In this document: one piece after another, positions 1 through 64,000 of the stretch
Layout: the number at the start of each line of letters is the position of its first letter
Position numbering within the stretch: position 1 is the first letter of the stretch
Assembly: GCA_016284045.1 (NCBI GenBank)
Contig: JAEEOB010000058.1
Location: 1 to 64,000 of the forward strand
DNA: 64,000 nt
Source of the DNA: Bacteroidaceae bacterium
GTDB lineage: Bacteria > Bacteroidota > Bacteroidia > Bacteroidales > Bacteroidaceae
Reading direction: 5' to 3'
Notes under the pieces: generated by a model
Told to the model about the DNA's origin: nothing
Databases searched by the model: none
Seen by the model: the letters and a program-made list of their open reading frames with translations, nothing else
Program-made: the position numbers and the translations under genes

Positions 1-1207
1 GTTCGTTGAGCACATCTTTCGCAACTTCGTGCAGCATTTCAGGATTGATGCTGTCTAGCAGTTCGTAGGTCTCATCTAAACTGTCGAACTTATCATAATG
101 GAGGTACATCTTACCCATGTCGAGCGCAGTATTCTCGAAATTATCACATCCCACACCAATCTGACCCTTTATTTGCTTCATATATGCGTTGTATTTACGT
201 CTGTTCAATGGAGCGGATATCAGACCGTCAAACTCTTTACGGACAATTCTGAGGCATTTATCTACGTCGTTTGCGTCGCATCCGAAATAGATGGCAAACG
301 TGGTGGTGTCGGTGTAGTGCGTCAGACTGCTGTCAACAGTATAAACAAGGCCATGATGTTCTCTCAGTGCCACATTGAGCAGTGAGTTCATGCCAGGACC
401 TCCGATGATATTGTTGAGAAAATAAAGGGCTATGCGGCGGTCGTCGTCGGATGAGTAGGCAGGACAGCCGAGCATCACATGTGCCTGATGTGTGTCGTGC
501 TGCTCATGACGAAATTTGGGGCGGTAAGCATGGAAGGCACAGCGCTTACGCACTGGAGCCAGTTCCAGAGTGGGATATTCGACTGAATATTTTAAAGCAT
601 ATTGTCCGACTATGTCTTTAACAAAATTGAATTCATAGTCGCCAAACACAAAGAACACCATACGTTCGGGACGGTACATACGTTCAAAGAAACGTCTGAG
701 GTCGGATCTTTTATATCTTCGAACCTCATCTGTTGTGGCTAAGATATCGTGACCTAAGGCATGTCCGGAAAAAAGCTGACTCTCAAATTGATCGAAAATC
801 ATGTCAGCCGGGGAGTCGTGATAGCTTTCTATCTCTTCAACTATAACCTCCCGCTCTTTCTCTATCTCATGATCGGGAAACGTGCTGTTGAACACGATAT
901 CGCAAATCAGTTCAACAGCACGTTTGAAATGGTCTTTTATAAAAGCTGAATAGACCACTGTGTCTTCTTTTGTGGTGAATGCGTTCAAATCACCGCCTAC
1001 AGCTTCCATACGGTTCAGTATATGCCAGGAATTACGGTGAATAGTGCCCTTAAAAAGCGCATGTTCACAAAAATGGGCTATACCATGCTCATGGCTGTAT
1101 TCATCCCTGCTGCCGGCATCTATCGCAATACCACAGTATGCAACATTCGTCGGAGACGAATGATGTATCAGCCTGAGTCCGTTATCGTATTTGAAAGTGT
1201 TTAACAA
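1..1207 (-). CDS. M16 family (insulinase/pitrilysin-like) zinc peptidase, truncated by window edge (3' end missing)
   Basis: Reverse-strand reading frame open to the window edge, so absent from the ORF track. Translation includes NTFKYDNGLRLIHHSSPTNVAYCGIAIDAGSRDEYSHEHGIAHFCEHALFKGT with the HxxEH motif (HFCEH), then LNAFTTKEDTVVYS. Likely TTG start near 1207. Confidence 0.85.
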   Translation of the reverse strand, partial: MLNTFKYDNGLRLIHHSSPTNVAYCGIAIDAGSRDEYSHEHGIAHFCEHALFKGTIHRNSWHILNRMEAVGGDLNAFTTKEDTVVYSAFIKDHFKRAVELICDIVFNSTFPDHEIEKEREVIVEEIESYHDSPADMIFDQFESQLFSGHALGHDILATTDEVRRYKRSDLRRFFERMYRPERMVFFVFGDYEFNFVKDIVGQYALKYSVEYPTLELAPVRKRCAFHAYRPKFRHEQHDTHQAHVMLGCPAYSSDDDRRIALYFLNNIIGGPGMNSLLNVALREHHGLVYTVDSSLTHYTDTTTFAIYFGCDANDVDKCLRIVRKEFDGLISAPLNRRKYNAYMKQIKGQIGVGCDNFENTALDMGKMYLHYDKFDSLDETYELLDSINPEMLHEVAKDVLNE

Positions 1208-1278
1208 ATTTAAATGGAAGTAAAAATGGAAGTAAAAATGGAAATTTTAAATCAGTAGCTCCCCCATCTACCAAACAA

Positions 1279-1367
1279 ACTCACTATAAACTACAAACTA
1301 CAAACTATAAACTACAAACTATAAACTATAAACTACAAACTATAAACTACAAACTATAAACTACAAA
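1279..1367. repeat. Heptanucleotide tandem repeat (CTAYAAA)n directly downstream of the SOTCase stop codon
   Basis: Sequence reads actataaactacaaactacaaactataaac..., alternating ctataaa/ctacaaa units, roughly a dozen copies. Confidence 0.85.
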
Positions 1368-2330
1368 CTAAAGACTCTCCAACATCCGTTTCAGCACCAC
1401 TTGAGCTGAAATTTCTCTGTTGGCAGCTTCCGGAATGACTATTGAAGTTGGTGACTCTATTACGTCGTCGGTTACAATCATGTTACGGCGTACTGGAAGG
1501 CAATGCATAAAGTAAGCGTTGTTAGTCAGTTCCATGTGTTTCGTATCTACAGTCCACGACATGTCTTTCGACAATACTTTGCCGTAATCCTCCGGACGGG
1601 TAACGCCTGGACAACTCCAGTTTTTAGCATAAATGAAATCGGCACCTTCGAATGCTTTCAGCTGATCGTATTCCACCTTCGCATCGCCTACGAACAATGG
1701 ATCAAGTTCATAGCCTTCAGGATGAGTAACCACAAAATTCACATCGGCTGCGTTCATCCACTGGGCAAATGAGTTAGGAACTGCCTGTGGAAGGGATTTG
1801 GGATGGGGTGCCCATGTCAGTACCACTTTCGGACGCTGGTTGCGCTTGTATTCCTCTATGGTGATGAGGTCGGCGAATGCTTGAAGCGGATGTACTGTTG
1901 CACTCTCCATGAAGAACACAGGTTTGCCGCTGTATTTGATGAACTGATTGAGAATTTTCTCTTGATAGTCGTCTTCACGGTTCTCGAAACGGGCAAACGA
2001 ACGGACACCGATGATGTCGCAGTAGCAGCCCATCACAGGAATGGCCTCAAGCAGATGCTCACTTTTATCACCATCCATGATTACGCCACGTTCGGTTTCC
2101 AGTTTCCATGCTCCTTGGTTCACATCAAGCACAATCACGTTCATACCTAAGTTCATTGCTGCTTTCTGTGTGGAAAGACGTGTGCGAAGACTGTTGTTGA
2201 AGAATATCAACATACATGTTTTATTCTTACCTAGCGACTGATACTGATAGCGGTCAGCTTTTATTTGCAAAGCTTCTTCTATCGCCTGTTTCAAGTCGCC
2301 TATATCCGATACATGCTGAAATACTTTCAT
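1368..2330 (-). CDS. argF': N-succinylornithine carbamoyltransferase (SOTCase/AOTCase family)
   Basis: Carbamoyltransferase motifs (FFNNSLRTRLSTQ, ESATVHPLQAFAD, MHCLPVRRN) and the Pro-containing EAIPVMGCYCDIIGVRSFA segment typical of Bacteroides SOTCase. Confidence 0.88.
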   Translation of the reverse strand: MKVFQHVSDIGDLKQAIEEALQIKADRYQYQSLGKNKTCMLIFFNNSLRTRLSTQKAAMNLGMNVIVLDVNQGAWKLETERGVIMDGDKSEHLLEAIPVMGCYCDIIGVRSFARFENREDDYQEKILNQFIKYSGKPVFFMESATVHPLQAFADLITIEEYKRNQRPKVVLTWAPHPKSLPQAVPNSFAQWMNAADVNFVVTHPEGYELDPLFVGDAKVEYDQLKAFEGADFIYAKNWSCPGVTRPEDYGKVLSKDMSWTVDTKHMELTNNAYFMHCLPVRRNMIVTDDVIESPTSIVIPEAANREISAQVVLKRMLESL

Positions 2331-2386
2331 AATTATTTTTATTGGGAGTTTTTTTACTGTTGCTTAATTATTTTCAAAAAATATAA

Positions 2387-4333
2387 TTATTTCTTTTTCT
2401 TTCCTTTCTTTGAAAACTGTGAATAAAACGGTAATCCTTCCACCTGACCCTCAAAGAACTGAGCCCATTCTGGCTTATCTGTTTTGTCTCTCTTCTGACC
2501 ACTTTCAGCGGTTTTCTTGCGGATCTTAGCCATAGGGTCGGACGATTTCTTTCGGGAGGTACGTTTATCTGGCTGCCTGACGGATGAACTGTCTTTGCTG
2601 CGTCTGCTTTCGCTTCCTCGTCCTCCACGTTTTCCATGTTCTCCACTACTGTTTTCAGTCACTTCCACATTCACGTATCTGCCGTCATATTCAGCACCGT
2701 TGAGCACTTTCAAGATACCTCTAACCTGATCACTTGGCACTTCAAAGAAAGAGAAATTGGTCATGATGTCGATTCTGCCTAAGTCGAAATGATTGCCTTT
2801 TGAGCAACGGTTCACAAAACCCATGAACTCACGAGGACGCATATTGTCTTTCTTTCCAAGATTTATGAAAAGGCGGGTGTAACCAGGTTCTGCCTGGGTG
2901 TTTCTGCCACCACGTTCTTTTCGACGTTCATTTCGGCTTTTTTTCTTCTCTTCCTTGTAATTCTTATCATCGGGCTGAATGATTCGGGGTGCATTCTTAT
3001 AGTAATTGAGGAAGGTATTGAATTCTCTTGATATCACACGTTTAAGGATATCCTCCTTTTCCATTAATTCGAATTTTCGATATACAGACTTGAGGAATGG
3101 TGCAATTTCCTCCTCATCCACTTCCACTTTCTCAATGTCATCGAGCACTTTCATCAGCTGTTTTTTACATATCTCTTCACCTTCAGGTAACACACCAGCC
3201 ACGAAATTCTTGCCTATCTGCTTTTCAATGGCTTTCACTTTGTTTTTCTCTTTCACGTGGATGATGCAGATGCTCGTACCAGTCTTGCCAGCACGGCCGG
3301 TACGACCGCTGCGGTGGGTGTAGCTCTCTATATCGTCTGGAAGTCCGTAGTTGATCACATGGGTGAGATTCTCTACATCTAATCCTCTGGCTGCCACATC
3401 GGTGGCTACCAATAACTGAATATTATGATGACGGAACTTATTCATTGTCAAGTCACGCTGAGCTTGGGAGAGCTCACCATGGAGCGACTCAGCGTTATAG
3501 CCGTCACTGATTAGTTTGTCGGCGATTTCCTGGGTCTCAAGTCGGGTACGGCAGAAGATGATGGCATAGATTTCAGGGTAAAAGTCAGCCACTCGTTTAA
3601 GCGCGTTGTATTTGTCTTTAGCTTGAACGAGATAATAGATATGGTTTACATTCTCAGCACCTTCGTTTCTTGAGCCTACTACGATTTCCTTGGCATCGTG
3701 AAGGTAATTCTTGCTGATACGCTCTATCTCCTTACTCATCGTGGCTGAGAATAACAGCGTATTACGTTCTGCGGGTATCTGGGCGAGGATGGTGTCTATG
3801 CTCTCACTGAATCCCATACTCAACATCTCGTCTGCCTCGTCGAGTATAACGTTCTCCACTTCGTTGAGCTTAGCAACACCGCGTTCCATGAGGTCAACCA
3901 AACGCCCAGGGGTGGCTACCACCACCTGAATTCCTTTTTTCAACTGTCTGATCTGCGTCTCAATACTTGCACCGCCATAGACAGCGAGAATATGAAGTCC
4001 TTCGATATATTTGCTGTATGATTTCAGGTCGTCGGTGATTTGAAGACAGAGTTCACGGGTTGGAGCCAGCACGAGCGCTTTCGGACGTGAACCTTCTTGA
4101 CTGTCTGACTTATCGGTGGCTTGTAAGGTGGCAGCCACTTTCTGCAGGATAGGCAATCCGTAAGCTGCCGTCTTGCCTGTGCCAGTTTGTGCTAAGGCAA
4201 CTACATCGTTGTTATTGCCTAATAAATAAGGAATTACCTGTTCCTGAACTGGCATAGGAGCCACATAGCCCAGTTCTTCGATAGCCTTGAGTATCTCATC
4301 ACAGACACCCAATTCTGAAAATGTTTTCTGCAT
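2387..4333 (-). CDS. deaD: DEAD-box ATP-dependent RNA helicase with DbpA-like RNA-binding C-terminus
   Basis: AQTGTGKTAAY, PTRELCLQI, DEADEML, SAT, HRSGRTGRAG; C-terminal RRM-like region and basic tail. Confidence 0.93.
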   Translation of the reverse strand: MQKTFSELGVCDEILKAIEELGYVAPMPVQEQVIPYLLGNNNDVVALAQTGTGKTAAYGLPILQKVAATLQATDKSDSQEGSRPKALVLAPTRELCLQITDDLKSYSKYIEGLHILAVYGGASIETQIRQLKKGIQVVVATPGRLVDLMERGVAKLNEVENVILDEADEMLSMGFSESIDTILAQIPAERNTLLFSATMSKEIERISKNYLHDAKEIVVGSRNEGAENVNHIYYLVQAKDKYNALKRVADFYPEIYAIIFCRTRLETQEIADKLISDGYNAESLHGELSQAQRDLTMNKFRHHNIQLLVATDVAARGLDVENLTHVINYGLPDDIESYTHRSGRTGRAGKTGTSICIIHVKEKNKVKAIEKQIGKNFVAGVLPEGEEICKKQLMKVLDDIEKVEVDEEEIAPFLKSVYRKFELMEKEDILKRVISREFNTFLNYYKNAPRIIQPDDKNYKEEKKKSRNERRKERGGRNTQAEPGYTRLFINLGKKDNMRPREFMGFVNRCSKGNHFDLGRIDIMTNFSFFEVPSDQVRGILKVLNGAEYDGRYVNVEVTENSSGEHGKRGGRGSESRRSKDSSSVRQPDKRTSRKKSSDPMAKIRKKTAESGQKRDKTDKPEWAQFFEGQVEGLPFYSQFSKKGKKKK

Positions 4334-4418
4334 TGAATTAATATGGAATTACAAACGGAAAATTAGATTATTTTCTAATTTCACTAATAAATAAATAAAA
4401 AATAGTTCAAAAGAATTG

Positions 4419-4426
4419 CAAAGTTA
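4419..4426 (-). promoter_or_regulatory. Bacteroidota -7 element (TAACTTTG on minus strand) upstream of the helicase gene
   Basis: CAAAGTTA on + strand equals TAnnTTTG on - strand, about 90 bp upstream of the deaD ATG. Confidence 0.45.
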
Positions 4427-4547
4427 CTCATTTTTTTCCGCTTTTCCTCTGAAAATCAATAAAATTTATAAATTATTTATATTTACGATTTAAATATTTA
4501 CAATTTATGATTGATTTTGACATTTTTTTCAGAATAAAAAATAAAAA

Positions 4548-4588
4548 TATTAAGTCCACCTTAAAAAGACTTTAAGGTGGACTTAATA
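4548..4588 (-). terminator. Strong hairpin downstream of the GH127 gene
   Basis: Perfect 18-bp inverted repeat TATTAAGTCCACCTTAAA-aagac-TTTAAGGTGGACTTAATA followed on the minus strand by an A/T-rich tract. Confidence 0.75.
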
Positions 4589-4641
4589 ACGTATTGAAAT
4601 ATAATTAAAAACTTAAATATTTAAATTAATGAATACTTAAA

Positions 4642-7065
4642 TCATTTGACGCTCCATTCAAATACACCGCATGAATAGTTTTCAGGCTGTACAATTTCAA
4701 GTTTCATTGCTGTGGTTTTCACTGGATCGAAATTCACGATATTCGCAATTCCTTTGCCTGTAGGATAACCAGTGGGGTTCTTTACCTCCTGCCAATTGCC
4801 AGAACCGTCTTTGTAATATAATTTCCAACTGTCGGGTACACGGCAACCACCCCAAGGCTGGTCGTCAAACCAATAAACCGTGCTGTTGCTTACTGTTTCT
4901 TCCTGTTTGAAGTTATAAACCAGCCATTCAGTGCTGTTTTTCTTTGGCCACCAGTGAGTGTAAGGCACAGATCGGTCATTTCCGTCAGCTGGCACCAAAC
5001 GGTCGTTAATAGAACTTAAGGCGGGCAATCTGCGTGCAGATGCCTCAACCTTGCTCTCTGATGCGATTGAAGGAGGAAGGGCTGGAGAAGTGGCGTTCAA
5101 ATCTATTGGGAACCATACGGTCATCTTTCCGTTGCCACGGTGTGCCCAGGCATAATAAGGAATCAGAACTAACCGCTCATCTGTTACGTTCAGCTTACCG
5201 TCATCACCGAATTTAAGGGTCTGTGCATCAGTGATGATGGTTTTAATGTCGGTGTTTTCAATACGTACTGTTCCGAAGTTGTATTTAGGATCCTGGTTGA
5301 GAAGCACGCTCAGCACGTCGCACGTGTTGTCTGGCCATTCAGCGCAATAAACCAGCGGACCACGTTCTATTTCTGCCCTACCCTTGTCGGCCATTACCTT
5401 GCCGTTGGCCTTCACCAGACGGGGTTCCATGTCGAAATGCACGCTCACTTGGTCACCTTTCTTCCATTTGCGGTCTATCACGAAATAGCCGTCCTGAAGT
5501 TCGGATGTTACTGTCTCACCGTTCACTTTTATGCTGTAACCCAGCTGCTTGCCGTCAACATAATAGTAGAGGTCGCTTGGCACCACCTGACCGCGGACCC
5601 ATCCGGGAATACGGATTTTGAGAGCGAACTGGCTGTTAGCTTTCTTCATCGTCATCTTTATATCACCATCCCAAGGGTAATTGGTCTCCTGAACGAGTGT
5701 AACGTCTTTTCCTCCTACTTTTACTGTTGTCTCGTTGCCTGCGAACAGGTTCACGTAGAAACTGTTGTCTTTCACTGCATAGATATACTGTGGCAAAGAA
5801 GGAATGAATCGGGCGGCGTTGCTCGGGCAGCATGCACAGCCGAACCAGGCCTGACGCTGATGCTGACCTATACTCTGTAATGGATTGGGATAAAAGAACT
5901 TACCACCATCGATACTAATACCGCTAATTACACCATTGTAGAGTGTGCGCTCGAGACAGTCGTAATACTTCGACTCACCATGAAGGAGGAACAACCGATA
6001 GTTCACATATACCTGGGCAATGGCGGCACAGGTTTCACAATAAGCCGACATATTGGGAAGCTCATAGTTGGCACCGAATGCCTCACCGCTTGCAGTAGCC
6101 CCTACCCCACCAGTGATATAGTATTTCTTCGATACGATATTATCCCAGATACGGTCGATGGCGTTAATGTAATCTTGGTTCCCGGTAAGGGCAGCAACAT
6201 CTGCCATTCCTGCATACATATAACCGGCACGAACGGCATGACCCACAGCTTCGTCTTGTTGCAACACGGGCTTATGGCTCTGTGAATAAGCGTCTTTACG
6301 GCTGGTATAACCGCGTTTGTCGAGGAAGAACTTAGCTAGATCCAGATAGTTTTTGTTTCCTGTGGCAAGATATAGTTTCGCAAGTCCCATCTCTGCTATC
6401 TGATGTCCAGGCACTACACATGCCTGACCTGGCTTATCGCCAACCTCTCTATAGACGCAGTCAGCGAACTTACATGCGATGTTGAGCAGCGACTTCTTTC
6501 CAGTGGCATTGTAATGTGCAACAGCAGCCTCGCATAAATGACCAAGATTATAAAACTCATGGCTCAAATCCTCCACTTTCGACCATCTGGCAGGGCCTGC
6601 CCATCCATGGGGATGCTCAGGATTCTGAGTACGAGCAGTATAGAGATAACCATCGGGCTCCTGAGCACTGCCAATTATTTCAATCACAGAATCTACATAG
6701 GTTTCCAACTTTTTGTCAGGATAGGTCTGAAGCAGATAGCTTGCTCCCTCGATAGTCTTGTAAGGATCGGTGTCGTCAAACGAATAGCCCATCACGCCAT
6801 CAACTTTAAACACTTTGCTTGGGTCTTTCAGATGGGCTGCTGCATTGCTGAAGTTTGTATAGCGGTTTTCCGACTCACACTTGCTGAATGCCAACGGTAT
6901 TGTCACATCCTGACTGGCTTTCAGCCGCTGACCCCAGAAGGTGTTGGGGGTTATCTTCACTTTCGTGAATGGTACTGGATTGATGGGATAACCGAATCCC
7001 TCACTCTGTGCACTGGCACCTGTTAAAATGCCTAATGCCATCATTGTCAATAGTAATTTTCTCAT
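4642..7065 (-). CDS. Secreted GH127 family (DUF1680) beta-L-arabinofuranosidase-like glycoside hydrolase
   Basis: Signal peptide MRKLLLTMMALGILTGASA; GH127-type region (TFWGQRLKASQDVTIP, GEAFGANYELPN, YCETCAAIA, FGCACCPSNAARF) and a C-terminal beta-sandwich-like region. Confidence 0.85.
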   Translation of the reverse strand: MRKLLLTMMALGILTGASAQSEGFGYPINPVPFTKVKITPNTFWGQRLKASQDVTIPLAFSKCESENRYTNFSNAAAHLKDPSKVFKVDGVMGYSFDDTDPYKTIEGASYLLQTYPDKKLETYVDSVIEIIGSAQEPDGYLYTARTQNPEHPHGWAGPARWSKVEDLSHEFYNLGHLCEAAVAHYNATGKKSLLNIACKFADCVYREVGDKPGQACVVPGHQIAEMGLAKLYLATGNKNYLDLAKFFLDKRGYTSRKDAYSQSHKPVLQQDEAVGHAVRAGYMYAGMADVAALTGNQDYINAIDRIWDNIVSKKYYITGGVGATASGEAFGANYELPNMSAYCETCAAIAQVYVNYRLFLLHGESKYYDCLERTLYNGVISGISIDGGKFFYPNPLQSIGQHQRQAWFGCACCPSNAARFIPSLPQYIYAVKDNSFYVNLFAGNETTVKVGGKDVTLVQETNYPWDGDIKMTMKKANSQFALKIRIPGWVRGQVVPSDLYYYVDGKQLGYSIKVNGETVTSELQDGYFVIDRKWKKGDQVSVHFDMEPRLVKANGKVMADKGRAEIERGPLVYCAEWPDNTCDVLSVLLNQDPKYNFGTVRIENTDIKTIITDAQTLKFGDDGKLNVTDERLVLIPYYAWAHRGNGKMTVWFPIDLNATSPALPPSIASESKVEASARRLPALSSINDRLVPADGNDRSVPYTHWWPKKNSTEWLVYNFKQEETVSNSTVYWFDDQPWGGCRVPDSWKLYYKDGSGNWQEVKNPTGYPTGKGIANIVNFDPVKTTAMKLEIVQPENYSCGVFEWSVK

Positions 7066-7224
7066 AATTATATATTTTGCAGTTATATGGTTTTACGGTT
7101 ATACGGTTTTCTAGGATTTTTCTGTTGTGATTGTAGATTAGTTGCCGGCATCATCTGTTTTTAGCATTTTTAATAGTCAGAGTAAATACACTATTCACTT
7201 TTCACTATTCATTCAAAAAGAACC

Positions 7225-10140
7225 TCAATGTGCTTCCAGCCAATTCCTGCCCCAACCGCAATCGGCAATCAGCGGAACATCAAGTTGGCATACCTGTTCC
7301 ATCTCTTCTATTACAAGCCGCTCCATCTGCTCTTTCTCTTCCTGCAACACACTGAAATTCAATTCGTCGTGTACCTGCAAAATCATCTTTGATTTCATTC
7401 CTTCTCTCTTCATTCGGTCTGCAATTCTGACCATGGCGATTTTGATGATATCGGCTGCGGTGCCCTGAATCGGGGCGTTGATGGCGTTTCGTTCAGCATA
7501 GCCTCTCACAGTCGCATTATGGCTATTGATATCAGGAAGATAACAACGACGACCGAATAAAGTCTCAGTATAGCCCTTCTCACGGGCTTTATTCACTGAG
7601 GCGTCCATATATTCCTTCACCTGAGGATAGGTTTCAAAATATCCGTCGATCAGTTCTTTAGCCTCTGCGCGGCTCACTTCCATACGTTCAGCCAATCCGA
7701 AAGTGGTGATACCGTAGATGATGCCGAAATTAGCGGTTTTAGCTTTCCTCCGCTGATCGGAAGTCACTTCATTTAACGGTAGTTTATAGATTTTAGCGGC
7801 TGTCGCACGATGGATGTCATATCCTTCACGGAAAGCTTCTATCATGTTTTTGTCTTTACTCAGATGAGCCATCAGACGGAGTTCTATCTGAGAATAGTCA
7901 GCTGAGAAGAACTCACATCCAGGCTCTGCTATGAAGGCTTTCCTCACTTCTTTTCCGTTTTCATCGCGGATAGGGATATTCTGGAGGTTCGGGTCTGACG
8001 AAGACAGTCGTCCTGTGGCAGTAATCGACTGATTAAAAGAGGTATGGATATGTCTGGTATGGGGGTTTATAAGTTTTGGAAGACTGTCGATATAAGTGGA
8101 TAATAATTTCTTATAGCCTCGGTAGTCTAAAATCTTACCTACAATTGGATGTTTAGTTCTGAGGTTATGAAGCACGTCTTCTGAGGTGACATACTGGCCT
8201 GTCTTGGTTTTCTTGGGTTTGTTGGTTATTTTCAGTTTTTCAAATAGAATATCTCCTACCTGTTTAGGCGATGAGATATTGAATTGTTCACCTGCTAATT
8301 CATAGATTTCGTGCTCTATATCCTCCATTTTTTTTCTGAAATCGGAGGAAGTCTGTTGTAAAGAATCTGTATCGAGCATCACACCATTACGTTCCATCAG
8401 CGCAAGCACAGGCATGAGCGGCATCTCAATTTCCTCGAACAGATTGGTCATCCCTTCTCTTTGAAGCTCGTATGCTAATTTGTTTTTCAGTTGAAGCGTG
8501 ATGTCGGCGTCTTCTGCTGCATATTCATACACTTCCTCTGGCTGAAGGTCGCGCATGTTCTTCTGGTTCTTTCCACGCTCCCCTATTAGTTGGTCGATAT
8601 GGATGGTTTTATATTTGAGGTATATCTCAGCCAAATAATCCATGCCATGACGCAGTTCAGGATGAAGTACATAATGGGCGATCATTGTGTCGAACATTTT
8701 CCCTTGCACTTCGATGCCGTAATTGTTCAATACATTGATATCGTATTTGAGATTCTGACCGATTTTTAAAATTTCAGGGTGTTCATATACCTCTTTGAAA
8801 ATATTAACAATTTTTAAGGCTTTATCTCGATTTGAGGGAATTGGTATATAATAAGCTTCGTGTTCACACACTGAGAAGCTCAGTCCAACCAATTCTGCAC
8901 TCATAGAGTCTGTCGATGTGGTTTCAGTGTCTAAACTGAGAATTTTTTCAGACAAGAATTTTTGTGCCAAATTATTAATATCTTCTTCTTTTTCAACTAA
9001 ATAATATTTATGTTGGGTGGTTTTTATGTCTTTGAGAGTCGAAAATTCGTCTGTGCCTGCCCACAGGTCAAGCATTTTTCCATCGCTCAAAGGCTTATCA
9101 TCCTCTTTTTTTGCGTCATTTTTACAATTTTCTTTTTTATCTCTGTCAAGCGGTTCGTCAGTAGGTGTTGCAAATAAATCTAGCATACCAGAACTATCTT
9201 TTTCCTCATTTGGCGATTTTATCGATTTTTTCGACGTTGTCTTTGTCTGACCGTTCATATCATGAGCATCCCCTACCCCAAGTACCCGGTAACTCAAATT
9301 CCGAAATTCCAATTCATCGAAAAGTTGCTTCAGCGTATTTTTGTCTTTCTCTTGTATGGCTAGATCGCTCAAGGCGATTTCAACGGGAACATCTGTTTTG
9401 ATGGTAGCAAGGTATTTCGACAGTTTTATTTCTTCACTGCTTGTCTCAATTTTCTCTTTTATTTTACCCTTCAGCTGACTACTGGAAGCCAGGAGATTTT
9501 CAACTGTCTTAAATTCCTTGAGCAGTTTAATTGCACCTTTCTCCCCCACCCCACGACATCCAGGTATGTTGTCAGAGCTGTCACCCATCAGTGCCAGTAA
9601 GTCGATCACCTGCTTTGGGTCCTCAATTTCATATTTGGTGCAGACTTCCTTTATTCCCATCAGTTCAAATGGCCGTTCACCGGTCTGAGGCTTATACATC
9701 ACAACATGTTCATCCACCAGTTGCCCATAGTCTTTATCGGGAGTCATCATATAAACTTTGATGGCTTCACTGCCATAGCGTTTGGCTAATGTGCCAATCA
9801 CATCGTCTGCTTCATAGTTTTCAACTTCTATCACTGGTATTCGGTACGCTTCAACTATTTTTTTTATATATGGCACGGCAAATCTGATATCTTCAGGTGT
9901 CTCTTCACGCTGTGCCTTATAGGCTGGATATATTTTATGCCTGAATGTGCCGCCTTTAGGATCAAACACCACACCGATATAGTCGGGTTCCTCACGTCGG
10001 AGCACGTCTTCTAATGTATTTACAAACCCCAGAATAGCCGATGTGTTTTGCCCTTTGCTGTTAATCCGTGGCACGCGGATAAAGGCATAATAAGCCCTAT
10101 ATATAAGTGCGTAGGCGTCTAATAAGAATAATTTCTGCAT
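7225..10140 (-). CDS. polA: DNA polymerase I (5' nuclease, 3'-5' exonuclease and polymerase domains)
   Basis: 5' nuclease (LLDAYALIYRAYYAF), exonuclease motifs (DTETTS, NLKYD, YAAEDADITLQL), polymerase motifs (SADYSQIELRLMAHLS, RRKAKTANFGIIYG, QVHDEL). Confidence 0.97.
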   Translation of the reverse strand: MQKLFLLDAYALIYRAYYAFIRVPRINSKGQNTSAILGFVNTLEDVLRREEPDYIGVVFDPKGGTFRHKIYPAYKAQREETPEDIRFAVPYIKKIVEAYRIPVIEVENYEADDVIGTLAKRYGSEAIKVYMMTPDKDYGQLVDEHVVMYKPQTGERPFELMGIKEVCTKYEIEDPKQVIDLLALMGDSSDNIPGCRGVGEKGAIKLLKEFKTVENLLASSSQLKGKIKEKIETSSEEIKLSKYLATIKTDVPVEIALSDLAIQEKDKNTLKQLFDELEFRNLSYRVLGVGDAHDMNGQTKTTSKKSIKSPNEEKDSSGMLDLFATPTDEPLDRDKKENCKNDAKKEDDKPLSDGKMLDLWAGTDEFSTLKDIKTTQHKYYLVEKEEDINNLAQKFLSEKILSLDTETTSTDSMSAELVGLSFSVCEHEAYYIPIPSNRDKALKIVNIFKEVYEHPEILKIGQNLKYDINVLNNYGIEVQGKMFDTMIAHYVLHPELRHGMDYLAEIYLKYKTIHIDQLIGERGKNQKNMRDLQPEEVYEYAAEDADITLQLKNKLAYELQREGMTNLFEEIEMPLMPVLALMERNGVMLDTDSLQQTSSDFRKKMEDIEHEIYELAGEQFNISSPKQVGDILFEKLKITNKPKKTKTGQYVTSEDVLHNLRTKHPIVGKILDYRGYKKLLSTYIDSLPKLINPHTRHIHTSFNQSITATGRLSSSDPNLQNIPIRDENGKEVRKAFIAEPGCEFFSADYSQIELRLMAHLSKDKNMIEAFREGYDIHRATAAKIYKLPLNEVTSDQRRKAKTANFGIIYGITTFGLAERMEVSRAEAKELIDGYFETYPQVKEYMDASVNKAREKGYTETLFGRRCYLPDINSHNATVRGYAERNAINAPIQGTAADIIKIAMVRIADRMKREGMKSKMILQVHDELNFSVLQEEKEQMERLVIEEMEQVCQLDVPLIADCGWGRNWLEAH

Positions 10141-10162
10141 ATTTTATATCGTGTTATTTTTA

Positions 10163-10170
10163 CAAAGTTA
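10163..10170 (-). promoter_or_regulatory. -7 element for polA
   Basis: CAAAGTTA on + strand (TAACTTTG on -), 23 bp upstream of the polA ATG. Confidence 0.4.
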
Positions 10171-10202
10171 GTGAATATTTTTTATCTTACATTTTTATTT
10201 AC

Positions 10203-10210
10203 TAATTTTG
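10203..10210 (+). promoter_or_regulatory. -7 element for the polyprenyl synthetase gene
   Basis: TAATTTTG (TAnnTTTG) about 20 bp upstream of the ATG at 10229. Confidence 0.35.
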
Positions 10211-10228
10211 TAAAAATTTTTTTAATCT

Positions 10229-11206
10229 ATGACTGATATCATGCATAAAATCCTGTTTCCTGTCAATGAGGAAATGGAAAAATACAATCAGACATTCGAT
10301 TCTTATCTGCTTACCGACAATCCTTTGCTTGACCATATCCTGAAAGATATGTCTAAATTTAAAGGCAAGGGCATGCGTCCGCTCATCACCATTCTCTCAG
10401 CAAAACTTTTTGGAGAAGTAAAGGAGGTGACCTATCATCTTGCTGCTGCATACGAGCTTTTTCATAATGCAACATTGATTCATGATGATATCATCGATGA
10501 GAGTGATATGCGTAGAGGAAGACCTTCTGTATATAGCTTGTTTGGTAGCCGTATATCTGTACTTGTAGGTGATTATGTGCTCACAAATGCCTTGATTTCT
10601 TCTATCACAACGGAGCGCATTGATCTGATGGAAGAAGTATTCAGAGCAGCCAGATGGTTGGTTGACGGCGAACTTTTCCAACTTTACAATATCTCAGTGG
10701 ATGAGATTTCCGAAAAGAATTATTATAACATTATTAAGAAAAAAACAGCTGTTTTGTTTTCCTCTTGTGCTAAAAGCGGTGCCATGACAACAACTGATAA
10801 CCCTCAAGACATCAAGAATATGGAGGATTTCGGTATGCTTGTCGGAAAGTGTTTTCAAATAAAGGATGATATATTTGACTATATTGCTGGTGATGAGATT
10901 GGTAAACCGCGTGGAAACGATATGATTGAGGGCAAACTGACACTTCCTGTCATACATGCATTGCTTTCGACAAATAATGATGAGATGATAAAAATTGCGA
11001 AACAAGTGAAGGCTGGTGAAGCGAGTAGGGGAGATATTGACAAACTTGTGAAATTTACTCTTGATAATCACGGTATTGACTATTCTTATCAGATGATGGA
11101 TCAATACGCAAACCAAGCGCACAACATACTCAACGAATATTCTGATTCGCCTGTGAAAACAGCTCTCAACCACTATATCGACTATGTAGTATGCCGCGAT
11201 CATTAA
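10229..11206 (+). CDS. Polyprenyl diphosphate synthase
   Basis: Aspartate-rich motifs LIHDDIIDESDMRRG and IKDDIFDY; GKGMRP. Confidence 0.93.
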   Translation: MTDIMHKILFPVNEEMEKYNQTFDSYLLTDNPLLDHILKDMSKFKGKGMRPLITILSAKLFGEVKEVTYHLAAAYELFHNATLIHDDIIDESDMRRGRPSVYSLFGSRISVLVGDYVLTNALISSITTERIDLMEEVFRAARWLVDGELFQLYNISVDEISEKNYYNIIKKKTAVLFSSCAKSGAMTTTDNPQDIKNMEDFGMLVGKCFQIKDDIFDYIAGDEIGKPRGNDMIEGKLTLPVIHALLSTNNDEMIKIAKQVKAGEASRGDIDKLVKFTLDNHGIDYSYQMMDQYANQAHNILNEYSDSPVKTALNHYIDYVVCRDH

Positions 11207-11297
11207 CAGCACTTTCCGATATTTTTTTATCTGTTGCTAAGAGGATGTGTCAAAAGAAAGAATCTTTTAAATCTTTGTTCGTCCTAAAACTAAAAAG

Positions 11298-11327
11298 GAG
11301 GGTATGTCGAAATGTTGACATACCCTC
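11298..11327. terminator. Bidirectional terminator between convergent polyprenyl synthase and deoC genes
   Basis: GAGGGTATGTC-gaaatgtt-GACATACCCTC, perfect 11-bp stem in a convergent intergenic region. Confidence 0.7.
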
Positions 11328-11360
11328 TTGTTATGGGATAGGGTAGGGTATCACCCTGAT

Positions 11361-12278
11361 TTAGAAGAACTTAATTTCCTTTCCTTCTATCTCAGAAAGC
11401 AATTTGTTCGCCAATGAACTTGTTCCTAAACGTAACCATTTGTTTGTCAGCCATTTATCACCTAATACCTCTTTCACAATTGTGTAGTAAGTCAATGCGT
11501 CTTTAACCGTTTTCATGCCTCCTGCGGGTTTGAAACCAATCTGAATACCTGTTTGCTCATAATACTCTTTGATGGCTTGACACATCACAAACGCAGCTTC
11601 AGGAGTGGCTGCTGGTTCCAGTTTGCCAGTGGATGTCTTGATATAATCCGCTCCAGCATACATGGCGATGACAGATGCTTTCTTGATGTTCACTGCACTT
11701 TTCAGACAACCTGTCTCCAGAATCACTTTCATGCTCCGTTCACCACACGCTGCTTTCAATTCCTGGATTTCCATTGCTACTCCGTCGTAGTCACCACTCA
11801 GGAATTTACCAACGGGCATCACAATATCAATTTCTGTTGCACCATCTTTTACGGCTAATGCCGTTTCAGCAATTTTCACTTCAATGAAACTCTGTGATGA
11901 AGGGAAGCATCCCGACACACAGGCAATCTCAATATTTTCGTTTTCCAAGGTGTTATGGCAAATTTTCGCGAAGTTAGGATATACACATATTGTTGCTACA
12001 TGTCCCAACTCTGGATATTTGTCATCGAATTCATTTACTTTCTCTACGAATTTCAAAACAGAGTCTTCGCTGTCCGTTGTTTTCAGTGTGGTCAGCTCTA
12101 CACTGTTCAGCAAGAATTGTTTCACTTCTTTTGTGTTATTTTCTTCAAGATGATCCTCAAGCAGCCTTTTTACTGTTGATGCTACTTTCTCATCCTCTAA
12201 ATCCAGGTCATAGAGTTTCAATGCCTGGTCAATCTTATTCTCTGAATAAGTAATTTCATTGTCAAATGTCTCTTCCAT
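11361..12278 (-). CDS. deoC: Deoxyribose-phosphate aldolase
   Basis: VKDGATEIDIVMPVGKFLSGDYDGV, MKVILETGCL, DYIKTSTGK, GFKPAGGMKT. Confidence 0.95.
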   Translation of the reverse strand: MEETFDNEITYSENKIDQALKLYDLDLEDEKVASTVKRLLEDHLEENNTKEVKQFLLNSVELTTLKTTDSEDSVLKFVEKVNEFDDKYPELGHVATICVYPNFAKICHNTLENENIEIACVSGCFPSSQSFIEVKIAETALAVKDGATEIDIVMPVGKFLSGDYDGVAMEIQELKAACGERSMKVILETGCLKSAVNIKKASVIAMYAGADYIKTSTGKLEPAATPEAAFVMCQAIKEYYEQTGIQIGFKPAGGMKTVKDALTYYTIVKEVLGDKWLTNKWLRLGTSSLANKLLSEIEGKEIKFF

Positions 12279-12333
12279 GTCTTGTATTTTTTAAATGATT
12301 AGTATATGTTATTATCTGAATTTTTATCCAAAT

Positions 12334-12349
12334 TGTTTCACGTGTAACA
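12334..12349. promoter_or_regulatory. parS-like site
   Basis: TGTTTCACGTGTAACA = reverse complement of TGTTACACGTGAAACA, matching the ParB consensus TGTTNCACGTGAAACA; embedded in the near-palindrome AATTGTTTCACGTGTAACAATT. Confidence 0.8.
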
Positions 12350-12386
12350 ATTGTCACGTTTTGATTGTATGAAATTGTAAATGGTA

Positions 12387-12490
12387 AAAAAATGGTAAAT
12401 AGTAAATGATAAAATGTTATATAAAAAAATGGTAAATAGTAAATGATAAAATGTTATATAAAAAAATGGTAAATAGTAAATGGTAAAATG
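12387..12490. repeat. 37-bp tandem repeat, about 3 copies
   Basis: ggtaaatagtaaatgataaaatgttatataaaaaaat begins at 12394, 12431 and 12468 (the last copy diverging). Confidence 0.9.
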
Positions 12491-12500
12491 ATAAATCTTC

Positions 12501-12953
12501 TTACTCTTTCTGCCTGCTGTCCATACATATTGTGACAGGTCCGTCGTTTACTAATGACACTTGCATCTCTGCACCGAATTGACCAGTTTCGATTTTTTTT
12601 CCCAGTTCATGGGATAGGGTAGTGCAGAACTGTTCGTATAAAGGTATGGTGATTTCATGGCTACCTGCACGCAGATAGGATGGACGGTTTCCTTTTTTAT
12701 ATGAAGCCCAGAGTGTGAATTGACTTACCACCAGAATACTTCCATCAACATCTTTTACTGATTTATTCATTACTCCTTTTTCGTCGTCGAATATCCTAAG
12801 ATTCACAATTTTCTTTGCAGTCCATTCAATATCTTCCTTTGTGTCGGCATTCTCACAACCCACAAGTATAAGCAAGCCCAGTCCTATTCTTCCGATAGTT
12901 TTGCTTTCCACATCAACTGATGCACTACTCACTCTCTGAATAACTACTCTCAT
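12501..12953 (-). CDS. dtd: D-aminoacyl-tRNA deacylase
   Basis: MRVVIQRVSSASVDVE, VVSQFTLWASYKKGNRPSY, VSLVNDGPVTICMDS. Confidence 0.95.
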   Translation of the reverse strand: MRVVIQRVSSASVDVESKTIGRIGLGLLILVGCENADTKEDIEWTAKKIVNLRIFDDEKGVMNKSVKDVDGSILVVSQFTLWASYKKGNRPSYLRAGSHEITIPLYEQFCTTLSHELGKKIETGQFGAEMQVSLVNDGPVTICMDSRQKE

Positions 12954-13095
12954 TTGTTCTTATTATTGTCCTTTAGATTATTTAGTTTTTTAAAAAAAGA
13001 ATGCTCTTTCAATATTTAAAGAAATAAAGAAACACTACCGTGTAAATCAACTTTGCAAAAATACAAAAATTCCATGAATATTCATCATTTTTCTT

Positions 13096-14919
13096 TTACT
13101 TTTCACTCAAAAAATACTCATGTATTATTTTTGCTTTTGCCGCACCAACCACAGCAGTCAGTTCTGCTTCACTTGCCTCTTTGATTTTCTTCACACTCTT
13201 GAGTTTTCGCAGTAACACCGTTTTTGTCACCTCACCAATTCCTTTGATTTCGTCCAGTTCAGAATGTACCTGCCGCTTGCTGCGTTTTTCTTTGTGGAAT
13301 GTGATGGCATAACGGTGTACTTCGTCCTGGATACGGGTCAGAAAAGCGAAGAGTGGTGAGTTCATTTCTATCCCGATGGTCTGAACAGGGAACCCGAACA
13401 GCAGTTCTGATGTCCGGTGACGCTTGTCTTTGGCCAGTCCCGCAATTGGAATTTTAAGTCCCAAACTGTCTTCAATTACCTTCCGCACCACTTCCATCTG
13501 TCCTTTACCTCCGTCAGTTATGATGAGGTCGGGTAGGGGAGTGCCCTCTTCCAGCATCCTGGAATACCTGCGATAAACTACCTCCGTCATCGACGCATAA
13601 TCGTCAGGTCCTACTACCGTCTTGATATTATATTTTCTGTAGTCGTTTTTCGATGGTTTCGCCTGTTTGAACACCACACAGCCTGCTACTGCGTCACTGC
13701 CCTGAATGTTGGAGTTGTCGAAACACTCAATGGTCATTGGCAGTTTTTCAAGTCCTAATTTCCGCTGCAGTTCACGCATCAGATTCGTTGCACGCTGCTC
13801 AGGATTCAGTTTCTCAGCCTGCTTCATTTTGTCGAACTTATATTGTCGTACGTTTGCCATCGACAGGTCGAGCAGATGTTTCTTCTCTCCTCTTTGAGGA
13901 ACTAAAAATTCAGCGTCTTTCATTTCAATGTCCATTGCGAACGGCACTACTATCTCTTTCGCTTTGCTCTTATAGCGGCTGCGCATCTCTGCTATACCTA
14001 ATGCGAGCACATCTTCAGCACGCTCGTCAATCCTTTTCTTGTACTCGAATGTGAAACCCTGGTTGATGCATCCTTGGGTGATATGGAGATAGTTTATGTA
14101 TGCCACGTTCTCCTCATCGGCTATGCTGAACACATCGATGTCATAGTCGTAGTTGGTCACCACCTGGCTCTTCTCTACGAATTCCTTTGCCAACAGATAC
14201 CGCCGTTTCAACAGTTCAGCTTCCTCAAAACGCATCTCCTCTGCTAATTGTTGCATCGCCACAAGCAGACGGTCACAGACAACACGTGTGTTTCCTTTCA
14301 ATATCTCCTTCACTTCTTCCACCTCGCGCATGTAATCCTCCCGTGTCTGCTTTCCCACACAAGGTCCTTTGCATTTCTTGATGTGGTATTCCAGACAGGT
14401 CTTAAACTTCCCCTCGTTCACTCCTTCCTCTGTGAGAGCCAGCCGGCATTTGCGGATGCTGTACATCCTGTCAATGAGATCAAGCATGTTGTTAAGTGTC
14501 ATCTGATGAGAGAACGGCCCATAGAAGAAACCACCACGCTCTGTCAGATTTCGTGTCTTGAATACCCTCGGGAATTCCTCTTTCGTCACACAGACCGAAG
14601 GGTAGGTCTTGCCATCCTTCAGCAGTATGTTATAACGAGGCTGATATTTCTTGATGAGGTTGTTCTCCAACAACAACGCATCCTCGTCGCTTCCCACGAC
14701 AATATACTTGATATCCTCGATTTTCGACACCAGTATAAGGGTCTTGCTCGTCTGCACATTCTTGTTGAAATACGATGAAACCCGGCGTTTCAGGTTCTTC
14801 GCCTTGCCCACATAGATAATCGTGCCCTCCCCATTCAAATACTGATAACAACCTGGACATTCGGGCAGGTTCAGCACTATGTTCTTTAACCGCTCTATTC
14901 GCTCATCATCCTTTGTCAT
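13096..14919 (-). CDS. uvrC: Excinuclease ABC subunit C
   Basis: GIY-YIG domain (PECPGCYQYLNGEGTIIYVGKAKNLKRRVSSYF), UvrC RNase H-like domain, C-terminal HhH. The ORF-track start at 15021 (TTG) adds a 34-aa extension that reads through a parS site (LFHVKQ); the ATG at 14919 (MTKDDER) is preferred. Confidence 0.93.
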   Translation of the reverse strand: MTKDDERIERLKNIVLNLPECPGCYQYLNGEGTIIYVGKAKNLKRRVSSYFNKNVQTSKTLILVSKIEDIKYIVVGSDEDALLLENNLIKKYQPRYNILLKDGKTYPSVCVTKEEFPRVFKTRNLTERGGFFYGPFSHQMTLNNMLDLIDRMYSIRKCRLALTEEGVNEGKFKTCLEYHIKKCKGPCVGKQTREDYMREVEEVKEILKGNTRVVCDRLLVAMQQLAEEMRFEEAELLKRRYLLAKEFVEKSQVVTNYDYDIDVFSIADEENVAYINYLHITQGCINQGFTFEYKKRIDERAEDVLALGIAEMRSRYKSKAKEIVVPFAMDIEMKDAEFLVPQRGEKKHLLDLSMANVRQYKFDKMKQAEKLNPEQRATNLMRELQRKLGLEKLPMTIECFDNSNIQGSDAVAGCVVFKQAKPSKNDYRKYNIKTVVGPDDYASMTEVVYRRYSRMLEEGTPLPDLIITDGGKGQMEVVRKVIEDSLGLKIPIAGLAKDKRHRTSELLFGFPVQTIGIEMNSPLFAFLTRIQDEVHRYAITFHKEKRSKRQVHSELDEIKGIGEVTKTVLLRKLKSVKKIKEASEAELTAVVGAAKAKIIHEYFLSEK

Positions 14920-14947
14920 ATTATTCTGTTTTTGCGTTTGTCCTGAT

Positions 14948-14963
14948 TGTTTCACGTGGAACA
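14948..14963. promoter_or_regulatory. parS-like site
   Basis: TGTTTCACGTGGAACA = reverse complement of TGTTCCACGTGAAACA, full consensus match. Confidence 0.85.
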
Positions 14964-15023
14964 ATTCTACTGTCTGCTTTTCTCTGTTTGGCCAGTCTCC
15001 GGCCTTTGAATGCATACGCAATT

Positions 15024-15039
15024 TGTTTCACGTGGAACA
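15024..15039. promoter_or_regulatory. parS-like site
   Basis: TGTTTCACGTGGAACA, identical to the site at 14948-14963. Confidence 0.85.
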
Positions 15040-15120
15040 GTTTTTGGTTAACTCTTTGATAATCAATTTAATAAATAATATTTACATTATTAAGTATCAA
15101 TAAGTTAAGTCTCTTAATTG

Positions 15121-15152
15121 CAAATTTAATCCAAAAAAATGAATTTTCCAAA
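15121..15152 (-). promoter_or_regulatory. Predicted uvrC promoter (-7 TAAATTTG, -33 TTTG on minus strand)
   Basis: CAAATTTA at 15121-15128 and CAAA at 15149-15152, 20-bp spacer, matching the Bacteroidota TTTG-N19-21-TAnnTTTG architecture. Confidence 0.55.
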
Positions 15153-15167
15153 TCTGATATCAGATTT
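15150..15167. promoter_or_regulatory. 18-bp perfect palindrome (candidate operator)
   Basis: AAATCTGATATCAGATTT is its own reverse complement and overlaps the -33 box of the predicted uvrC promoter. Confidence 0.5.
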
Positions 15168-15223
15168 CACTCTTCACTTGTACTGGATACTGCCGGCTGT
15201 CGAACAATCACACTCAAATGTCC

Positions 15224-15268
15224 ACGAGCCAAGGCTCGTTAACTCCCATTCAAAGAATGAACTCCTTT
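15224..15268. repeat. Intergenic hairpin repeat, copy A
   Basis: ACGAGCC-aa-GGCTCGT followed by TAACTCCCATTCAAAGAATGAACTCCTTTT; related to copy B at 22077-22116. Confidence 0.6.
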
Positions 15269-15270
15269 TA

Positions 15271-15457
15271 GGGTAGTTCTATAAATTAGCTTCAGACGAT
15301 TTACAGTTTATTAGCGAGCAGATTTGTTCTTGCAGCCGCAGAAGCATAGCGAGCTATGGTTCAAGGCAAAAGGACAAAGATGCCGCTAAGAAACGTAAAG
15401 CGTCGAAGCACAATAGAGCACCCATGAAATAATAAAAACTAATTTATAGAAGTACCC
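15271..15457. mobile_element. MITE-like non-autonomous element, 187 bp
   Basis: Terminal inverted repeats GGGTAGTTCTATAAATTAG / GGGTACTTCTATAAATTAG (18/19), flanked by direct TTTA repeats (15267-15270 and 15458-15461); no ORF inside. Confidence 0.7.
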
Positions 15458-15629
15458 TTTAGTTATTTCCAAACTTAAATAAAGAATGGCAATTCTTTTT
15501 ATAAATCCTTTAAATATGTTTAATTCGCGGACAAAAAATCTATCTTTGCCAAAAATATTTTGTGTTTTAATAATAATGATGTAATTTTACGACAAATATC
15601 TTTACTAACAAAGTAATCCAGATTAATAC

Positions 15630-16730
15630 ATGAATAAGAAAACCATCCTTTCCACGATGCTCGTGCTTGTCGCACTGACGGCGCATTCGCAGGTTCACTA
15701 CCGATTGGAAGGAAACATTGGTGACTCTACTTTTACAGGGAAAGCAACATTGAGAGACTTGTATGTTCATAGCGGGACGGAAGTCGCTACAGTTAACATC
15801 ACCAATGGAAAGATTAATCCGGTAGAAGGGGAACTTCCCGACACGACCATCTGCGGGATTATTTTTGATGACGGGAGAATGCATCTTTTTCCTGTTTTCC
15901 TTGGTGGAGGCACGACAACGATTATTGGGAAAACCGGTCTTTTTCGCCCTAAACAGATAGGCACTTCCCTTTGTGAAGATTACATTTTGTTTAAAAAGAA
16001 AGAAAGTGAAGTGACCTCTCAGTGGCTGATTGAGCGGATGAAGAAGTTCAGAGGTGGAACTGGAACTGTCTCTACGGCAGACATGGGTAAGGAAGAGACC
16101 GGACAGATTGAGGCTACGGCAATAGATGTCATCAGCCGACATACGTCAGATATCCTCGGACTGTATCTCCTGCGGGAGGAAGCCGTCAATTATCTTACCC
16201 CTGCCACATGGCTGGAAATGTTCGATAAGATAGCACCTTGGCTAAAGACCAAGCCGGATTTATACGAAGATCTCACTTTCTTTAAGTCAATGATGGAATC
16301 AAACGTGAAAACGGGGGAAGGAACCAAGTTCATCGACGTGGAGGCTGAAGTTGACGGTAAGATTTGCCGTTTGTCTGATTATGTGGGAAAAGGCCGCTAC
16401 ATACTGGCAGACTTTTGGGGATCCACATGTACTCCCTGTCTTGCGCAGATGCCTAAACTGAACGAAATCCACCAAAAATATCAGAGCTGTGGACTGACCG
16501 TGCTCGGCATTGCCGTCAGTGAGGATGCGGAAAAAACGCGTGCTGCCATCGAAAAGCATCACATCACTTTCCCTCAATTACTAAACACACAAACCAAGGC
16601 AATGGAAACTTACGGCATTCTTAGTGTTCCTTACTCCATCCTCTTTGCTCCCGACGGCACCATCATTGCCCGCGGTCCGCTCGGTGAGGCCATAGAGAAA
16701 AAGCTGGCAGAAATATTTAACGACAAATAA
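15630..16730 (+). CDS. TlpA/thioredoxin-like disulfide reductase family protein with N-terminal DUF4369-like region
   Basis: Signal peptide; WGSTCTPCLAQMPKLNEIHQKY (CxxC), cis-Pro VPYSILFAPDGTIIARG. Confidence 0.85.
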   Translation: MNKKTILSTMLVLVALTAHSQVHYRLEGNIGDSTFTGKATLRDLYVHSGTEVATVNITNGKINPVEGELPDTTICGIIFDDGRMHLFPVFLGGGTTTIIGKTGLFRPKQIGTSLCEDYILFKKKESEVTSQWLIERMKKFRGGTGTVSTADMGKEETGQIEATAIDVISRHTSDILGLYLLREEAVNYLTPATWLEMFDKIAPWLKTKPDLYEDLTFFKSMMESNVKTGEGTKFIDVEAEVDGKICRLSDYVGKGRYILADFWGSTCTPCLAQMPKLNEIHQKYQSCGLTVLGIAVSEDAEKTRAAIEKHHITFPQLLNTQTKAMETYGILSVPYSILFAPDGTIIARGPLGEAIEKKLAEIFNDK

Positions 16731-16813
16731 ATCCTGAAAGAGCATTCCAGAATCAGATTTTCGGAAAACTCCTGAAGTATCATTTTTTCTGAATCAATAC
16801 AAAAAAAGAAGCA

Positions 16814-16860
16814 AAATTCGCCAGACCATCCTTTTGCGATGCGTCCGGCGGATTTGTTTT
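16814..16860 (+). terminator. Rho-independent terminator
   Basis: AAATTCGCCAGAC ... GTCCGGCGGATTT imperfect stem followed by GTTTTT. Confidence 0.6.
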
Positions 16861-16947
16861 TAATTCCAGTTTCAGATTTAACAACTAAAAACTAAGAACT
16901 AACAACTAAAAACTAGCAACTAAAAACTATATTTCCCCTTTTTTTCG

Positions 16948-16955
16948 TAACTTTG
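16948..16955 (+). promoter_or_regulatory. -7 element for argS
   Basis: TAACTTTG 18 bp upstream of the argS ATG. Confidence 0.5.
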
Positions 16956-16972
16956 CAAAAAAATTTAATGAA

Positions 16973-18793
16973 ATGACAATAGAACAGAAAATCATAGACG
17001 CCGTGATTGATGGCGTAAGGGCACTTTATGGGGCAGAGCTACAGCCTGCACAGGTGCAGCTGCAGAAGACAAAAAAAGAGTTTGAGGGCAACCTCACTGT
17101 TGTGGTGTTTCCTTTTGTGAAGATGGCACGCAAGTCGCCGGAGGCGACTGCCACAGAACTGGGTGAATACCTTAAAAACAATGCAGCCGACGTGGTGGCA
17201 GCCTACAACGTGGTGAAGGGATTCCTTAACCTAGTCATCAGTCAGCAGGCATGGATTGCCCTGCTCAACGACATCAATAAGGAGGAAAAGTTCGGATTTA
17301 TTGAGCCGACCGATGATAGTCCGCTTGTGATGATAGAGTATTCATCGCCCAACACCAACAAGCCGTTACATCTCGGACACATGCGCAATAACCTGCTAGG
17401 GTCATCGCTCGCTCGTATCGTCGAGGCGAACGGAAATAAGGTGGTGAAGACCAATATAGTCAACGACCGCGGCATACATATCTGCAAGTCTATGATAGCC
17501 TGGCAGAAATGGGGAGACGGAGCCACACCTGAGTCCACTGGCATCAAAGGTGACCACCTCATCGGCGATTTTTATGTGGCGTTCGACAAACACTACCGTG
17601 AGGAGTGCAGGCAGCTTGCTGAACAGTTCATGGCTGAAGGCATGAACGAGGAGGCTGCCAAGGAGCGCGCCAAGCAGGAGGCACCACTCATTAAAGAGGC
17701 ACACGAGATGCTCGTGAAGTGGGAGCAGAACGACCCGGAGGTGCGAAGCCTATGGAAGATGATGAACGAATGGGTGTATGCCGGATTTGATGAGACATAC
17801 AAGCGAATGGGTGTTTCGTTCGACAAGATTTACTACGAGTCCGACACCTATCTTGAAGGAAAGGAGAAGGTGATGGAGGGGCTGGAAAAAGGGCTCTTCT
17901 ACCGCCGCGACGACGGGTCGGTATGGGCGAACCTCGAAGCTGAGGGACTCGACGAGAAGCTGCTCCTACGAAGCGACGGAACGTCGGTGTATATGACTCA
18001 GGACATCGGAACAGCCAAACTCCGTTTCCAAGACTATCCTATCGACAAGATGATCTATGTGGTGGGCAACGAGCAGAACTATCATTTCCAAGTGCTGTCG
18101 ATACTGCTCGACAAACTGGGATTCAAATGGGGAAAGGACCTCGTACATTTCTCCTACGGAATGGTGGAGCTCCCTAACGGAAAGATGAAATCACGTGAGG
18201 GTACCGTGGTCGATTCTGATGAACTGATGGACCAGATGGTCAACGATGCGTTCGAGGCATCGAAAGAGCGGACCAAGCAGGTGGATATACCAGACGACGA
18301 GGCACGCGACATCGCAGAGAAAGTGGGCATGGGAGCTTTGAAGTATTTCATCCTCAAGGTGGATGCACGCAAGAACATGCTGTTCAACCCCGAGGAGAGC
18401 ATCGACTTCAACGGCAACACAGGACCGTTCATACAATACACCTACGCACGTATCAAGTCGATTCTGCGTAAGGCGCAAGAGGCCGGCATCAACATACCCG
18501 AATCATTTGAAGGTGAGGTGGAACTAAGCGAGAAAGAGGTGGAACTTATCCAGAAACTCAACGGATTCACAACAGCGCTCCGGCAGGCAGGTCAGGACTA
18601 TAGCCCCTCGGGAATCGCCAACTACTGCTATGAGCTGACAAAAGAATATAACCAGTTCTATCACGACTTCTACATACTCAGCGAGACAGACGAGCAGAAA
18701 AAGCTGTTCCGCCTTTTGCTCTCAAAGAACGTTGCCAAAGTAGCACAGCTCGGCATGGGACTCCTCGGCATCCAGATGCCGGAAAGAATGTAG
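16973..18793 (+). CDS. argS: Arginyl-tRNA synthetase
   Basis: EYSSPNTNKPLHLGHMRNNLLG (HIGH-type), YVVGNEQNYHFQ, GKMKSREGTVV (KMSKS-type). Confidence 0.97.
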   Translation: MTIEQKIIDAVIDGVRALYGAELQPAQVQLQKTKKEFEGNLTVVVFPFVKMARKSPEATATELGEYLKNNAADVVAAYNVVKGFLNLVISQQAWIALLNDINKEEKFGFIEPTDDSPLVMIEYSSPNTNKPLHLGHMRNNLLGSSLARIVEANGNKVVKTNIVNDRGIHICKSMIAWQKWGDGATPESTGIKGDHLIGDFYVAFDKHYREECRQLAEQFMAEGMNEEAAKERAKQEAPLIKEAHEMLVKWEQNDPEVRSLWKMMNEWVYAGFDETYKRMGVSFDKIYYESDTYLEGKEKVMEGLEKGLFYRRDDGSVWANLEAEGLDEKLLLRSDGTSVYMTQDIGTAKLRFQDYPIDKMIYVVGNEQNYHFQVLSILLDKLGFKWGKDLVHFSYGMVELPNGKMKSREGTVVDSDELMDQMVNDAFEASKERTKQVDIPDDEARDIAEKVGMGALKYFILKVDARKNMLFNPEESIDFNGNTGPFIQYTYARIKSILRKAQEAGINIPESFEGEVELSEKEVELIQKLNGFTTALRQAGQDYSPSGIANYCYELTKEYNQFYHDFYILSETDEQKKLFRLLLSKNVAKVAQLGMGLLGIQMPERM

Positions 18794-18859
18794 TTGACAA
18801 TCGGATTTTCTGATTTTTCTGATTACTCCGATTAATCAGACTTAAAAAAAACAAAAATC

Positions 18860-19324
18860 ATGCCGCTTATCAATCCTCCCGACTATCGACACGATACCGT
18901 CCTGCCGCTGCCCATGGAGGTGGAGGCAGATGCCATCGCTGTGGATGCTGCATGCAGCGGAAATCCAGGACCTATGGAGTATCAGGGGATTGACCTGCGA
19001 ACAGGGCAGCAGGTTTTCCATTTCGGACCAATTAGCGGAACAAATAACATAGGTGAGTTTCTCGCTATCGTACATGCGCTTGCCTTGCTTAAGAAGGCTG
19101 GATCCAGCAAGACCATCTATTCCGACAGCATCTCTGGCATGGCATGGGTGAGAAACCGCAAAGCCAAGACCACTCTCCCGCTCACACCAGAGAACGCACG
19201 ACTGCACAACATCATCCAACGGGCTGAGAACTGGCTGCGCACCAACACCTATCCGAATAAAATCATCAAATGGAACACCGAGCGGTGGGGAGAGATTCCC
19301 GCTGATTTCGGAAGAAAAAAATAA
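18860..19324 (+). CDS. RNase H-like domain protein
   Basis: IAVDAACSGNPGPMEYQGID, GTNNIGEFLAIVHAL, IYSDSISGMAWV (RNase HI catalytic pattern). Confidence 0.85.
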   Translation: MPLINPPDYRHDTVLPLPMEVEADAIAVDAACSGNPGPMEYQGIDLRTGQQVFHFGPISGTNNIGEFLAIVHALALLKKAGSSKTIYSDSISGMAWVRNRKAKTTLPLTPENARLHNIIQRAENWLRTNTYPNKIIKWNTERWGEIPADFGRKK

Positions 19325-19344
19325 CGGGTACAAAAAGTATCGCT

Positions 19345-21174
19345 ATGAGGGAATTCTTCAAAATCATGGGGCATTATTTCGCTCCTTACAAGAAATTCGT
19401 GGCTGGCACATTGTCGTTCAATGTGCTGTCCGCATTTTTTAATGTATTCTCCTTTACGCTTCTGCTGCCTATCCTCAACATTCTTTTCCAAATTGACAAA
19501 GGTACATACCACCTGATGTCATTCAGCGACGGAAGTCTCAAGGATGTGGCACTCAACAACCTTTATTATTATTCGCAGCAGCTCATCAACCACTACGGAC
19601 AGGCCACCACACTCCTGCTGCTTGGACTGGGGCTTGCCTTCATGACGTTGCTTAAGACTGGCAGTTATTTCGCGGGGTCGGCTTGCCTCATGCCCATTAA
19701 GACAGGCATCGTGAGAGACATCAGGGCAAACATCTACAGGAAGATTCTCGCACTGCCGCTTGCGTTTTTCTCCGAGGAGCGGAAAGGCGACATCCTAGCC
19801 CGTGTATCGACTGATGTCAACGAGGTGGATGCTTCCATCACCAGCTCGTTAGACATGGTGATAAAAAATCCGATTTTCATTCTTATTTATATCGTAACGC
19901 TGATTACCATCAGCTGGCAGCTCACACTCTTCACACTCCTGGTTGTGCCGCTTATGGCGTTCGGGATCGGAAGGATAGGAAAAAAACTCAAGAAAAAGTC
20001 GCTCTATGCCCAGTCGAAATGGAGCGACGGACTCAGCATCATTGAGGAGACACTCGGCGGACTGCGTATCATCAAGGCGTTTGTGGCGGAGAAGAAGATG
20101 GAGCAACGCTTCGTGAAGGTGAACAACGAACACAGGTCGGCTGCAATGAAGGTGGCTATCCGACAGTCAGCGGCGCATCCAGTCAGTGAGTTTCTTGGCA
20201 CACTTATGATTGTGGTCGTCCTCTGGTTCGGAGGAACGCTCATTTTCTCAGGAAGTTCCACCATCGATGCCAGCACGTTCATCTATTATCTCGTCATTCT
20301 ATACACTATTCTCCAGCCGCTCAAAGAGCTGTCGAAGGCAGGATACTCTATTCAGAAGGGTATGGCATCAATGGAAAGAATCAACAAAATCCTGAAGGCG
20401 GAAAATAATATCAAGGAGAAAACCGACGCAAAAGATATCGGTGGACTCTATGAGGGAATCGAGCTGAAAGACGTGTCCTTTTCATACAACAATCAGCGGG
20501 AGATTCTGCATCATATCAACCTGAAAATTCCAAAAGGACAGACTGTGGCACTGGTGGGGCAGTCAGGATCTGGAAAATCCACACTCGTCGATTTAATACC
20601 ACGCTATCACGAACTTAACAGCGGAACCATCACCATTGACGGCACAGACATTCGCGAATTGAAAATCAAGTCACTCAGGGCACTTATCGGAAACGTGAAT
20701 CAGGAGGCTATTCTCTTCAACGACACTATCTTCAACAACATCGCATTCGGTGTGGAGGGAGCAACCAGAGAGCAGGTGGAGGAGGCTGCGAAAATAGCTA
20801 ATGCGCATGAGTTCATCATGGAGAGCGAACAAGGTTACGACACCATAGTGGGCGACCGTGGAGGAAAACTCTCTGGAGGTCAGCGGCAGCGGATATCCAT
20901 CGCAAGGGCCATCCTGAAAAACCCGCCCATACTCATTCTTGACGAGGCGACATCCGCTCTCGACACCGAATCGGAGAAACTCGTGCAGGACGCACTCTTC
21001 CGGCTGATGAAGTCGAGAACTACTATTGCCATCGCACACCGGCTCTCAACTATCAAAAATGCCGATATCATCTATGTGCTCCATGAAGGACAAATTGTGG
21101 AGCAGGGCACCCACGAAGAGCTGCTGCAGGCCGACGGCTATTACAAAAAACTCAACGACATGCAGACGCTCTGA
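19345..21174 (+). CDS. ABC transporter ATP-binding/permease protein (MsbA-like lipid exporter family)
   Basis: N-terminal TM region, Walker A GQSGSGKST, signature LSGGQRQRISIARA, Walker B ILILDEATSALD. Confidence 0.92.
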   Translation: MREFFKIMGHYFAPYKKFVAGTLSFNVLSAFFNVFSFTLLLPILNILFQIDKGTYHLMSFSDGSLKDVALNNLYYYSQQLINHYGQATTLLLLGLGLAFMTLLKTGSYFAGSACLMPIKTGIVRDIRANIYRKILALPLAFFSEERKGDILARVSTDVNEVDASITSSLDMVIKNPIFILIYIVTLITISWQLTLFTLLVVPLMAFGIGRIGKKLKKKSLYAQSKWSDGLSIIEETLGGLRIIKAFVAEKKMEQRFVKVNNEHRSAAMKVAIRQSAAHPVSEFLGTLMIVVVLWFGGTLIFSGSSTIDASTFIYYLVILYTILQPLKELSKAGYSIQKGMASMERINKILKAENNIKEKTDAKDIGGLYEGIELKDVSFSYNNQREILHHINLKIPKGQTVALVGQSGSGKSTLVDLIPRYHELNSGTITIDGTDIRELKIKSLRALIGNVNQEAILFNDTIFNNIAFGVEGATREQVEEAAKIANAHEFIMESEQGYDTIVGDRGGKLSGGQRQRISIARAILKNPPILILDEATSALDTESEKLVQDALFRLMKSRTTIAIAHRLSTIKNADIIYVLHEGQIVEQGTHEELLQADGYYKKLNDMQTL

Positions 21175-21185
21175 TTCTTGAGGGT

Positions 21186-22037
21186 ATGATGACCGATTCT
21201 TTAAGATTGGAATTGCAACGAAGGCTTGCTCACCTTTTAGGTGAAGGGGAGGCGAGGGCTATCACGTTGCTCTTGTTTGAGCATATTGGCGGACTTTCCA
21301 CCGTGGATGTGCTGACGGGCAGAGATGCGGAGCTCCCTGAAGAGACGAAAGAGAAACTGAGGGCTGCCGCACGGAGAGTGGAGCAGGGGGAACCGGTGCA
21401 GTATGTCATCGGGAAGACTGTATTCATGGGTCTGGAACTCAAAGTTAGCCCTGCGGTGCTGATTCCCCGTCCCGAGACAGAAGACCTCGTCAGGCTGCTC
21501 ATCAGCGAGAACAAAGGACTGAATGATGGCAAAGTGCTCGATATTGGGACAGGCAGCGGATGTATCGCGCTCGCTGTCAAACATCAGATGCCTGATACAA
21601 GGGTGACAGCTTGGGACGTGTCGGAGAAAGCGCTTGAAGTGGCACACCATAATGCTTTGAAAAATGGTCTGGATGTGAAATTCCAGCTGAAAGACATCCT
21701 TTTGCCACAGCAGTCAGCAGACCACTTTGATATTATTGTAAGTAATCCCCCATATGTCTGCACAAGTGAAGAGGCTGAGATGGAGCGGCAGGTGCTCGAC
21801 TTTGAGCCGCATACCGCACTTTTCGTCCCTGACGACGACCCGCTCCGCTTCTACAGGGCCATCACCCTGTTTGCACGCCAACACCTCAACTCAGACGGAA
21901 AAATCTATTTCGAGACAAACCGCGCATATGCTGATGATGTGGCTGAACTGCTGAAAACCAATGGCTTTATCAAAGTGCAGGTGGTCAACGACCAGTTCGA
22001 CAACCAGCGGATAGTCAGAGGAGTGATTAGCTTATAG
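21186..22037 (+). CDS. prmC: Peptide chain release factor N(5)-glutamine methyltransferase
   Basis: VLIPRPETEDLV, LDIGTGSGCIALA, IIVSNPPYV. Confidence 0.93.
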   Translation: MMTDSLRLELQRRLAHLLGEGEARAITLLLFEHIGGLSTVDVLTGRDAELPEETKEKLRAAARRVEQGEPVQYVIGKTVFMGLELKVSPAVLIPRPETEDLVRLLISENKGLNDGKVLDIGTGSGCIALAVKHQMPDTRVTAWDVSEKALEVAHHNALKNGLDVKFQLKDILLPQQSADHFDIIVSNPPYVCTSEEAEMERQVLDFEPHTALFVPDDDPLRFYRAITLFARQHLNSDGKIYFETNRAYADDVAELLKTNGFIKVQVVNDQFDNQRIVRGVISL

Positions 22038-22076
22038 TTATTTCTTAATCAAATCTCATTTGCAAAACTATCGTCC

Positions 22077-22116
22077 ACGAGTTGCAGACTCGTTAACTCC
22101 CAATTTAACTCCTTTT
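22077..22116. repeat. Intergenic hairpin repeat, copy B
   Basis: ACGAGT-tgcag-ACTCGT followed by TAACTCCCAATTTAACTCCTTTTT; compare copy A at 15224-15268. Confidence 0.6.
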
Positions 22117-22123
22117 TAAATAA

Positions 22124-22609
22124 ATGGAACTTAAGCAAAAAGTGATGAGCGAAAAAGAGGCGTTATCACGTCTTGCGGCTCTCTGTGCACGTGCGGAATA
22201 CTGTCTGAGCGACATCCGCCATAAAATGAAGGCATGGCTGTTGCCAGAAGGGGCTGATGATCGTATTATCCGACGGCTCACCTCTGATGGTTATGTGAAT
22301 GAGAACCGCTATGCCCACGCATTTGTGAGAAGCAAGTTCCGTTTCAACCGCTGGGGGCGTGACAAAATCGCACGCGCGCTGAAGATGAAAGGTATCAGCG
22401 ACGAGGACATTGCCGACGGACTGACTGAGCTCAACGACGACGAGGCTGAACGGACTCTCATGGACCTGCTCATTGCCAAAAACCGGCAGATCACCTACAA
22501 AAATGATTACGACCGCTGTATGAAACTTCTCCGTTTCGCTGTCGGCAGAGGCTTTTCCATCGATGCAGCACGACGCTGCATCGAAAAAATGGATATAAAT
22601 GAAGAATGA
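22124..22609 (+). CDS. recX: RecX-family regulatory protein
   Basis: ARAEYCLSDIRHKMKAW, DGYVNENRYAHAFVRSKFRFNRWGRDKIARALK. Confidence 0.85.
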   Translation: MELKQKVMSEKEALSRLAALCARAEYCLSDIRHKMKAWLLPEGADDRIIRRLTSDGYVNENRYAHAFVRSKFRFNRWGRDKIARALKMKGISDEDIADGLTELNDDEAERTLMDLLIAKNRQITYKNDYDRCMKLLRFAVGRGFSIDAARRCIEKMDINEE

Positions 22610-22807
22610 AAATCATCAGTAAACTTATCATTTACCAAAGTAAATACACTTTTCACTTCGTTGAATCTTTTTCACGGCTCGGCAAATACTGAACAAGTTC
22701 ATCTTTGCTCTCGCTGCTCCAAGAATACACTTTTCACTCAGAAATAATTCTATAAATTCCTGTAATTCCTGTAAAAAAAAACTGAATTAAAATATATTCC
22801 TGTTTCT

Positions 22808-23884
22808 ATGAAAATCCGAGATATCGACTTAGGAAATAAACCTGTCCTGCTTGCTCCCATGGAGGATGTCACAGACTTGGCTTTCCGTCTCCTATGTAAG
22901 GAGTTCGGTGCATCCATGGTCTATTCCGAGTTTGTCAGTGCTGATGCACTGATTCGCTCCGTGAACCGTAGCCTGCAGAAAATCGTGGTTCAGGATGCTG
23001 AACGGCCCGTAGCCGTACAGATTTATGGACGTGATGTCGATTCCATGGTGGAGGCGGCGAAAATCATAGAGAACGAGTCGAAGCCAGATGTCATCGATAT
23101 CAATTTCGGCTGTCCGGTGAAGAAAGTGGCAGGAAAAGGTGCCGGGGCTGGTATGCTTCGTAATGTCCCGCTTATGCTCGATATCACGAGAGCTGTAGTG
23201 AAGGCGGTCAATACACCAGTCACCGTGAAGACTCGTCTGGGATGGGATCACGAGAGTAAAATTATCGTGGATCTGGCTGAGCAGCTGCAGGACTGCGGAA
23301 TCGCTGCAATCACCATCCACGGACGGACCCGCAGCCAGATGTACACGGGTGAGGCTGACTGGAGCTATATCGGATCAGTCAGAGCCAATCCCCGGATGCA
23401 TATCCCGATTATCGGCAACGGTGACATCGACTCACCCGAGAAAGCTGCAGAGGCTTTTGAGAGATACGGAGTGGATGCCGTGATGGTGGGAAGGGCTTCG
23501 TTCGGAAGGCCTTGGATATTCAAGGAAATCAGGGAGTATCTCGACCAGGGACGTGTCACCACTGACATGACTACGGAATGGAAGATGAACGTGCTACGAC
23601 GGCAGGTGCACGACAGCGTGGAGTGTTCGCTCAGCCGAACAGATAACCCTCGTAAAGCCACTGAGTTGGGAGGTATCATGCATGTTCGCCGCCATCTTGC
23701 CAACTCACCCCTGTTTAAAGGAATTCACGACTTCCGCAAGACTCGCATCAAAATCCTCCGTGCTGAGAGCATGGAAGAGTTGTTCCAGCTATTGAAAGAG
23801 GCAGAGACTATCATCAATAAATTTGGAACACCAATAGCTGATGAAATAAGTCCAGAAGACCCTAAATCGTTAAAAATTAATTAA
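22808..23884 (+). CDS. dusB: tRNA-dihydrouridine synthase
   Basis: APMEDVTDLAFR, INFGCPVKKVAGKGAGAGML, VKTRLGWD, ITIHGRTRSQMYTG, GRASFGRPWIF. Confidence 0.95.
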   Translation: MKIRDIDLGNKPVLLAPMEDVTDLAFRLLCKEFGASMVYSEFVSADALIRSVNRSLQKIVVQDAERPVAVQIYGRDVDSMVEAAKIIENESKPDVIDINFGCPVKKVAGKGAGAGMLRNVPLMLDITRAVVKAVNTPVTVKTRLGWDHESKIIVDLAEQLQDCGIAAITIHGRTRSQMYTGEADWSYIGSVRANPRMHIPIIGNGDIDSPEKAAEAFERYGVDAVMVGRASFGRPWIFKEIREYLDQGRVTTDMTTEWKMNVLRRQVHDSVECSLSRTDNPRKATELGGIMHVRRHLANSPLFKGIHDFRKTRIKILRAESMEELFQLLKEAETIINKFGTPIADEISPEDPKSLKIN

Positions 23885-24071
23885 AAAATAGCTGTTTCGG
23901 CAAATTCTTCATTCTTCGTTCTTCATTCTTCATTTATTTTTACTAACTTTGCAGGTTGGTAATCGAAAATAAAAGAAATAGTTAGCAAAAAGTGACAGAT
24001 TCAAGAAGCAACTTTTTTCAAGACTAACATCTTGTCTTCTTGTCTTCTTGTCTTTATTAAAGAATTAAATA

Positions 24072-24680
24072 ATGGATAAATTAAGTTATGCGCTGGGTCT
24101 GGGAATCGGACAACAGCTCAAACAGATGGGGCTGAAAGACGCCTTAGTCATGGAGGACTTTGCACAAAGCATCGTAGATGTGTTGCAGGATAACGAACTT
24201 AAAGTGAAAAACTCAGAGGCACAGCAGATTGTCAATGCTTTCTTCGCAGAGCAGGAGAAGCAGATGAAGGCTCAGCAGGCAGAGAAAGGAAAGAAAGCTC
24301 TTGAAGAGGGTAGAGTGTTCCTGCAGAACAATGCAGGACGTCCTGGTGTCATCACCACAAAGAGCGGGCTTCAGTATGAGGTGCTGGTGGAAGGTAACGG
24401 CAAAAAGCCGAAAGCCACCGACCAGGTGCGTTGCCATTATGAGGGAACGCTTATCGACGGCACCGTGTTCGACTCATCCTACAAGCGTAACGAGCCGGCT
24501 GTTTTTGGACTTAACCAGGTGATTGCAGGATGGACTGAGGGTGTCCAGCTCATGTCGGAAGGAGCTAAATACCGTTTCTACATACCTTATCTTCTTGCAT
24601 ACGGAGAAAGTGGAGCGGGTGGCATGATTCCGCCATACGCAACCCTCATCTTCGATGTTGAGCTGATTGAGGTACTCTGA
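24072..24680 (+). CDS. FKBP-type peptidyl-prolyl cis-trans isomerase
   Basis: Mip/FkpA-type N-terminus and canonical FKBP domain (VRCHYEGTLIDGTVFDSSYKR, VIAGWTEGVQLM). Confidence 0.93.
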   Translation: MDKLSYALGLGIGQQLKQMGLKDALVMEDFAQSIVDVLQDNELKVKNSEAQQIVNAFFAEQEKQMKAQQAEKGKKALEEGRVFLQNNAGRPGVITTKSGLQYEVLVEGNGKKPKATDQVRCHYEGTLIDGTVFDSSYKRNEPAVFGLNQVIAGWTEGVQLMSEGAKYRFYIPYLLAYGESGAGGMIPPYATLIFDVELIEVL

Positions 24681-24724
24681 TTATTCCGATTATTAATCTC
24701 AACTCTAAATAAAAAAATTAAACA

Positions 24725-25678
24725 ATGAAAAAAATGATGTTTTTTGCGGTTGCTATGGCAGCCGTGATGGTAACTTCCTGCAATAAGGGAGGAAGCAACG
24801 GTAAAGGTGATGATGATAAGTTGGCTCCTGTAGTGAAGGATGCCGGCATCGATTCGCTGGCGTATAACTTGGGTCTGGCACAGTCAGGCGGTCTGAAACA
24901 GTATATGATGTTCCAGCTTGGTGTTGACTCTGCTTATATTGATGACTTCATCAAGGGTATGAAAGAAGGTGCTGAGGCAACAGGTAAGGCAGCAGCAGCT
25001 TACAACCGCGGACTTCAGGTGGGTGAGCAGGTTCAGGGCATCGCCAAGGGGCTTACTATGGAGGTGTTTGGTGAGGATTCCACTCAGCGTATAGGAACCG
25101 AGCAGATTGTTGCCGGACTAATTGAAGGTCTGAAAATGGCTGATGGCGAGGCTAAAGAGAATGCGCTGAAAGCTGCCAACGATTTGGTTACTGAGCGTAC
25201 ACAGAAACTGCGCGACGAAAACCTATCAAAGAAATATGGAGAATGGAAAAAGCAGAACGAGGAATTCATCGCAAAGAAGAAGAAGGACAGTGAGTATAAA
25301 GCCCTTCCTAACGGCGTGCTTTATAAGGTGATTGAGCCGGGGGCAGGAAGTGCCATGAACGCTGATTCTGTCGTTACATGTGACTATAAGGGTGTGCTCA
25401 TCAACGACTCAACATTCGACTCATCTGAGGGAAAAGACCCGATTCAGGTGAACATGAAACGTCCGAGTGTGATTCCAGGATGGGTGGAAGTGCTCAAAAT
25501 CATGCCGATGGGTGCAAAATGGGAAGTGGTGATTCCTCAGGAGCAGGGTTACGGCTCACGAGAGATGGGACCTATCAAGCCGTTCTCCACACTGATTTTC
25601 ACCATCACAACTGTGAAAACTCCAGCTCCAAAGGCTTCTGGTTCCGCTCCAGCTCCTGTTACTATCCCTGCTCAGTAA
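24725..25678 (+). CDS. FKBP-type PPIase, lipoprotein, divergent
   Basis: Lipobox VTSCNK; FKBP fold segments (YKGVLINDSTFDSS, VIPGWVEVLKIMPMGAKWEVVIP) with divergent active-site loop. Confidence 0.88.
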   Translation: MKKMMFFAVAMAAVMVTSCNKGGSNGKGDDDKLAPVVKDAGIDSLAYNLGLAQSGGLKQYMMFQLGVDSAYIDDFIKGMKEGAEATGKAAAAYNRGLQVGEQVQGIAKGLTMEVFGEDSTQRIGTEQIVAGLIEGLKMADGEAKENALKAANDLVTERTQKLRDENLSKKYGEWKKQNEEFIAKKKKDSEYKALPNGVLYKVIEPGAGSAMNADSVVTCDYKGVLINDSTFDSSEGKDPIQVNMKRPSVIPGWVEVLKIMPMGAKWEVVIPQEQGYGSREMGPIKPFSTLIFTITTVKTPAPKASGSAPAPVTIPAQ

Positions 25679-25743
25679 AAAGCAGGATGAAAAAACAATT
25701 TGCCCAGGATGGGTGTTTTTTGAATCCGTTTATTTAAAGAAAA

Positions 25744-26871
25744 ATGAAGAAATTATTTGCTTTAGCCGTGTTGATGGTATGCGCCGTCAACATGGCTTCT
25801 GCTCAGGATAAGCCTACAGACAAGGCTGCACTGAAAGCTGAGAAGGAAGCTGCCAAGGCGGCAAAGAAGGCCGCCAAGGAGGCTGAGAAGGCTGCTAAGA
25901 AAGCTGCCAAGAACAAGGGTGCTGAAGTGGTTGACCTCACAACGGCTCAGACTGGACTGACGGCACAACCGGCTTTCCAGGTACCGACGCATCCACTTAC
26001 CAATGGAGGCGACTCCATCGCCTATATTTTCGGACTGTCACAGGCTGACGGACTGAAAGAGTACATGAAGAAGCAGCTGAATGTTGACAGTGTCTATACT
26101 GACAAGTTCAGTGAGGGTATTGTTGACCGTTTGGGTGTGGCACCTGATGACAAGGAGAAATCTGCTTATTTTCAGGGTATGACCATTGGATCACAGATAG
26201 AGCAGATGGCTGCCAGCCTCACGAAAGACTATTATTCAGCTGACCCCGACATGAAAATCGACCCGAAAATCGTGGCAGACGGTATATTTGCCGGGCTTTA
26301 TGGTACTGACGCTATGAAGTCGCCCGATGCGATGAAGAAATTCCAAAGCCAGATGGAGGCACGCAAGCAGGATAACCTCGAGAAGCAGTATGGAGAGAAC
26401 AAAGTGAAAGGCGCGCAGTTCCTCGCTGAGAACCGCACCAAGCCAGGTGTGGTGGAACTTCCCAGTGGTTTGCAGTATAAGGTGATTACCGAGGGAACAG
26501 GAGAAAAACCGAAGGCCACAAGCAAGGTGAAGGTGAACTATGAGGGGCATCTCATCGACGGGACAGAGTTCGACTCGTCGTATAAGCGCAAGGAGCCGAC
26601 ATCGTTCAAGTGCAACCAGGTGATAAAGGGATGGACAGAGGCACTCTGCCTCATGCCTGTAGGTTCAAAATGGGAGCTTTACATCCCTTACAACCTCGCA
26701 TACGGTGAGCGTGCAGCTGGTAAGATTCCTCCCTTCTCAACGCTGATTTTCACCGTCGAGCTGCTGGAGATAGAGCCTGTCGTGGCCCCTGCAAAAACAA
26801 CTGCGAATCCTGCCAGACCCACTGTGAATACAGTAAAACCTACGGTGGTTCCTGCAAAACCCAAGAAATAA
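25744..26871 (+). CDS. FKBP-type PPIase with Lys/Ala-rich N-terminal segment
   Basis: Signal peptide; KAALKAEKEAAKAAKKAAKEAEKAAKKAAK; FKBP domain VKVNYEGHLIDGTEFDSSYKR...VIKGWTEALCLM. Confidence 0.92.
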   Translation: MKKLFALAVLMVCAVNMASAQDKPTDKAALKAEKEAAKAAKKAAKEAEKAAKKAAKNKGAEVVDLTTAQTGLTAQPAFQVPTHPLTNGGDSIAYIFGLSQADGLKEYMKKQLNVDSVYTDKFSEGIVDRLGVAPDDKEKSAYFQGMTIGSQIEQMAASLTKDYYSADPDMKIDPKIVADGIFAGLYGTDAMKSPDAMKKFQSQMEARKQDNLEKQYGENKVKGAQFLAENRTKPGVVELPSGLQYKVITEGTGEKPKATSKVKVNYEGHLIDGTEFDSSYKRKEPTSFKCNQVIKGWTEALCLMPVGSKWELYIPYNLAYGERAAGKIPPFSTLIFTVELLEIEPVVAPAKTTANPARPTVNTVKPTVVPAKPKK

Positions 26872-26912
26872 CAGTTGATTTAAAATCAGTTTTTTTGAAC
26901 CACCTTTGACAC

Positions 26913-27713
26913 ATGACTCTGACGCTGGCTCCTTTGGGCGGACTTGCCAACCGGATGCGCGCCATCCTCTCAGCTTCAGCACTGGCTAAGCATGCCGCTC
27001 TGCCACTGAGGATAGTATGGTTGCGTGACAAGGGGCTGAACGCTCGCTTCGATGAGCTGTTTGAGCCGACGTCGTTCTTTCAGGTGGAGGAAATCCCGGG
27101 ATGGAAAAACATCGCTTTCCTTCCTCCATGCAAACGTAATCTGTTCATACCTCGTCTGTTGCAGATAGGGTATGAACAGACTTTTTTTGACCCTCAGCTG
27201 GCTGAATTGCAGCACACACCCGAACGGCTGTTAGAACTGGCCAAAGGGAGAAATATTTTAATTTCGAGCGGACTGGGATTCTATCCTGCCGACTCATCGC
27301 TTTACAGTTCTTGCTTTCTGCCAAAGCAGGATATTCTCGATGCCGCTTCCAAACGGCTCTCAGAGCTGTCGCCCGACGTAGTGGGCGTGCATATCCGGCG
27401 CACCGACAATGCGGTCAGCATCAGCAAAAGTCCGGTGGAGGCTTTTATTGACCGTATGCGCCAGCTCAACCCCTCGCAGTTTTATCTCGCAACCGACTCC
27501 GAGGAGGTGAAGCGGCAGCTCAACCAGCTTTTCCCAGGCCGTATCGTCTGCTCGCCCCAGCCGGCTTCACGTCAGACGCTACAGGGTATGCGGGATGCCG
27601 TGGCTGAGATGTTCATCCTCTCCCGCACATCCTATTTCTTGGGCTCTTACTACAGCAGTTTCTCCGACATTATTCTCGAGATGAATGGAAAAGGAGAAAT
27701 TGTGCTCGTTTAA
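26913..27713 (+). CDS. Putative glycosyltransferase (fucosyltransferase-like HxRRTD motif)
   Basis: GGLANRMRAILSASALA near the N-terminus and VVGVHIRRTDNAVSISKSPVEAF. Confidence 0.6.
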   Translation: MTLTLAPLGGLANRMRAILSASALAKHAALPLRIVWLRDKGLNARFDELFEPTSFFQVEEIPGWKNIAFLPPCKRNLFIPRLLQIGYEQTFFDPQLAELQHTPERLLELAKGRNILISSGLGFYPADSSLYSSCFLPKQDILDAASKRLSELSPDVVGVHIRRTDNAVSISKSPVEAFIDRMRQLNPSQFYLATDSEEVKRQLNQLFPGRIVCSPQPASRQTLQGMRDAVAEMFILSRTSYFLGSYYSSFSDIILEMNGKGEIVLV

Positions 27714-27928
27714 TCCCAAATTATTCTGTTGCTGACTATATTGTATGAAATAATGTTTTTATCATGCAAATTTTAAAATAAACTATCATCGTATTTTGAC
27801 AATTTGTTTGCAAAACACCCATTTTTTGATATTTTTTTGAATAAAAACAAAGATTTTTCATACTTTTTGTGTGATTTCACTATTTTTTTAATACTTTTGT
27901 AAACAAATTCAAAAAACAAACTGTTCTT

Positions 27929-28405
27929 ATGGAGAAAATAGACAAGTTGGACTTGCAAATCCTCAAAATCATAGCCGGCAACGCCAGGATTCCGTTCAAG
28001 GAAGTTGCAACGGCCTGTGGTGTGTCACGTGCAGCCATCCATCAGCGTGTGCAACGGCTTATCGACCTCAATGTCATCGTGGGGTCGGGATATCATGTCA
28101 ACCCCAAAAGCCTTGGCTATTCCACATGCACATACGTAGGCATACGACTCGAGAAAGGGTCGATGTACAAGAAAGTGGTGGATGAGCTGAAGAATATCCC
28201 TGAAATTGTGGAGTGCCATTTCACAACCGGACCCTACACCATGCTCGTCAAACTCTATGCGCGCGACAACGAGCAGCTCATGGACCTGCTCAACAACCGA
28301 ATCCAGGGCATTCACGGAGTGGATTCCACAGAGACGCTGATTTCCCTCGATCAGAGCATCATGAAAGAAATTCCAATCAGGCCTGTTGACGGCGAAGAAG
28401 AATAG
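27929..28405 (+). CDS. Lrp/AsnC family transcriptional regulator
   Basis: DKLDLQILKIIAGNARIPFKEVATACGVSRAAIHQRVQRL plus RAM-type C-terminal domain. Confidence 0.93.
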   Translation: MEKIDKLDLQILKIIAGNARIPFKEVATACGVSRAAIHQRVQRLIDLNVIVGSGYHVNPKSLGYSTCTYVGIRLEKGSMYKKVVDELKNIPEIVECHFTTGPYTMLVKLYARDNEQLMDLLNNRIQGIHGVDSTETLISLDQSIMKEIPIRPVDGEEE

Positions 28406-28410
28406 ACTGT

Positions 28411-28704
28411 ATGCATTTCGACGGACTCATCATCGGTGCCTCCACCTTCCTTATCATCGGACTCTTCCATCCCCTTGTCATCAAAATGGAGTATTACTGG
28501 GGAACGAAATACTGGTGGACATGGCTCCTTGCCGGACTTATCGCACTCGGATTCTCACTGTTTGTTGAGAGCATCACGCTCTCTGCCATTCTCGGCTCAT
28601 TCGCCTTCTCCGCTTTCTGGGGAATAGGTGAACTCTTCGCACAGGAGAAGCGCGTTCAGAAAGGGTGGTTTCCCAAGAATCCCAAACGCACCTATAAGTT
28701 TTAA
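28411..28704 (+). CDS. DUF4491 family small membrane protein
   Basis: MHFDGLIIGASTFLIIGLFHPLVIKMEYYWGTKYWWTW..., three predicted TM segments. Confidence 0.75.
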   Translation: MHFDGLIIGASTFLIIGLFHPLVIKMEYYWGTKYWWTWLLAGLIALGFSLFVESITLSAILGSFAFSAFWGIGELFAQEKRVQKGWFPKNPKRTYKF

Positions 28705-28760
28705 AATTACACAGTAAAAGTGTATATAAAATAATAAAGAATAAGAAAATCCTCTGATTT

Positions 28761-28792
28761 TTTGTTTGATTTACTGAATAGTCGTATCTTTG
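28761..28792 (+). promoter_or_regulatory. Bacteroidota promoter (TTTG-N20-TATCTTTG)
   Basis: TTTG 28761-28764, TATCTTTG 28785-28792, upstream of the ATG at 28824. Confidence 0.6.
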
Positions 28793-28823
28793 TCGAAACA
28801 AACCCTTTTAAATTGTTGAGACA

Positions 28824-31520
28824 ATGATACGACTGTTCAGATTTTTTAGTTTTTGTGTGCTCACGCTGTCTGCTTTCATCACCATGAAGGCACAGGAGCT
28901 ATATATCTGTGGCACAAAAGTGACCGCGGAAAACTGTAAGAACCTCACCGTCATCGACGGAGTCACCCTGACAAAACGTAACGGAGCGGCGATATTTGAC
29001 CCTAAGTCGAAAACGCTCGCGCTGAAGAATGTGGAGCTGGTGGACAAAAGCGGCAAAGCCATTCAGCATGATATCGAGGGACTGACTGTGAAAGTGTCAG
29101 AGACTGTGCTGGTGCAGTCAAACGTAACCGATGGCGTAGGAATCGTGCTGGACAATGTCACGATTATCGAAGGTGTCGGAACAGCCACACTGAATGTAAG
29201 CGGCAGTGCCTGCGGTCTGCTGCTCAATGCCGGAATGGGAGTCAGCAACCTGAACCTGAATGTGCGGAGCGGAAAGTTTGCCATTAGCGGAGGTTCCACC
29301 ACATCGGGTAAGGAACTAGTTAAACTCTACAAGGGAATACTCGCCGCAACAGGCGAAGAAACTGTCATTAAGGCGCTTGGCACTACCGGAAGCATTGTCA
29401 ACCTGCAGAGTCTGCGACTGAACGACGGACTCGCCATCACAGACCCTGCAGGCGCGGCATTCTCCAACCACGCCGTGTGTATTGGCAAGCTGCCAGTGAA
29501 AAACCAGATAGTGACGATTCAATATCAGGAGCAGCATTATCCTAAAGGTGATGTGAACCACGACGGCAAGGTGGATATCAGCGACGTGGTGGCTGTCATC
29601 AATACCATGGCGGGCGACACCACCTTCAAGGCCACATCCGACGTCAACGCCGACGGCGACACAAATATCAGTGATGTTGTCGCCATTATCAATATCATGG
29701 CAAACGGAGGTGAGGAGAATCCGGAACCAGAGCAGCCCGATGCGGCGGTTGTTGCCGGAATATGTCCCGACAACCACCACCCACATGCCATCGACATGGG
29801 CTATGGAGGCAGATGGGCATGCTGCAATGTGGGAGCTTCCGCACCATGGGAGACCGGCGGACAGTATGCATGGGGAGAAACTGAGCCAAAGGAAAAATAC
29901 GACTGGTCAACTTATATTCATTGTGACGGTGATTACTACAAATGTCATGATCTTGGCAGTGACATTTCCTACACAGACTATGATCCGGCTCATGTGAATT
30001 GGGGCAGCCTCTGGCGGATGCCTTCCGATGAACAGTTCATGCAGCTTTTCCAAAGCGGATGCCAGAAAGACTCCACTGTGCTGAATGGTGTGCCCGGCAT
30101 GACATACACTGCCACGAACGGAAACAGCATCTTCATTCCGTTTGCCACTGTCCGCTCGGATATAGAAGAGATTGAGGTTAAAACTGCCTATTGGACCTCT
30201 ATGCGCCATTCGTATATACCTAATGTGGCACGTGGGTTTTATGTTGACAGCTCTATGGGTACACCTATCCAGGGGTTTAATCGCTGCGTGGGCTGTATGG
30301 TACGTCCAATTCTTGATGAGAATATCGAGGACGAGAACATCGACCCGGCTGTGTTCTTCAACATCTGTCCCGACAAAAACCATCCTCACATCATCGACAT
30401 GGGAAAAGCAGGAAAATGGCTCTGCTGCAATCTCGGTGCCGCAAATCCTTGGGAATATGGTGATTACTATGCATGGGGCGAGACCGAACCCAAAGATAAA
30501 AGGCTTTACACATGGGCAGACTATAAGCTGTGTGACGGGACAAGGGATGGATGCGAATATGTTGGAAACGACATTGGAGATACCAGCTATGATGCCGCTC
30601 ATGCTGTGTTAGGATCGCCTTGGCGTTTGCCTGGATTTGAACAGTTTAATTTGCTTGGTGAGCATTGTGAGATGGAATGGTTTTCCATTAAAGGAATTTA
30701 CGGACAATTGTTTAAAGCTGAGAACGGCAACAGCATCTTCATGCCTGCCGCGGGCTACGGTTCGGAACATGGCGGAACGGAAAAATTGAACTCCGACTGC
30801 TTATACTGGACATCTCTGATGTCTCCAACTTTTCCTTTTGCGGCATATTATTTTAACACCGACGCGGGTTATTATAATTTATTGAGTCTGTCGCGTGTCA
30901 GCAGATTGCCAGTCAGGCCCATTGTCAAAGATACGACTTCAGATCCTGCAGTGACCGCCGGACTGTGCCCCGACAGCAACCACCCGCATGAAATCGATCT
31001 GGGAACGGGGAAGAAATGGGCATGCTGCAATGTGGGGGCAAGGACACCATGGGAATACGGCGGATTCTATGCATGGGGAGAGACTGACGTGAAGACGTAT
31101 TGGACTTATAACTGGGACACTTACTCTCTTTGCGACGGCACGCAGGAAGCTTGTCAGGCACTTGGCAACAATATCGCCGGAACTGGCTATGATGTGGCTC
31201 GAAAGGAATGGGGAGGCAGCTGGACTATGCCTTCTATGGCTGACTGTCAGGCTATTATCGATGACTGCACGTTCGAATGGTTAATTTTCAATGGGATTGA
31301 GGGTGCGAAAGTGACGGGAAAGAACGGAAACAGTATCTTCATACCGGGAGCAGGCTACCGCTGGGGGGCTTTGCCCCACTACCGTCAATGCGCCTATTGG
31401 TCAGCAGAGCAGTCAGCCGACTATGCGTACATGGCTAATCAGATGCTTTTGGATGATACGCAACACAAGGTGAATGAAGCCGCACGCTGTATCGGACTCT
31501 TAATCCGACCCGTCAAGTAA
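28824..31520 (+). CDS. Large secreted protein: N-terminal beta-rich region, dockerin-type-I-like pair and three FISUMP-like repeats
   Basis: GDVNHDGKVDISDVVAVINTMAGD ... SDVNADGDTNISDVVAIINIMANG; three copies of ICPDxxHPHxIDMGxxGxWxCCNxGAxxPWExGxxYAWGETxPK...WGxxWRMP. Confidence 0.8.
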   Translation: MIRLFRFFSFCVLTLSAFITMKAQELYICGTKVTAENCKNLTVIDGVTLTKRNGAAIFDPKSKTLALKNVELVDKSGKAIQHDIEGLTVKVSETVLVQSNVTDGVGIVLDNVTIIEGVGTATLNVSGSACGLLLNAGMGVSNLNLNVRSGKFAISGGSTTSGKELVKLYKGILAATGEETVIKALGTTGSIVNLQSLRLNDGLAITDPAGAAFSNHAVCIGKLPVKNQIVTIQYQEQHYPKGDVNHDGKVDISDVVAVINTMAGDTTFKATSDVNADGDTNISDVVAIINIMANGGEENPEPEQPDAAVVAGICPDNHHPHAIDMGYGGRWACCNVGASAPWETGGQYAWGETEPKEKYDWSTYIHCDGDYYKCHDLGSDISYTDYDPAHVNWGSLWRMPSDEQFMQLFQSGCQKDSTVLNGVPGMTYTATNGNSIFIPFATVRSDIEEIEVKTAYWTSMRHSYIPNVARGFYVDSSMGTPIQGFNRCVGCMVRPILDENIEDENIDPAVFFNICPDKNHPHIIDMGKAGKWLCCNLGAANPWEYGDYYAWGETEPKDKRLYTWADYKLCDGTRDGCEYVGNDIGDTSYDAAHAVLGSPWRLPGFEQFNLLGEHCEMEWFSIKGIYGQLFKAENGNSIFMPAAGYGSEHGGTEKLNSDCLYWTSLMSPTFPFAAYYFNTDAGYYNLLSLSRVSRLPVRPIVKDTTSDPAVTAGLCPDSNHPHEIDLGTGKKWACCNVGARTPWEYGGFYAWGETDVKTYWTYNWDTYSLCDGTQEACQALGNNIAGTGYDVARKEWGGSWTMPSMADCQAIIDDCTFEWLIFNGIEGAKVTGKNGNSIFIPGAGYRWGALPHYRQCAYWSAEQSADYAYMANQMLLDDTQHKVNEAARCIGLLIRPVK

Positions 31521-31640
31521 AAAATTGGGTTCGTAGGGACTTACTTTATGTATGTCCGAAACTAACAGGGATTAACATCATGGCAGGGTAGAAAAACAAC
31601 AGATTCTCATTCTAAATTCTGAGAATAAAAACATCATTTT

Positions 31641-31680
31641 CGGTGGGATTATCTTTGCTGATAATCCCACCGCTGTTTTT
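31641..31680 (+). terminator. Rho-independent terminator
   Basis: CGGTGGGATTATC-tttgct-GATAATCCCACCG followed by CTGTTTTTTT. Confidence 0.85.
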
Positions 31681-31702
31681 TTAAGTAGTGAATATGAAAA
31701 AA

Positions 31703-32104
31703 CTAGAAAAAATCGGCGAACGCCTCATTCAGCTGAGGGGAGTCGGCCAGTCTGCCGTTGATGAGGCAAACGGTATCCACCTGTGCTCTCACAGAGAGTT
31801 TCATGTCGGGCAGACGGAAGATGTCCTGCATGAACACATACTTTATTCCCTCTTTTTTTATCCATAGTTTACTTACAAACTCGTCTCTGCTCTTCAGAGG
31901 CACTTTAAACTGCATGCTGATGCGGGCGACAACCGCATCGGTACCCTGCTCATGCAGCTTGGCGAAGCTGATGTCGTGCGCCAGCAGAAACTCATGGCGC
32001 GTATGCTCCAAGTAATGCTGATAATTCGCATTGTTCACGATACCCTGAAGGTCACACTCGTAATCCCTCACCTTCAGTTTCAGTTCATAAATATAATTGG
32101 CCAT
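31703..32104 (-). CDS. Acyl-CoA thioesterase (hotdog fold, YbgC/4HBT-like)
   Basis: VRDYECDLQGIVNNANYQHYLEHTRHEFL. Confidence 0.85.
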   Translation of the reverse strand: MANYIYELKLKVRDYECDLQGIVNNANYQHYLEHTRHEFLLAHDISFAKLHEQGTDAVVARISMQFKVPLKSRDEFVSKLWIKKEGIKYVFMQDIFRLPDMKLSVRAQVDTVCLINGRLADSPQLNEAFADFF

Positions 32105-32246
32105 ATTTGACAGTTTTTGTTAATATTTTCATGCGAAGTTAATGAAAAAATGTCAAATAAAGTGAATAGTTGCTTTAAAATCCGTTTAAACGATGTGGAA
32201 TCGCAGATTTTTTGTACTTTGGCTGCGCCGAAGTTACTTTCACTCG

Positions 32247-32285
32247 GCAGTACAAAGAAAAAATTTCATTTCTTCTTTGTACTGC
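32247..32285. repeat. 13-bp inverted repeat whose right arm supplies a -33 box
   Basis: GCAGTACAAAGAA ... TTCTTTGTACTGC. Confidence 0.7.
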
Positions 32286-32306
32286 TCTCGTTTTTTCGTA
32301 ACTTTG
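32276..32306 (+). promoter_or_regulatory. Bacteroidota promoter (TTTG-N19-TAACTTTG)
   Basis: TTTG 32276-32279, TAACTTTG 32299-32306, upstream of DUF2723 gene. Confidence 0.65.
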
Positions 32307-32387
32307 CAAATTAAACGCTTGATTTGATTCATTCTTATCACATTCATCCTTTGTCAGGCAGGAATCAACAAAATAATCCATACATAG

Positions 32388-35300
32388 ATGAATAACTTTA
32401 ATTACAGGTTAGTCAACAACATCACAGGCTGGGTGGTGTTCGCAATCGCAGCGTTCACCTACTGCTCAACCATTGAGCCGACGGCCAGTTTCTGGGATTG
32501 CCCTGAGTTTATCACTACGGCTGAGAAAATGGAGGTCGGACACCCGCCAGGAGCTCCATTCTTCATGCTTTTCGGCAAGTTCTTCACACTATTTGCCAGC
32601 GATGCCACCCAGGTGGCGAAGATGGTCAACATCATGTCGGCACTGCTCAGTGCAGGATGTATCCTCTTCCTTTTCTGGAGTGTCACACACCTGGCTAAGA
32701 AGCTGATTGTGAGAGATACAAAAAAAATCACCATGGCAGAGATGATAGCTGTCATGGCAAGTGGAGTAGGGGGTGCCTTGATTTACACATGGAGCGACAC
32801 GTTCTGGTTTAGCGCAGTTGAAGGCGAGGTATATGCCTTCTCGTCCTTCTTCACGGCACTTGTGTTTTGGCTCATTCTTAAATGGGAGGACAACGCCGAC
32901 AACCCGCACAGTGACAAGTGGCTCGTGCTCATTTCATATCTTGTCGGACTTTCCATCGGTGTACACTTGCTAAACCTTCTCTGTATCCCTGCCATCGTCC
33001 TCGTCTTCTATTTCAAGCGGAGCAAGGAGCCGAATCTCAAAGGGGCGCTGGCGGTGCTGGGTGTCTCGGTCGTTATTGTGGCGGCTGTACTCTACGGTAT
33101 GGTGCCGGGTATCACAAAAGTCAGCGGTTGGTTTGAGCTGATGTTTGTCAACGGACTGGGAATGTCGTTCAACACCGGGCTCTATTTCTATATAATTGTC
33201 CTCCTTGCTGCGCTCATTTGGGCACTTTGGACGACACATCAGAAGGAAATCTCACTCAGTTCGAAGATTGCCTTCCTTGTTTGCACAGCCCTCCTCGGTA
33301 TTCCGTTCTACGGACATGGAATGGGAAGTGCTGTGATAGGAATCCTCGTGCTCGTGGTTTTGGCAGCCATTCTGTTCACGAATTTCAGTAAAAACGTGAG
33401 CTCTCGTCTGCTCAATACTGCTCTGCTCTGCATGACACTCATCACCGTGGGCTATTCAAGCTATGCCGTCATCGTCATACGTTCCACTGCAAACCCTCCG
33501 ATGGACCAGAACTCTCCTGAGGATGTGTTTACGCTCGCGGAGTATCTCGGACGTGAGCAGTATGGCGACAGACCTCTCTTCTGGGGACCTACCTACGCCT
33601 CTGAGCCGGATGTGGATGAGGCGAAACACATGTATAAAGTTGACGAGGGTGCTCCCAAATATATGCGTAAGGAAAAACACTCTGCTGATGAGAAAGACGA
33701 GTATATACCTATGCCGGGAAAAATAGACTATGTCTATCCTTCCGACCAGTGTATGTTCTTCCCACGTATCTACAGCAAGCCGCATGCAAAACAGTATGAG
33801 AACTGGATTGGGTCACCAAGCAAGAAACATGTCAGCTATAATTACAACGAGAATGGGTTTGTGGAAATTCCTTCATTCGGAGATAATTTACTTTACTTCT
33901 TCCGTTATCAGGTGAATTTCATGTACTGGCGCTATTTCCTCTGGAACTTCGCAGGACGGCAGAACGACATTCAGAACCAGGGAGGAGAATTGGAACACGG
34001 CAACTGGCTCACAGGATTCTCATTCATCGACAATGCTATGTATGGCGACCAGGACAACCTGCCTTCAGACCTGAAGAACAACAAGGGCCATAACGTGTTC
34101 TACTGCATGCCGCTTATCCTCGGACTCCTCGGATTCTTTTGGCAGGCGTTCAAGGGCAAAGAGGGCATCCAGCAGTTCTGGGTCGTATTCTTCCTCTTCT
34201 TTATGACTGGTCTGGCGATTGTGCTTTATCTGAATCAGACACCAGGACAGCCACGTGAGCGTGACTATGCCTACGCCGGATCGTTCTATGCCTTCGCCAT
34301 CTGGTGTGGACTGGGTGTGGCTGCCATCTATGACTGGATGAGCCGAACAGGTAAAATCAGTAAGGTTGTGGCTGCCTCCGTGGCTGCTGTGCCTGCAATT
34401 GTGGTGCCTGCACAGATGGTGAGCCAGACGTGGGATGACCACGACCGAAGCGGACGTGAGATTTGCCGCGACTTCGGACTCAACTATCTTGAGACCGTTC
34501 CACACGACGGAGTGATTTTTACCAACGGCGATAACGACACCTTCCCGCTCTGGTATAACGAGGACACTGAGGGCAAACGAACTGATGTGCGTGTATGCAA
34601 TCTCTCATATCTCCAGACCGACTGGTATATCGACCAGATGAAACGGCCGGCGTTCTCAGGAGAAGGTGCATCATCACCGTTGCCTATCTCTTGGAAGCGT
34701 TATGATTATGTGGAAGGTCAGCATGAGGCGATAGAGGTCAACCCGATAGTGGGGCAGTCTGAGAATGGACAATATTTCAGGATGAAAGACCTGATAAAGG
34801 ATACCTATGAGAAAGATCCTGACTATGCGAAGAAGCTGTGGGGCGATGAGCCGTTTGAGCTCAACAACGCCATTCAGAAGTTCGTCCTCAAGAATGTGGA
34901 TCCGGCTGTCAAGGATGTTGTGGCGAATATTCCGTCATGCCTCCCATCCGACTCCCTCTACGTGAAGGTGGACAAGATGGCAGTACGTAAGTCGGGCATG
35001 AAGCTGGAGAACGACTCCATTCCAGACCGCATGGTCATCGACCTTTCTGGTAAGTCGCAGGTATATAAGAACTTCATAATGATGCTCGAGATGATTGGAC
35101 AGAGCAACTTCTCACGTCCGCTCTATATGTCAACGACCGTGGGACCCGACAATTATGGAAACCTGTTCAAGCACTTCATTCAGGAAGGTATTGCCTGGAG
35201 GTTCACTCCTTATTCTTACCCTGAGAATCAGGCACAGCGCACGGTTGTCGATACTGAGAAGATGTACGACAACATGATGAACAAGTATAAGTATGGAAAC

Positions 35301-36212
35301 CTCAAGCAGAAAGGGCTGTACATCGACGAGACCACCATGCGAATGTGCTACACACACCGACGTTGGTTCGCACTTCTCATCAAGAGCCTCGTGGATGAGG
35401 GAAAGGATAAGATGGCACTCGAAGCTCTGAAGAAATGCGAAGCAGAGATTCCTGAATATAATGTGCCGCATGAGGCCTTCAGCGGGTCGATGGAGATGGC
35501 TAAGGCTTATTTCGACCTCGGCAAGGTGAATGAGGGTGAGCATATCCTCTCAGCGCTCGTCAAGCGCTCAACGGAATATGTGGAATGGTATCTCTCTCTC
35601 TCTGACAGCCGTTTCAAAAACTATGCGAACGATGCCAACACGGAGATTTACGTGTTAAGCTCATTCCTAGACATTTATGCGGGAAAACTTGCCGACAGTA
35701 CGTACTGCGAGAAACTTAAGCCTGCCGACAAGAAAGTGCTGGAAACCAGCTCCGACAAGCTCAACACCACTGTGCAAGATCTCTACAGCAGAGTGCTCAA
35801 ACGCTGTGAGGATAACCAGATCAGTTTTTTGGAGATTGACTATCCCAGCGCAGGGGTGATGAGAATGGTGGAAGCTTATCTCACACAAGGACGTGTGGAT
35901 GACGCAAACAGCAACTCAGCTCGCCTTATGAGTTGGGCAAACCGAAATCTCGATGTGATGCTTTCAGCAGGCGACGACAATTTCTCCGACTTATGTCAGC
36001 ATGGAATCATTGACAAGGAGTTTTATGTCTATCAGAAACTCGCACAGATTTACAAGAGCGCTGAGGATGGTGAGCTGAGGGATGTGGATTACTCAAATGA
36101 CGAGAAATCTTTGATTGCCAAAGGAAAGGAATCGATTGAACTGAACTTCGGCAAGCGATATGATGTTTTCGATAGCAGATTGAGAAAGCTTTCTCCTGGA
36201 GAGGCTAGTTAA
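32388..36212 (+). CDS. DUF2723 / TMEM260-like multi-pass membrane protein (putative O-mannosyltransferase-type GT-C)
   Basis: N-terminal YCSTIEPTASFWDCPEFITTAEKMEVGHPPGAPFFMLFGKFF, multiple TM segments, long C-terminal domain (FTNGDNDTFPLWY). Confidence 0.85.
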   Translation: MNNFNYRLVNNITGWVVFAIAAFTYCSTIEPTASFWDCPEFITTAEKMEVGHPPGAPFFMLFGKFFTLFASDATQVAKMVNIMSALLSAGCILFLFWSVTHLAKKLIVRDTKKITMAEMIAVMASGVGGALIYTWSDTFWFSAVEGEVYAFSSFFTALVFWLILKWEDNADNPHSDKWLVLISYLVGLSIGVHLLNLLCIPAIVLVFYFKRSKEPNLKGALAVLGVSVVIVAAVLYGMVPGITKVSGWFELMFVNGLGMSFNTGLYFYIIVLLAALIWALWTTHQKEISLSSKIAFLVCTALLGIPFYGHGMGSAVIGILVLVVLAAILFTNFSKNVSSRLLNTALLCMTLITVGYSSYAVIVIRSTANPPMDQNSPEDVFTLAEYLGREQYGDRPLFWGPTYASEPDVDEAKHMYKVDEGAPKYMRKEKHSADEKDEYIPMPGKIDYVYPSDQCMFFPRIYSKPHAKQYENWIGSPSKKHVSYNYNENGFVEIPSFGDNLLYFFRYQVNFMYWRYFLWNFAGRQNDIQNQGGELEHGNWLTGFSFIDNAMYGDQDNLPSDLKNNKGHNVFYCMPLILGLLGFFWQAFKGKEGIQQFWVVFFLFFMTGLAIVLYLNQTPGQPRERDYAYAGSFYAFAIWCGLGVAAIYDWMSRTGKISKVVAASVAAVPAIVVPAQMVSQTWDDHDRSGREICRDFGLNYLETVPHDGVIFTNGDNDTFPLWYNEDTEGKRTDVRVCNLSYLQTDWYIDQMKRPAFSGEGASSPLPISWKRYDYVEGQHEAIEVNPIVGQSENGQYFRMKDLIKDTYEKDPDYAKKLWGDEPFELNNAIQKFVLKNVDPAVKDVVANIPSCLPSDSLYVKVDKMAVRKSGMKLENDSIPDRMVIDLSGKSQVYKNFIMMLEMIGQSNFSRPLYMSTTVGPDNYGNLFKHFIQEGIAWRFTPYSYPENQAQRTVVDTEKMYDNMMNKYKYGNLKQKGLYIDETTMRMCYTHRRWFALLIKSLVDEGKDKMALEALKKCEAEIPEYNVPHEAFSGSMEMAKAYFDLGKVNEGEHILSALVKRSTEYVEWYLSLSDSRFKNYANDANTEIYVLSSFLDIYAGKLADSTYCEKLKPADKKVLETSSDKLNTTVQDLYSRVLKRCEDNQISFLEIDYPSAGVMRMVEAYLTQGRVDDANSNSARLMSWANRNLDVMLSAGDDNFSDLCQHGIIDKEFYVYQKLAQIYKSAEDGELRDVDYSNDEKSLIAKGKESIELNFGKRYDVFDSRLRKLSPGEAS

Positions 36213-36256
36213 AGATAACTCAAGAGTATTGTCTGTTTTAGCTCACTTTTTAACTC

Positions 36257-36934
36257 TTGAAACTTGATAAGATAAGCTATAGATTAGACTGGACGATGAT
36301 AATAGAACAACCGAGCAAGTGGCTGAGATGGCTCTATCCAAGTGCTATCTGGAGAATGGATCCAAAAGAGCGGGCGGTTTATCTCACTTTCGACGACGGG
36401 CCGATTCCGCAGGCTACACCCTGGATCCTCGACACGTTGGATGAATACAATGCAAAGGCCACATTCTTCATGGTTGGCGACAATGTGAGGAAATATCCCG
36501 ACCTCTTCCAGGAAATCAAAAGCAGGGGACATAGTGTGGGCAACCACACCTATAACCACATCAAGTTCCTGACTAGGTCAAGCAGATATGTGCTGAATGT
36601 GCTGAAAGCTGATGAGCTTATCAACTCCAGACTCTTCCGCCCTCCACACGGATGGATGCGTAACGCTGAGTATATCTTGCTCAGACATAAGTTCACCATC
36701 ATTATGTGGGATCTCGTCACACGCGACTACTCCAAACACCTTAATGCAGACGAGGTGTTTGAGAATGTAAGGAAATATGCCCGAAACGGATCTATTATCA
36801 CTTTTCATGACTCCCTCAAAAGCATTGGCAAGCTGAAGACGGCGCTGCCTATGAGTCTGGAATGGCTCAGAAGCCAGGGATATGAGTTCAAGGCCTTCGA
36901 TGAGAACATGTCGTGGAGCAGACATCTGAAATAA
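36257..36934 (+). CDS. Polysaccharide deacetylase family protein
   Basis: VYLTFDDGPIPQATPWILDTL, HSVGNHTYNH, LFRPPHGW. Confidence 0.93.
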   Translation: MKLDKISYRLDWTMIIEQPSKWLRWLYPSAIWRMDPKERAVYLTFDDGPIPQATPWILDTLDEYNAKATFFMVGDNVRKYPDLFQEIKSRGHSVGNHTYNHIKFLTRSSRYVLNVLKADELINSRLFRPPHGWMRNAEYILLRHKFTIIMWDLVTRDYSKHLNADEVFENVRKYARNGSIITFHDSLKSIGKLKTALPMSLEWLRSQGYEFKAFDENMSWSRHLK

Positions 36935-36992
36935 GCTGAGCATTCCAAGTGAGAAACCGCTGAATGGCGTAATCACAGCTAATTCATTCATC

Positions 36993-37952
36993 ATGTCAAT
37001 CGCAATGGATATAAACAGACTGAAAGCCGAAGCTCTGAGCCTCGGCTTTTATGCTTGTGGAGTGGCCAGGTCGGGAGAAGTTGACAAGAATGTGTCGGAG
37101 GCGTTCTCTCTATGGCTTGAGAAGGGACGTCATGGCGAAATGGCCTATATGGCTGATAACAGGGATAAACGGCTTGATACGAATCTGCTGCTGACAGATG
37201 CCAAAAGTGTGATTGTGGTGGCGATGAACTATTATCCTCGACAGTTGCTCAACAATTCGCAGCTTCAGTTTGCTTACTATGCCTACGGAAAAGATTATCA
37301 CGATGTGATGCGCAAGAGGCTGAAGAAACTTGCCGAAATCTGCTCCATCCGGGATGTCCGTCATAGAGCTGAGTCGCACGAAAACGTTGAGAAGAAGTAT
37401 CAGGGTCTGATATGTTGCGACACCGTACCTGTGCTTGAACGCTACTGGGCTTGGAAAGCCGGAATAGGGTGGATCGGAAAAAACAACAGTCTGATTATCC
37501 CAAATGCCGGCAGTTTTTTCTTCCTTGGGATAATTATTACTGAATTGGAATTCACAGATTATGCCACACCCATGCAGAATTTATGTGGCAAATGTGAGAA
37601 TTGCCTGAAAGCATGTCCCACTGGTGCGCTTTCTGAACCATTTCTGCTTGATGCATCGAAATGTCTTTCTTACCTTACGATAGAGTACCATGGTGACATA
37701 CCGGAGGTATATGCGTCGAAAATGAATAACACGGTATATGGGTGCGACCGCTGTCAGCAATGCTGCCCACACAACCGTTTTGCCACACCGACAGAAATTG
37801 AGGAATTCAATCCTACTGATGAGTTCCTCAACATGACTGACCAGGATTGGATTAACTTGACTGAGGAAGACTATCGTCGAATTTTCAAGGGTTCAGCAGT
37901 GAAACGTGCCAAATATGCCGGGCTCAAAAGAAATATCGATGCCATTTCATGA
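36993..37952 (+). CDS. queG: Epoxyqueuosine reductase
   Basis: QueG architecture with two 4Fe-4S motifs (CGKCENCLKACPTGAL, CDRCQQCCPHNRF) and ERYWAWKAGIGWIGKNN. Confidence 0.93.
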   Translation: MSIAMDINRLKAEALSLGFYACGVARSGEVDKNVSEAFSLWLEKGRHGEMAYMADNRDKRLDTNLLLTDAKSVIVVAMNYYPRQLLNNSQLQFAYYAYGKDYHDVMRKRLKKLAEICSIRDVRHRAESHENVEKKYQGLICCDTVPVLERYWAWKAGIGWIGKNNSLIIPNAGSFFFLGIIITELEFTDYATPMQNLCGKCENCLKACPTGALSEPFLLDASKCLSYLTIEYHGDIPEVYASKMNNTVYGCDRCQQCCPHNRFATPTEIEEFNPTDEFLNMTDQDWINLTEEDYRRIFKGSAVKRAKYAGLKRNIDAIS

Positions 37953-38003
37953 CGGCTTGCCAAACCGTAACAAACACGTCATCAAAAGAAAACTACTAAA
38001 AAG

Positions 38004-39653
38004 CTAAATCGAATAAATAATGCCAAACTTCAACTCGTAGCTTTTGGCATGGACTTTGTCAAAAGCTGCATAGTTGGAGCGACGGTAAAATAGCTTGTGC
38101 TCGGCGTTCAATTTTAGGTTGTGCTTCAGGAAAAACTGGATATAAGCTTTGTTCTGGTAAATTGAGCAGTTACCCTTATCTCCCCATGCCCAGTTGTCGT
38201 ATTCCATCGGGTTGTCGGGCTTTCCTCCCTTAAACATATACATTCTCACGAAATAAAAGTCGTTGCCTATTACCATTCGGTTGTTCACACAGAACCGGAT
38301 TTCGTTCTTCAGGCTCAGTCCTGACGCATAGTTATACGTCCGTTTGTTGAAATAATCGGCAGTGTTGCCGCCAAAAGCGATGGCATCGAGCATGAAATCG
38401 TTGCTGAAGGACACACCTCGTTCAACCTTTTCCATATACAGACCGCCACCGAAGCTGCATGCTTCATTCACAAAAGCGAAGTCGCCGGCATTCATGCGGC
38501 TTTTGCTCTTCCCATTTTCACCGTAGTTGTCCACATATTTGAACACCTGATAAAAACCAAGGTCGTATTTCCAGTCTTTTGATGTGTGAAACTGCTTGGT
38601 GGCGATGCGCCCACGGATGTCGATGTCGCTGAACGTCGGGTCTTCGTTCGACAGGTTAAGCTGGGCATAAAGACGGAAATAATCAAAGGGCTTGTGATGT
38701 GCTTTGCCGTCGAAATGCTCACCGTAGTTCATTAGGAAATCAACGTAGGCAATGTTTTTTTGACGTTGATTATGCCTCATTTCCTTTATGTAGCGGTTAC
38801 CCAAACCGACATCCAAGGAAAAGGGCTCCGGACTTATTCGCTTACCCCGGGAAGAGCTGACACGCCACATTTCACCGGAAAACAGTCGGTGAAAACCGCG
38901 AGAAGGATTCAGGAAGCAGCCGATAATCTCACGGATGACACGGTTAACGCCTGTTTTTGAGTTGTCGAACACGATGTCCGACACACGGTAAGTCATCTCG
39001 CCTATGGCACTGCCGCCGATGCCAGTAGAGAGGAAGTCGTTGTAGGACGGCTCGTTCGTCTCGCAGAAATATTCCCATACGCAGCTGCCGATAAGAGGAT
39101 AAAGAGCTGAGGAATAGTAACTATGACCATGGTAGCGCGCAGCATTATAGAACATGCTTCCGTGAAAAGGATGTGAGAATTGGTTGCCTGAGTAGCTGTC
39201 GTGGTCAAGTATCCATTTGCACTTCAGGTTGTGGTGGATTGTATGGGCATTCACGGCAGCCCAACCGTCTTTCTGCCAGAAACGATCGTAACCCCAAACC
39301 AAGAAATTGACACCAAGTGATTCCAGCACCGGTTTGATAAGACTTTTGTCGCTCTTTACCAACGTGTCACCCTCCGACAGACGTTGCAGATGCACACGAC
39401 TACCCATTGCATAGTCTTTCCAAGTGGTGTCGTTATGGTGAAACAGCTGATGCTTTTTGTATTTATCGTTGTTGTAAACATCCTGAAAATCACTGAGAAT
39501 TTCGGAAGAAGCTGCGATTTTCATTGTGTCTGAAAGAAGTTCTGAGGAAAGACTGTCTGATAAGAGTTGTGACGAGGTCACACTGCTCTCGTCTTGGGAT
39601 AATGCAGTTGTGAAGGATATCAAAAGGATGATTAATGTCAGTATTTGTCTCAT
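38004..39653 (-). CDS. DUF3943 domain-containing membrane/periplasmic protein
   Basis: Signal peptide; NQFSHPFHGSMFYNAARYHGHSYYSSALYPLIGSCVWEYFCETNEPSYNDFLSTGIGGSAIGE. Confidence 0.75.
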   Translation of the reverse strand: MRQILTLIILLISFTTALSQDESSVTSSQLLSDSLSSELLSDTMKIAASSEILSDFQDVYNNDKYKKHQLFHHNDTTWKDYAMGSRVHLQRLSEGDTLVKSDKSLIKPVLESLGVNFLVWGYDRFWQKDGWAAVNAHTIHHNLKCKWILDHDSYSGNQFSHPFHGSMFYNAARYHGHSYYSSALYPLIGSCVWEYFCETNEPSYNDFLSTGIGGSAIGEMTYRVSDIVFDNSKTGVNRVIREIIGCFLNPSRGFHRLFSGEMWRVSSSRGKRISPEPFSLDVGLGNRYIKEMRHNQRQKNIAYVDFLMNYGEHFDGKAHHKPFDYFRLYAQLNLSNEDPTFSDIDIRGRIATKQFHTSKDWKYDLGFYQVFKYVDNYGENGKSKSRMNAGDFAFVNEACSFGGGLYMEKVERGVSFSNDFMLDAIAFGGNTADYFNKRTYNYASGLSLKNEIRFCVNNRMVIGNDFYFVRMYMFKGGKPDNPMEYDNWAWGDKGNCSIYQNKAYIQFFLKHNLKLNAEHKLFYRRSNYAAFDKVHAKSYELKFGIIYSI

Positions 39654-40717
39654 GATTTACAGTAATGTTTGATGACTGGCAAGAGCCGGTTGCAGATTCG
39701 ATCCTCGGTCAATAGCGACATACGATCCTGATAGCTAAGTTGCTTTAATTCCTGCTCTTCACGGGGCATGAAATCATCGGGACTGATGCCGGAAAATCGT
39801 TCACCCTCGCAGGGAAGCCATATCGTTTTGTCGATGCCAGGAGGAAAAATGGCGAACGATGGGAGATTTAGCGCCTGGGAAATATGGCGAGGTCCGCCTT
39901 CGTTACCGAAGAAGAAGTCACAGTTCTTCATCAGGGCGCAAAGGTCGGGAAGAGTAGGGGCTTCTATGTTGGTGAAGATATGTGGGTCGTCACCCATCTC
40001 ATGATGATAGCGGAGGGCGATCTCACGCTCTCTGCCGGCAAAATTAAATATAATCTGGGCATCAAGTTCATCGATAATGCGACGGAGCACAGACTTCATA
40101 GTCTGTGAGGGCAGAACCTTGTATTCTAAACGTGCGGTGGGAGTGGCTATAATCACAGGACGGGAAAAGTCAATCCCATGGTCCTCCATCAGCTGACGGT
40201 AACGTTCCACATCCTTATCCGATGCATATAGACGGAAATCCTCCGACGGTTTCACAGCGGTTATTTTGCTTAGAGGCTGAAGTAGAAGGTTGTTCTGCTG
40301 GACACGACTTCCAGTGCCGGCGGCATGATTATCTACCCTGTGCGACAAAAATGGCCAGGCATACCATTTTTTCTCCCCTATGCGATAAGGGGTTCTGAAC
40401 CGGCTGAATAAGGAGAAAAACAGCGTGCGAAGGGTCGTACGCATATCGATAATCACGTCGTAACGTGTGTTGTGAACTGTCTGCCACACTTTCTTGATGT
40501 AACGACTGTTCTTTTGGTTGTCGGCTGAACTGAACACCACGCAACGGTCAACGTCAGGATGATGCTCATAAAGCGTGTGGATACCATCATTAACTACAAA
40601 GTCTATCTGGGCTTCAGGAAATGTCTGACGAAGTCCGTGGCATAATGCCATCGAAAGCACAGAGTCTCCGACGCGGCGAAAGCGAATCACCAGAATATGT
40701 TTTACTTCCAATGCCAT
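39650..40717 (-). CDS. Glycosyltransferase family 9 (heptosyltransferase-like)
   Basis: ILVIRFRRVGDSVLSMALCHGLRQTFPEAQIDFVV; FFFGNEGGPRHISQALNLPSFAIF. ATGA overlap with the downstream DUF3943 gene. Confidence 0.88.
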   Translation of the reverse strand: MALEVKHILVIRFRRVGDSVLSMALCHGLRQTFPEAQIDFVVNDGIHTLYEHHPDVDRCVVFSSADNQKNSRYIKKVWQTVHNTRYDVIIDMRTTLRTLFFSLFSRFRTPYRIGEKKWYAWPFLSHRVDNHAAGTGSRVQQNNLLLQPLSKITAVKPSEDFRLYASDKDVERYRQLMEDHGIDFSRPVIIATPTARLEYKVLPSQTMKSVLRRIIDELDAQIIFNFAGREREIALRYHHEMGDDPHIFTNIEAPTLPDLCALMKNCDFFFGNEGGPRHISQALNLPSFAIFPPGIDKTIWLPCEGERFSGISPDDFMPREEQELKQLSYQDRMSLLTEDRICNRLLPVIKHYCKS

Positions 40718-40898
40718 ATTTTAACAAATAGAACACCCCTTTTTTTGGGGGGAAACTTCTTGTCTTCTCGTCTTCCTTAAAACGAATCAAATTCCTTTTT
40801 AAATAAATTTTATACAAAATTCCGTAAAAAACTTGAAATATGCAAGAAAACGCACAAATACTTTTCAATTAACAGGTTGGATTTACATTTATAATTCG

Positions 40899-40906
40899 TA
40901 ACTTTG
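40899..40906 (+). promoter_or_regulatory. -7 element
   Basis: TAACTTTG upstream of the GT2 gene at 40979. Confidence 0.45.
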
Positions 40907-40978
40907 CAAAATACAATCATTCAGAATCCATATTCTCAATATAAATCGTAAATGATAAATCATAAATCATAAATTCAA

Positions 40979-41854
40979 ATGGTATCTATCATTATCTTGA
41001 ACTACAACAGTGCCTCTTATACTTTGAATTGTGTGGAATCCATCCACAGACATATTCCGAAGAATCTGTTTGAGATTATTGTTGTGGACAACAACAGTAA
41101 TGATGAGGACAAGAAAAAGCTCAGAAACGAATTGCCCTCGGATGTAGTTTGGGTGGAAAGCCGGTTTAATGCAGGGTTCGGGCTGGGAAATATGTTGGGA
41201 TACAACATGGCAAAGGGTGATTATCTCTGCATCATCAACAGCGATATTCTTTTCGAGGAGGATTGTATCAGTCCGCTGTGTGAATATCTCAAAAATCATC
41301 CGGATGTAGGGTGCATCACGCCTCTACAGCTGGATTTCAACCATAAGCAGGTGGAGTCGTTCCGGCACAACCCTGGATTCAGAAGGGAACTTTTCGGAAA
41401 TTCTTTTCTTGAGAAACATTTTCCCAAGAAATATCCGAAAAGAATGGTGAAGGGTTCTGAACCTGTGGTCACACCGCAGGTAAATGGTTGCTTCATGATG
41501 TTTCCAACCGCTGTGTTCAAGACTATAGGAGGTTTCGACACGAATATTTTCCTTTACGATGAGGAATGTGATGTGGGATATAGAATCAAAAAGGCGGGGA
41601 AAAAATGTGTCGTATTACTTTCGGCTGTGTTTCTGCATGCGGGAGCCACTACCACAAGGAAGCGTAAAAGCCTGACTGGACGTGAACGGTATATTTCCAG
41701 AATATATGTCTATCGGAAACATCATGGATGGGTCAAGTCCTTTTTGTATCGCATGCTGCTCATTGCTTTTGCCATATTTAAACCCAAGAGATGGTATATT
41801 CTCCCGGTGTTGTTCAGAGGAGAACTGCTAAGCAAGTCAATGCGCTCATTATAA
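40979..41854 (+). CDS. Glycosyltransferase family 2
   Basis: VSIIILNYNSASYTLNCVESI...NNSNDEDKKKLRNE, GGFDTNIFLYDEECDVGYRIKKAG. Confidence 0.92.
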   Translation: MVSIIILNYNSASYTLNCVESIHRHIPKNLFEIIVVDNNSNDEDKKKLRNELPSDVVWVESRFNAGFGLGNMLGYNMAKGDYLCIINSDILFEEDCISPLCEYLKNHPDVGCITPLQLDFNHKQVESFRHNPGFRRELFGNSFLEKHFPKKYPKRMVKGSEPVVTPQVNGCFMMFPTAVFKTIGGFDTNIFLYDEECDVGYRIKKAGKKCVVLLSAVFLHAGATTTRKRKSLTGRERYISRIYVYRKHHGWVKSFLYRMLLIAFAIFKPKRWYILPVLFRGELLSKSMRSL

Positions 41855-42910
41855 TAGCTTTCGGTAGAGCTCCACATATTTCTGAACATGCTGACTGTAG
41901 CTGAATGAACGTGCATGACGGCGGACGGCATCCATTCGTATGCTGTCGGAATAAAACTCCTTCAGGTGAACTCTTATATCATCTACCATCGTGGCGGTGC
42001 TCAGATTCTTCCACACAAACGCATGACCACTGCTGATTTCAGGAAGACATGTGAATGATGAGACGAACACCGGCTTGCCAAACTGCATTGCTTCGATTAT
42101 AGGAAGACCGAAACCCTCTCCCTGGCTCGGAAAAAGAAAGGCATCGCAATGGGAATAAAGCCACACTTTCTCCTCCTCGGTAATCTTACCCGTCAGATGC
42201 ACATTCTCTATCCCTTCATGAAGCAGACGTTTGCGGATCAGGCTGCCGGCTTCGAAATGGTCGTCACCGCAGATATACAGCTGATGGCGGGGAAACGACT
42301 TCATTACATCAAGCAACAGATGAAAATTTTTTTTCATTCGGATTTGGCCGAGTGTGAAGAAAAAGGGGGTGCCGTCGGCAAACGCAGGCTGAAGCTGTGG
42401 TTTGTCGGCTATATGCTCCACAGCATCATATATAACTTCCACGGGTTTGCTGCCAAGCGACTTTTTGAAATGTGCCTCAACCTGTTTTCCAACATAGCCT
42501 GAAATGGCAGTTACAATGTCTGCCTTGCGGATACGTTTGCCGAGTACGTAGTTATGCTTCAACTGACGGAGCCAGTTCTTTTCTGTCAGATAGTTCAAAT
42601 CGTGAATGGTCAACACGAATTTTGTGTTCGGACATAGACGGCATACTTTTTGCTGTTGATTCACGGAATGCCAGATATCTACTGTCGGAAGCTTTTGATG
42701 GTCGTGATGCATCTCCCGTGTGTAATTCACGATTTCTGCATGGCAAGATGCATCTGCCACATACGACTCTGGCACAAGAAACACAAACTGAAGATCATTG
42801 AGCTGCAGACTTCCGAAGTGTTTGGCATAGTTGAGGGCTATCTGACCGAAACCGCTTGCTGGATTGCTTAAATTGCGTAGGTCGAGGAGTATTTTTTTCT
42901 TGTTCATCAC
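41849..42910 (-). CDS. Glycosyltransferase family 4 (GT1/4 superfamily)
   Basis: FFFTLGQIRMKKNFHLLLDVM, FLFPSQGEGFGLPIIEAMQFGKPV. Confidence 0.9.
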   Translation of the reverse strand: MMNKKKILLDLRNLSNPASGFGQIALNYAKHFGSLQLNDLQFVFLVPESYVADASCHAEIVNYTREMHHDHQKLPTVDIWHSVNQQQKVCRLCPNTKFVLTIHDLNYLTEKNWLRQLKHNYVLGKRIRKADIVTAISGYVGKQVEAHFKKSLGSKPVEVIYDAVEHIADKPQLQPAFADGTPFFFTLGQIRMKKNFHLLLDVMKSFPRHQLYICGDDHFEAGSLIRKRLLHEGIENVHLTGKITEEEKVWLYSHCDAFLFPSQGEGFGLPIIEAMQFGKPVFVSSFTCLPEISSGHAFVWKNLSTATMVDDIRVHLKEFYSDSIRMDAVRRHARSFSYSQHVQKYVELYRKLL

Positions 42911-42920
42911 CTTTTTACCA

Positions 42921-42967
42921 CAAAGTTAGTATATTTTTGCTTAACTCGCAAATTTTGGTTACATTTG
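42921..42967. promoter_or_regulatory. Interleaved divergent promoters for the GT4 (-) and LicD (+) genes
   Basis: Minus: -7 CAAAGTTA 42921-42928 and -33 CAAA 42949-42952 (N20). Plus: -33 TTTG 42936-42939 and -7 TACATTTG 42960-42967 (N20). Confidence 0.6.
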
Positions 42968-42993
42968 CAAATGAATTAAGATAAAACTGCTGA

Positions 42994-43839
42994 ATGATGG
43001 ATGAAAAAAATCACAAATGCACGTTGAGAGAACATCAGCTGTGCATGCTTAAGATTCTCATTGTTGTCGATAAAATCTGCAGGGAGCAAAACATACCTTA
43101 TTTCCTCACTAACGGGACACTTCTGGGAGCTGTAAGGCATAAAGGGTGCATTCCATGGGATGATGATATGGATATAGCCATGCTAAGACCAGATTATGAG
43201 AGGTTTGCTGCCGTCATACAAGGTTTGTTGCCAAAGCCTTATGAGTTTGTCGCACCCTCAACTAGTGACAATTATCCCATGGAGCTGGGAAAAGTAATCG
43301 ACGGAAGCACAACACTCATTGAACGATGGTCGTTCAATCAGCTTGGAGGAGCGTATCTTGACATTTGGCCACTTGATGCCGTTTCTGATAAACGATGGAA
43401 GAGAAGAATACATTTCTCAGCATTCAAAGTGCTCAACAGGTTGATTTATATGAGAAACCGGGACCCTTACAAGCGGGGGCACGGATTATCCTCCTGGATG
43501 CCCAGATTCGTACAGTTTGCATTCAAGAATGCCACATTGCAACGATGGATGCACAAACTGCAGACGGCTTGCGACTTCGAGAAGCACGATAAGATATGTA
43601 TGCTCGACAATGGAGAGAAGAGCATCATCACAAAGGATGTCATTGGAGGAAGGAAAGACGGATATGAGTTCGAGGGACATTTTTTCTACGGACCTGCCGA
43701 CTACGACACATATCTGAGGAAACTATATGGAGAATATATGGAAATCCCGCCAGAAAATAAAAGACGTATCCACAGACCTGACTATATCGATCTGCAACAT
43801 TCGTATCACGACTATCAAGACACAAGAAAATTCAAATGA
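42994..43839 (+). CDS. LicD family phosphotransferase
   Basis: ICREQNIPYFLTNGTLLGAVRHKGCIPWDDDMDIAMLRPDYERF. Confidence 0.9.
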   Translation: MMDEKNHKCTLREHQLCMLKILIVVDKICREQNIPYFLTNGTLLGAVRHKGCIPWDDDMDIAMLRPDYERFAAVIQGLLPKPYEFVAPSTSDNYPMELGKVIDGSTTLIERWSFNQLGGAYLDIWPLDAVSDKRWKRRIHFSAFKVLNRLIYMRNRDPYKRGHGLSSWMPRFVQFAFKNATLQRWMHKLQTACDFEKHDKICMLDNGEKSIITKDVIGGRKDGYEFEGHFFYGPADYDTYLRKLYGEYMEIPPENKRRIHRPDYIDLQHSYHDYQDTRKFK

Positions 43840-44579
43840 ATATCACCATCAACCCAAAATATGAATCACTCTCCCCGTTCATACAGACACTACCGGATGT
43901 GTTTGAGACAACTGGAATCGTGCTTCACAACAAACGGAATGTCGTGAAGCGGTTTGATCTTGAAGGTATGGCTCTTGTGGTGAAAAGATATAAGATACCA
44001 TTGCTTTTCCAGCGAATTGACTACACTTTCTGCAGACCCTCAAAGGCTAAGAGAGCTTATCTGTTTGCGCTCAGACTTATTGAGTTAGGTATCCAGACAC
44101 CAGAACCTATCGCATTTATCGAATGTAAGAAGGGGGGAGTTTTCCGACAGGGATATTTTGTTTCTACTCTAACAGAACATCCGGATGTGAAGTCGAATCT
44201 CAACAGACTCGAAAATGACAAGAAATTCTTCGACAGCCTCATCGACTATTTTATTTTCATCCATGATAAGGGATTTCTGCACGGAGACACAAATCTCACA
44301 AATTTCCTTTTCCATCTTGAAGACGGAGACTATCATTTTGAGGTTATTGACATCAACCGCTCTCATTTTAAGGAGCATCCCTCAAAATCCGACTGCCTGA
44401 ACAACCTCATGCGAATCACACGCGACAGAAATCTTAGCAGGCGCGTTGTCGAAGCATACGCCAACCGACGCGGATGGAACCCAGAGGAAGCTGTAAGCTT
44501 TGTGGCACAACAAATCGATAAATATGAACAGAAACGCAAAGCACGTCAATTCTACAAAGACCATTTCAAACGGAAATAG
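43836..44579 (+). CDS. Lipopolysaccharide (Kdo) kinase / InaA-like family protein
   Basis: GFLHGDTNLTNFLFHLEDGDYHFEVIDINRSHF; ATGA overlap with the upstream licD-like gene. Confidence 0.8.
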   Translation: MNITINPKYESLSPFIQTLPDVFETTGIVLHNKRNVVKRFDLEGMALVVKRYKIPLLFQRIDYTFCRPSKAKRAYLFALRLIELGIQTPEPIAFIECKKGGVFRQGYFVSTLTEHPDVKSNLNRLENDKKFFDSLIDYFIFIHDKGFLHGDTNLTNFLFHLEDGDYHFEVIDINRSHFKEHPSKSDCLNNLMRITRDRNLSRRVVEAYANRRGWNPEEAVSFVAQQIDKYEQKRKARQFYKDHFKRK

Positions 44580-44692
44580 ATATATTGATGAATTCTCTCG
44601 TTTTCGGGTCTTCTTGTCTTCTTGTCTTCATCAAAATCATACAAACTTGTTTTATTACGATTAAGGACAACGAAAAATATTGCCGTTTTATT

Positions 44693-44724
44693 TGCAGTTT
44701 TCCTTACATATCACTATATTTGCA
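44693..44724 (+). promoter_or_regulatory. Bacteroidota promoter (TTTG-N20-TATATTTG)
   Basis: TTTG 44693-44696 and TATATTTG 44717-44724 upstream of the ATG at 44749. Confidence 0.6.
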
Positions 44725-44748
44725 AAATAAAATATACGAATAAGAGAA

Positions 44749-45339
44749 ATGTTGGTGTTTTTGATTATAATCATATTTTTGCTTGCGGCAGGTGTGGCTT
44801 TCTGTAATTTCTATGTGGCACACAGTGCCATCGGAAAAATTTTTGACAGTGTGGAGCAGATTCCTTTCTATAATGTGGGATTGGTGCTAGGCACTCCTGC
44901 TAAAAGGCAGGACGGTGAGACGAACCCTTATTTCGTTAACAGGATGGACGCTGCGGTGGAATTGCTGCAGAAGAAGAAAATCAGCCGTCTCATTCTTAGC
45001 GGAGGAGTAAGTATCTCAGGTGAGAATGAGCCAAGGGATATGCACCGATATATGCTGGAACATGGGATTGTAGAAGATCTCATTGAAGAGGATTGCTCTG
45101 GCTGGCGAACTTTTGAGTCAATCAAGAATGCACGCGACGGAGGAGTCACACGAATGACCATCATCACGCAGCGCGACCATGCGGAAAGAGCTTTGTTCAT
45201 TGCTAAGAAAATGAAGATGGACTGTGTGGCTTTTGTCGCTAATGGACCGCAGAATGGTAACAAATTCAAAGTCCAGCTACACGAAATAATTGCCAAAGTA
45301 AAAGCGTGTTTTGATGTCATAGGAATCAAAACAGAATAA
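44749..45339 (+). CDS. SanA/YdcF-like (DUF218) membrane-anchored protein
   Basis: N-terminal TM; YNVGLVLGTPAKRQDGETNPYFVNRMDAAVELLQKKKISRLILSGG. Confidence 0.85.
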   Translation: MLVFLIIIIFLLAAGVAFCNFYVAHSAIGKIFDSVEQIPFYNVGLVLGTPAKRQDGETNPYFVNRMDAAVELLQKKKISRLILSGGVSISGENEPRDMHRYMLEHGIVEDLIEEDCSGWRTFESIKNARDGGVTRMTIITQRDHAERALFIAKKMKMDCVAFVANGPQNGNKFKVQLHEIIAKVKACFDVIGIKTE

Positions 45340-45408
45340 GACGGGTGATTTCTGAACAAGAAAATTACTGATAACTAACCACTAAAGACTAACAACTAAA
45401 TACTATCT

Positions 45409-45777
45409 ATGAATTTCACTCCAGTAAGTAAAGAGGCTTTTGCTATTTTGGCGGCATGTTCCAGAAGCCGTGAATATTTCGGCATTGCGGTCGATCCGGT
45501 CGGAAAGAGGCAGTTCAAGCTCGTTTGGTCGTTTAAGATGACTAAGGACCAGGCTATCAGAGAAGGAACCGACAAACGTAATGTCCAGGGACAGATAATA
45601 ATCGACCAAAACTTCAATTTTTGTCCTTATTGTGGAGGAAAAATGTTTGCTCAATGTGGAAATTGTGGACACTTCATCTGCTACAATAACGAAACAAACC
45701 AGTGTCCTATCTGTCATATCAGAATTGGAGGCTTCCAGGAAGCATCCGACTTCTCGTTCGGGGGAGGAGGTTTCTAA
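45409..45777 (+). CDS. Stand-alone TerY-C-type zinc-ribbon protein
   Basis: FGIAVDPVGKRQFKLVWSFKMTKDQAIREG...NFNFCPYCGGKMFAQCGNCGHFICYNNETNQCPICH: eight Cys in ribbon-like pairs. Confidence 0.8.
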   Translation: MNFTPVSKEAFAILAACSRSREYFGIAVDPVGKRQFKLVWSFKMTKDQAIREGTDKRNVQGQIIIDQNFNFCPYCGGKMFAQCGNCGHFICYNNETNQCPICHIRIGGFQEASDFSFGGGGF

Positions 45778-45839
45778 GTTCAGCACTTTTCTTTACTCGT
45801 TTTATTAAGAACCAACAACTAAAAAACCAACAACTAAAA

Positions 45840-47117
45840 ATGGATTTAAAGAAAGGACAAATCGTACACCTCACTACTGGTGGAATGACTTGCACGGTAA
45901 TCGAAGAATTAGGCCGTGGAGGTCAGGGAACTGTTTATAAAGTAGATCTTGGAGGAAAGAAGATGGCACTTAAGTGGTATCATATCCCTCCTGAAGACAA
46001 ATTCTATAAGAATCTTCAAAAGAACGTCGATGCAGGAGCACCATCGGATGCTTTTATTTGGCCAGAGTTTCTCACAGTTAAGGAAAACGGAAGCTATGGA
46101 TATGTCATGAAGCTCAGGCCATCAGGGTATTATGAGTTCGGACAGTATCTGCTTGCACGCCATCAGATGAAGTCACTTTCTGCAATCTTTGCTGCAGCGA
46201 TGAAGATATGCAACGGATTTAAACTCCTACACAGATTTGGTTACAGCTACCAGGACCTCAACGACGGAAACTTCTTTATCAGGCCTGATGACGGAGATGT
46301 GCTTATCTGCGACAACGACAATGTCTATCCACAGGGGGAGAAGTCGGGAATCATGGGGAAAGCACGCTATATGGCGCCTGAGATTGTGGCGGGAGGTATT
46401 CCCGACAAGTTCAGCGACAGGTATTCACTGACTGTTCTCCTGTTTATGCTCATATATCTCAACCATCCACTTGAGGGGGCAAGAGTAGCAGCATGTCCTT
46501 GTATGACAGAGAACAACGAGAAAAAATTCTACGGAAGCGAGGCTCTTTTCATCTACGACAAAGATAATAATACAAACCTGCCTGTGAGAGGTGTACACAC
46601 AAATGTCATAAGAAGATGGCCTGCCTTTCCACAGCTGCTTCGCGACACGTTTATGGAGCAGCTTAGTCAGGAGAAGCTCAAGAACCCTTCAACAAGACTC
46701 ATAGAACAGGAATGGGAAAAAGTGATTGCCAAGGTCAGAGACACACTTGTGGTGTGTCCTAAATGTAGGCGTGAGACTTTTGTCGATCCAAATCAGAACA
46801 CGGGAAAATGCATAGAGTGTGGAGCGCAGTTTGATATCACTAGAAGGCTTGTCATGGGAGACCGGTCGATGGTGCTCACTTCTGGAACCAATCTCTTTAT
46901 TGATATGGACAACTTGCCCGACATCAAGATTCAGATCAGCTCCACGGGGGAGATGATGCTACAGAATGTGTCAACAAACAGCTGGAGTGTGGAAACGCCT
47001 AGTGGAAAAATAAGAGTTGTTAATGTCAACGACTGCCTACCGGCTCGTCCAGGGCTGAAAATCTCTTTCGGTTCCAGCATTGAGGGAGCTCAAAATGCCA
47101 AAGCTGAGTTAAAGTAG
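45840..47117 (+). CDS. Ser/Thr protein kinase-like protein with C-terminal zinc ribbon and beta domain
   Basis: Gly-loop ELGRGGQGTVYKV, MALKWY lysine, YQDLNDGNFF (catalytic loop), CDNDN (DFG position), ARYMAPEIVAGG; CPKC...CIEC ribbon. ATG at 45840 (MDLKKGQ) preferred over the ORF-track start at 45702. Confidence 0.88.
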   Translation: MDLKKGQIVHLTTGGMTCTVIEELGRGGQGTVYKVDLGGKKMALKWYHIPPEDKFYKNLQKNVDAGAPSDAFIWPEFLTVKENGSYGYVMKLRPSGYYEFGQYLLARHQMKSLSAIFAAAMKICNGFKLLHRFGYSYQDLNDGNFFIRPDDGDVLICDNDNVYPQGEKSGIMGKARYMAPEIVAGGIPDKFSDRYSLTVLLFMLIYLNHPLEGARVAACPCMTENNEKKFYGSEALFIYDKDNNTNLPVRGVHTNVIRRWPAFPQLLRDTFMEQLSQEKLKNPSTRLIEQEWEKVIAKVRDTLVVCPKCRRETFVDPNQNTGKCIECGAQFDITRRLVMGDRSMVLTSGTNLFIDMDNLPDIKIQISSTGEMMLQNVSTNSWSVETPSGKIRVVNVNDCLPARPGLKISFGSSIEGAQNAKAELK

Positions 47118-47167
47118 TTGAATAAATATAAAATTTTAATTATGTATTTTAAATAAAATATAACATT

Positions 47168-47902
47168 ATGAGTTTAATTGATGTAGAAAGCGTTCCACGC
47201 AGAACGATGACACTGTTCTTCCTGGCTGATACCTCGGGAAGTATGGAAGGCAATAAAATTGGAGCTTTAAATGATGCTATCTCGAATATTATTCCGATGA
47301 TCAGCGAGATATCAAACACCAATCCAGATGCCGAAATAAAAGTGGCTGCACTAGAATTCTCAAGCGGCACAACTTGGTTATACGACGAGCCAAAGAATGC
47401 AGAAGATTTCATTTGGCAGGATCAGAAGGCTAGCGGACTTACATCACTTGGAGAAGCTTGTATCCAGTTAGAGAAAGTACTACATAGAGATGGATTCATG
47501 AAGTCACCAAGCGGATCATACGCTCCTGCCATAATACTTCTTTCTGATGGAGGAGCTACTGACGACTTCGACAAAGGTATTGAGAAACTGAAGCAGAACA
47601 ACTGGTTTAAGGCGGCTATCAAGATTGCCATCGCTATCGGAGACGATGCCGACAAAGATGAGCTGAAAAAATTCACCGGAAATCTGGAAGCTGTCATTGA
47701 GGTTCATAATATCGAGGCGCTCAAGCAGATTATCAGAATTGTGGCGGTCACTTCCTCACAGATTGGAAGTAAGAGCACGTCGGCAACTGACTCTACAAAG
47801 CAGGAACAGGTGATTGATGAAATCAACCAGCAGATCGATAATGTTGATGGAGCAAATTCTGCTGCCGACCCTTCGAATGCTAGCGATGACTATTGGGATT
47901 AA
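47168..47902 (+). CDS. TerY-like vWA domain protein
   Basis: MIDAS FLADTSGSMEGNKIGALNDAI, SGLTSLGEA, ILLSDGGATDDF. Confidence 0.88.
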   Translation: MSLIDVESVPRRTMTLFFLADTSGSMEGNKIGALNDAISNIIPMISEISNTNPDAEIKVAALEFSSGTTWLYDEPKNAEDFIWQDQKASGLTSLGEACIQLEKVLHRDGFMKSPSGSYAPAIILLSDGGATDDFDKGIEKLKQNNWFKAAIKIAIAIGDDADKDELKKFTGNLEAVIEVHNIEALKQIIRIVAVTSSQIGSKSTSATDSTKQEQVIDEINQQIDNVDGANSAADPSNASDDYWD

Positions 47903-47921
47903 GCCTTTTCTTAGTCTTTTG

Positions 47922-47981
47922 TTCTTAGTCTTTAGTTTTTAGTTATTGTGCTCATAATACCTGAAAACTAAAGACTAAGAA
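47922..47981. repeat. 18-bp inverted repeat in the low-complexity intergenic region between vWA and PP2C genes
   Basis: TTCTTAGTCTTTAGTTTT ... AAAACTAAAGACTAAGAA. Confidence 0.75.
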
Positions 47982-48086
47982 CTATGTCCTCCATTTTGTG
48001 TTTTTTTATGAAGAAATACAACACCAATTTGTGGAATAAACTACTGATTATAATTATTAATTCTTAATTCTTCATTATCAATTAAT

Positions 48087-49466
48087 ATGACTGCTTGTTT
48101 AGATGTTCATTGTCTTGGAGAGAGCCACAAGGACTCGGGAAAGCCATGCCAGGACTACTCGTTTAGTTGTGTAGATGATGACATGGCCATTGCCATCGTA
48201 TGCGACGGACATGGCGGCGAAAGATATTTCCGGAGTGATGTGGGGGCCCAGGCTGCAACAGAAATCATTGTTGAGGTGGTTCGGTTGTTTGTGCAACAAG
48301 CCGATTCTAAGCTGTTCAAGGGCTCTCCATACACAGCCGAAGGCGTGGTCACAGAGTCCGAAAAGAAGCTTACACCATTGGATGTGAAGTTCAGGCAGAT
48401 GTTCTCTTCCATCATCACTAAATGGAACGAACGGATTGAGCTCCACGCTAAGGAGCATCCATTGACTGAATGGGAGATTGAGCATGTACCAGAGAAATAC
48501 AGGAATGAGTTTCTGGAAAATCTCGAATGTCCTCCTGAATCTTCAACGCTCAACAAGCAGTATGGATGCACACTCATGGCCTATGTCCAGACTGAGGATT
48601 ATTGGTTTGCGTTTCATCTCGGAGATGGAAAGTGTATCTCTTTCCATAAGGACATCAATTTCCACGGACTACAACAAGTGTGGGATGAGCCAATTCCATG
48701 GGATGAACGTTGTTTTCTTAATAAAACCACATCTATCTGTGATTCTGACGCTATCAACGAGTTCAGATATTGCTACGGCAACAACACGGAGACTCCAGTG
48801 GCAGTATTCCTTGGATCAGATGGTATTGACGACACCTATGGAGAGATGGAAAACATCGCAAACTTCTATGTGGAAATACTCAAAATTGTGGCAAAGGACG
48901 GTATTTCAGCGGCAGAACAGCAGCTACGTGACGATCTGCCAATCGTATCCAGAATAGGAAGCAAGGACGATGCATCCGTGGCGGCTATTTTCAACGTCTT
49001 TGCGGTGAAGTCAAATATTGGACATTTCATCCACTTTCAGATGGACTATATGGGGATGCAGGCCCAGGAGCAGGCAAACCGCATCAAGATGCTTCAGCAG
49101 AAGCAACAACAGCTGAAAGAGCAGATGTCCAATTGGAATGCCGACTTAAATAAAGCGAGTATTGAACTGAACTATGCCATGAAAGATTTGCGTAAAGCAT
49201 CCGACCGTCTGGAAATCCTAAGTGGTAAGATATCATTTCTCGCCAAGGAGCATCAGTCGTTCACAGGAAGCGACATGGAGTCTCCAATCGACTATAGTGA
49301 AATCATTGAGCAGGCGAAGGAAACACTTAATTCTAAGATGATTCAAGAAGAGGCAGAGCAGGAATCAGAAACAGTGAATACTGAGGAAGTGACAGACAAT
49401 CAGCAGATGGTTTCATCTTCTGAAGATGAGTTGGCAGGAACGGAAGAAACGAAAATAACATGCTAG
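48087..49466 (+). CDS. PP2C family phosphatase with C-terminal coiled-coil and acidic tail
   Basis: IAIVCDGHGGERYF, GCTLMAYV, FHLGDGKCISF, FLGSDGIDDTYG, SKDDASVA; then Q/K/E-rich heptad-like region. Confidence 0.88.
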   Translation: MTACLDVHCLGESHKDSGKPCQDYSFSCVDDDMAIAIVCDGHGGERYFRSDVGAQAATEIIVEVVRLFVQQADSKLFKGSPYTAEGVVTESEKKLTPLDVKFRQMFSSIITKWNERIELHAKEHPLTEWEIEHVPEKYRNEFLENLECPPESSTLNKQYGCTLMAYVQTEDYWFAFHLGDGKCISFHKDINFHGLQQVWDEPIPWDERCFLNKTTSICDSDAINEFRYCYGNNTETPVAVFLGSDGIDDTYGEMENIANFYVEILKIVAKDGISAAEQQLRDDLPIVSRIGSKDDASVAAIFNVFAVKSNIGHFIHFQMDYMGMQAQEQANRIKMLQQKQQQLKEQMSNWNADLNKASIELNYAMKDLRKASDRLEILSGKISFLAKEHQSFTGSDMESPIDYSEIIEQAKETLNSKMIQEEAEQESETVNTEEVTDNQQMVSSSEDELAGTEETKITC

Positions 49467-49557
49467 ATTTCGTAGTGGAATGTTTTACATATCTCATTCA
49501 TTAACAACTGGAAACTATTATTTTGTCTGAAAACTTGCTAAAACCGCTGATTTACCT

Positions 49558-49565
49558 TAACTTTG
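49558..49565 (+). promoter_or_regulatory. -7 element upstream of the LytTR gene
   Basis: TAACTTTG 21 bp before the ATG at 49586. Confidence 0.45.
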
Positions 49566-49585
49566 CATTTTAAGAATTTGAAAAG

Positions 49586-49951
49586 ATGGAAAAATGGATT
49601 TTTTTTCAAAATCGTGACGAATTATTGCGGGTGAATCTCCACAAGGTAGTTTATTTTGAGGCGGATGCTAACTACACAAACATTTACACCGTCAACAATA
49701 TGAAAATCGTTGTGGGGATGAACCTCGGAAACACACAGCAGATGATAAGCAGGCAGGCACCCGACAACATGCCGGTGTTTATGCGTATAGGTAAGAAATA
49801 CATTGTCAACACGTGTTTCATTTGCCAGATACACATCGCTAAACAAAAACTCGTTCTCTCTGATTTTGAGAGATTCGCATTCACTCTGCCAGCTTCCAAG
49901 GAGGCTCTCAAAACAGTCAAAGAAATGTGCATACAGAATCCTCCTCGTTAA
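49586..49951 (+). CDS. Stand-alone LytTR DNA-binding domain protein
   Basis: LLRVNLHKVVYFEADANYTNIYTVNNMKIVVGMNLGNTQQMI...FMRIGKKYIVNTCFICQI. Confidence 0.8.
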   Translation: MEKWIFFQNRDELLRVNLHKVVYFEADANYTNIYTVNNMKIVVGMNLGNTQQMISRQAPDNMPVFMRIGKKYIVNTCFICQIHIAKQKLVLSDFERFAFTLPASKEALKTVKEMCIQNPPR

Positions 49952-50029
49952 ATCACTTTTCCAATAGAATATAAATTCCATTAAAGAATTAAATCAATAA
50001 TTTGAAAAAAAATAACTTCCTTTAATAAA

Positions 50030-50728
50030 ATGCAGGTATTTCTGATTGGACGTAAGGCTCCTGATAATTTGCTCGAAATATCCACAAACGGAAAGTCTGT
50101 GACTCAGGGACCGGTTCCACAATCGGTCAGCAGAGAACATTGCAAGATTGTGCGCAACGACGATGGAACGGCCTTGATTACAAACCTCAACGACAAAAAC
50201 GCCACTTTTGTGAACGGGATAAGAGTAATCAGCAAAATCATCACCTCAGATGATGTCGTGGAACTCGGAGGAAGTCACTACAGGCTCGACACATCGTTTC
50301 TCAAGCTTGTGAAATCTGTTAATATTGAGCATCTCGAGAAGATTTGGAATGACTATGAGCAATGGGAGGAGAAGCAAAAAATCGCTGTGCAAAGGTCAAA
50401 CGCACTCAAGGGCATCACAGGATTATTCTCTATGTTTGCTATTATCATCTCCTTCACCGATTTCGGTATGGACATCAACACCGTAAAGACCTTGAGAATC
50501 GTGCTCTACACAATTGCCATTATCTCCGTGGCATGGACCATCATTTACACTTTTTTCAGCGCACCAAGAAAAATCAGAGAGGTTAAGGAAAAGGAACAGC
50601 AGTTCTTCGACGACTATGTCTGTCCCGCATGCAAGAAGCCATTGGGAAAGTCTTTCCGCTATGAGCGGCTCGTGAAGTTGGGAGAGTGTCCTCTTTGTAA
50701 GGCTAAGTTCAAAACTAATCATTTCTGA
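50030..50728 (+). CDS. FHA domain protein with TM segments and C-terminal zinc ribbon
   Basis: IGRKAPDN, QSVSREHCKIV, NATFVNGIRV (FHA); two hydrophobic segments; CPACKKPLG...CPLCKAKF. Confidence 0.88.
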   Translation: MQVFLIGRKAPDNLLEISTNGKSVTQGPVPQSVSREHCKIVRNDDGTALITNLNDKNATFVNGIRVISKIITSDDVVELGGSHYRLDTSFLKLVKSVNIEHLEKIWNDYEQWEEKQKIAVQRSNALKGITGLFSMFAIIISFTDFGMDINTVKTLRIVLYTIAIISVAWTIIYTFFSAPRKIREVKEKEQQFFDDYVCPACKKPLGKSFRYERLVKLGECPLCKAKFKTNHF

Positions 50729-50794
50729 GGATAAACAAAAATTCCACCACTTCATACATTAAACCCACTATTTCGTGGAATCAGCATTCTTTTT

Positions 50795-50826
50795 TTTGGT
50801 GGTAAATACAAAAGGTCATAACTTTG
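50795..50826 (+). promoter_or_regulatory. Bacteroidota promoter (TTTG-N20-TAACTTTG)
   Basis: TTTG 50795-50798, TAACTTTG 50819-50826, upstream of the ATG at 50866. Confidence 0.65.
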
Positions 50827-50865
50827 CACCAGAAATCAGTTATTAACATCAAAAAATGGAAAATT

Positions 50866-52089
50866 ATGATTACGAATGAAAACGGAAAAACCATGATGGA
50901 TTACGAAGGCTTCAATGCCCATGACATGAATGTGGAAAACGATTCCATGGTGCAGGAAGAGGTGACCATCCTTCAGTCAAAAGGTACTCCATGGAAGGAG
51001 CTGTCGATAGGAGGTACGTTCGGACTGCTGCTTGCAGGAGGAGGTATTTATGCATCAGGACTCGGAAAAGGAGAAGATGAGGATGCACTCCTTGCAGGAG
51101 CACAGGCCAGCGACAGCGTGCGTGTGGGGAATGGAAACGGGGAGAACCAGGTGCAGAGTGCTAACGATGATCCCGTTATGCTTGATGAAGATGGAAATCC
51201 CATTATTCCAGTCTCACGACAGCAGGCACAGGAAAGAATCGACGAGGTGGTAAACGAAGTGGCTAACTCTGCTGCGGCAGCTCATGGACACACCGCTTAT
51301 CACACACATGTTCCACGGCAGCAACACGATGATGCAGGGCAGATAGCTGCAGACACCAACTCGCCACACATCACCATTAATGTGTATCAGAATGGACATG
51401 AGACGGCAGAAGACAATATGGCTTTTGATCCAGGGGTGCATCAAGTAAATATCACAACTGTTGATGACAGCCTTTCATTTGCTGAAGCTTGGAATATGGC
51501 AAGAGAACAGCTCGGACCGGGACAGGCATTCGTCTGGAGAGATGGAGTATATGGCACTTTCAGCAAGTATGAATGGGATGCCCTTAATTCTGCTGAACAG
51601 CATGAGTTCACTGCTGTGGCAGTTCGCGAATATCAGCAGATAGAGGCTTCTGAGCTTTATGCACATAATCATCAGGATGTGCATTTTATAGAAGGAGAAC
51701 ATGTTTTCACTGACAACGTGATTACTGTCACAGCTGACGACTATGCAGGCAACAACGATGAGGTGTCGATGATTGACGACGATGGCGATGATGCTGTGCA
51801 GATTATTGAGAGTGCTGGACAGGAGATTGAAAGTTTGCCGGAAATCATTACACTCGACAACACGCTTGATGGCATTGAGCAGATTGAGTCTTTGCTTGAG
51901 AACGACGGCGACGGAGTGCTGGCAACTGACGACATTCTCGGAACTGTGGCGACCCTTATTAACGATAACGACAACTTGGCACAGGGTATGGAGATGGTTG
52001 ACGGATTGTTTAGCAATTACGAATCAAACGACGCTGAAGCCGATATGCCAGACTATGTGTCTGATGCCGATACGCTTGGACTTGTGTAG
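50866..52089 (+). CDS. Uncharacterised acidic protein with one glycine-rich TM segment
   Basis: ELSIGGTFGLLLAGGGIYASGLG then a long Asp/Glu-rich region; no family recognised. The ORF-track start at 50824 is a TTG inside the promoter; ATG at 50866 (MITNENGK) preferred. Confidence 0.7.
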   Translation: MITNENGKTMMDYEGFNAHDMNVENDSMVQEEVTILQSKGTPWKELSIGGTFGLLLAGGGIYASGLGKGEDEDALLAGAQASDSVRVGNGNGENQVQSANDDPVMLDEDGNPIIPVSRQQAQERIDEVVNEVANSAAAAHGHTAYHTHVPRQQHDDAGQIAADTNSPHITINVYQNGHETAEDNMAFDPGVHQVNITTVDDSLSFAEAWNMAREQLGPGQAFVWRDGVYGTFSKYEWDALNSAEQHEFTAVAVREYQQIEASELYAHNHQDVHFIEGEHVFTDNVITVTADDYAGNNDEVSMIDDDGDDAVQIIESAGQEIESLPEIITLDNTLDGIEQIESLLENDGDGVLATDDILGTVATLINDNDNLAQGMEMVDGLFSNYESNDAEADMPDYVSDADTLGLV

Positions 52090-52255
52090 TCTTTAGTTGA
52101 GACTTGTCATGGGTATTGCTCAAAGAGCCATCTGACTGAGTTCTGAATTATCGGAATACTAATATCCAGATGAAATACCAAAATTACCCATAACCATATA
52201 TACGTAAGACAGTCCAACCAAAAGGTCACAAAAACGTATAACCCTAAAACTGTAA

Positions 52256-52975
52256 ATGACGATAAGTAAACGATTGTTTCACATAGTATTGTTCTTAGCG
52301 TGTGCCACTGTGGCATGCGCTAAGAACTATGTGGTGTGTGTGGGACTCAGCGACTATCCAGGATACGCAAATGACCTTACGGTATCTGCTAACGACGCGG
52401 TATATATTGCCAACCTCTTCAAACGAAACGGAGGAGCGGAGGTCTATTGCCTCACAAACCATCAGGCCACAGTCTCAAATGTCAAGGCAACTATGAGACA
52501 GGTTTACTCAAGGGCATCTGTACATGACACCGTCATTCTTTTTTTCAGTGGTCATGGATTTAATGGGGCGTTCAGATGCTACGATGGGCAGCTACAATAT
52601 AGTGCCGTCACCGAATGTATGAAATTAAGTGATGCGAGAAAAAGGCTCGTCTTTGCAGATGCGTGTATGTCGGGAGGTATGAGAACTAACAACAGGAGGA
52701 TTAGTGGAAGAGAAAACGGAATCAGCCTCATGTTCTTCCTGTCTTCAAGGACCGCGGAGCCATCTAGGGAGGTTTTCGGACTTGAGAACAGTGCCTTCAC
52801 CTATTTCCTTGGTAAAGGACTCAAGGGATTTGCAGATAAGAATCAGGACCGCACTATCAGCGCGAGAGAACTGTTCGATTATGTCAGCTCTAATGTAATT
52901 AAACTCACTTACCGCAGGCAACATCCGGTGATGTGGGGAAATTTTAATGACAGTATGACAATTATTCGTTGGTAA
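52256..52975 (+). CDS. Caspase-like (C14, metacaspase-type) peptidase with signal peptide
   Basis: MTISKRLFHIVLFLACATVACAKNYVVCVGLSDYPG; catalytic His VILFFSGHGFNG; catalytic Cys RLVFADACMSGG. Confidence 0.9.
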   Translation: MTISKRLFHIVLFLACATVACAKNYVVCVGLSDYPGYANDLTVSANDAVYIANLFKRNGGAEVYCLTNHQATVSNVKATMRQVYSRASVHDTVILFFSGHGFNGAFRCYDGQLQYSAVTECMKLSDARKRLVFADACMSGGMRTNNRRISGRENGISLMFFLSSRTAEPSREVFGLENSAFTYFLGKGLKGFADKNQDRTISARELFDYVSSNVIKLTYRRQHPVMWGNFNDSMTIIRW

Positions 52976-53080
52976 ATCCGTTTCTTTAATATTAGGAAGC
53001 GAGTAGGGACTTTTTACTGTATGTCAGAAAACTATCTGCATGGTTTCTCAAAAAACTAAAAACTAAGAACAAAAAAAAAT

Positions 53081-53626
53081 ATGAGTAATATTTTATCTGA
53101 GAAAATAATTGAATGTACTGGTTGCGGACAAAAGATGAAAGTCCCTAACAGTGCACTTGTCGTTGCAAAGAAAGTGAAGTGTCCAAAGTGTGGGACATCG
53201 TTAATGGTCACCTTTATCGACAGTATGACAGATAACAACGACAAAACAACTGAAGATGGGAATGATAGCCAGACTGTATATGGAGGTGGACTAAATTCGA
53301 ATAACGCAACTGCATGGCTCGAATTTGAGGGAATGAAGTATTACATCGAAAAACCGGTCAGCGTCATTGGACGAAGGGCGGGTACTTCTACTGCCGATAT
53401 TCAAATCGACACACCTGATATGTATATGGGACGCCATCATGCAATCATTACGATGAAGACGGACTTTTCTAAAAACACAGTTTATACACTCAAACGAAAA
53501 GACGCAAAAAACGGACTAAGTGTCAACAATATACCTGTGGGTGAACAGGAGGAGACTGTTCTCCTTTCTGGGGCTGAAATCAGGATGGGACACACAATTG
53601 TCGTTTTCAAAGTTAGTGAGGATTAA
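53081..53626 (+). CDS. Zinc-ribbon + FHA domain protein
   Basis: IECTGCGQKMKVPNSALVVAKKVKCPKCGTSL; SVIGRRAGTSTADIQIDTPDMYMGRHHAIIT, NGLSVNNIPVGE. Confidence 0.85.
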   Translation: MSNILSEKIIECTGCGQKMKVPNSALVVAKKVKCPKCGTSLMVTFIDSMTDNNDKTTEDGNDSQTVYGGGLNSNNATAWLEFEGMKYYIEKPVSVIGRRAGTSTADIQIDTPDMYMGRHHAIITMKTDFSKNTVYTLKRKDAKNGLSVNNIPVGEQEETVLLSGAEIRMGHTIVVFKVSED

Positions 53627-53688
53627 AGAATACTTTTCACAGTTTAAACTTAGCAGGGCTTTTACCGCCCATTTAACCATCGTTTCTT

Positions 53689-55122
53689 ATGAAAGTATCA
53701 TTAGCACAGCCACAGTTCATCTACGAGCTGGGAAAACGGAATAATCAGGAAGATACCATCTATCCGTCTTCTGAAAATGCTACTGCCGAAGACCGGCTGT
53801 TCATCGTATGTGACGGGATGGGAGGACATGAACATGGAGAACGTGCCAGCAGAATTGTCTGCGAATCATTCGCAAAATATGTCAATCAGCATGTCGATGA
53901 CAACACTGTCTTCAATGATGATATGTTCAACGAGGCACTTGAATTGGCATATCAGGAATTGGATAATGCGGACGACAACACTGTTAGCAAGAAAATGGGC
54001 ACAACACTCACTTTCATTCTCTTCCACAAGGGGGGATGCTTCATGGCACATATCGGAGACAGCAGAATCTATCATGTCAGACCATCAGAGAAGAGGTTTC
54101 TATATATGTCACGCGATCATTCACTCGTCTTCGAACTATTTAGAAGCGGAGAAATCAGTTATGAGGAGATGAAGACGCATCCCAAGAAAAACATCATCAC
54201 AAGGGCGATGATGCCGGGAGAGGAGAACAGGCTGTCTGCTGAGACTGTCAACACCACTGACATACAGCCAGGAGATTATTTCTACCTCTGCTCAGACGGA
54301 ATGCTGGAACGGACTGAGGAGTCTGATATCATGGGAATTCTGGCAAGCGACAACACCGACACGGCAAAGCAGCAACGCCTCATTTCAACGGCTCTTGACA
54401 ACAAGGACAATCATTCTGCATATATCATAAGGATAGAGGAGGTGCAAACTGAGGCGGGAGACAGCGAGATACGAAATGATGAGGCTAATTCCAGAAGTAA
54501 TGTGGTGAACTACATACCGGAAATCAATAAGCAGGCGGTTACAAAAGTGGCTGAGGGAGATTTTGTGTCTGATGAACCGGTCAAAGAGAAGGCGAAGAAG
54601 AAATTTCCATGGGTCAAAATCATGCTTGTGCTAATTGCAGCAGCGGTATATACCCTCTTCTACTACATTCCTAAGCAAAGAGACATGAATGTGTCAAATT
54701 GGGAGAAAAACCAAGAGAAGAGCACCATTAAGGATACCCTCACTAATTACAACAATCCAGATGAGAGGGTTTATGGCGAAGAGAAGCGTGATTCTGCCAA
54801 TAATTCATCCATATCAAAGGATGGAAGCGGACAATCCGACAAAAAAAGCAAGAAAAGCAATACAGACTGGCAGTCAAACAGAAAGAAAAACGACAAAAGT
54901 TCTAACAGCCAGCCACAAAACAAGCAGAAACAGAAAACAGAACCAAAAACACAGCCAAAGACAGAAAACCAGTCTGGCGGAAACCAAGGAGGAGGGAACC
55001 ATTCACCAGAAAAACCTGCAACAAATCCCACTCCCACAACAACTCCAACTCCAGCAGCTCAGCCAACTCCAACACCGGCAGCGCCACCAACCAATGGCGG
55101 TATCGACTCAGCGTTCGAATAA
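53689..55122 (+). CDS. Membrane-anchored PP2C phosphatase with low-complexity C-terminal tail
   Basis: FIVCDGMGGHEHGERAS, GTTLTFILF, AHIGDSRIYHVR, LCSDGMLERT; TM FPWVKIMLVLIAAAVYTLFYYI; then K/N/Q- and P/T-rich tail. Confidence 0.9.
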   Translation: MKVSLAQPQFIYELGKRNNQEDTIYPSSENATAEDRLFIVCDGMGGHEHGERASRIVCESFAKYVNQHVDDNTVFNDDMFNEALELAYQELDNADDNTVSKKMGTTLTFILFHKGGCFMAHIGDSRIYHVRPSEKRFLYMSRDHSLVFELFRSGEISYEEMKTHPKKNIITRAMMPGEENRLSAETVNTTDIQPGDYFYLCSDGMLERTEESDIMGILASDNTDTAKQQRLISTALDNKDNHSAYIIRIEEVQTEAGDSEIRNDEANSRSNVVNYIPEINKQAVTKVAEGDFVSDEPVKEKAKKKFPWVKIMLVLIAAAVYTLFYYIPKQRDMNVSNWEKNQEKSTIKDTLTNYNNPDERVYGEEKRDSANNSSISKDGSGQSDKKSKKSNTDWQSNRKKNDKSSNSQPQNKQKQKTEPKTQPKTENQSGGNQGGGNHSPEKPATNPTPTTTPTPAAQPTPTPAAPPTNGGIDSAFE

Positions 55123-55186
55123 AAACAATTATCTGTTTTGCTTGTAATCACTCCCACATCTCATGTGAAGGGAGTAATCCATATCC

Positions 55187-55220
55187 GGCAAACGGCTCCA
55201 AACCGTTTGCCAATTTTTTG
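55187..55220 (+). terminator. Terminator at the 3' end of the signalling island
   Basis: GGCAAACGG-ctccaaa-CCGTTTGCC followed by AATTTTTTG. Confidence 0.75.
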
Positions 55221-55429
55221 TTTACATAGCTGTCATTCCCTTTATCACTCATTCCATGTGTATCGGCTGCGGCGTGGTCGTCTCCAACGCATCGAGCGTT
55301 GAGGGCTCGATATCCGAAGATGCTTGAAAAACCGTCCAACCACCCAACCGTATAACTGCAAAACCCTAAAAAACCCTAAAAACTAAAGACTAAAACCTAA
55401 AAACTAAAAAGAAAACTAAAAAAAAATCG

Positions 55430-55437
55430 TAACTTTG
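55430..55437 (+). promoter_or_regulatory. -7 element of the metK leader promoter
   Basis: TAACTTTG, 25 bp upstream of the SAM-II-like element. Confidence 0.5.
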
Positions 55438-55461
55438 CATCCGATTTCAGTTTTTATATCA

Positions 55462-55512
55462 TTGTGGACAGATTTGGGCTGCTTGCAACCACACAAAAAA
55501 ATGCTAAAACGA
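55462..55512 (+). ncRNA. SAM-II riboswitch candidate in the metK leader
   Basis: TTGTGGACAGATTTGGGCTGCTTGCAACCACACAAAAAAATGCTAAAACGA. P1 TGTGG (55463-55467)/CCACA (55489-55493) plus SAM-II-type conserved GATTT, CTTGCA and GCTAAA blocks in the right order, located before metK. Confidence 0.75.
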
Positions 55513-55617
55513 CATGAATCAGTTTATTATACGGCTCCCACCGACAATAAAGTTCATGCCACTGCATCTCCCCTTTTCTCCCACACTTTTAATTTTTCTA
55601 TTTTATATATTTAAAGT

Positions 55618-56913
55618 ATGGGCTATTTATTTACTTCAGAATCAGTTAGTGAAGGTCATCCTGACAAAGTGGCTGACCAGATTTCAGATGCCGTCCTAGA
55701 CAACCTTTTGGCTTACGACCCAAATTCTAAAGTGGCGTGCGAAACCTTGGTGACAACCGGACAGGTTGTACTCGCAGGGGAGGTGAAATCGAATGCATAT
55801 ATCGACTTGCAGGAGGTGGCGCGCGACACCATCCAACGAATCGGATATACTAAGGCAGAATATCAATTCGACTCCAAGAGCTGTGGAGTTTTTTCTGCTA
55901 TTCATGAACAGAGTGAAGACATCAACCGAGGAGTAGAAAGAGATAATCCGGAAAACCAAGGAGCAGGAGACCAAGGGATTATGTTCGGATATGCAACCAA
56001 CGAAACGGACAACTTCATGCCGCTCCCGCTTGAACTCAGTCATCATATCCTGCGTACACTTGCGGCTATCAGGAAAGAGGGAAAGATAATGACATATCTC
56101 AGACCAGACTCTAAAAGCCAGGTCACTGTGGAATATGCTGAGGATGGAAAGCCTGTCAGAATCCATACGATTGTCGTTTCAACACAGCACGATGAATTCA
56201 TCCTGCCTGACGACAACAGTGAAGAGGCACAGAAGGCTGCTGATGAGAAAATGCTTGAAACCATCCGACACGATGTAAAGAACATTCTCATACCACGAGT
56301 TGTAGAGGAAATCGATAATCCTGAGGTAAAAGCTCTGTTCGATACTGACATTATTTATCATGTCAACCCGACTGGCAAGTTCGTCATTGGAGGACCTCAT
56401 GGAGATACAGGACTCACAGGAAGGAAGATAATCGTGGACACCTATGGAGGTAAAGGTGCACACGGAGGTGGTGCATTCAGCGGTAAAGATCCATCAAAGG
56501 TGGACCGTTCTGCTGCATACGCCGCACGACATATCGCTAAGAATCTGGTGGCAGCTGGAGTGGCTGACGAGATTCTCGTACAGCTCAGCTATGCCATTGG
56601 TGTGGCAGAACCCCTCAGCATTTATGTCAATACCTACGGAAAGTCACGTCTCAATCTTTCCGACACCGAGATTGCTGAAAGGATAAAACCTATATTCACA
56701 CTTAGACCTAAGGAGATTGAAGATCGCCTGAAGCTTAGGAATCCCATCTATAGCGAGACAGCAGCTTATGGGCATTTCGGACAACCTTCACGCATCGTAA
56801 CCAAGCATTTTCAAAACCGATACGAAGGAGACAAGCAGCTGGAAGTGGAACTCTTCACATGGGAAAAGCTCGATTTTGTGGATATCATTAAAAGGGAATT
56901 CAACTTAGTTTAA
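55618..56913 (+). CDS. metK: S-adenosylmethionine synthetase
   Basis: [54 protein letters not shown]. Confidence 0.97.
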
Positions 56914-56959
56914 GGCTTTGCCAAACCTTCAAACCGTCTAACAGCATAACTGCAAGAAA

Positions 56960-57748
56960 TTGCCAAGTTTTTTCAAGACATATTCCGACACCATCAACTC
57001 CATCATCGACTCTCTGGCTGCGATGCCGGCATGTGAGCCGACGGATAGTCTGCGCAAGAGTGTAGAGGGTATTTCAAGAAGTCAGAGCGTGGGTTTCACT
57101 TCATGGACTGTCACTTTTGTACTCGCGCTGACTGTCATGGTGTTTGTCATCATCTATCGTCAAAGGCAGTATATTGCGTACCGCATCCGAGACTTCTTCT
57201 CACCCGAAGAGCTATACACATTCTCAAAGCCACAGGCTGTGTCGAACAACTATTTCACGCTTACAACACTCTTGCTGCTCACTTGCTGCTCACTGGGACT
57301 CATCTTGAGCGTGCATTCCACTATTTATCATGATGGGGAACTGCTGGCAATGCCAAACGAAAGCCAAAGCGCAGGATTAAGTCTTGCCTTAAAAACTAGT
57401 GCGCTGATATTCCTGTTTTTTATCGTCAAGGGAATACTATACGCACTCATCAACTGGGTGTTTTTCCGACATGATCTGAATGTCAGATGGAACAGCTCTT
57501 TTTTCTTTCTCACGGGAGTGTTTTGCTTCCTTTTATACCCTTTTGCACTCATTGAGCTCTTTGCCCGTTTTCCGGAAAAATTGCTAACTCTGATTTTACT
57601 TTTTTTGTTCATTCTGTACGAAATATTGCTGTTTTATAAGCTAATTGTAAACTTTAAGGCTAAGAAACATGGTGTTTTGCTGATTTTTTTGTATTTTTGC
57701 GCCGTCGAAGTGTTGCCTGCCCTTTTGGTACTGCAAAAAATCCGATAA
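56960..57748 (+). CDS. DUF4271-like membrane protein
   Basis: Multiple TM segments, position between metK and hemD as commonly seen in Bacteroidota. Confidence 0.7.
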   Translation: MPSFFKTYSDTINSIIDSLAAMPACEPTDSLRKSVEGISRSQSVGFTSWTVTFVLALTVMVFVIIYRQRQYIAYRIRDFFSPEELYTFSKPQAVSNNYFTLTTLLLLTCCSLGLILSVHSTIYHDGELLAMPNESQSAGLSLALKTSALIFLFFIVKGILYALINWVFFRHDLNVRWNSSFFFLTGVFCFLLYPFALIELFARFPEKLLTLILLFLFILYEILLFYKLIVNFKAKKHGVLLIFLYFCAVEVLPALLVLQKIR

Positions 57749-57875
57749 TAGAGGATTGGGATTTGACTGTTTAAATGGGCGGACGGCTGACTATAATTTT
57801 GCTTATAAGCGTTCTAGTTGAAACTAAAAGATTTAATTAAGGATACCGACATTCAGCCGGCAAATTATCAAGTAA

Positions 57876-58616
57876 ATGACTCCTAAAATTCTTATTTCAC
57901 AACCTAAACCGCAAGTGGCTAAGTCCCCATATTTTGATTTAGAGGAAAAATATGGATTGGAGATGGTTTTCAGGCCTTTTATTAAAATTGAACCGATGGC
58001 GGCTAAAGATTTCCGCCAACAGAAAGTGTCTATCGATGGACACACTGCTGTTGTCTTTACGTCAAGACATGGAATCGACCATTTCTTTCAGCTTGTAAAA
58101 GAACTTCGTGTGGTCATCAAGTCCGATATGAAATATTTCTGTAAGTCGGAGCAGGTGGCATTATATATTCAGAAATACGTGCAATACAGAAAGCGCAAAG
58201 TGTTTTTCCCCGAGACGGGACTGATTGATGACCTCATTCAGATCATGATGAAACATCCTGATGAAAACTACTTTGTGCCACAGTCATCAGCGCACAACGA
58301 TGACCTTAAGCATAAGCTTGATGAGGTAGGGCTAAAACACGACGAGGCAGTAATGTACTATACCGTCAGCAATGACTTCACACCAGACGAGCCTTTTGAC
58401 TACGACATGCTCGTTTTCTTTAGTCCGGAGGGAATCAACTCTCTTGTGAAAAACTTTCCGGATTTCCATCAGGACAGAGTTGCTATTGCATGTCTTGGTC
58501 AGAAAACAATTGAGGCGGCGGAGGCTGCAGGACTCAGAGTCGATATGAAGCCGACTCCAACTCTAAGGTCTGTTCCTGCTATCATTGAGGATTACATCAA
58601 GAATCATAGAAAGTGA
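57876..58616 (+). CDS. hemD: Uroporphyrinogen-III synthase
   Basis: KILISQPKPQVAKSPYFDLEEKYGLEMVFRPFIKIEP; VVFTSRHGIDHFF; FFSPEGINSLVKNFP; IACLGQKTIEAAEAAGLRVDMKPT. Confidence 0.85.
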   Translation: MTPKILISQPKPQVAKSPYFDLEEKYGLEMVFRPFIKIEPMAAKDFRQQKVSIDGHTAVVFTSRHGIDHFFQLVKELRVVIKSDMKYFCKSEQVALYIQKYVQYRKRKVFFPETGLIDDLIQIMMKHPDENYFVPQSSAHNDDLKHKLDEVGLKHDEAVMYYTVSNDFTPDEPFDYDMLVFFSPEGINSLVKNFPDFHQDRVAIACLGQKTIEAAEAAGLRVDMKPTPTLRSVPAIIEDYIKNHRK

Positions 58617-58641
58617 GAGTGTAAGCCATAATAATTATACA

Positions 58642-59034
58642 ATGAATTTTACTTTTCCAAAAAAAGAACGGATCTGTAGAAAAATCATTATAGACAAACT
58701 GTTTAGCGGCGGAAACACAGCAATGACTGTGTTTCCGCTACGTGCTATTTTCATGACTGAACACCTCAATGACGACGACAAATACCCTGTTCAGGTAATT
58801 GTTAGTGTGTCTAAAAGAAGGATGCGGCGTGCAGTTGACCGTAACAGGCTTAAACGACAAATCAGAGAGGCCTACAGGCTCAACAAGAACCAGCTTCTGA
58901 AATACTGCAACGAACATGAGGTAAAGCTTTATATTGCCTTTGTGGCTTTAGCAGAAGAAGCATGCCAAACCGACAAGGTTGAACACAGCATGATTAAACT
59001 CCTTAGAAAAACTCAGGAAAAAATATGTGAATAA
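58642..59034 (+). CDS. rnpA: Ribonuclease P protein component
   Basis: [27 protein letters not shown] signature. ATG at 58642 ([14 protein letters not shown]) preferred over the ORF-track start at 58585. Confidence 0.92.
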
Positions 59035-59039
59035 ACATT

Positions 59040-59360
59040 ATGCACTTCCTTCTTCTTCCTTTTAAATTATTCTTCAAATGGATCGGGAAAATCATCACCT
59101 GGATTCTCCTGCTCCCCATTTATTTTTACAAGAAGTGCATTTCACCGTTCACTCCTCCAGCATGTCGCTATCGTCCCACATGCTCAACTTATGCCATCCA
59201 GGCACTCAAGAAGCACGGACCCGTCAAAGGGCTTTATCTCGCTGTTTGGCGTATCCTTCGTTGTAATCCATGGGGAGGATATGGCTACGACCCTGTGCCC
59301 GATGAATTTCATTGGAATCTCAAATACCTGAAAAAATACCAACGAAAGGAAGATTTCTGA
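59040..59360 (+). CDS. yidD: YidD-type membrane protein insertion efficiency factor
   Basis: [34 protein letters not shown]...[18 protein letters not shown]. Confidence 0.95.
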
Positions 59361-59432
59361 TTTATAAAAAACTCCAGATTTCCTGAAATCCTCCAATGCC
59401 GTTAAAACCTCCCATTCATCCAATCAGCATAA

Positions 59433-59466
59433 TCCCCAAAATCTCCTAGTCCCCAAAATCTCCTAG
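59433..59466. repeat. 17-bp perfect tandem duplication
   Basis: TCCCCAAAATCTCCTAG x2. Confidence 0.9.
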
Positions 59467-59511
59467 AACTTCTTGGATTCTCTTATAACGGCAAAAACCA
59501 TCCAAAAAACA

Positions 59512-59552
59512 AAGGCAACGATCCCTCACGAATCATTGCCTTCCTATTTTTA
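59512..59552 (+). terminator. Terminator downstream of yidD
   Basis: AAGGCAACGAT ... ATCATTGCCTT (one mismatch) followed by CCTATTTTT. Confidence 0.65.
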
Positions 59553-59754
59553 ACCTAAACCTTAACTATGAAAAATCTTTTTTCAAATGCAAAGATGGGA
59601 ATAAAGTTTTTAATTACAAAATTTTAGGGTGATTTTTTTTCAAAAAGACATGTATTTTTTTTTTATGGAAGCAAAAAGCAGATAATATGTGCCAAAAGGT
59701 AATGTTTGTTTTGCATTTTTTATGTAATTTTGCAAAAAAGGAAAAAGCACAATC

Positions 59755-61014
59755 ATGACTGAACAAGAGAAGGAATTTATCAGAATCCATCGCAATGAGG
59801 ATGTGAGGGAGCTACTGCTGAAATATAAAACGGTTACAGGTCTAAATATTCGTGCAGTTGCTGTGCAAATTAAGGGGTGGCAGACGGCGCACAGGAAACT
59901 GCCTACCTGGGCTGCGGTCAATGGCATTCGCTATCCCGAACACCTCTCGTTGGAGCAATGTTCATCCGAACTGACTGCACGCTATAAAGGAGAGGTGATA
60001 GAACGGATGGTGAAACTGGTGATAACAGACAATATGAATGATAGCAGCTCATTGGATTCCAATGCAGGTCAGCAAGAACTCATACGTTTTACCGACCTCA
60101 CCGGTGGATTTGGCGTTGATGCAACGATGATAGCCAAAACGCTGGGAAATTGCCACACCACATTCGTGGAGCGCAGTGAGGAACTGTGTCAGATTGCAAG
60201 CCATAATTTTCCATTGCTCGGGGTTTGCCCTGTTGATGTGGTCTGCGCCGACTGCCAGTCCATGCTGAATGAGCTCCATCCTCAGCATGTGCTATTCATT
60301 GACCCGGCACGACGAGATAACCACGGGAGAAAGACTGTTGCTATAGAAGACTGTACACCAGATATCTGCGTACTAAACAGGCTGCTTTTAGAAAAAGGAG
60401 AGGTGGTGATGGTGAAGCTGTCTCCTATGTTAGACTTGTCTTTGGCATCTCGTACACTGACAGATATACGCGAGATTCACATTGTCGGAGTGAATGGAGA
60501 GTGTAAAGAGATTCTCATGGTCTTGAGCTCTCTGCCGGCATTGAATTCACCTTTATCTATTCACTGTGTGAACATCACGTCAGAACATACTGACATCTTT
60601 GCCTTCTCTCCCGACAGCGAGAAGATGTCAGAGCCACAATATGCTCATCAGATGGGTCCTTATCTTTATGAGCCAAATTCTTCCATTCTCAAAGCTGGGG
60701 CATTCAAAAGTGTGGGTATTGAGTATGGGGTTGAGAAACTGCATCGGCATAGTCATCTCTACACTTCTTCTGAGAAATGCAAAGATTTTCCAGGAAGAAT
60801 ATTCGAAGTAGTTGAGGTATTTCCTTTCAACAAGACGGGAATAAAGCTGCTTCGCAACAGGGTTGGCAAGGCTAATATTACGGTAAGGAATTTCCCTCTC
60901 TCTGTAGATGAGCTCCGTAAACGCATGAGCATAAAAGAGGGTGGCGAAGACTATATCTTCGCCACTACACTTTGGGATGTATCACGCGTGCTGATACTCT
61001 GCAGGAAACTTTAA
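59755..61014 (+). CDS. SAM-dependent methyltransferase (THUMP-like/RNA methyltransferase family)
   Basis: FTDLTGGFGVDATMIAKTLGNCHTTFVER; VLFIDPARRDNHGRKTVAIEDCTPD. Confidence 0.78.
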   Translation: MTEQEKEFIRIHRNEDVRELLLKYKTVTGLNIRAVAVQIKGWQTAHRKLPTWAAVNGIRYPEHLSLEQCSSELTARYKGEVIERMVKLVITDNMNDSSSLDSNAGQQELIRFTDLTGGFGVDATMIAKTLGNCHTTFVERSEELCQIASHNFPLLGVCPVDVVCADCQSMLNELHPQHVLFIDPARRDNHGRKTVAIEDCTPDICVLNRLLLEKGEVVMVKLSPMLDLSLASRTLTDIREIHIVGVNGECKEILMVLSSLPALNSPLSIHCVNITSEHTDIFAFSPDSEKMSEPQYAHQMGPYLYEPNSSILKAGAFKSVGIEYGVEKLHRHSHLYTSSEKCKDFPGRIFEVVEVFPFNKTGIKLLRNRVGKANITVRNFPLSVDELRKRMSIKEGGEDYIFATTLWDVSRVLILCRKL

Positions 61015-61042
61015 TAATATAATATATAAATTTCCAAATAAA

Positions 61043-61843
61043 TCATGGCTGCTTTCCAATGTAGGCGAGAATTCCTCCATCTACATAGAGCACATGACCA
61101 TTGACTGCGTCGGAAGCAGCTGATGCAAGGAACACTGCCGGTCCGCCTAGCTCTTCGGGGTTAAGCCACCGTCCAGCAGGAGTTTTGGCGCAGATGAATG
61201 AGTCAAACGGATGACGGCTTCCGTCAGGCTGACGCTCACGTAGCGGGGCGGTCTGAGGGGTGGCGATATAGCCGGGGCCGATGCCATTGCACTGGATATT
61301 ATATTCACCATACTCGGAACAGATGTTGCGGGTCAGCATTTTCAGACCGCCCTTAGCGGCTGCGTAAGCGCTCACTGTCTCGCGACCGAGTTCAGACATC
61401 ATGGAGCAGATGTTGATGATTTTGCCGGCACGGCGCTCCATCATCTCAGGAAGCACGGCTGACGATACGATGAAAGGAGCAACGAGATCCACATCTATCA
61501 CTTGCTGGAATTCAGCACGTTTCATCTCATGCATCGGGATGCGCTTGATGATGCCGGCGTTGTTAACCAGAATGTCGATTTGTCCAACCTCCTTATGAAT
61601 CCTGTCCACGAGTGCCTTTACATCGTCCTCTTTCGTCACGTCGCACACATAGCCATGAACGTTTGATATACCTGCCTCCTTGTAGTTGGCGAGACCGCGA
61701 TCCAAAGCTGCCTGGTTGATGTCGTTGAAGATGATGTTTTTGATGCCTGCTTCCACAAACGCCTTTGCGATGTTGAAGCCAATACCGTAAGATCCGCCGG
61801 TAATCCAGGCGTTCTTACCTTCAAGTGAAAACATATTTGCCAT
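61043..61843 (-). CDS. SDR family oxidoreductase, gluconate 5-dehydrogenase-like
   Basis: NAWITGGSYGIGFNIAKAF, DILVNNAGIIKRIPMHEM, SAYAAAKGGLKMLTRN, GPGYIATPQTAPLR. Confidence 0.88.
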   Translation of the reverse strand: MANMFSLEGKNAWITGGSYGIGFNIAKAFVEAGIKNIIFNDINQAALDRGLANYKEAGISNVHGYVCDVTKEDDVKALVDRIHKEVGQIDILVNNAGIIKRIPMHEMKRAEFQQVIDVDLVAPFIVSSAVLPEMMERRAGKIINICSMMSELGRETVSAYAAAKGGLKMLTRNICSEYGEYNIQCNGIGPGYIATPQTAPLRERQPDGSRHPFDSFICAKTPAGRWLNPEELGGPAVFLASAASDAVNGHVLYVDGGILAYIGKQP

Positions 61844-61986
61844 AGATTCGTAGTTTTTTTAATGGTTTTTTCTTTCTTTTTTGCAAATTTACAGAAAAAA
61901 ATTCATATTTCCCTGTAAGAATGAAAAAAAGATAATATGTTATATCCTTTTTACTGTTGCTAAATACTTTAAAACAAAAGGAAAAA

Positions 61987-62943
61987 CTATTTTCTCATGA
62001 TTTGTTTGTATTTCTTATAGATAAATCGAAGTGTTTTGCCTAGCCAGGTATAGCGGATTCCCCAGTCGCGGATGGCGAGTTTGAATAGCTGCTCTTTCTC
62101 TTCGTCCTTTTCAGCTGTCTGATGAGTGATGACTATGGCATGATTCAGCGGTTCACGGTCAAACTCATAACGCTGAAGCCATCTGTTGCCGCGGAAATGG
62201 GTGCCGCTGTCAAGACCGATATTCCTCACAAGCGTATGGTAAGGTGTCAGGCAAAGGCCTCCTGCCTTGTATATGGCGATTTCCCAACAGATATCCCAGG
62301 GAATCGGGTTTTTATCAAGCGATTTCAGACAGGGAAACACGCCATCGTACTGCATTGAGTTCATATCTTCCTCTGTCATGCCTGCCAAGGCATCAACACG
62401 ACTTTGATAGTGGGTGAAATGTTGCTTCCATTTCGATGACCATGTGCCCCAGCCCCAGCCCGACATATGGGGGGTGAAATAAAATTCCTCACCATCATCA
62501 CAGGGGAGGTCTAGATTGGTGAACCCGGATACGTGCATCACCTTTTCGTCGTCTTTATAGATATAGAACGCTTGGTTCATATAGTCGAGAAAGAAGGGCG
62601 AAGTGACGATGTCATCCTCCAATACAATGATGGTGTCGTGATGTTCAAGAACATAACTGATTCCCTCTATGATATTACGTTCCAGATAGATGTTCTTTGG
62701 ACGTTCCACGATGGTCATGCTTTTTAGCGAATGTGTGGTCTGAACTTCTTGCTCCACATCATGGAGAAGTCTCCTTACCTCATTCACTTGCTCCCATGAC
62801 CGTTCGTCTTTTCCACCATCGCTGAACACATATATGTCAGTTTCTGATGCATGCTGGTTATGCATCAGAGCCTCCAACGTTTTGCGAGTGTTGTCGGCGC
62901 GGTTGTAAACGAATATGGCTACAGGAGAATACTTTATCATCAA
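61987..62943 (-). CDS. Glycosyltransferase family 2-like protein
   Basis: SPVAIFVYNRADNTRKTLEALMHN; TIIVLEDDIVTSPFFLDYMNQAF; GWGWGTWSSKWKQH. Confidence 0.78.
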   Translation of the reverse strand: MMIKYSPVAIFVYNRADNTRKTLEALMHNQHASETDIYVFSDGGKDERSWEQVNEVRRLLHDVEQEVQTTHSLKSMTIVERPKNIYLERNIIEGISYVLEHHDTIIVLEDDIVTSPFFLDYMNQAFYIYKDDEKVMHVSGFTNLDLPCDDGEEFYFTPHMSGWGWGTWSSKWKQHFTHYQSRVDALAGMTEEDMNSMQYDGVFPCLKSLDKNPIPWDICWEIAIYKAGGLCLTPYHTLVRNIGLDSGTHFRGNRWLQRYEFDREPLNHAIVITHQTAEKDEEKEQLFKLAIRDWGIRYTWLGKTLRFIYKKYKQIMRK

Positions 62944-63116
62944 CTTGAAGGGATTTACTTTAAGTATGTCAAAAATAGGAAGTTATAAATACTTTTGGGA
63001 GTTTAAATGGAAAGGCTTTTTGAATCCCAACCCACGCATGAAATAACAGTAGTTGCTGTAGAGACACCCTGCTTGGCATATAAATAGATTCCGTACTATG
63101 CCTATCATCCCCAAAA

Positions 63117-63929
63117 CTATGAACTAATCCTCAGTTTCCCCACGTGGAGGTTGACGGATTCGATGTCGGGGAGTTGCATATAATCACCATATTTGAGTGT
63201 CAGAACTTTATGAGTGTCTTTGGGTACTGGGAACATCCGTCCTTCAAACTCCATTTCAGTGAGCGGTAAGATATCCTCCAAGTGCCGAGGGTCATGGTAG
63301 GGAATGCCTAGTCCGTAGGTCTCCCGTGCATGGCTCAGTTTACATATCATTTTAAGAACGGGATGCACAACAAAACGATTGAAGCGTGTGAAAAGCCTCA
63401 CTTTCCACATCTCTTTATTGCCCTCACCCATGCGGTTCATGATTTTATACACATGCCCTTGGGTTTTCTCCGACAGCAGATGCGCCCACAGTGGTTGTTT
63501 ATAAAATGGAAAGATGTCGATATAGATTCCACGTTCTTTCCACACACGGTCGTAGCGGTTGCTCTCAGCAAGGAAAGAACGTCGATCGCGCACTTTTGAA
63601 TAGAAGAAAAAATAGTTGGGGTCGGTTTTAACCGACTGAAGTGCCATTGTGTCAGGAAGTTCCCTTGGCAGCACTTTCATCAGACGGTTGTAGTCGGGGA
63701 GGAGCATCTCAATGTCAAGATCATCGTCCCAAGGAATGAAACCTTTGTGCCGTGCTGCCCCGATGAGTGTGCCACTGCTGAGCCAATAGGAAATATTGTG
63801 CTTTTTGCAGATGCGGTCCACCTCGATGAGCAGTTCAAGCATCCTCAGCTGTTGGCGACGCAATAACGACCCGTCGGGATTGAAACGGGCTCTTAAGTTT
63901 TCTTGGTCTATTTCAGGACAGTTGTTCAT
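63117..63929 (-). CDS. LicD family phosphotransferase (second copy)
   Basis: ICKKHNISYWLSSGTLIGAARHKGFIPWDDDLDIEMLLPDYNRL. Confidence 0.9.
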   Translation of the reverse strand: MNNCPEIDQENLRARFNPDGSLLRRQQLRMLELLIEVDRICKKHNISYWLSSGTLIGAARHKGFIPWDDDLDIEMLLPDYNRLMKVLPRELPDTMALQSVKTDPNYFFFYSKVRDRRSFLAESNRYDRVWKERGIYIDIFPFYKQPLWAHLLSEKTQGHVYKIMNRMGEGNKEMWKVRLFTRFNRFVVHPVLKMICKLSHARETYGLGIPYHDPRHLEDILPLTEMEFEGRMFPVPKDTHKVLTLKYGDYMQLPDIESVNLHVGKLRISS

Positions 63930-64000
63930 TCTGTTTCAGCTTTAAACAAAATAACTTAGACACTGTTCTTTAGGATTCATCTTGTCTTCTCGTATCCTTA

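Follow-up and report, generated by a model that had tools for sequence, protein, structure and literature searches.

A TerY-type phosphorylation triad and a separable caspase-bearing gene module side by side in a Bacteroidaceae genome

The TerY-P triad was described by comparative genomics (Anantharaman 2012, as cited in PMC4978471 and PMC11090510). It has since been linked to phage defence, with an antiphage role ascribed to it (Gao 2020, as cited in PMC11090510) and phage resistance reported in P. aeruginosa (PMC10889362). Many CoCoNuTs include TerY-P, and in those of Type II and Type III-A the triad is described as adjacent genes for a vWA protein, a PP2C phosphatase and a kinase with a C-terminal zinc ribbon (PMC11090510). 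A related conflict theme, described for actinobacteria with GAP1-N2 GTPases, also brings together a kinase fused to a zinc ribbon and a beta-rich domain, a PP2C and a stand-alone vWA protein (PMC7159879). Two further points of comparison are the Stp1/PrkC-type kinase-PP2C pairs and the caspases of conflict systems (Peptidase_C14; EACC1-associated).

The window discussed here is a 64,000-nucleotide stretch of a Bacteroidaceae genome (GCA_016284045.1, contig JAEEOB010000058.1, positions 1 to 64,000). Its open reading frame list contains ten consecutive plus-strand genes at 45409-55122 (Table 1), which the initial annotation read as a single expanded triad with two phosphatases, two phospho-readers and a protease output. 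The ten-gene run is borne out by open reading frames and Pfam alike. Nine of the ten proteins were assigned above the gathering cut-off (in order TerY_C, Pkinase, VWA, PP2C_2, LytTR, FHA, Peptidase_C14, FHA and PP2C_2), which confirms the proposed kinase, vWA, TerY-C and caspase families; g7 has no Pfam family. The listed versions of g2 and g7 are longer, beginning at upstream GTG or TTG codons, and the starts in Table 1 are judged from homologues and a conserved promoter. The terminator previously placed at 55187-55220 after the tenth gene was recovered as a terminator-like hairpin with a T-run. The idea of one expanded triad is not supported, since its halves occur separately. The locus is described below as two modules, A (g1-g4) and B (g5-g10), lying side by side upstream of metK; this explanation as a whole, mechanisms included, is considered probable.

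Table 1. Predicted features of the ten-gene stretch, numbered from the first letter of the window
Feature	Position	Strand	Evidence or remark
g1, TerY-C zinc protein, module A	45409-45777	+	PF15616 TerY_C 30.3 bits (gathering 28.4)
g2, Ser/Thr kinase with C-terminal zinc ribbon and beta-rich domain, module A	45840-47117	+	Pkinase 49.2 bits
g3, TerY-like vWA protein, module A	47168-47902	+	PF00092 36.1 bits
g4, triad PP2C phosphatase with coiled-coil and acidic C-terminus, module A	48087-49466	+	PP2C_2 106 bits
Bacteroidota-type promoter before g5, TTG-N20-TAACTTTG	49535-49565	+	promoter scan
g5, stand-alone LytTR DNA-binding protein, first gene of module B	49586-49951	+	PF04397 39.9 bits
g6, FHA-two TM-zinc ribbon protein, module B	50030-50728	+	FHA 43 bits
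Promoter before g7, TTG-N20-TAACTTTG	50796-50826	+	promoter scan
g7, basic head, Gly/Ala zipper and acidic Lys/Arg-poor tail, module B	50866-52089	+	plan shared by homologues
g8, caspase-like peptidase, predicted exported, module B	52256-52975	+	Peptidase_C14 60.2 bits
g9, zinc ribbon-FHA protein, module B	53081-53626	+	FHA 41.3 bits
g10, PP2C-TM-extended polar tail, module B	53689-55122	+	PP2C_2 57.3 bits
Terminator-like hairpin with T-run (intrinsic type)	55187-55211	+	3' of g10

Judged by its sequence, module A is a TerY-P triad with TerY-C, as the initial annotation had it for the 5' end of the stretch. The catalytic residues and the CPxC...CxxC ribbon of g2 are conserved in 11 homologues, g3 contains a MIDAS (DTSGS...T...D, matching DxSxS, T, D), and the PP2C adjoins the kinase and vWA genes in an order kept in most triad loci. 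This is the arrangement described for Type II and III-A CoCoNuTs, with TerY-C as an extra recurrent partner: g1 is syntenic with the triad in L025, L026, L030-L032, L039, L135, L169 and L193. Unlike that setting, no CoCoNuT, restriction or helicase genes adjoin module A here, and Pfam found neither an McrB GTPase nor an McrC nuclease among the ten genes, which sets the locus apart from Type II/III-A CoCoNuTs. Module A likewise matches the GAP1-N2 theme in its kinase architecture, PP2C and stand-alone vWA protein, but the ten genes include no GAP1-N2 GTPase. In a structure model of g2, residues ~300-410 (zinc ribbon and beta domain) are confident and the kinase C-lobe is weak; among the matches listed, Foldseek returned kinases only and gave the C-terminal beta domain no name. 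None of the TerY models in PADLOC-DB 2.0.0, a check suggested at the outset, matched module A, and a TerY-P variant that escapes detection tools has also been reported in PMC10889362. A coupling to classical ter systems was rejected: a search for TerD gave no match in the genome (a MAG 79% complete), and as far as TerD is concerned the module is uncoupled from tellurite systems, as had been proposed. Most likely, the zinc-ribbon kinase and PP2C would determine how far defence partners are phosphorylated, and the vWA and TerY-C proteins are putative metal-dependent scaffolds; module A may serve in defence here.

The two-module explanation draws mainly on co-occurrence and synteny. Among 301 genomes of the family, 288 of them outside the window's own genus, the triad kinase was found in 11 and orthologues of the g8 caspase in 32, and both occurred together only in four own-genus genomes. 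Outside the genus the kinase is present in 7 of 288 genomes and the caspase in 28, with an overlap of 0 against 0.7 expected, a comparison of low power; the family-wide association (Fisher p 0.02) is driven by the own-genus clade. The modules are contiguous, with ten genes on one strand, in two species, that of the window and G003. In the sister species G009 they lie ~15 kb apart in the same slot as in the window, between the same flanks (LicD-GT-YdcF and metK-hemD), and in G012 they are on separate contigs. Triad loci elsewhere lack the g5-g10 set, and module B in family genomes outside the genus usually has its own Ser/Thr kinases and does not adjoin a triad. The ten-gene island as a conserved unit was rejected because of the separation in G009 and G012 and the missing overlap outside the genus. 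Conserved co-occurrence, on which the initial annotation had staked its reading, thus held for each half alone and failed for the ten genes together. The second FHA/PP2C set, the LytTR protein and the caspase belong to module B rather than to the triad, and modules A and B can be called separable with high confidence. Counting against separability, the ten genes are contiguous in those two species and all four A-bearing genomes of the genus also have B, and a coupling inside this clade is possible.

Promoters were found before g5 and g7, and the scan detected no Bacteroidota promoter element upstream of g1-g4, so the transcription boundary would coincide with the module boundary. The g5 element is also present before g5 in G009, and the -7 element of the g7 promoter is conserved in G003, G009 and G012. 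The ten genes are probably transcribed in more than one unit.

Relatives of module A are found beside a variety of other genes, namely PglZ-BrxL (L031, L032 and L193), a ZorB-like gene (L028), a DUF4011-helicase-MTES_1575 nuclease (L040) and, on a Prevotella plasmid, FGE/UvrD-exonuclease/FtsK. The survey thus portrays the Bacteroidales TerY triads as interchangeable signalling cassettes next to very different defence effectors. As a rule, effectors with an adaptor domain follow the triad in Bacteroidales loci, where the window has module B; such a protein comes after the triad PP2C in G009, G012 and G517 and is missing in the window. The adaptor is an all-helical N-terminal domain common to several triad-associated effectors, with no match in Pfam or the PDB, nor by Foldseek of its model, and it is a concrete candidate for the means by which a single kinase set might act on many different effectors. 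As a triad-only feature it was rejected, given two unlinked copies in the window's own genome, an adaptor-FGE beside a UvrD-exonuclease on contig C201 and an adaptor-TM protein on contig C72. That the triad acts on these unlinked effectors and has nothing to do with module B is somewhat unlikely; it would be compatible with the two-module explanation and specify the output of A. Homologues of the C201 pair lie inside the triad operon of the Prevotella plasmid pE2-28 (42% and 57% identity), and in the genus a close helicase is present in 3/4 triad genomes vs 0/9 others. This pattern, however, tracks one clade and may reflect inheritance, the triad-less G478 and G537 have a close helicase and the triad-bearing G003 does not, and the adaptor domain also occurs outside triad loci. 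In phages the triad gave a single partial match, in an unverified record; the IMG/VR matches L193 and L194 are PglZ-BrxL loci of bacterial appearance.

Module B is defined here by an FHA-TM protein, a zinc ribbon-FHA protein, a PP2C and a zipper protein around the caspase, all present in the window. The hydrophobic segments of g6 span residues ~125-147 and 154-178. The initial description of g7 as an acidic TM protein stands for its acidic tail but not for an ordinary TM segment: the hydrophobic run is a Gly/Ala-rich zipper (codons ~51001-51048) below the usual TM threshold. This plan is common to 33 proteins of the group, among them the one in the window, with a G+A fraction in the run of 0.51 vs 0.23 in control proteins. 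The reading of g8 as a secreted caspase-like peptidase was upheld by its Peptidase_C14 domain, a signal-peptide-like N-terminus and a His/Cys dyad (FFSGHG and DACMS) that predicts activity; these features are kept in most orthologues, and sequence search found no PDB relative. In g9 the zinc ribbon is represented by CxxC pairs, with ribbon models scoring below cut-off, and the TM of g10 spans residues ~305-329.

Like Stp1/PrkC-type pairs, module B combines an Stp1/IreP-like phosphatase (g10, 174.8 bits, under the equivalog cut-off of 230) with Hanks-type kinases at its loci elsewhere. It differs in adding LytTR, two FHA-zinc-ribbon proteins, the zipper-acidic protein and the exported caspase, and in the TM and tail of g10. 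Similarly, g8 shares its domain and His/Cys motifs with conflict-system caspases, but is stand-alone and predicted to be exported, with no fused sensor or effector-associated domains (EACC1 model 59 bits, cut-off 140). Module B would be a Bacteroidaceae operon whose phospho-signalling spans the envelope. In the composition it usually has, the phosphorylation state would be set by Hanks-type kinases and PP2C and read by two FHA proteins, one membrane-anchored and one soluble; expression would probably be controlled by the LytTR protein, and the exported caspase would act in the periplasm. By topology rules and co-occurrence, g7 is the best candidate for a caspase target or membrane partner. This mechanism is put forward tentatively.

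Among 31 other caspase-anchored loci, profiles found zinc ribbon-FHA in 25 and FHA-TM, PP2C-B, the zipper protein and an STK in 23 each (three more zipper proteins by composition and one more STK by Pfam); LytTR occurs in 13, and TerY-C, vWA and the triad PP2C in none. One profile (c198_457WG) drifted onto kinases, so the STK counts were drawn from protein length and score together with spot checks against Pfam, in which 11/11 were Pkinase. The kinases are Hanks-type with extra C-terminal domains, and an adjacent one is frequent rather than universal, being present at about three quarters of the B loci elsewhere. A kinase in locus L129 was rejected as a triad kinase, being a generic Pkinase-FHA. 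No kinase lies beside module B in the window, G003, G009 or G012, the nearest in the window being g2, and since B lacks its usual adjacent kinase in this genus, it may have been rewired to the TerY kinase. On the fuller version of this idea, g2 has taken the place of B's kinase in the clade, and the triad acts on the FHA readers with the caspase as its output. The absence of the adaptor-domain protein, which leaves B directly downstream of the triad PP2C, and the contiguity in two species fit such a hybrid; it nevertheless appears unlikely, as kinase-less B in G009 (and probably G012) is not adjacent to A, promoter elements divide A from B, and seven other Pkinase genes in the genome could serve B in trans.

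A role of module B in processing and exporting polymorphic toxins, with the caspase freeing secreted toxins, has a precedent in caspase-like peptidases that process such toxins (PMC3482391), and G009 carries a YD/Rhs-like gene and small secreted genes between A and B. This Rhs-like block is, however, missing from the window and G003, the constant partners of B are FHA, PP2C and STK, and the caspases of PMC3482391 are mostly toxin-fused, while g8 (239 aa) is a C14 domain alone with no toxin domain; toxin processing appears very unlikely.

No description of module B was found in the literature searched, and it is apparently an operon not described before, and a common one among related gut bacteria. 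It brings FHA readers and PP2C together with Hanks-type kinases and an exported caspase in a single conserved set of genes, which would allow regulated envelope proteolysis to be tested in Prevotella or Bacteroides relatives that can be cultured. A bolder version appears very unlikely, namely a widespread Bacteroidota system running from intracellular Ser/Thr phosphorylation through the exported caspase to a glycine-zipper membrane target, in which the TerY triad here replaces the kinase to give a phage-triggered envelope response. A plasmid-borne module B was rejected, plasmids yielding just two distant caspase matches. All ten genes are under purifying selection against three sister species (pN/pS 0.07-0.47, with synonymous differences of 0.70-0.97 per site, near saturation). 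Contig C198 of the same genome carries a diverged second copy of module B with its own kinase, in the order LytTR, FHA, caspase, zipper-acidic protein, FHA, PP2C, Sel1/TPR-S and Pkinase.

The ten + strand genes (g1 to g10) that the initial annotation had placed ahead of a terminator were recovered by ORF reading, and a hairpin with a T-run follows them. A Pfam profile check bore out the families claimed for g1 to g6 (TerY_C, Pkinase, VWA, PP2C_2, LytTR and FHA, in gene order) and for g8 to g10 (Peptidase_C14, FHA and PP2C_2, in gene order); g7 matched no Pfam family. Against the sister species G003, G009 and G012, pN/pS was 0.07-0.47 across all ten genes and synonymous differences were near saturation. 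Thus, the ten genes are real and kept by selection. The window comes from a Bacteroidota MAG of 79% completeness whose relatives are uncultured Prevotellaceae/Bacteroidaceae.

Coordinates of the features discussed (positions are in the window unless a contig, C, or compared locus, L, is named)
Feature	Position	Strand	Description
g1-g10 ORFs	45409-55122	+	ORF reading of window
Hairpin with T-run	55187-55211		3' of g10; sequence scan
Dockerin protein	28824-31520		898 aa, dockerin type I domain
Second, diverged module B copy	C198 (own genome)		LytTR, FHA-TM, caspase, zipper-acidic protein, FHA, PP2C, Sel1/TPR-S, Pkinase
G009 genes between modules	L066:4337-17610		YD/Rhs-like gene, many small secreted genes
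Adaptor domain	L026:14099, L028:9081, L034:13092, L040:3061-9969		Loci after triad PP2C
Adaptor domain	L135:6221, L169:17476, L169:20321, L169:24023		Loci after triad PP2C
Adaptor-FGE, then UvrD-exonuclease	C201:21783-25649 (L167:9772-13653), own genome		Unlinked to triad
UvrD-exonuclease fragment	C27:14163-14993 (own genome)		277 aa, 91% identical to C-terminus of C201 protein

The proposal that the ten genes form one conserved island was not supported by neighbourhood comparison, in which g1 to g4 (module A) and g5 to g10 (module B) were found apart outside the genus. Triad loci elsewhere have g1 to g4 and lack the g5-g10 set; caspase loci elsewhere have g5-g10-like genes and lack g1 to g4. 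The triad kinase g2 was present in 4/13 genomes of the genus, 11/301 of the family and 12/393 of the order (six of the 12, own genome counted, being close homologues), and the caspase g8 in 32/301 family genomes. Outside the genus, g2 (7/288) and g8 (28/288) never coincided, versus 0.7 genomes expected, a weak test of avoidance that yet gives no sign of an A-B link.

Within the genus, G003 has the contiguous A-B order of the window, LytTR included, by DNA match. G009 carries both modules between the window's flanks (LicD-glycosyltransferase-YdcF left, metK-hemD right), split by ~15 kb of other genes that include an adaptor-WG protein and a YD/Rhs-like gene, the latter read by eye and lacking a Pfam match. 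The modules of G012 lie on different contigs; its triad contig extends to that adaptor-WG protein as well, while on the other contig the genes ahead of B match the G009 block in length. The remaining genus members have metK with neither module beside it. By metK identity the closest genomes to the window are the four carriers, so shared descent can account for the joint presence of A and B. The adjacency as such appears to be a local event within a single clade.

A Bacteroidota-type promoter element, TTG-N20-TAACTTTG, lies 51 nt upstream of g5 and 70 nt upstream of g7. It is kept before both genes in G009 and before g7 in G012, and the -7 element upstream of g7 is also retained in G003. A scan of the window found no such element ahead of any of g1 to g4; YdcF, upstream of g1, has one. 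The strict form occurs nine times in the window versus 1.7 expected. These promoters are consensus matches backed by conservation, with predicted rather than mapped starts, and their placement makes the module boundary the likely transcription boundary.

Module A is an already known kind of system, as g1 to g4 match the TerY-P triad (vWA, PP2C and kinase). TerY-P protects P. aeruginosa against phage (PMC10889362) and occurs in a Helicobacter genomic island (PMC4978471). Type II/III-A CoCoNuTs often include it with a zinc-ribbon kinase, and such triads are viewed as stand-alone defensive cassettes (PMC11090510). From family knowledge, the kinase and PP2C would oppose each other on defence partners, with vWA and TerY-C as putative metal-dependent scaffolds. 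Homologous Bacteroidales triads adjoin PglZ and BrxL (L031, L032, L193), a ZorB-like gene and a coiled-coil partner that is ZorA-like by eye only (L028), a TPR-CHAT protein (L042), a 2302-aa DUF4011-helicase-MTES_1575 nuclease (L040), DpdF-like helicases (L032) or FtsK (L037). On the Prevotella plasmid pE2-28, the triad adjoins FGE, UvrD-exonuclease and FtsK genes. In L031, L032 and L193, the PglZ and BrxL genes, a BREX-like set with no recognised methyltransferase in view, immediately precede those for TerY-C, kinase, vWA and PP2C. L042 (G246 contig C34) also has a pair judged ZorAB-like from its homology to L028 and a divergently encoded caspase with a signal-peptide-like start and a C-terminal hydrophobic segment; its TPR-CHAT gene encodes a protease.

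A ~100-aa N-terminal adaptor domain, absent from the window, is a frequent common feature of proteins encoded immediately downstream of the triad PP2C. It had no Pfam or PDB match and was modelled as all-helical (block-mean pLDDT 77-87, first 100 residues, five sequences). Fusions to WG repeats, FGE, FtsK or helicase-nuclease were seen. Its resemblance to effector-associated domains is one of role only. The own genome has two adaptor copies unlinked to the triad, one beside a UvrD-exonuclease homologous to that of pE2-28; this adaptor-FGE and UvrD-exonuclease share 42% and 57% identity with genes within the pE2-28 triad operon. The C27 fragment is either an incomplete duplicate or the result of a break in the assembly.

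A literature search that did not extend to two key subscription papers found no account of module B, which is provisionally regarded as undescribed. Most of 31 caspase-anchored loci carry zinc ribbon-FHA, FHA-TM, PP2C, the zipper protein and at least one Hanks-type kinase; LytTR is present in 13. Nearly all their caspases open with a signal-peptide-like segment, and most retain the His and Cys motifs by simple pattern match. The g7 family is recognised by plan rather than sequence: a basic head, a Gly/Ala zipper (G+A 0.51 versus 0.23 in control proteins) and a Lys/Arg-poor acidic tail. Only 4/660 control proteins passed this filter, and three of these occupy g7's position in B loci missed by profile. 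The positive-inside rule would put the tail on the periplasmic side of the membrane, the expected location of the caspase. Phosphorylation in B would be set by a kinase and PP2C and read by the FHA proteins, LytTR would control expression, and the exported caspase would act on an envelope protein, perhaps g7. In this genus no kinase adjoins B; its kinase may be one of seven other Pkinase genes in the genome or g2 of the triad, and use of g2 would make a true A-B hybrid. In its C-terminal part, the dockerin protein is similar to proteins found close to several module B loci.
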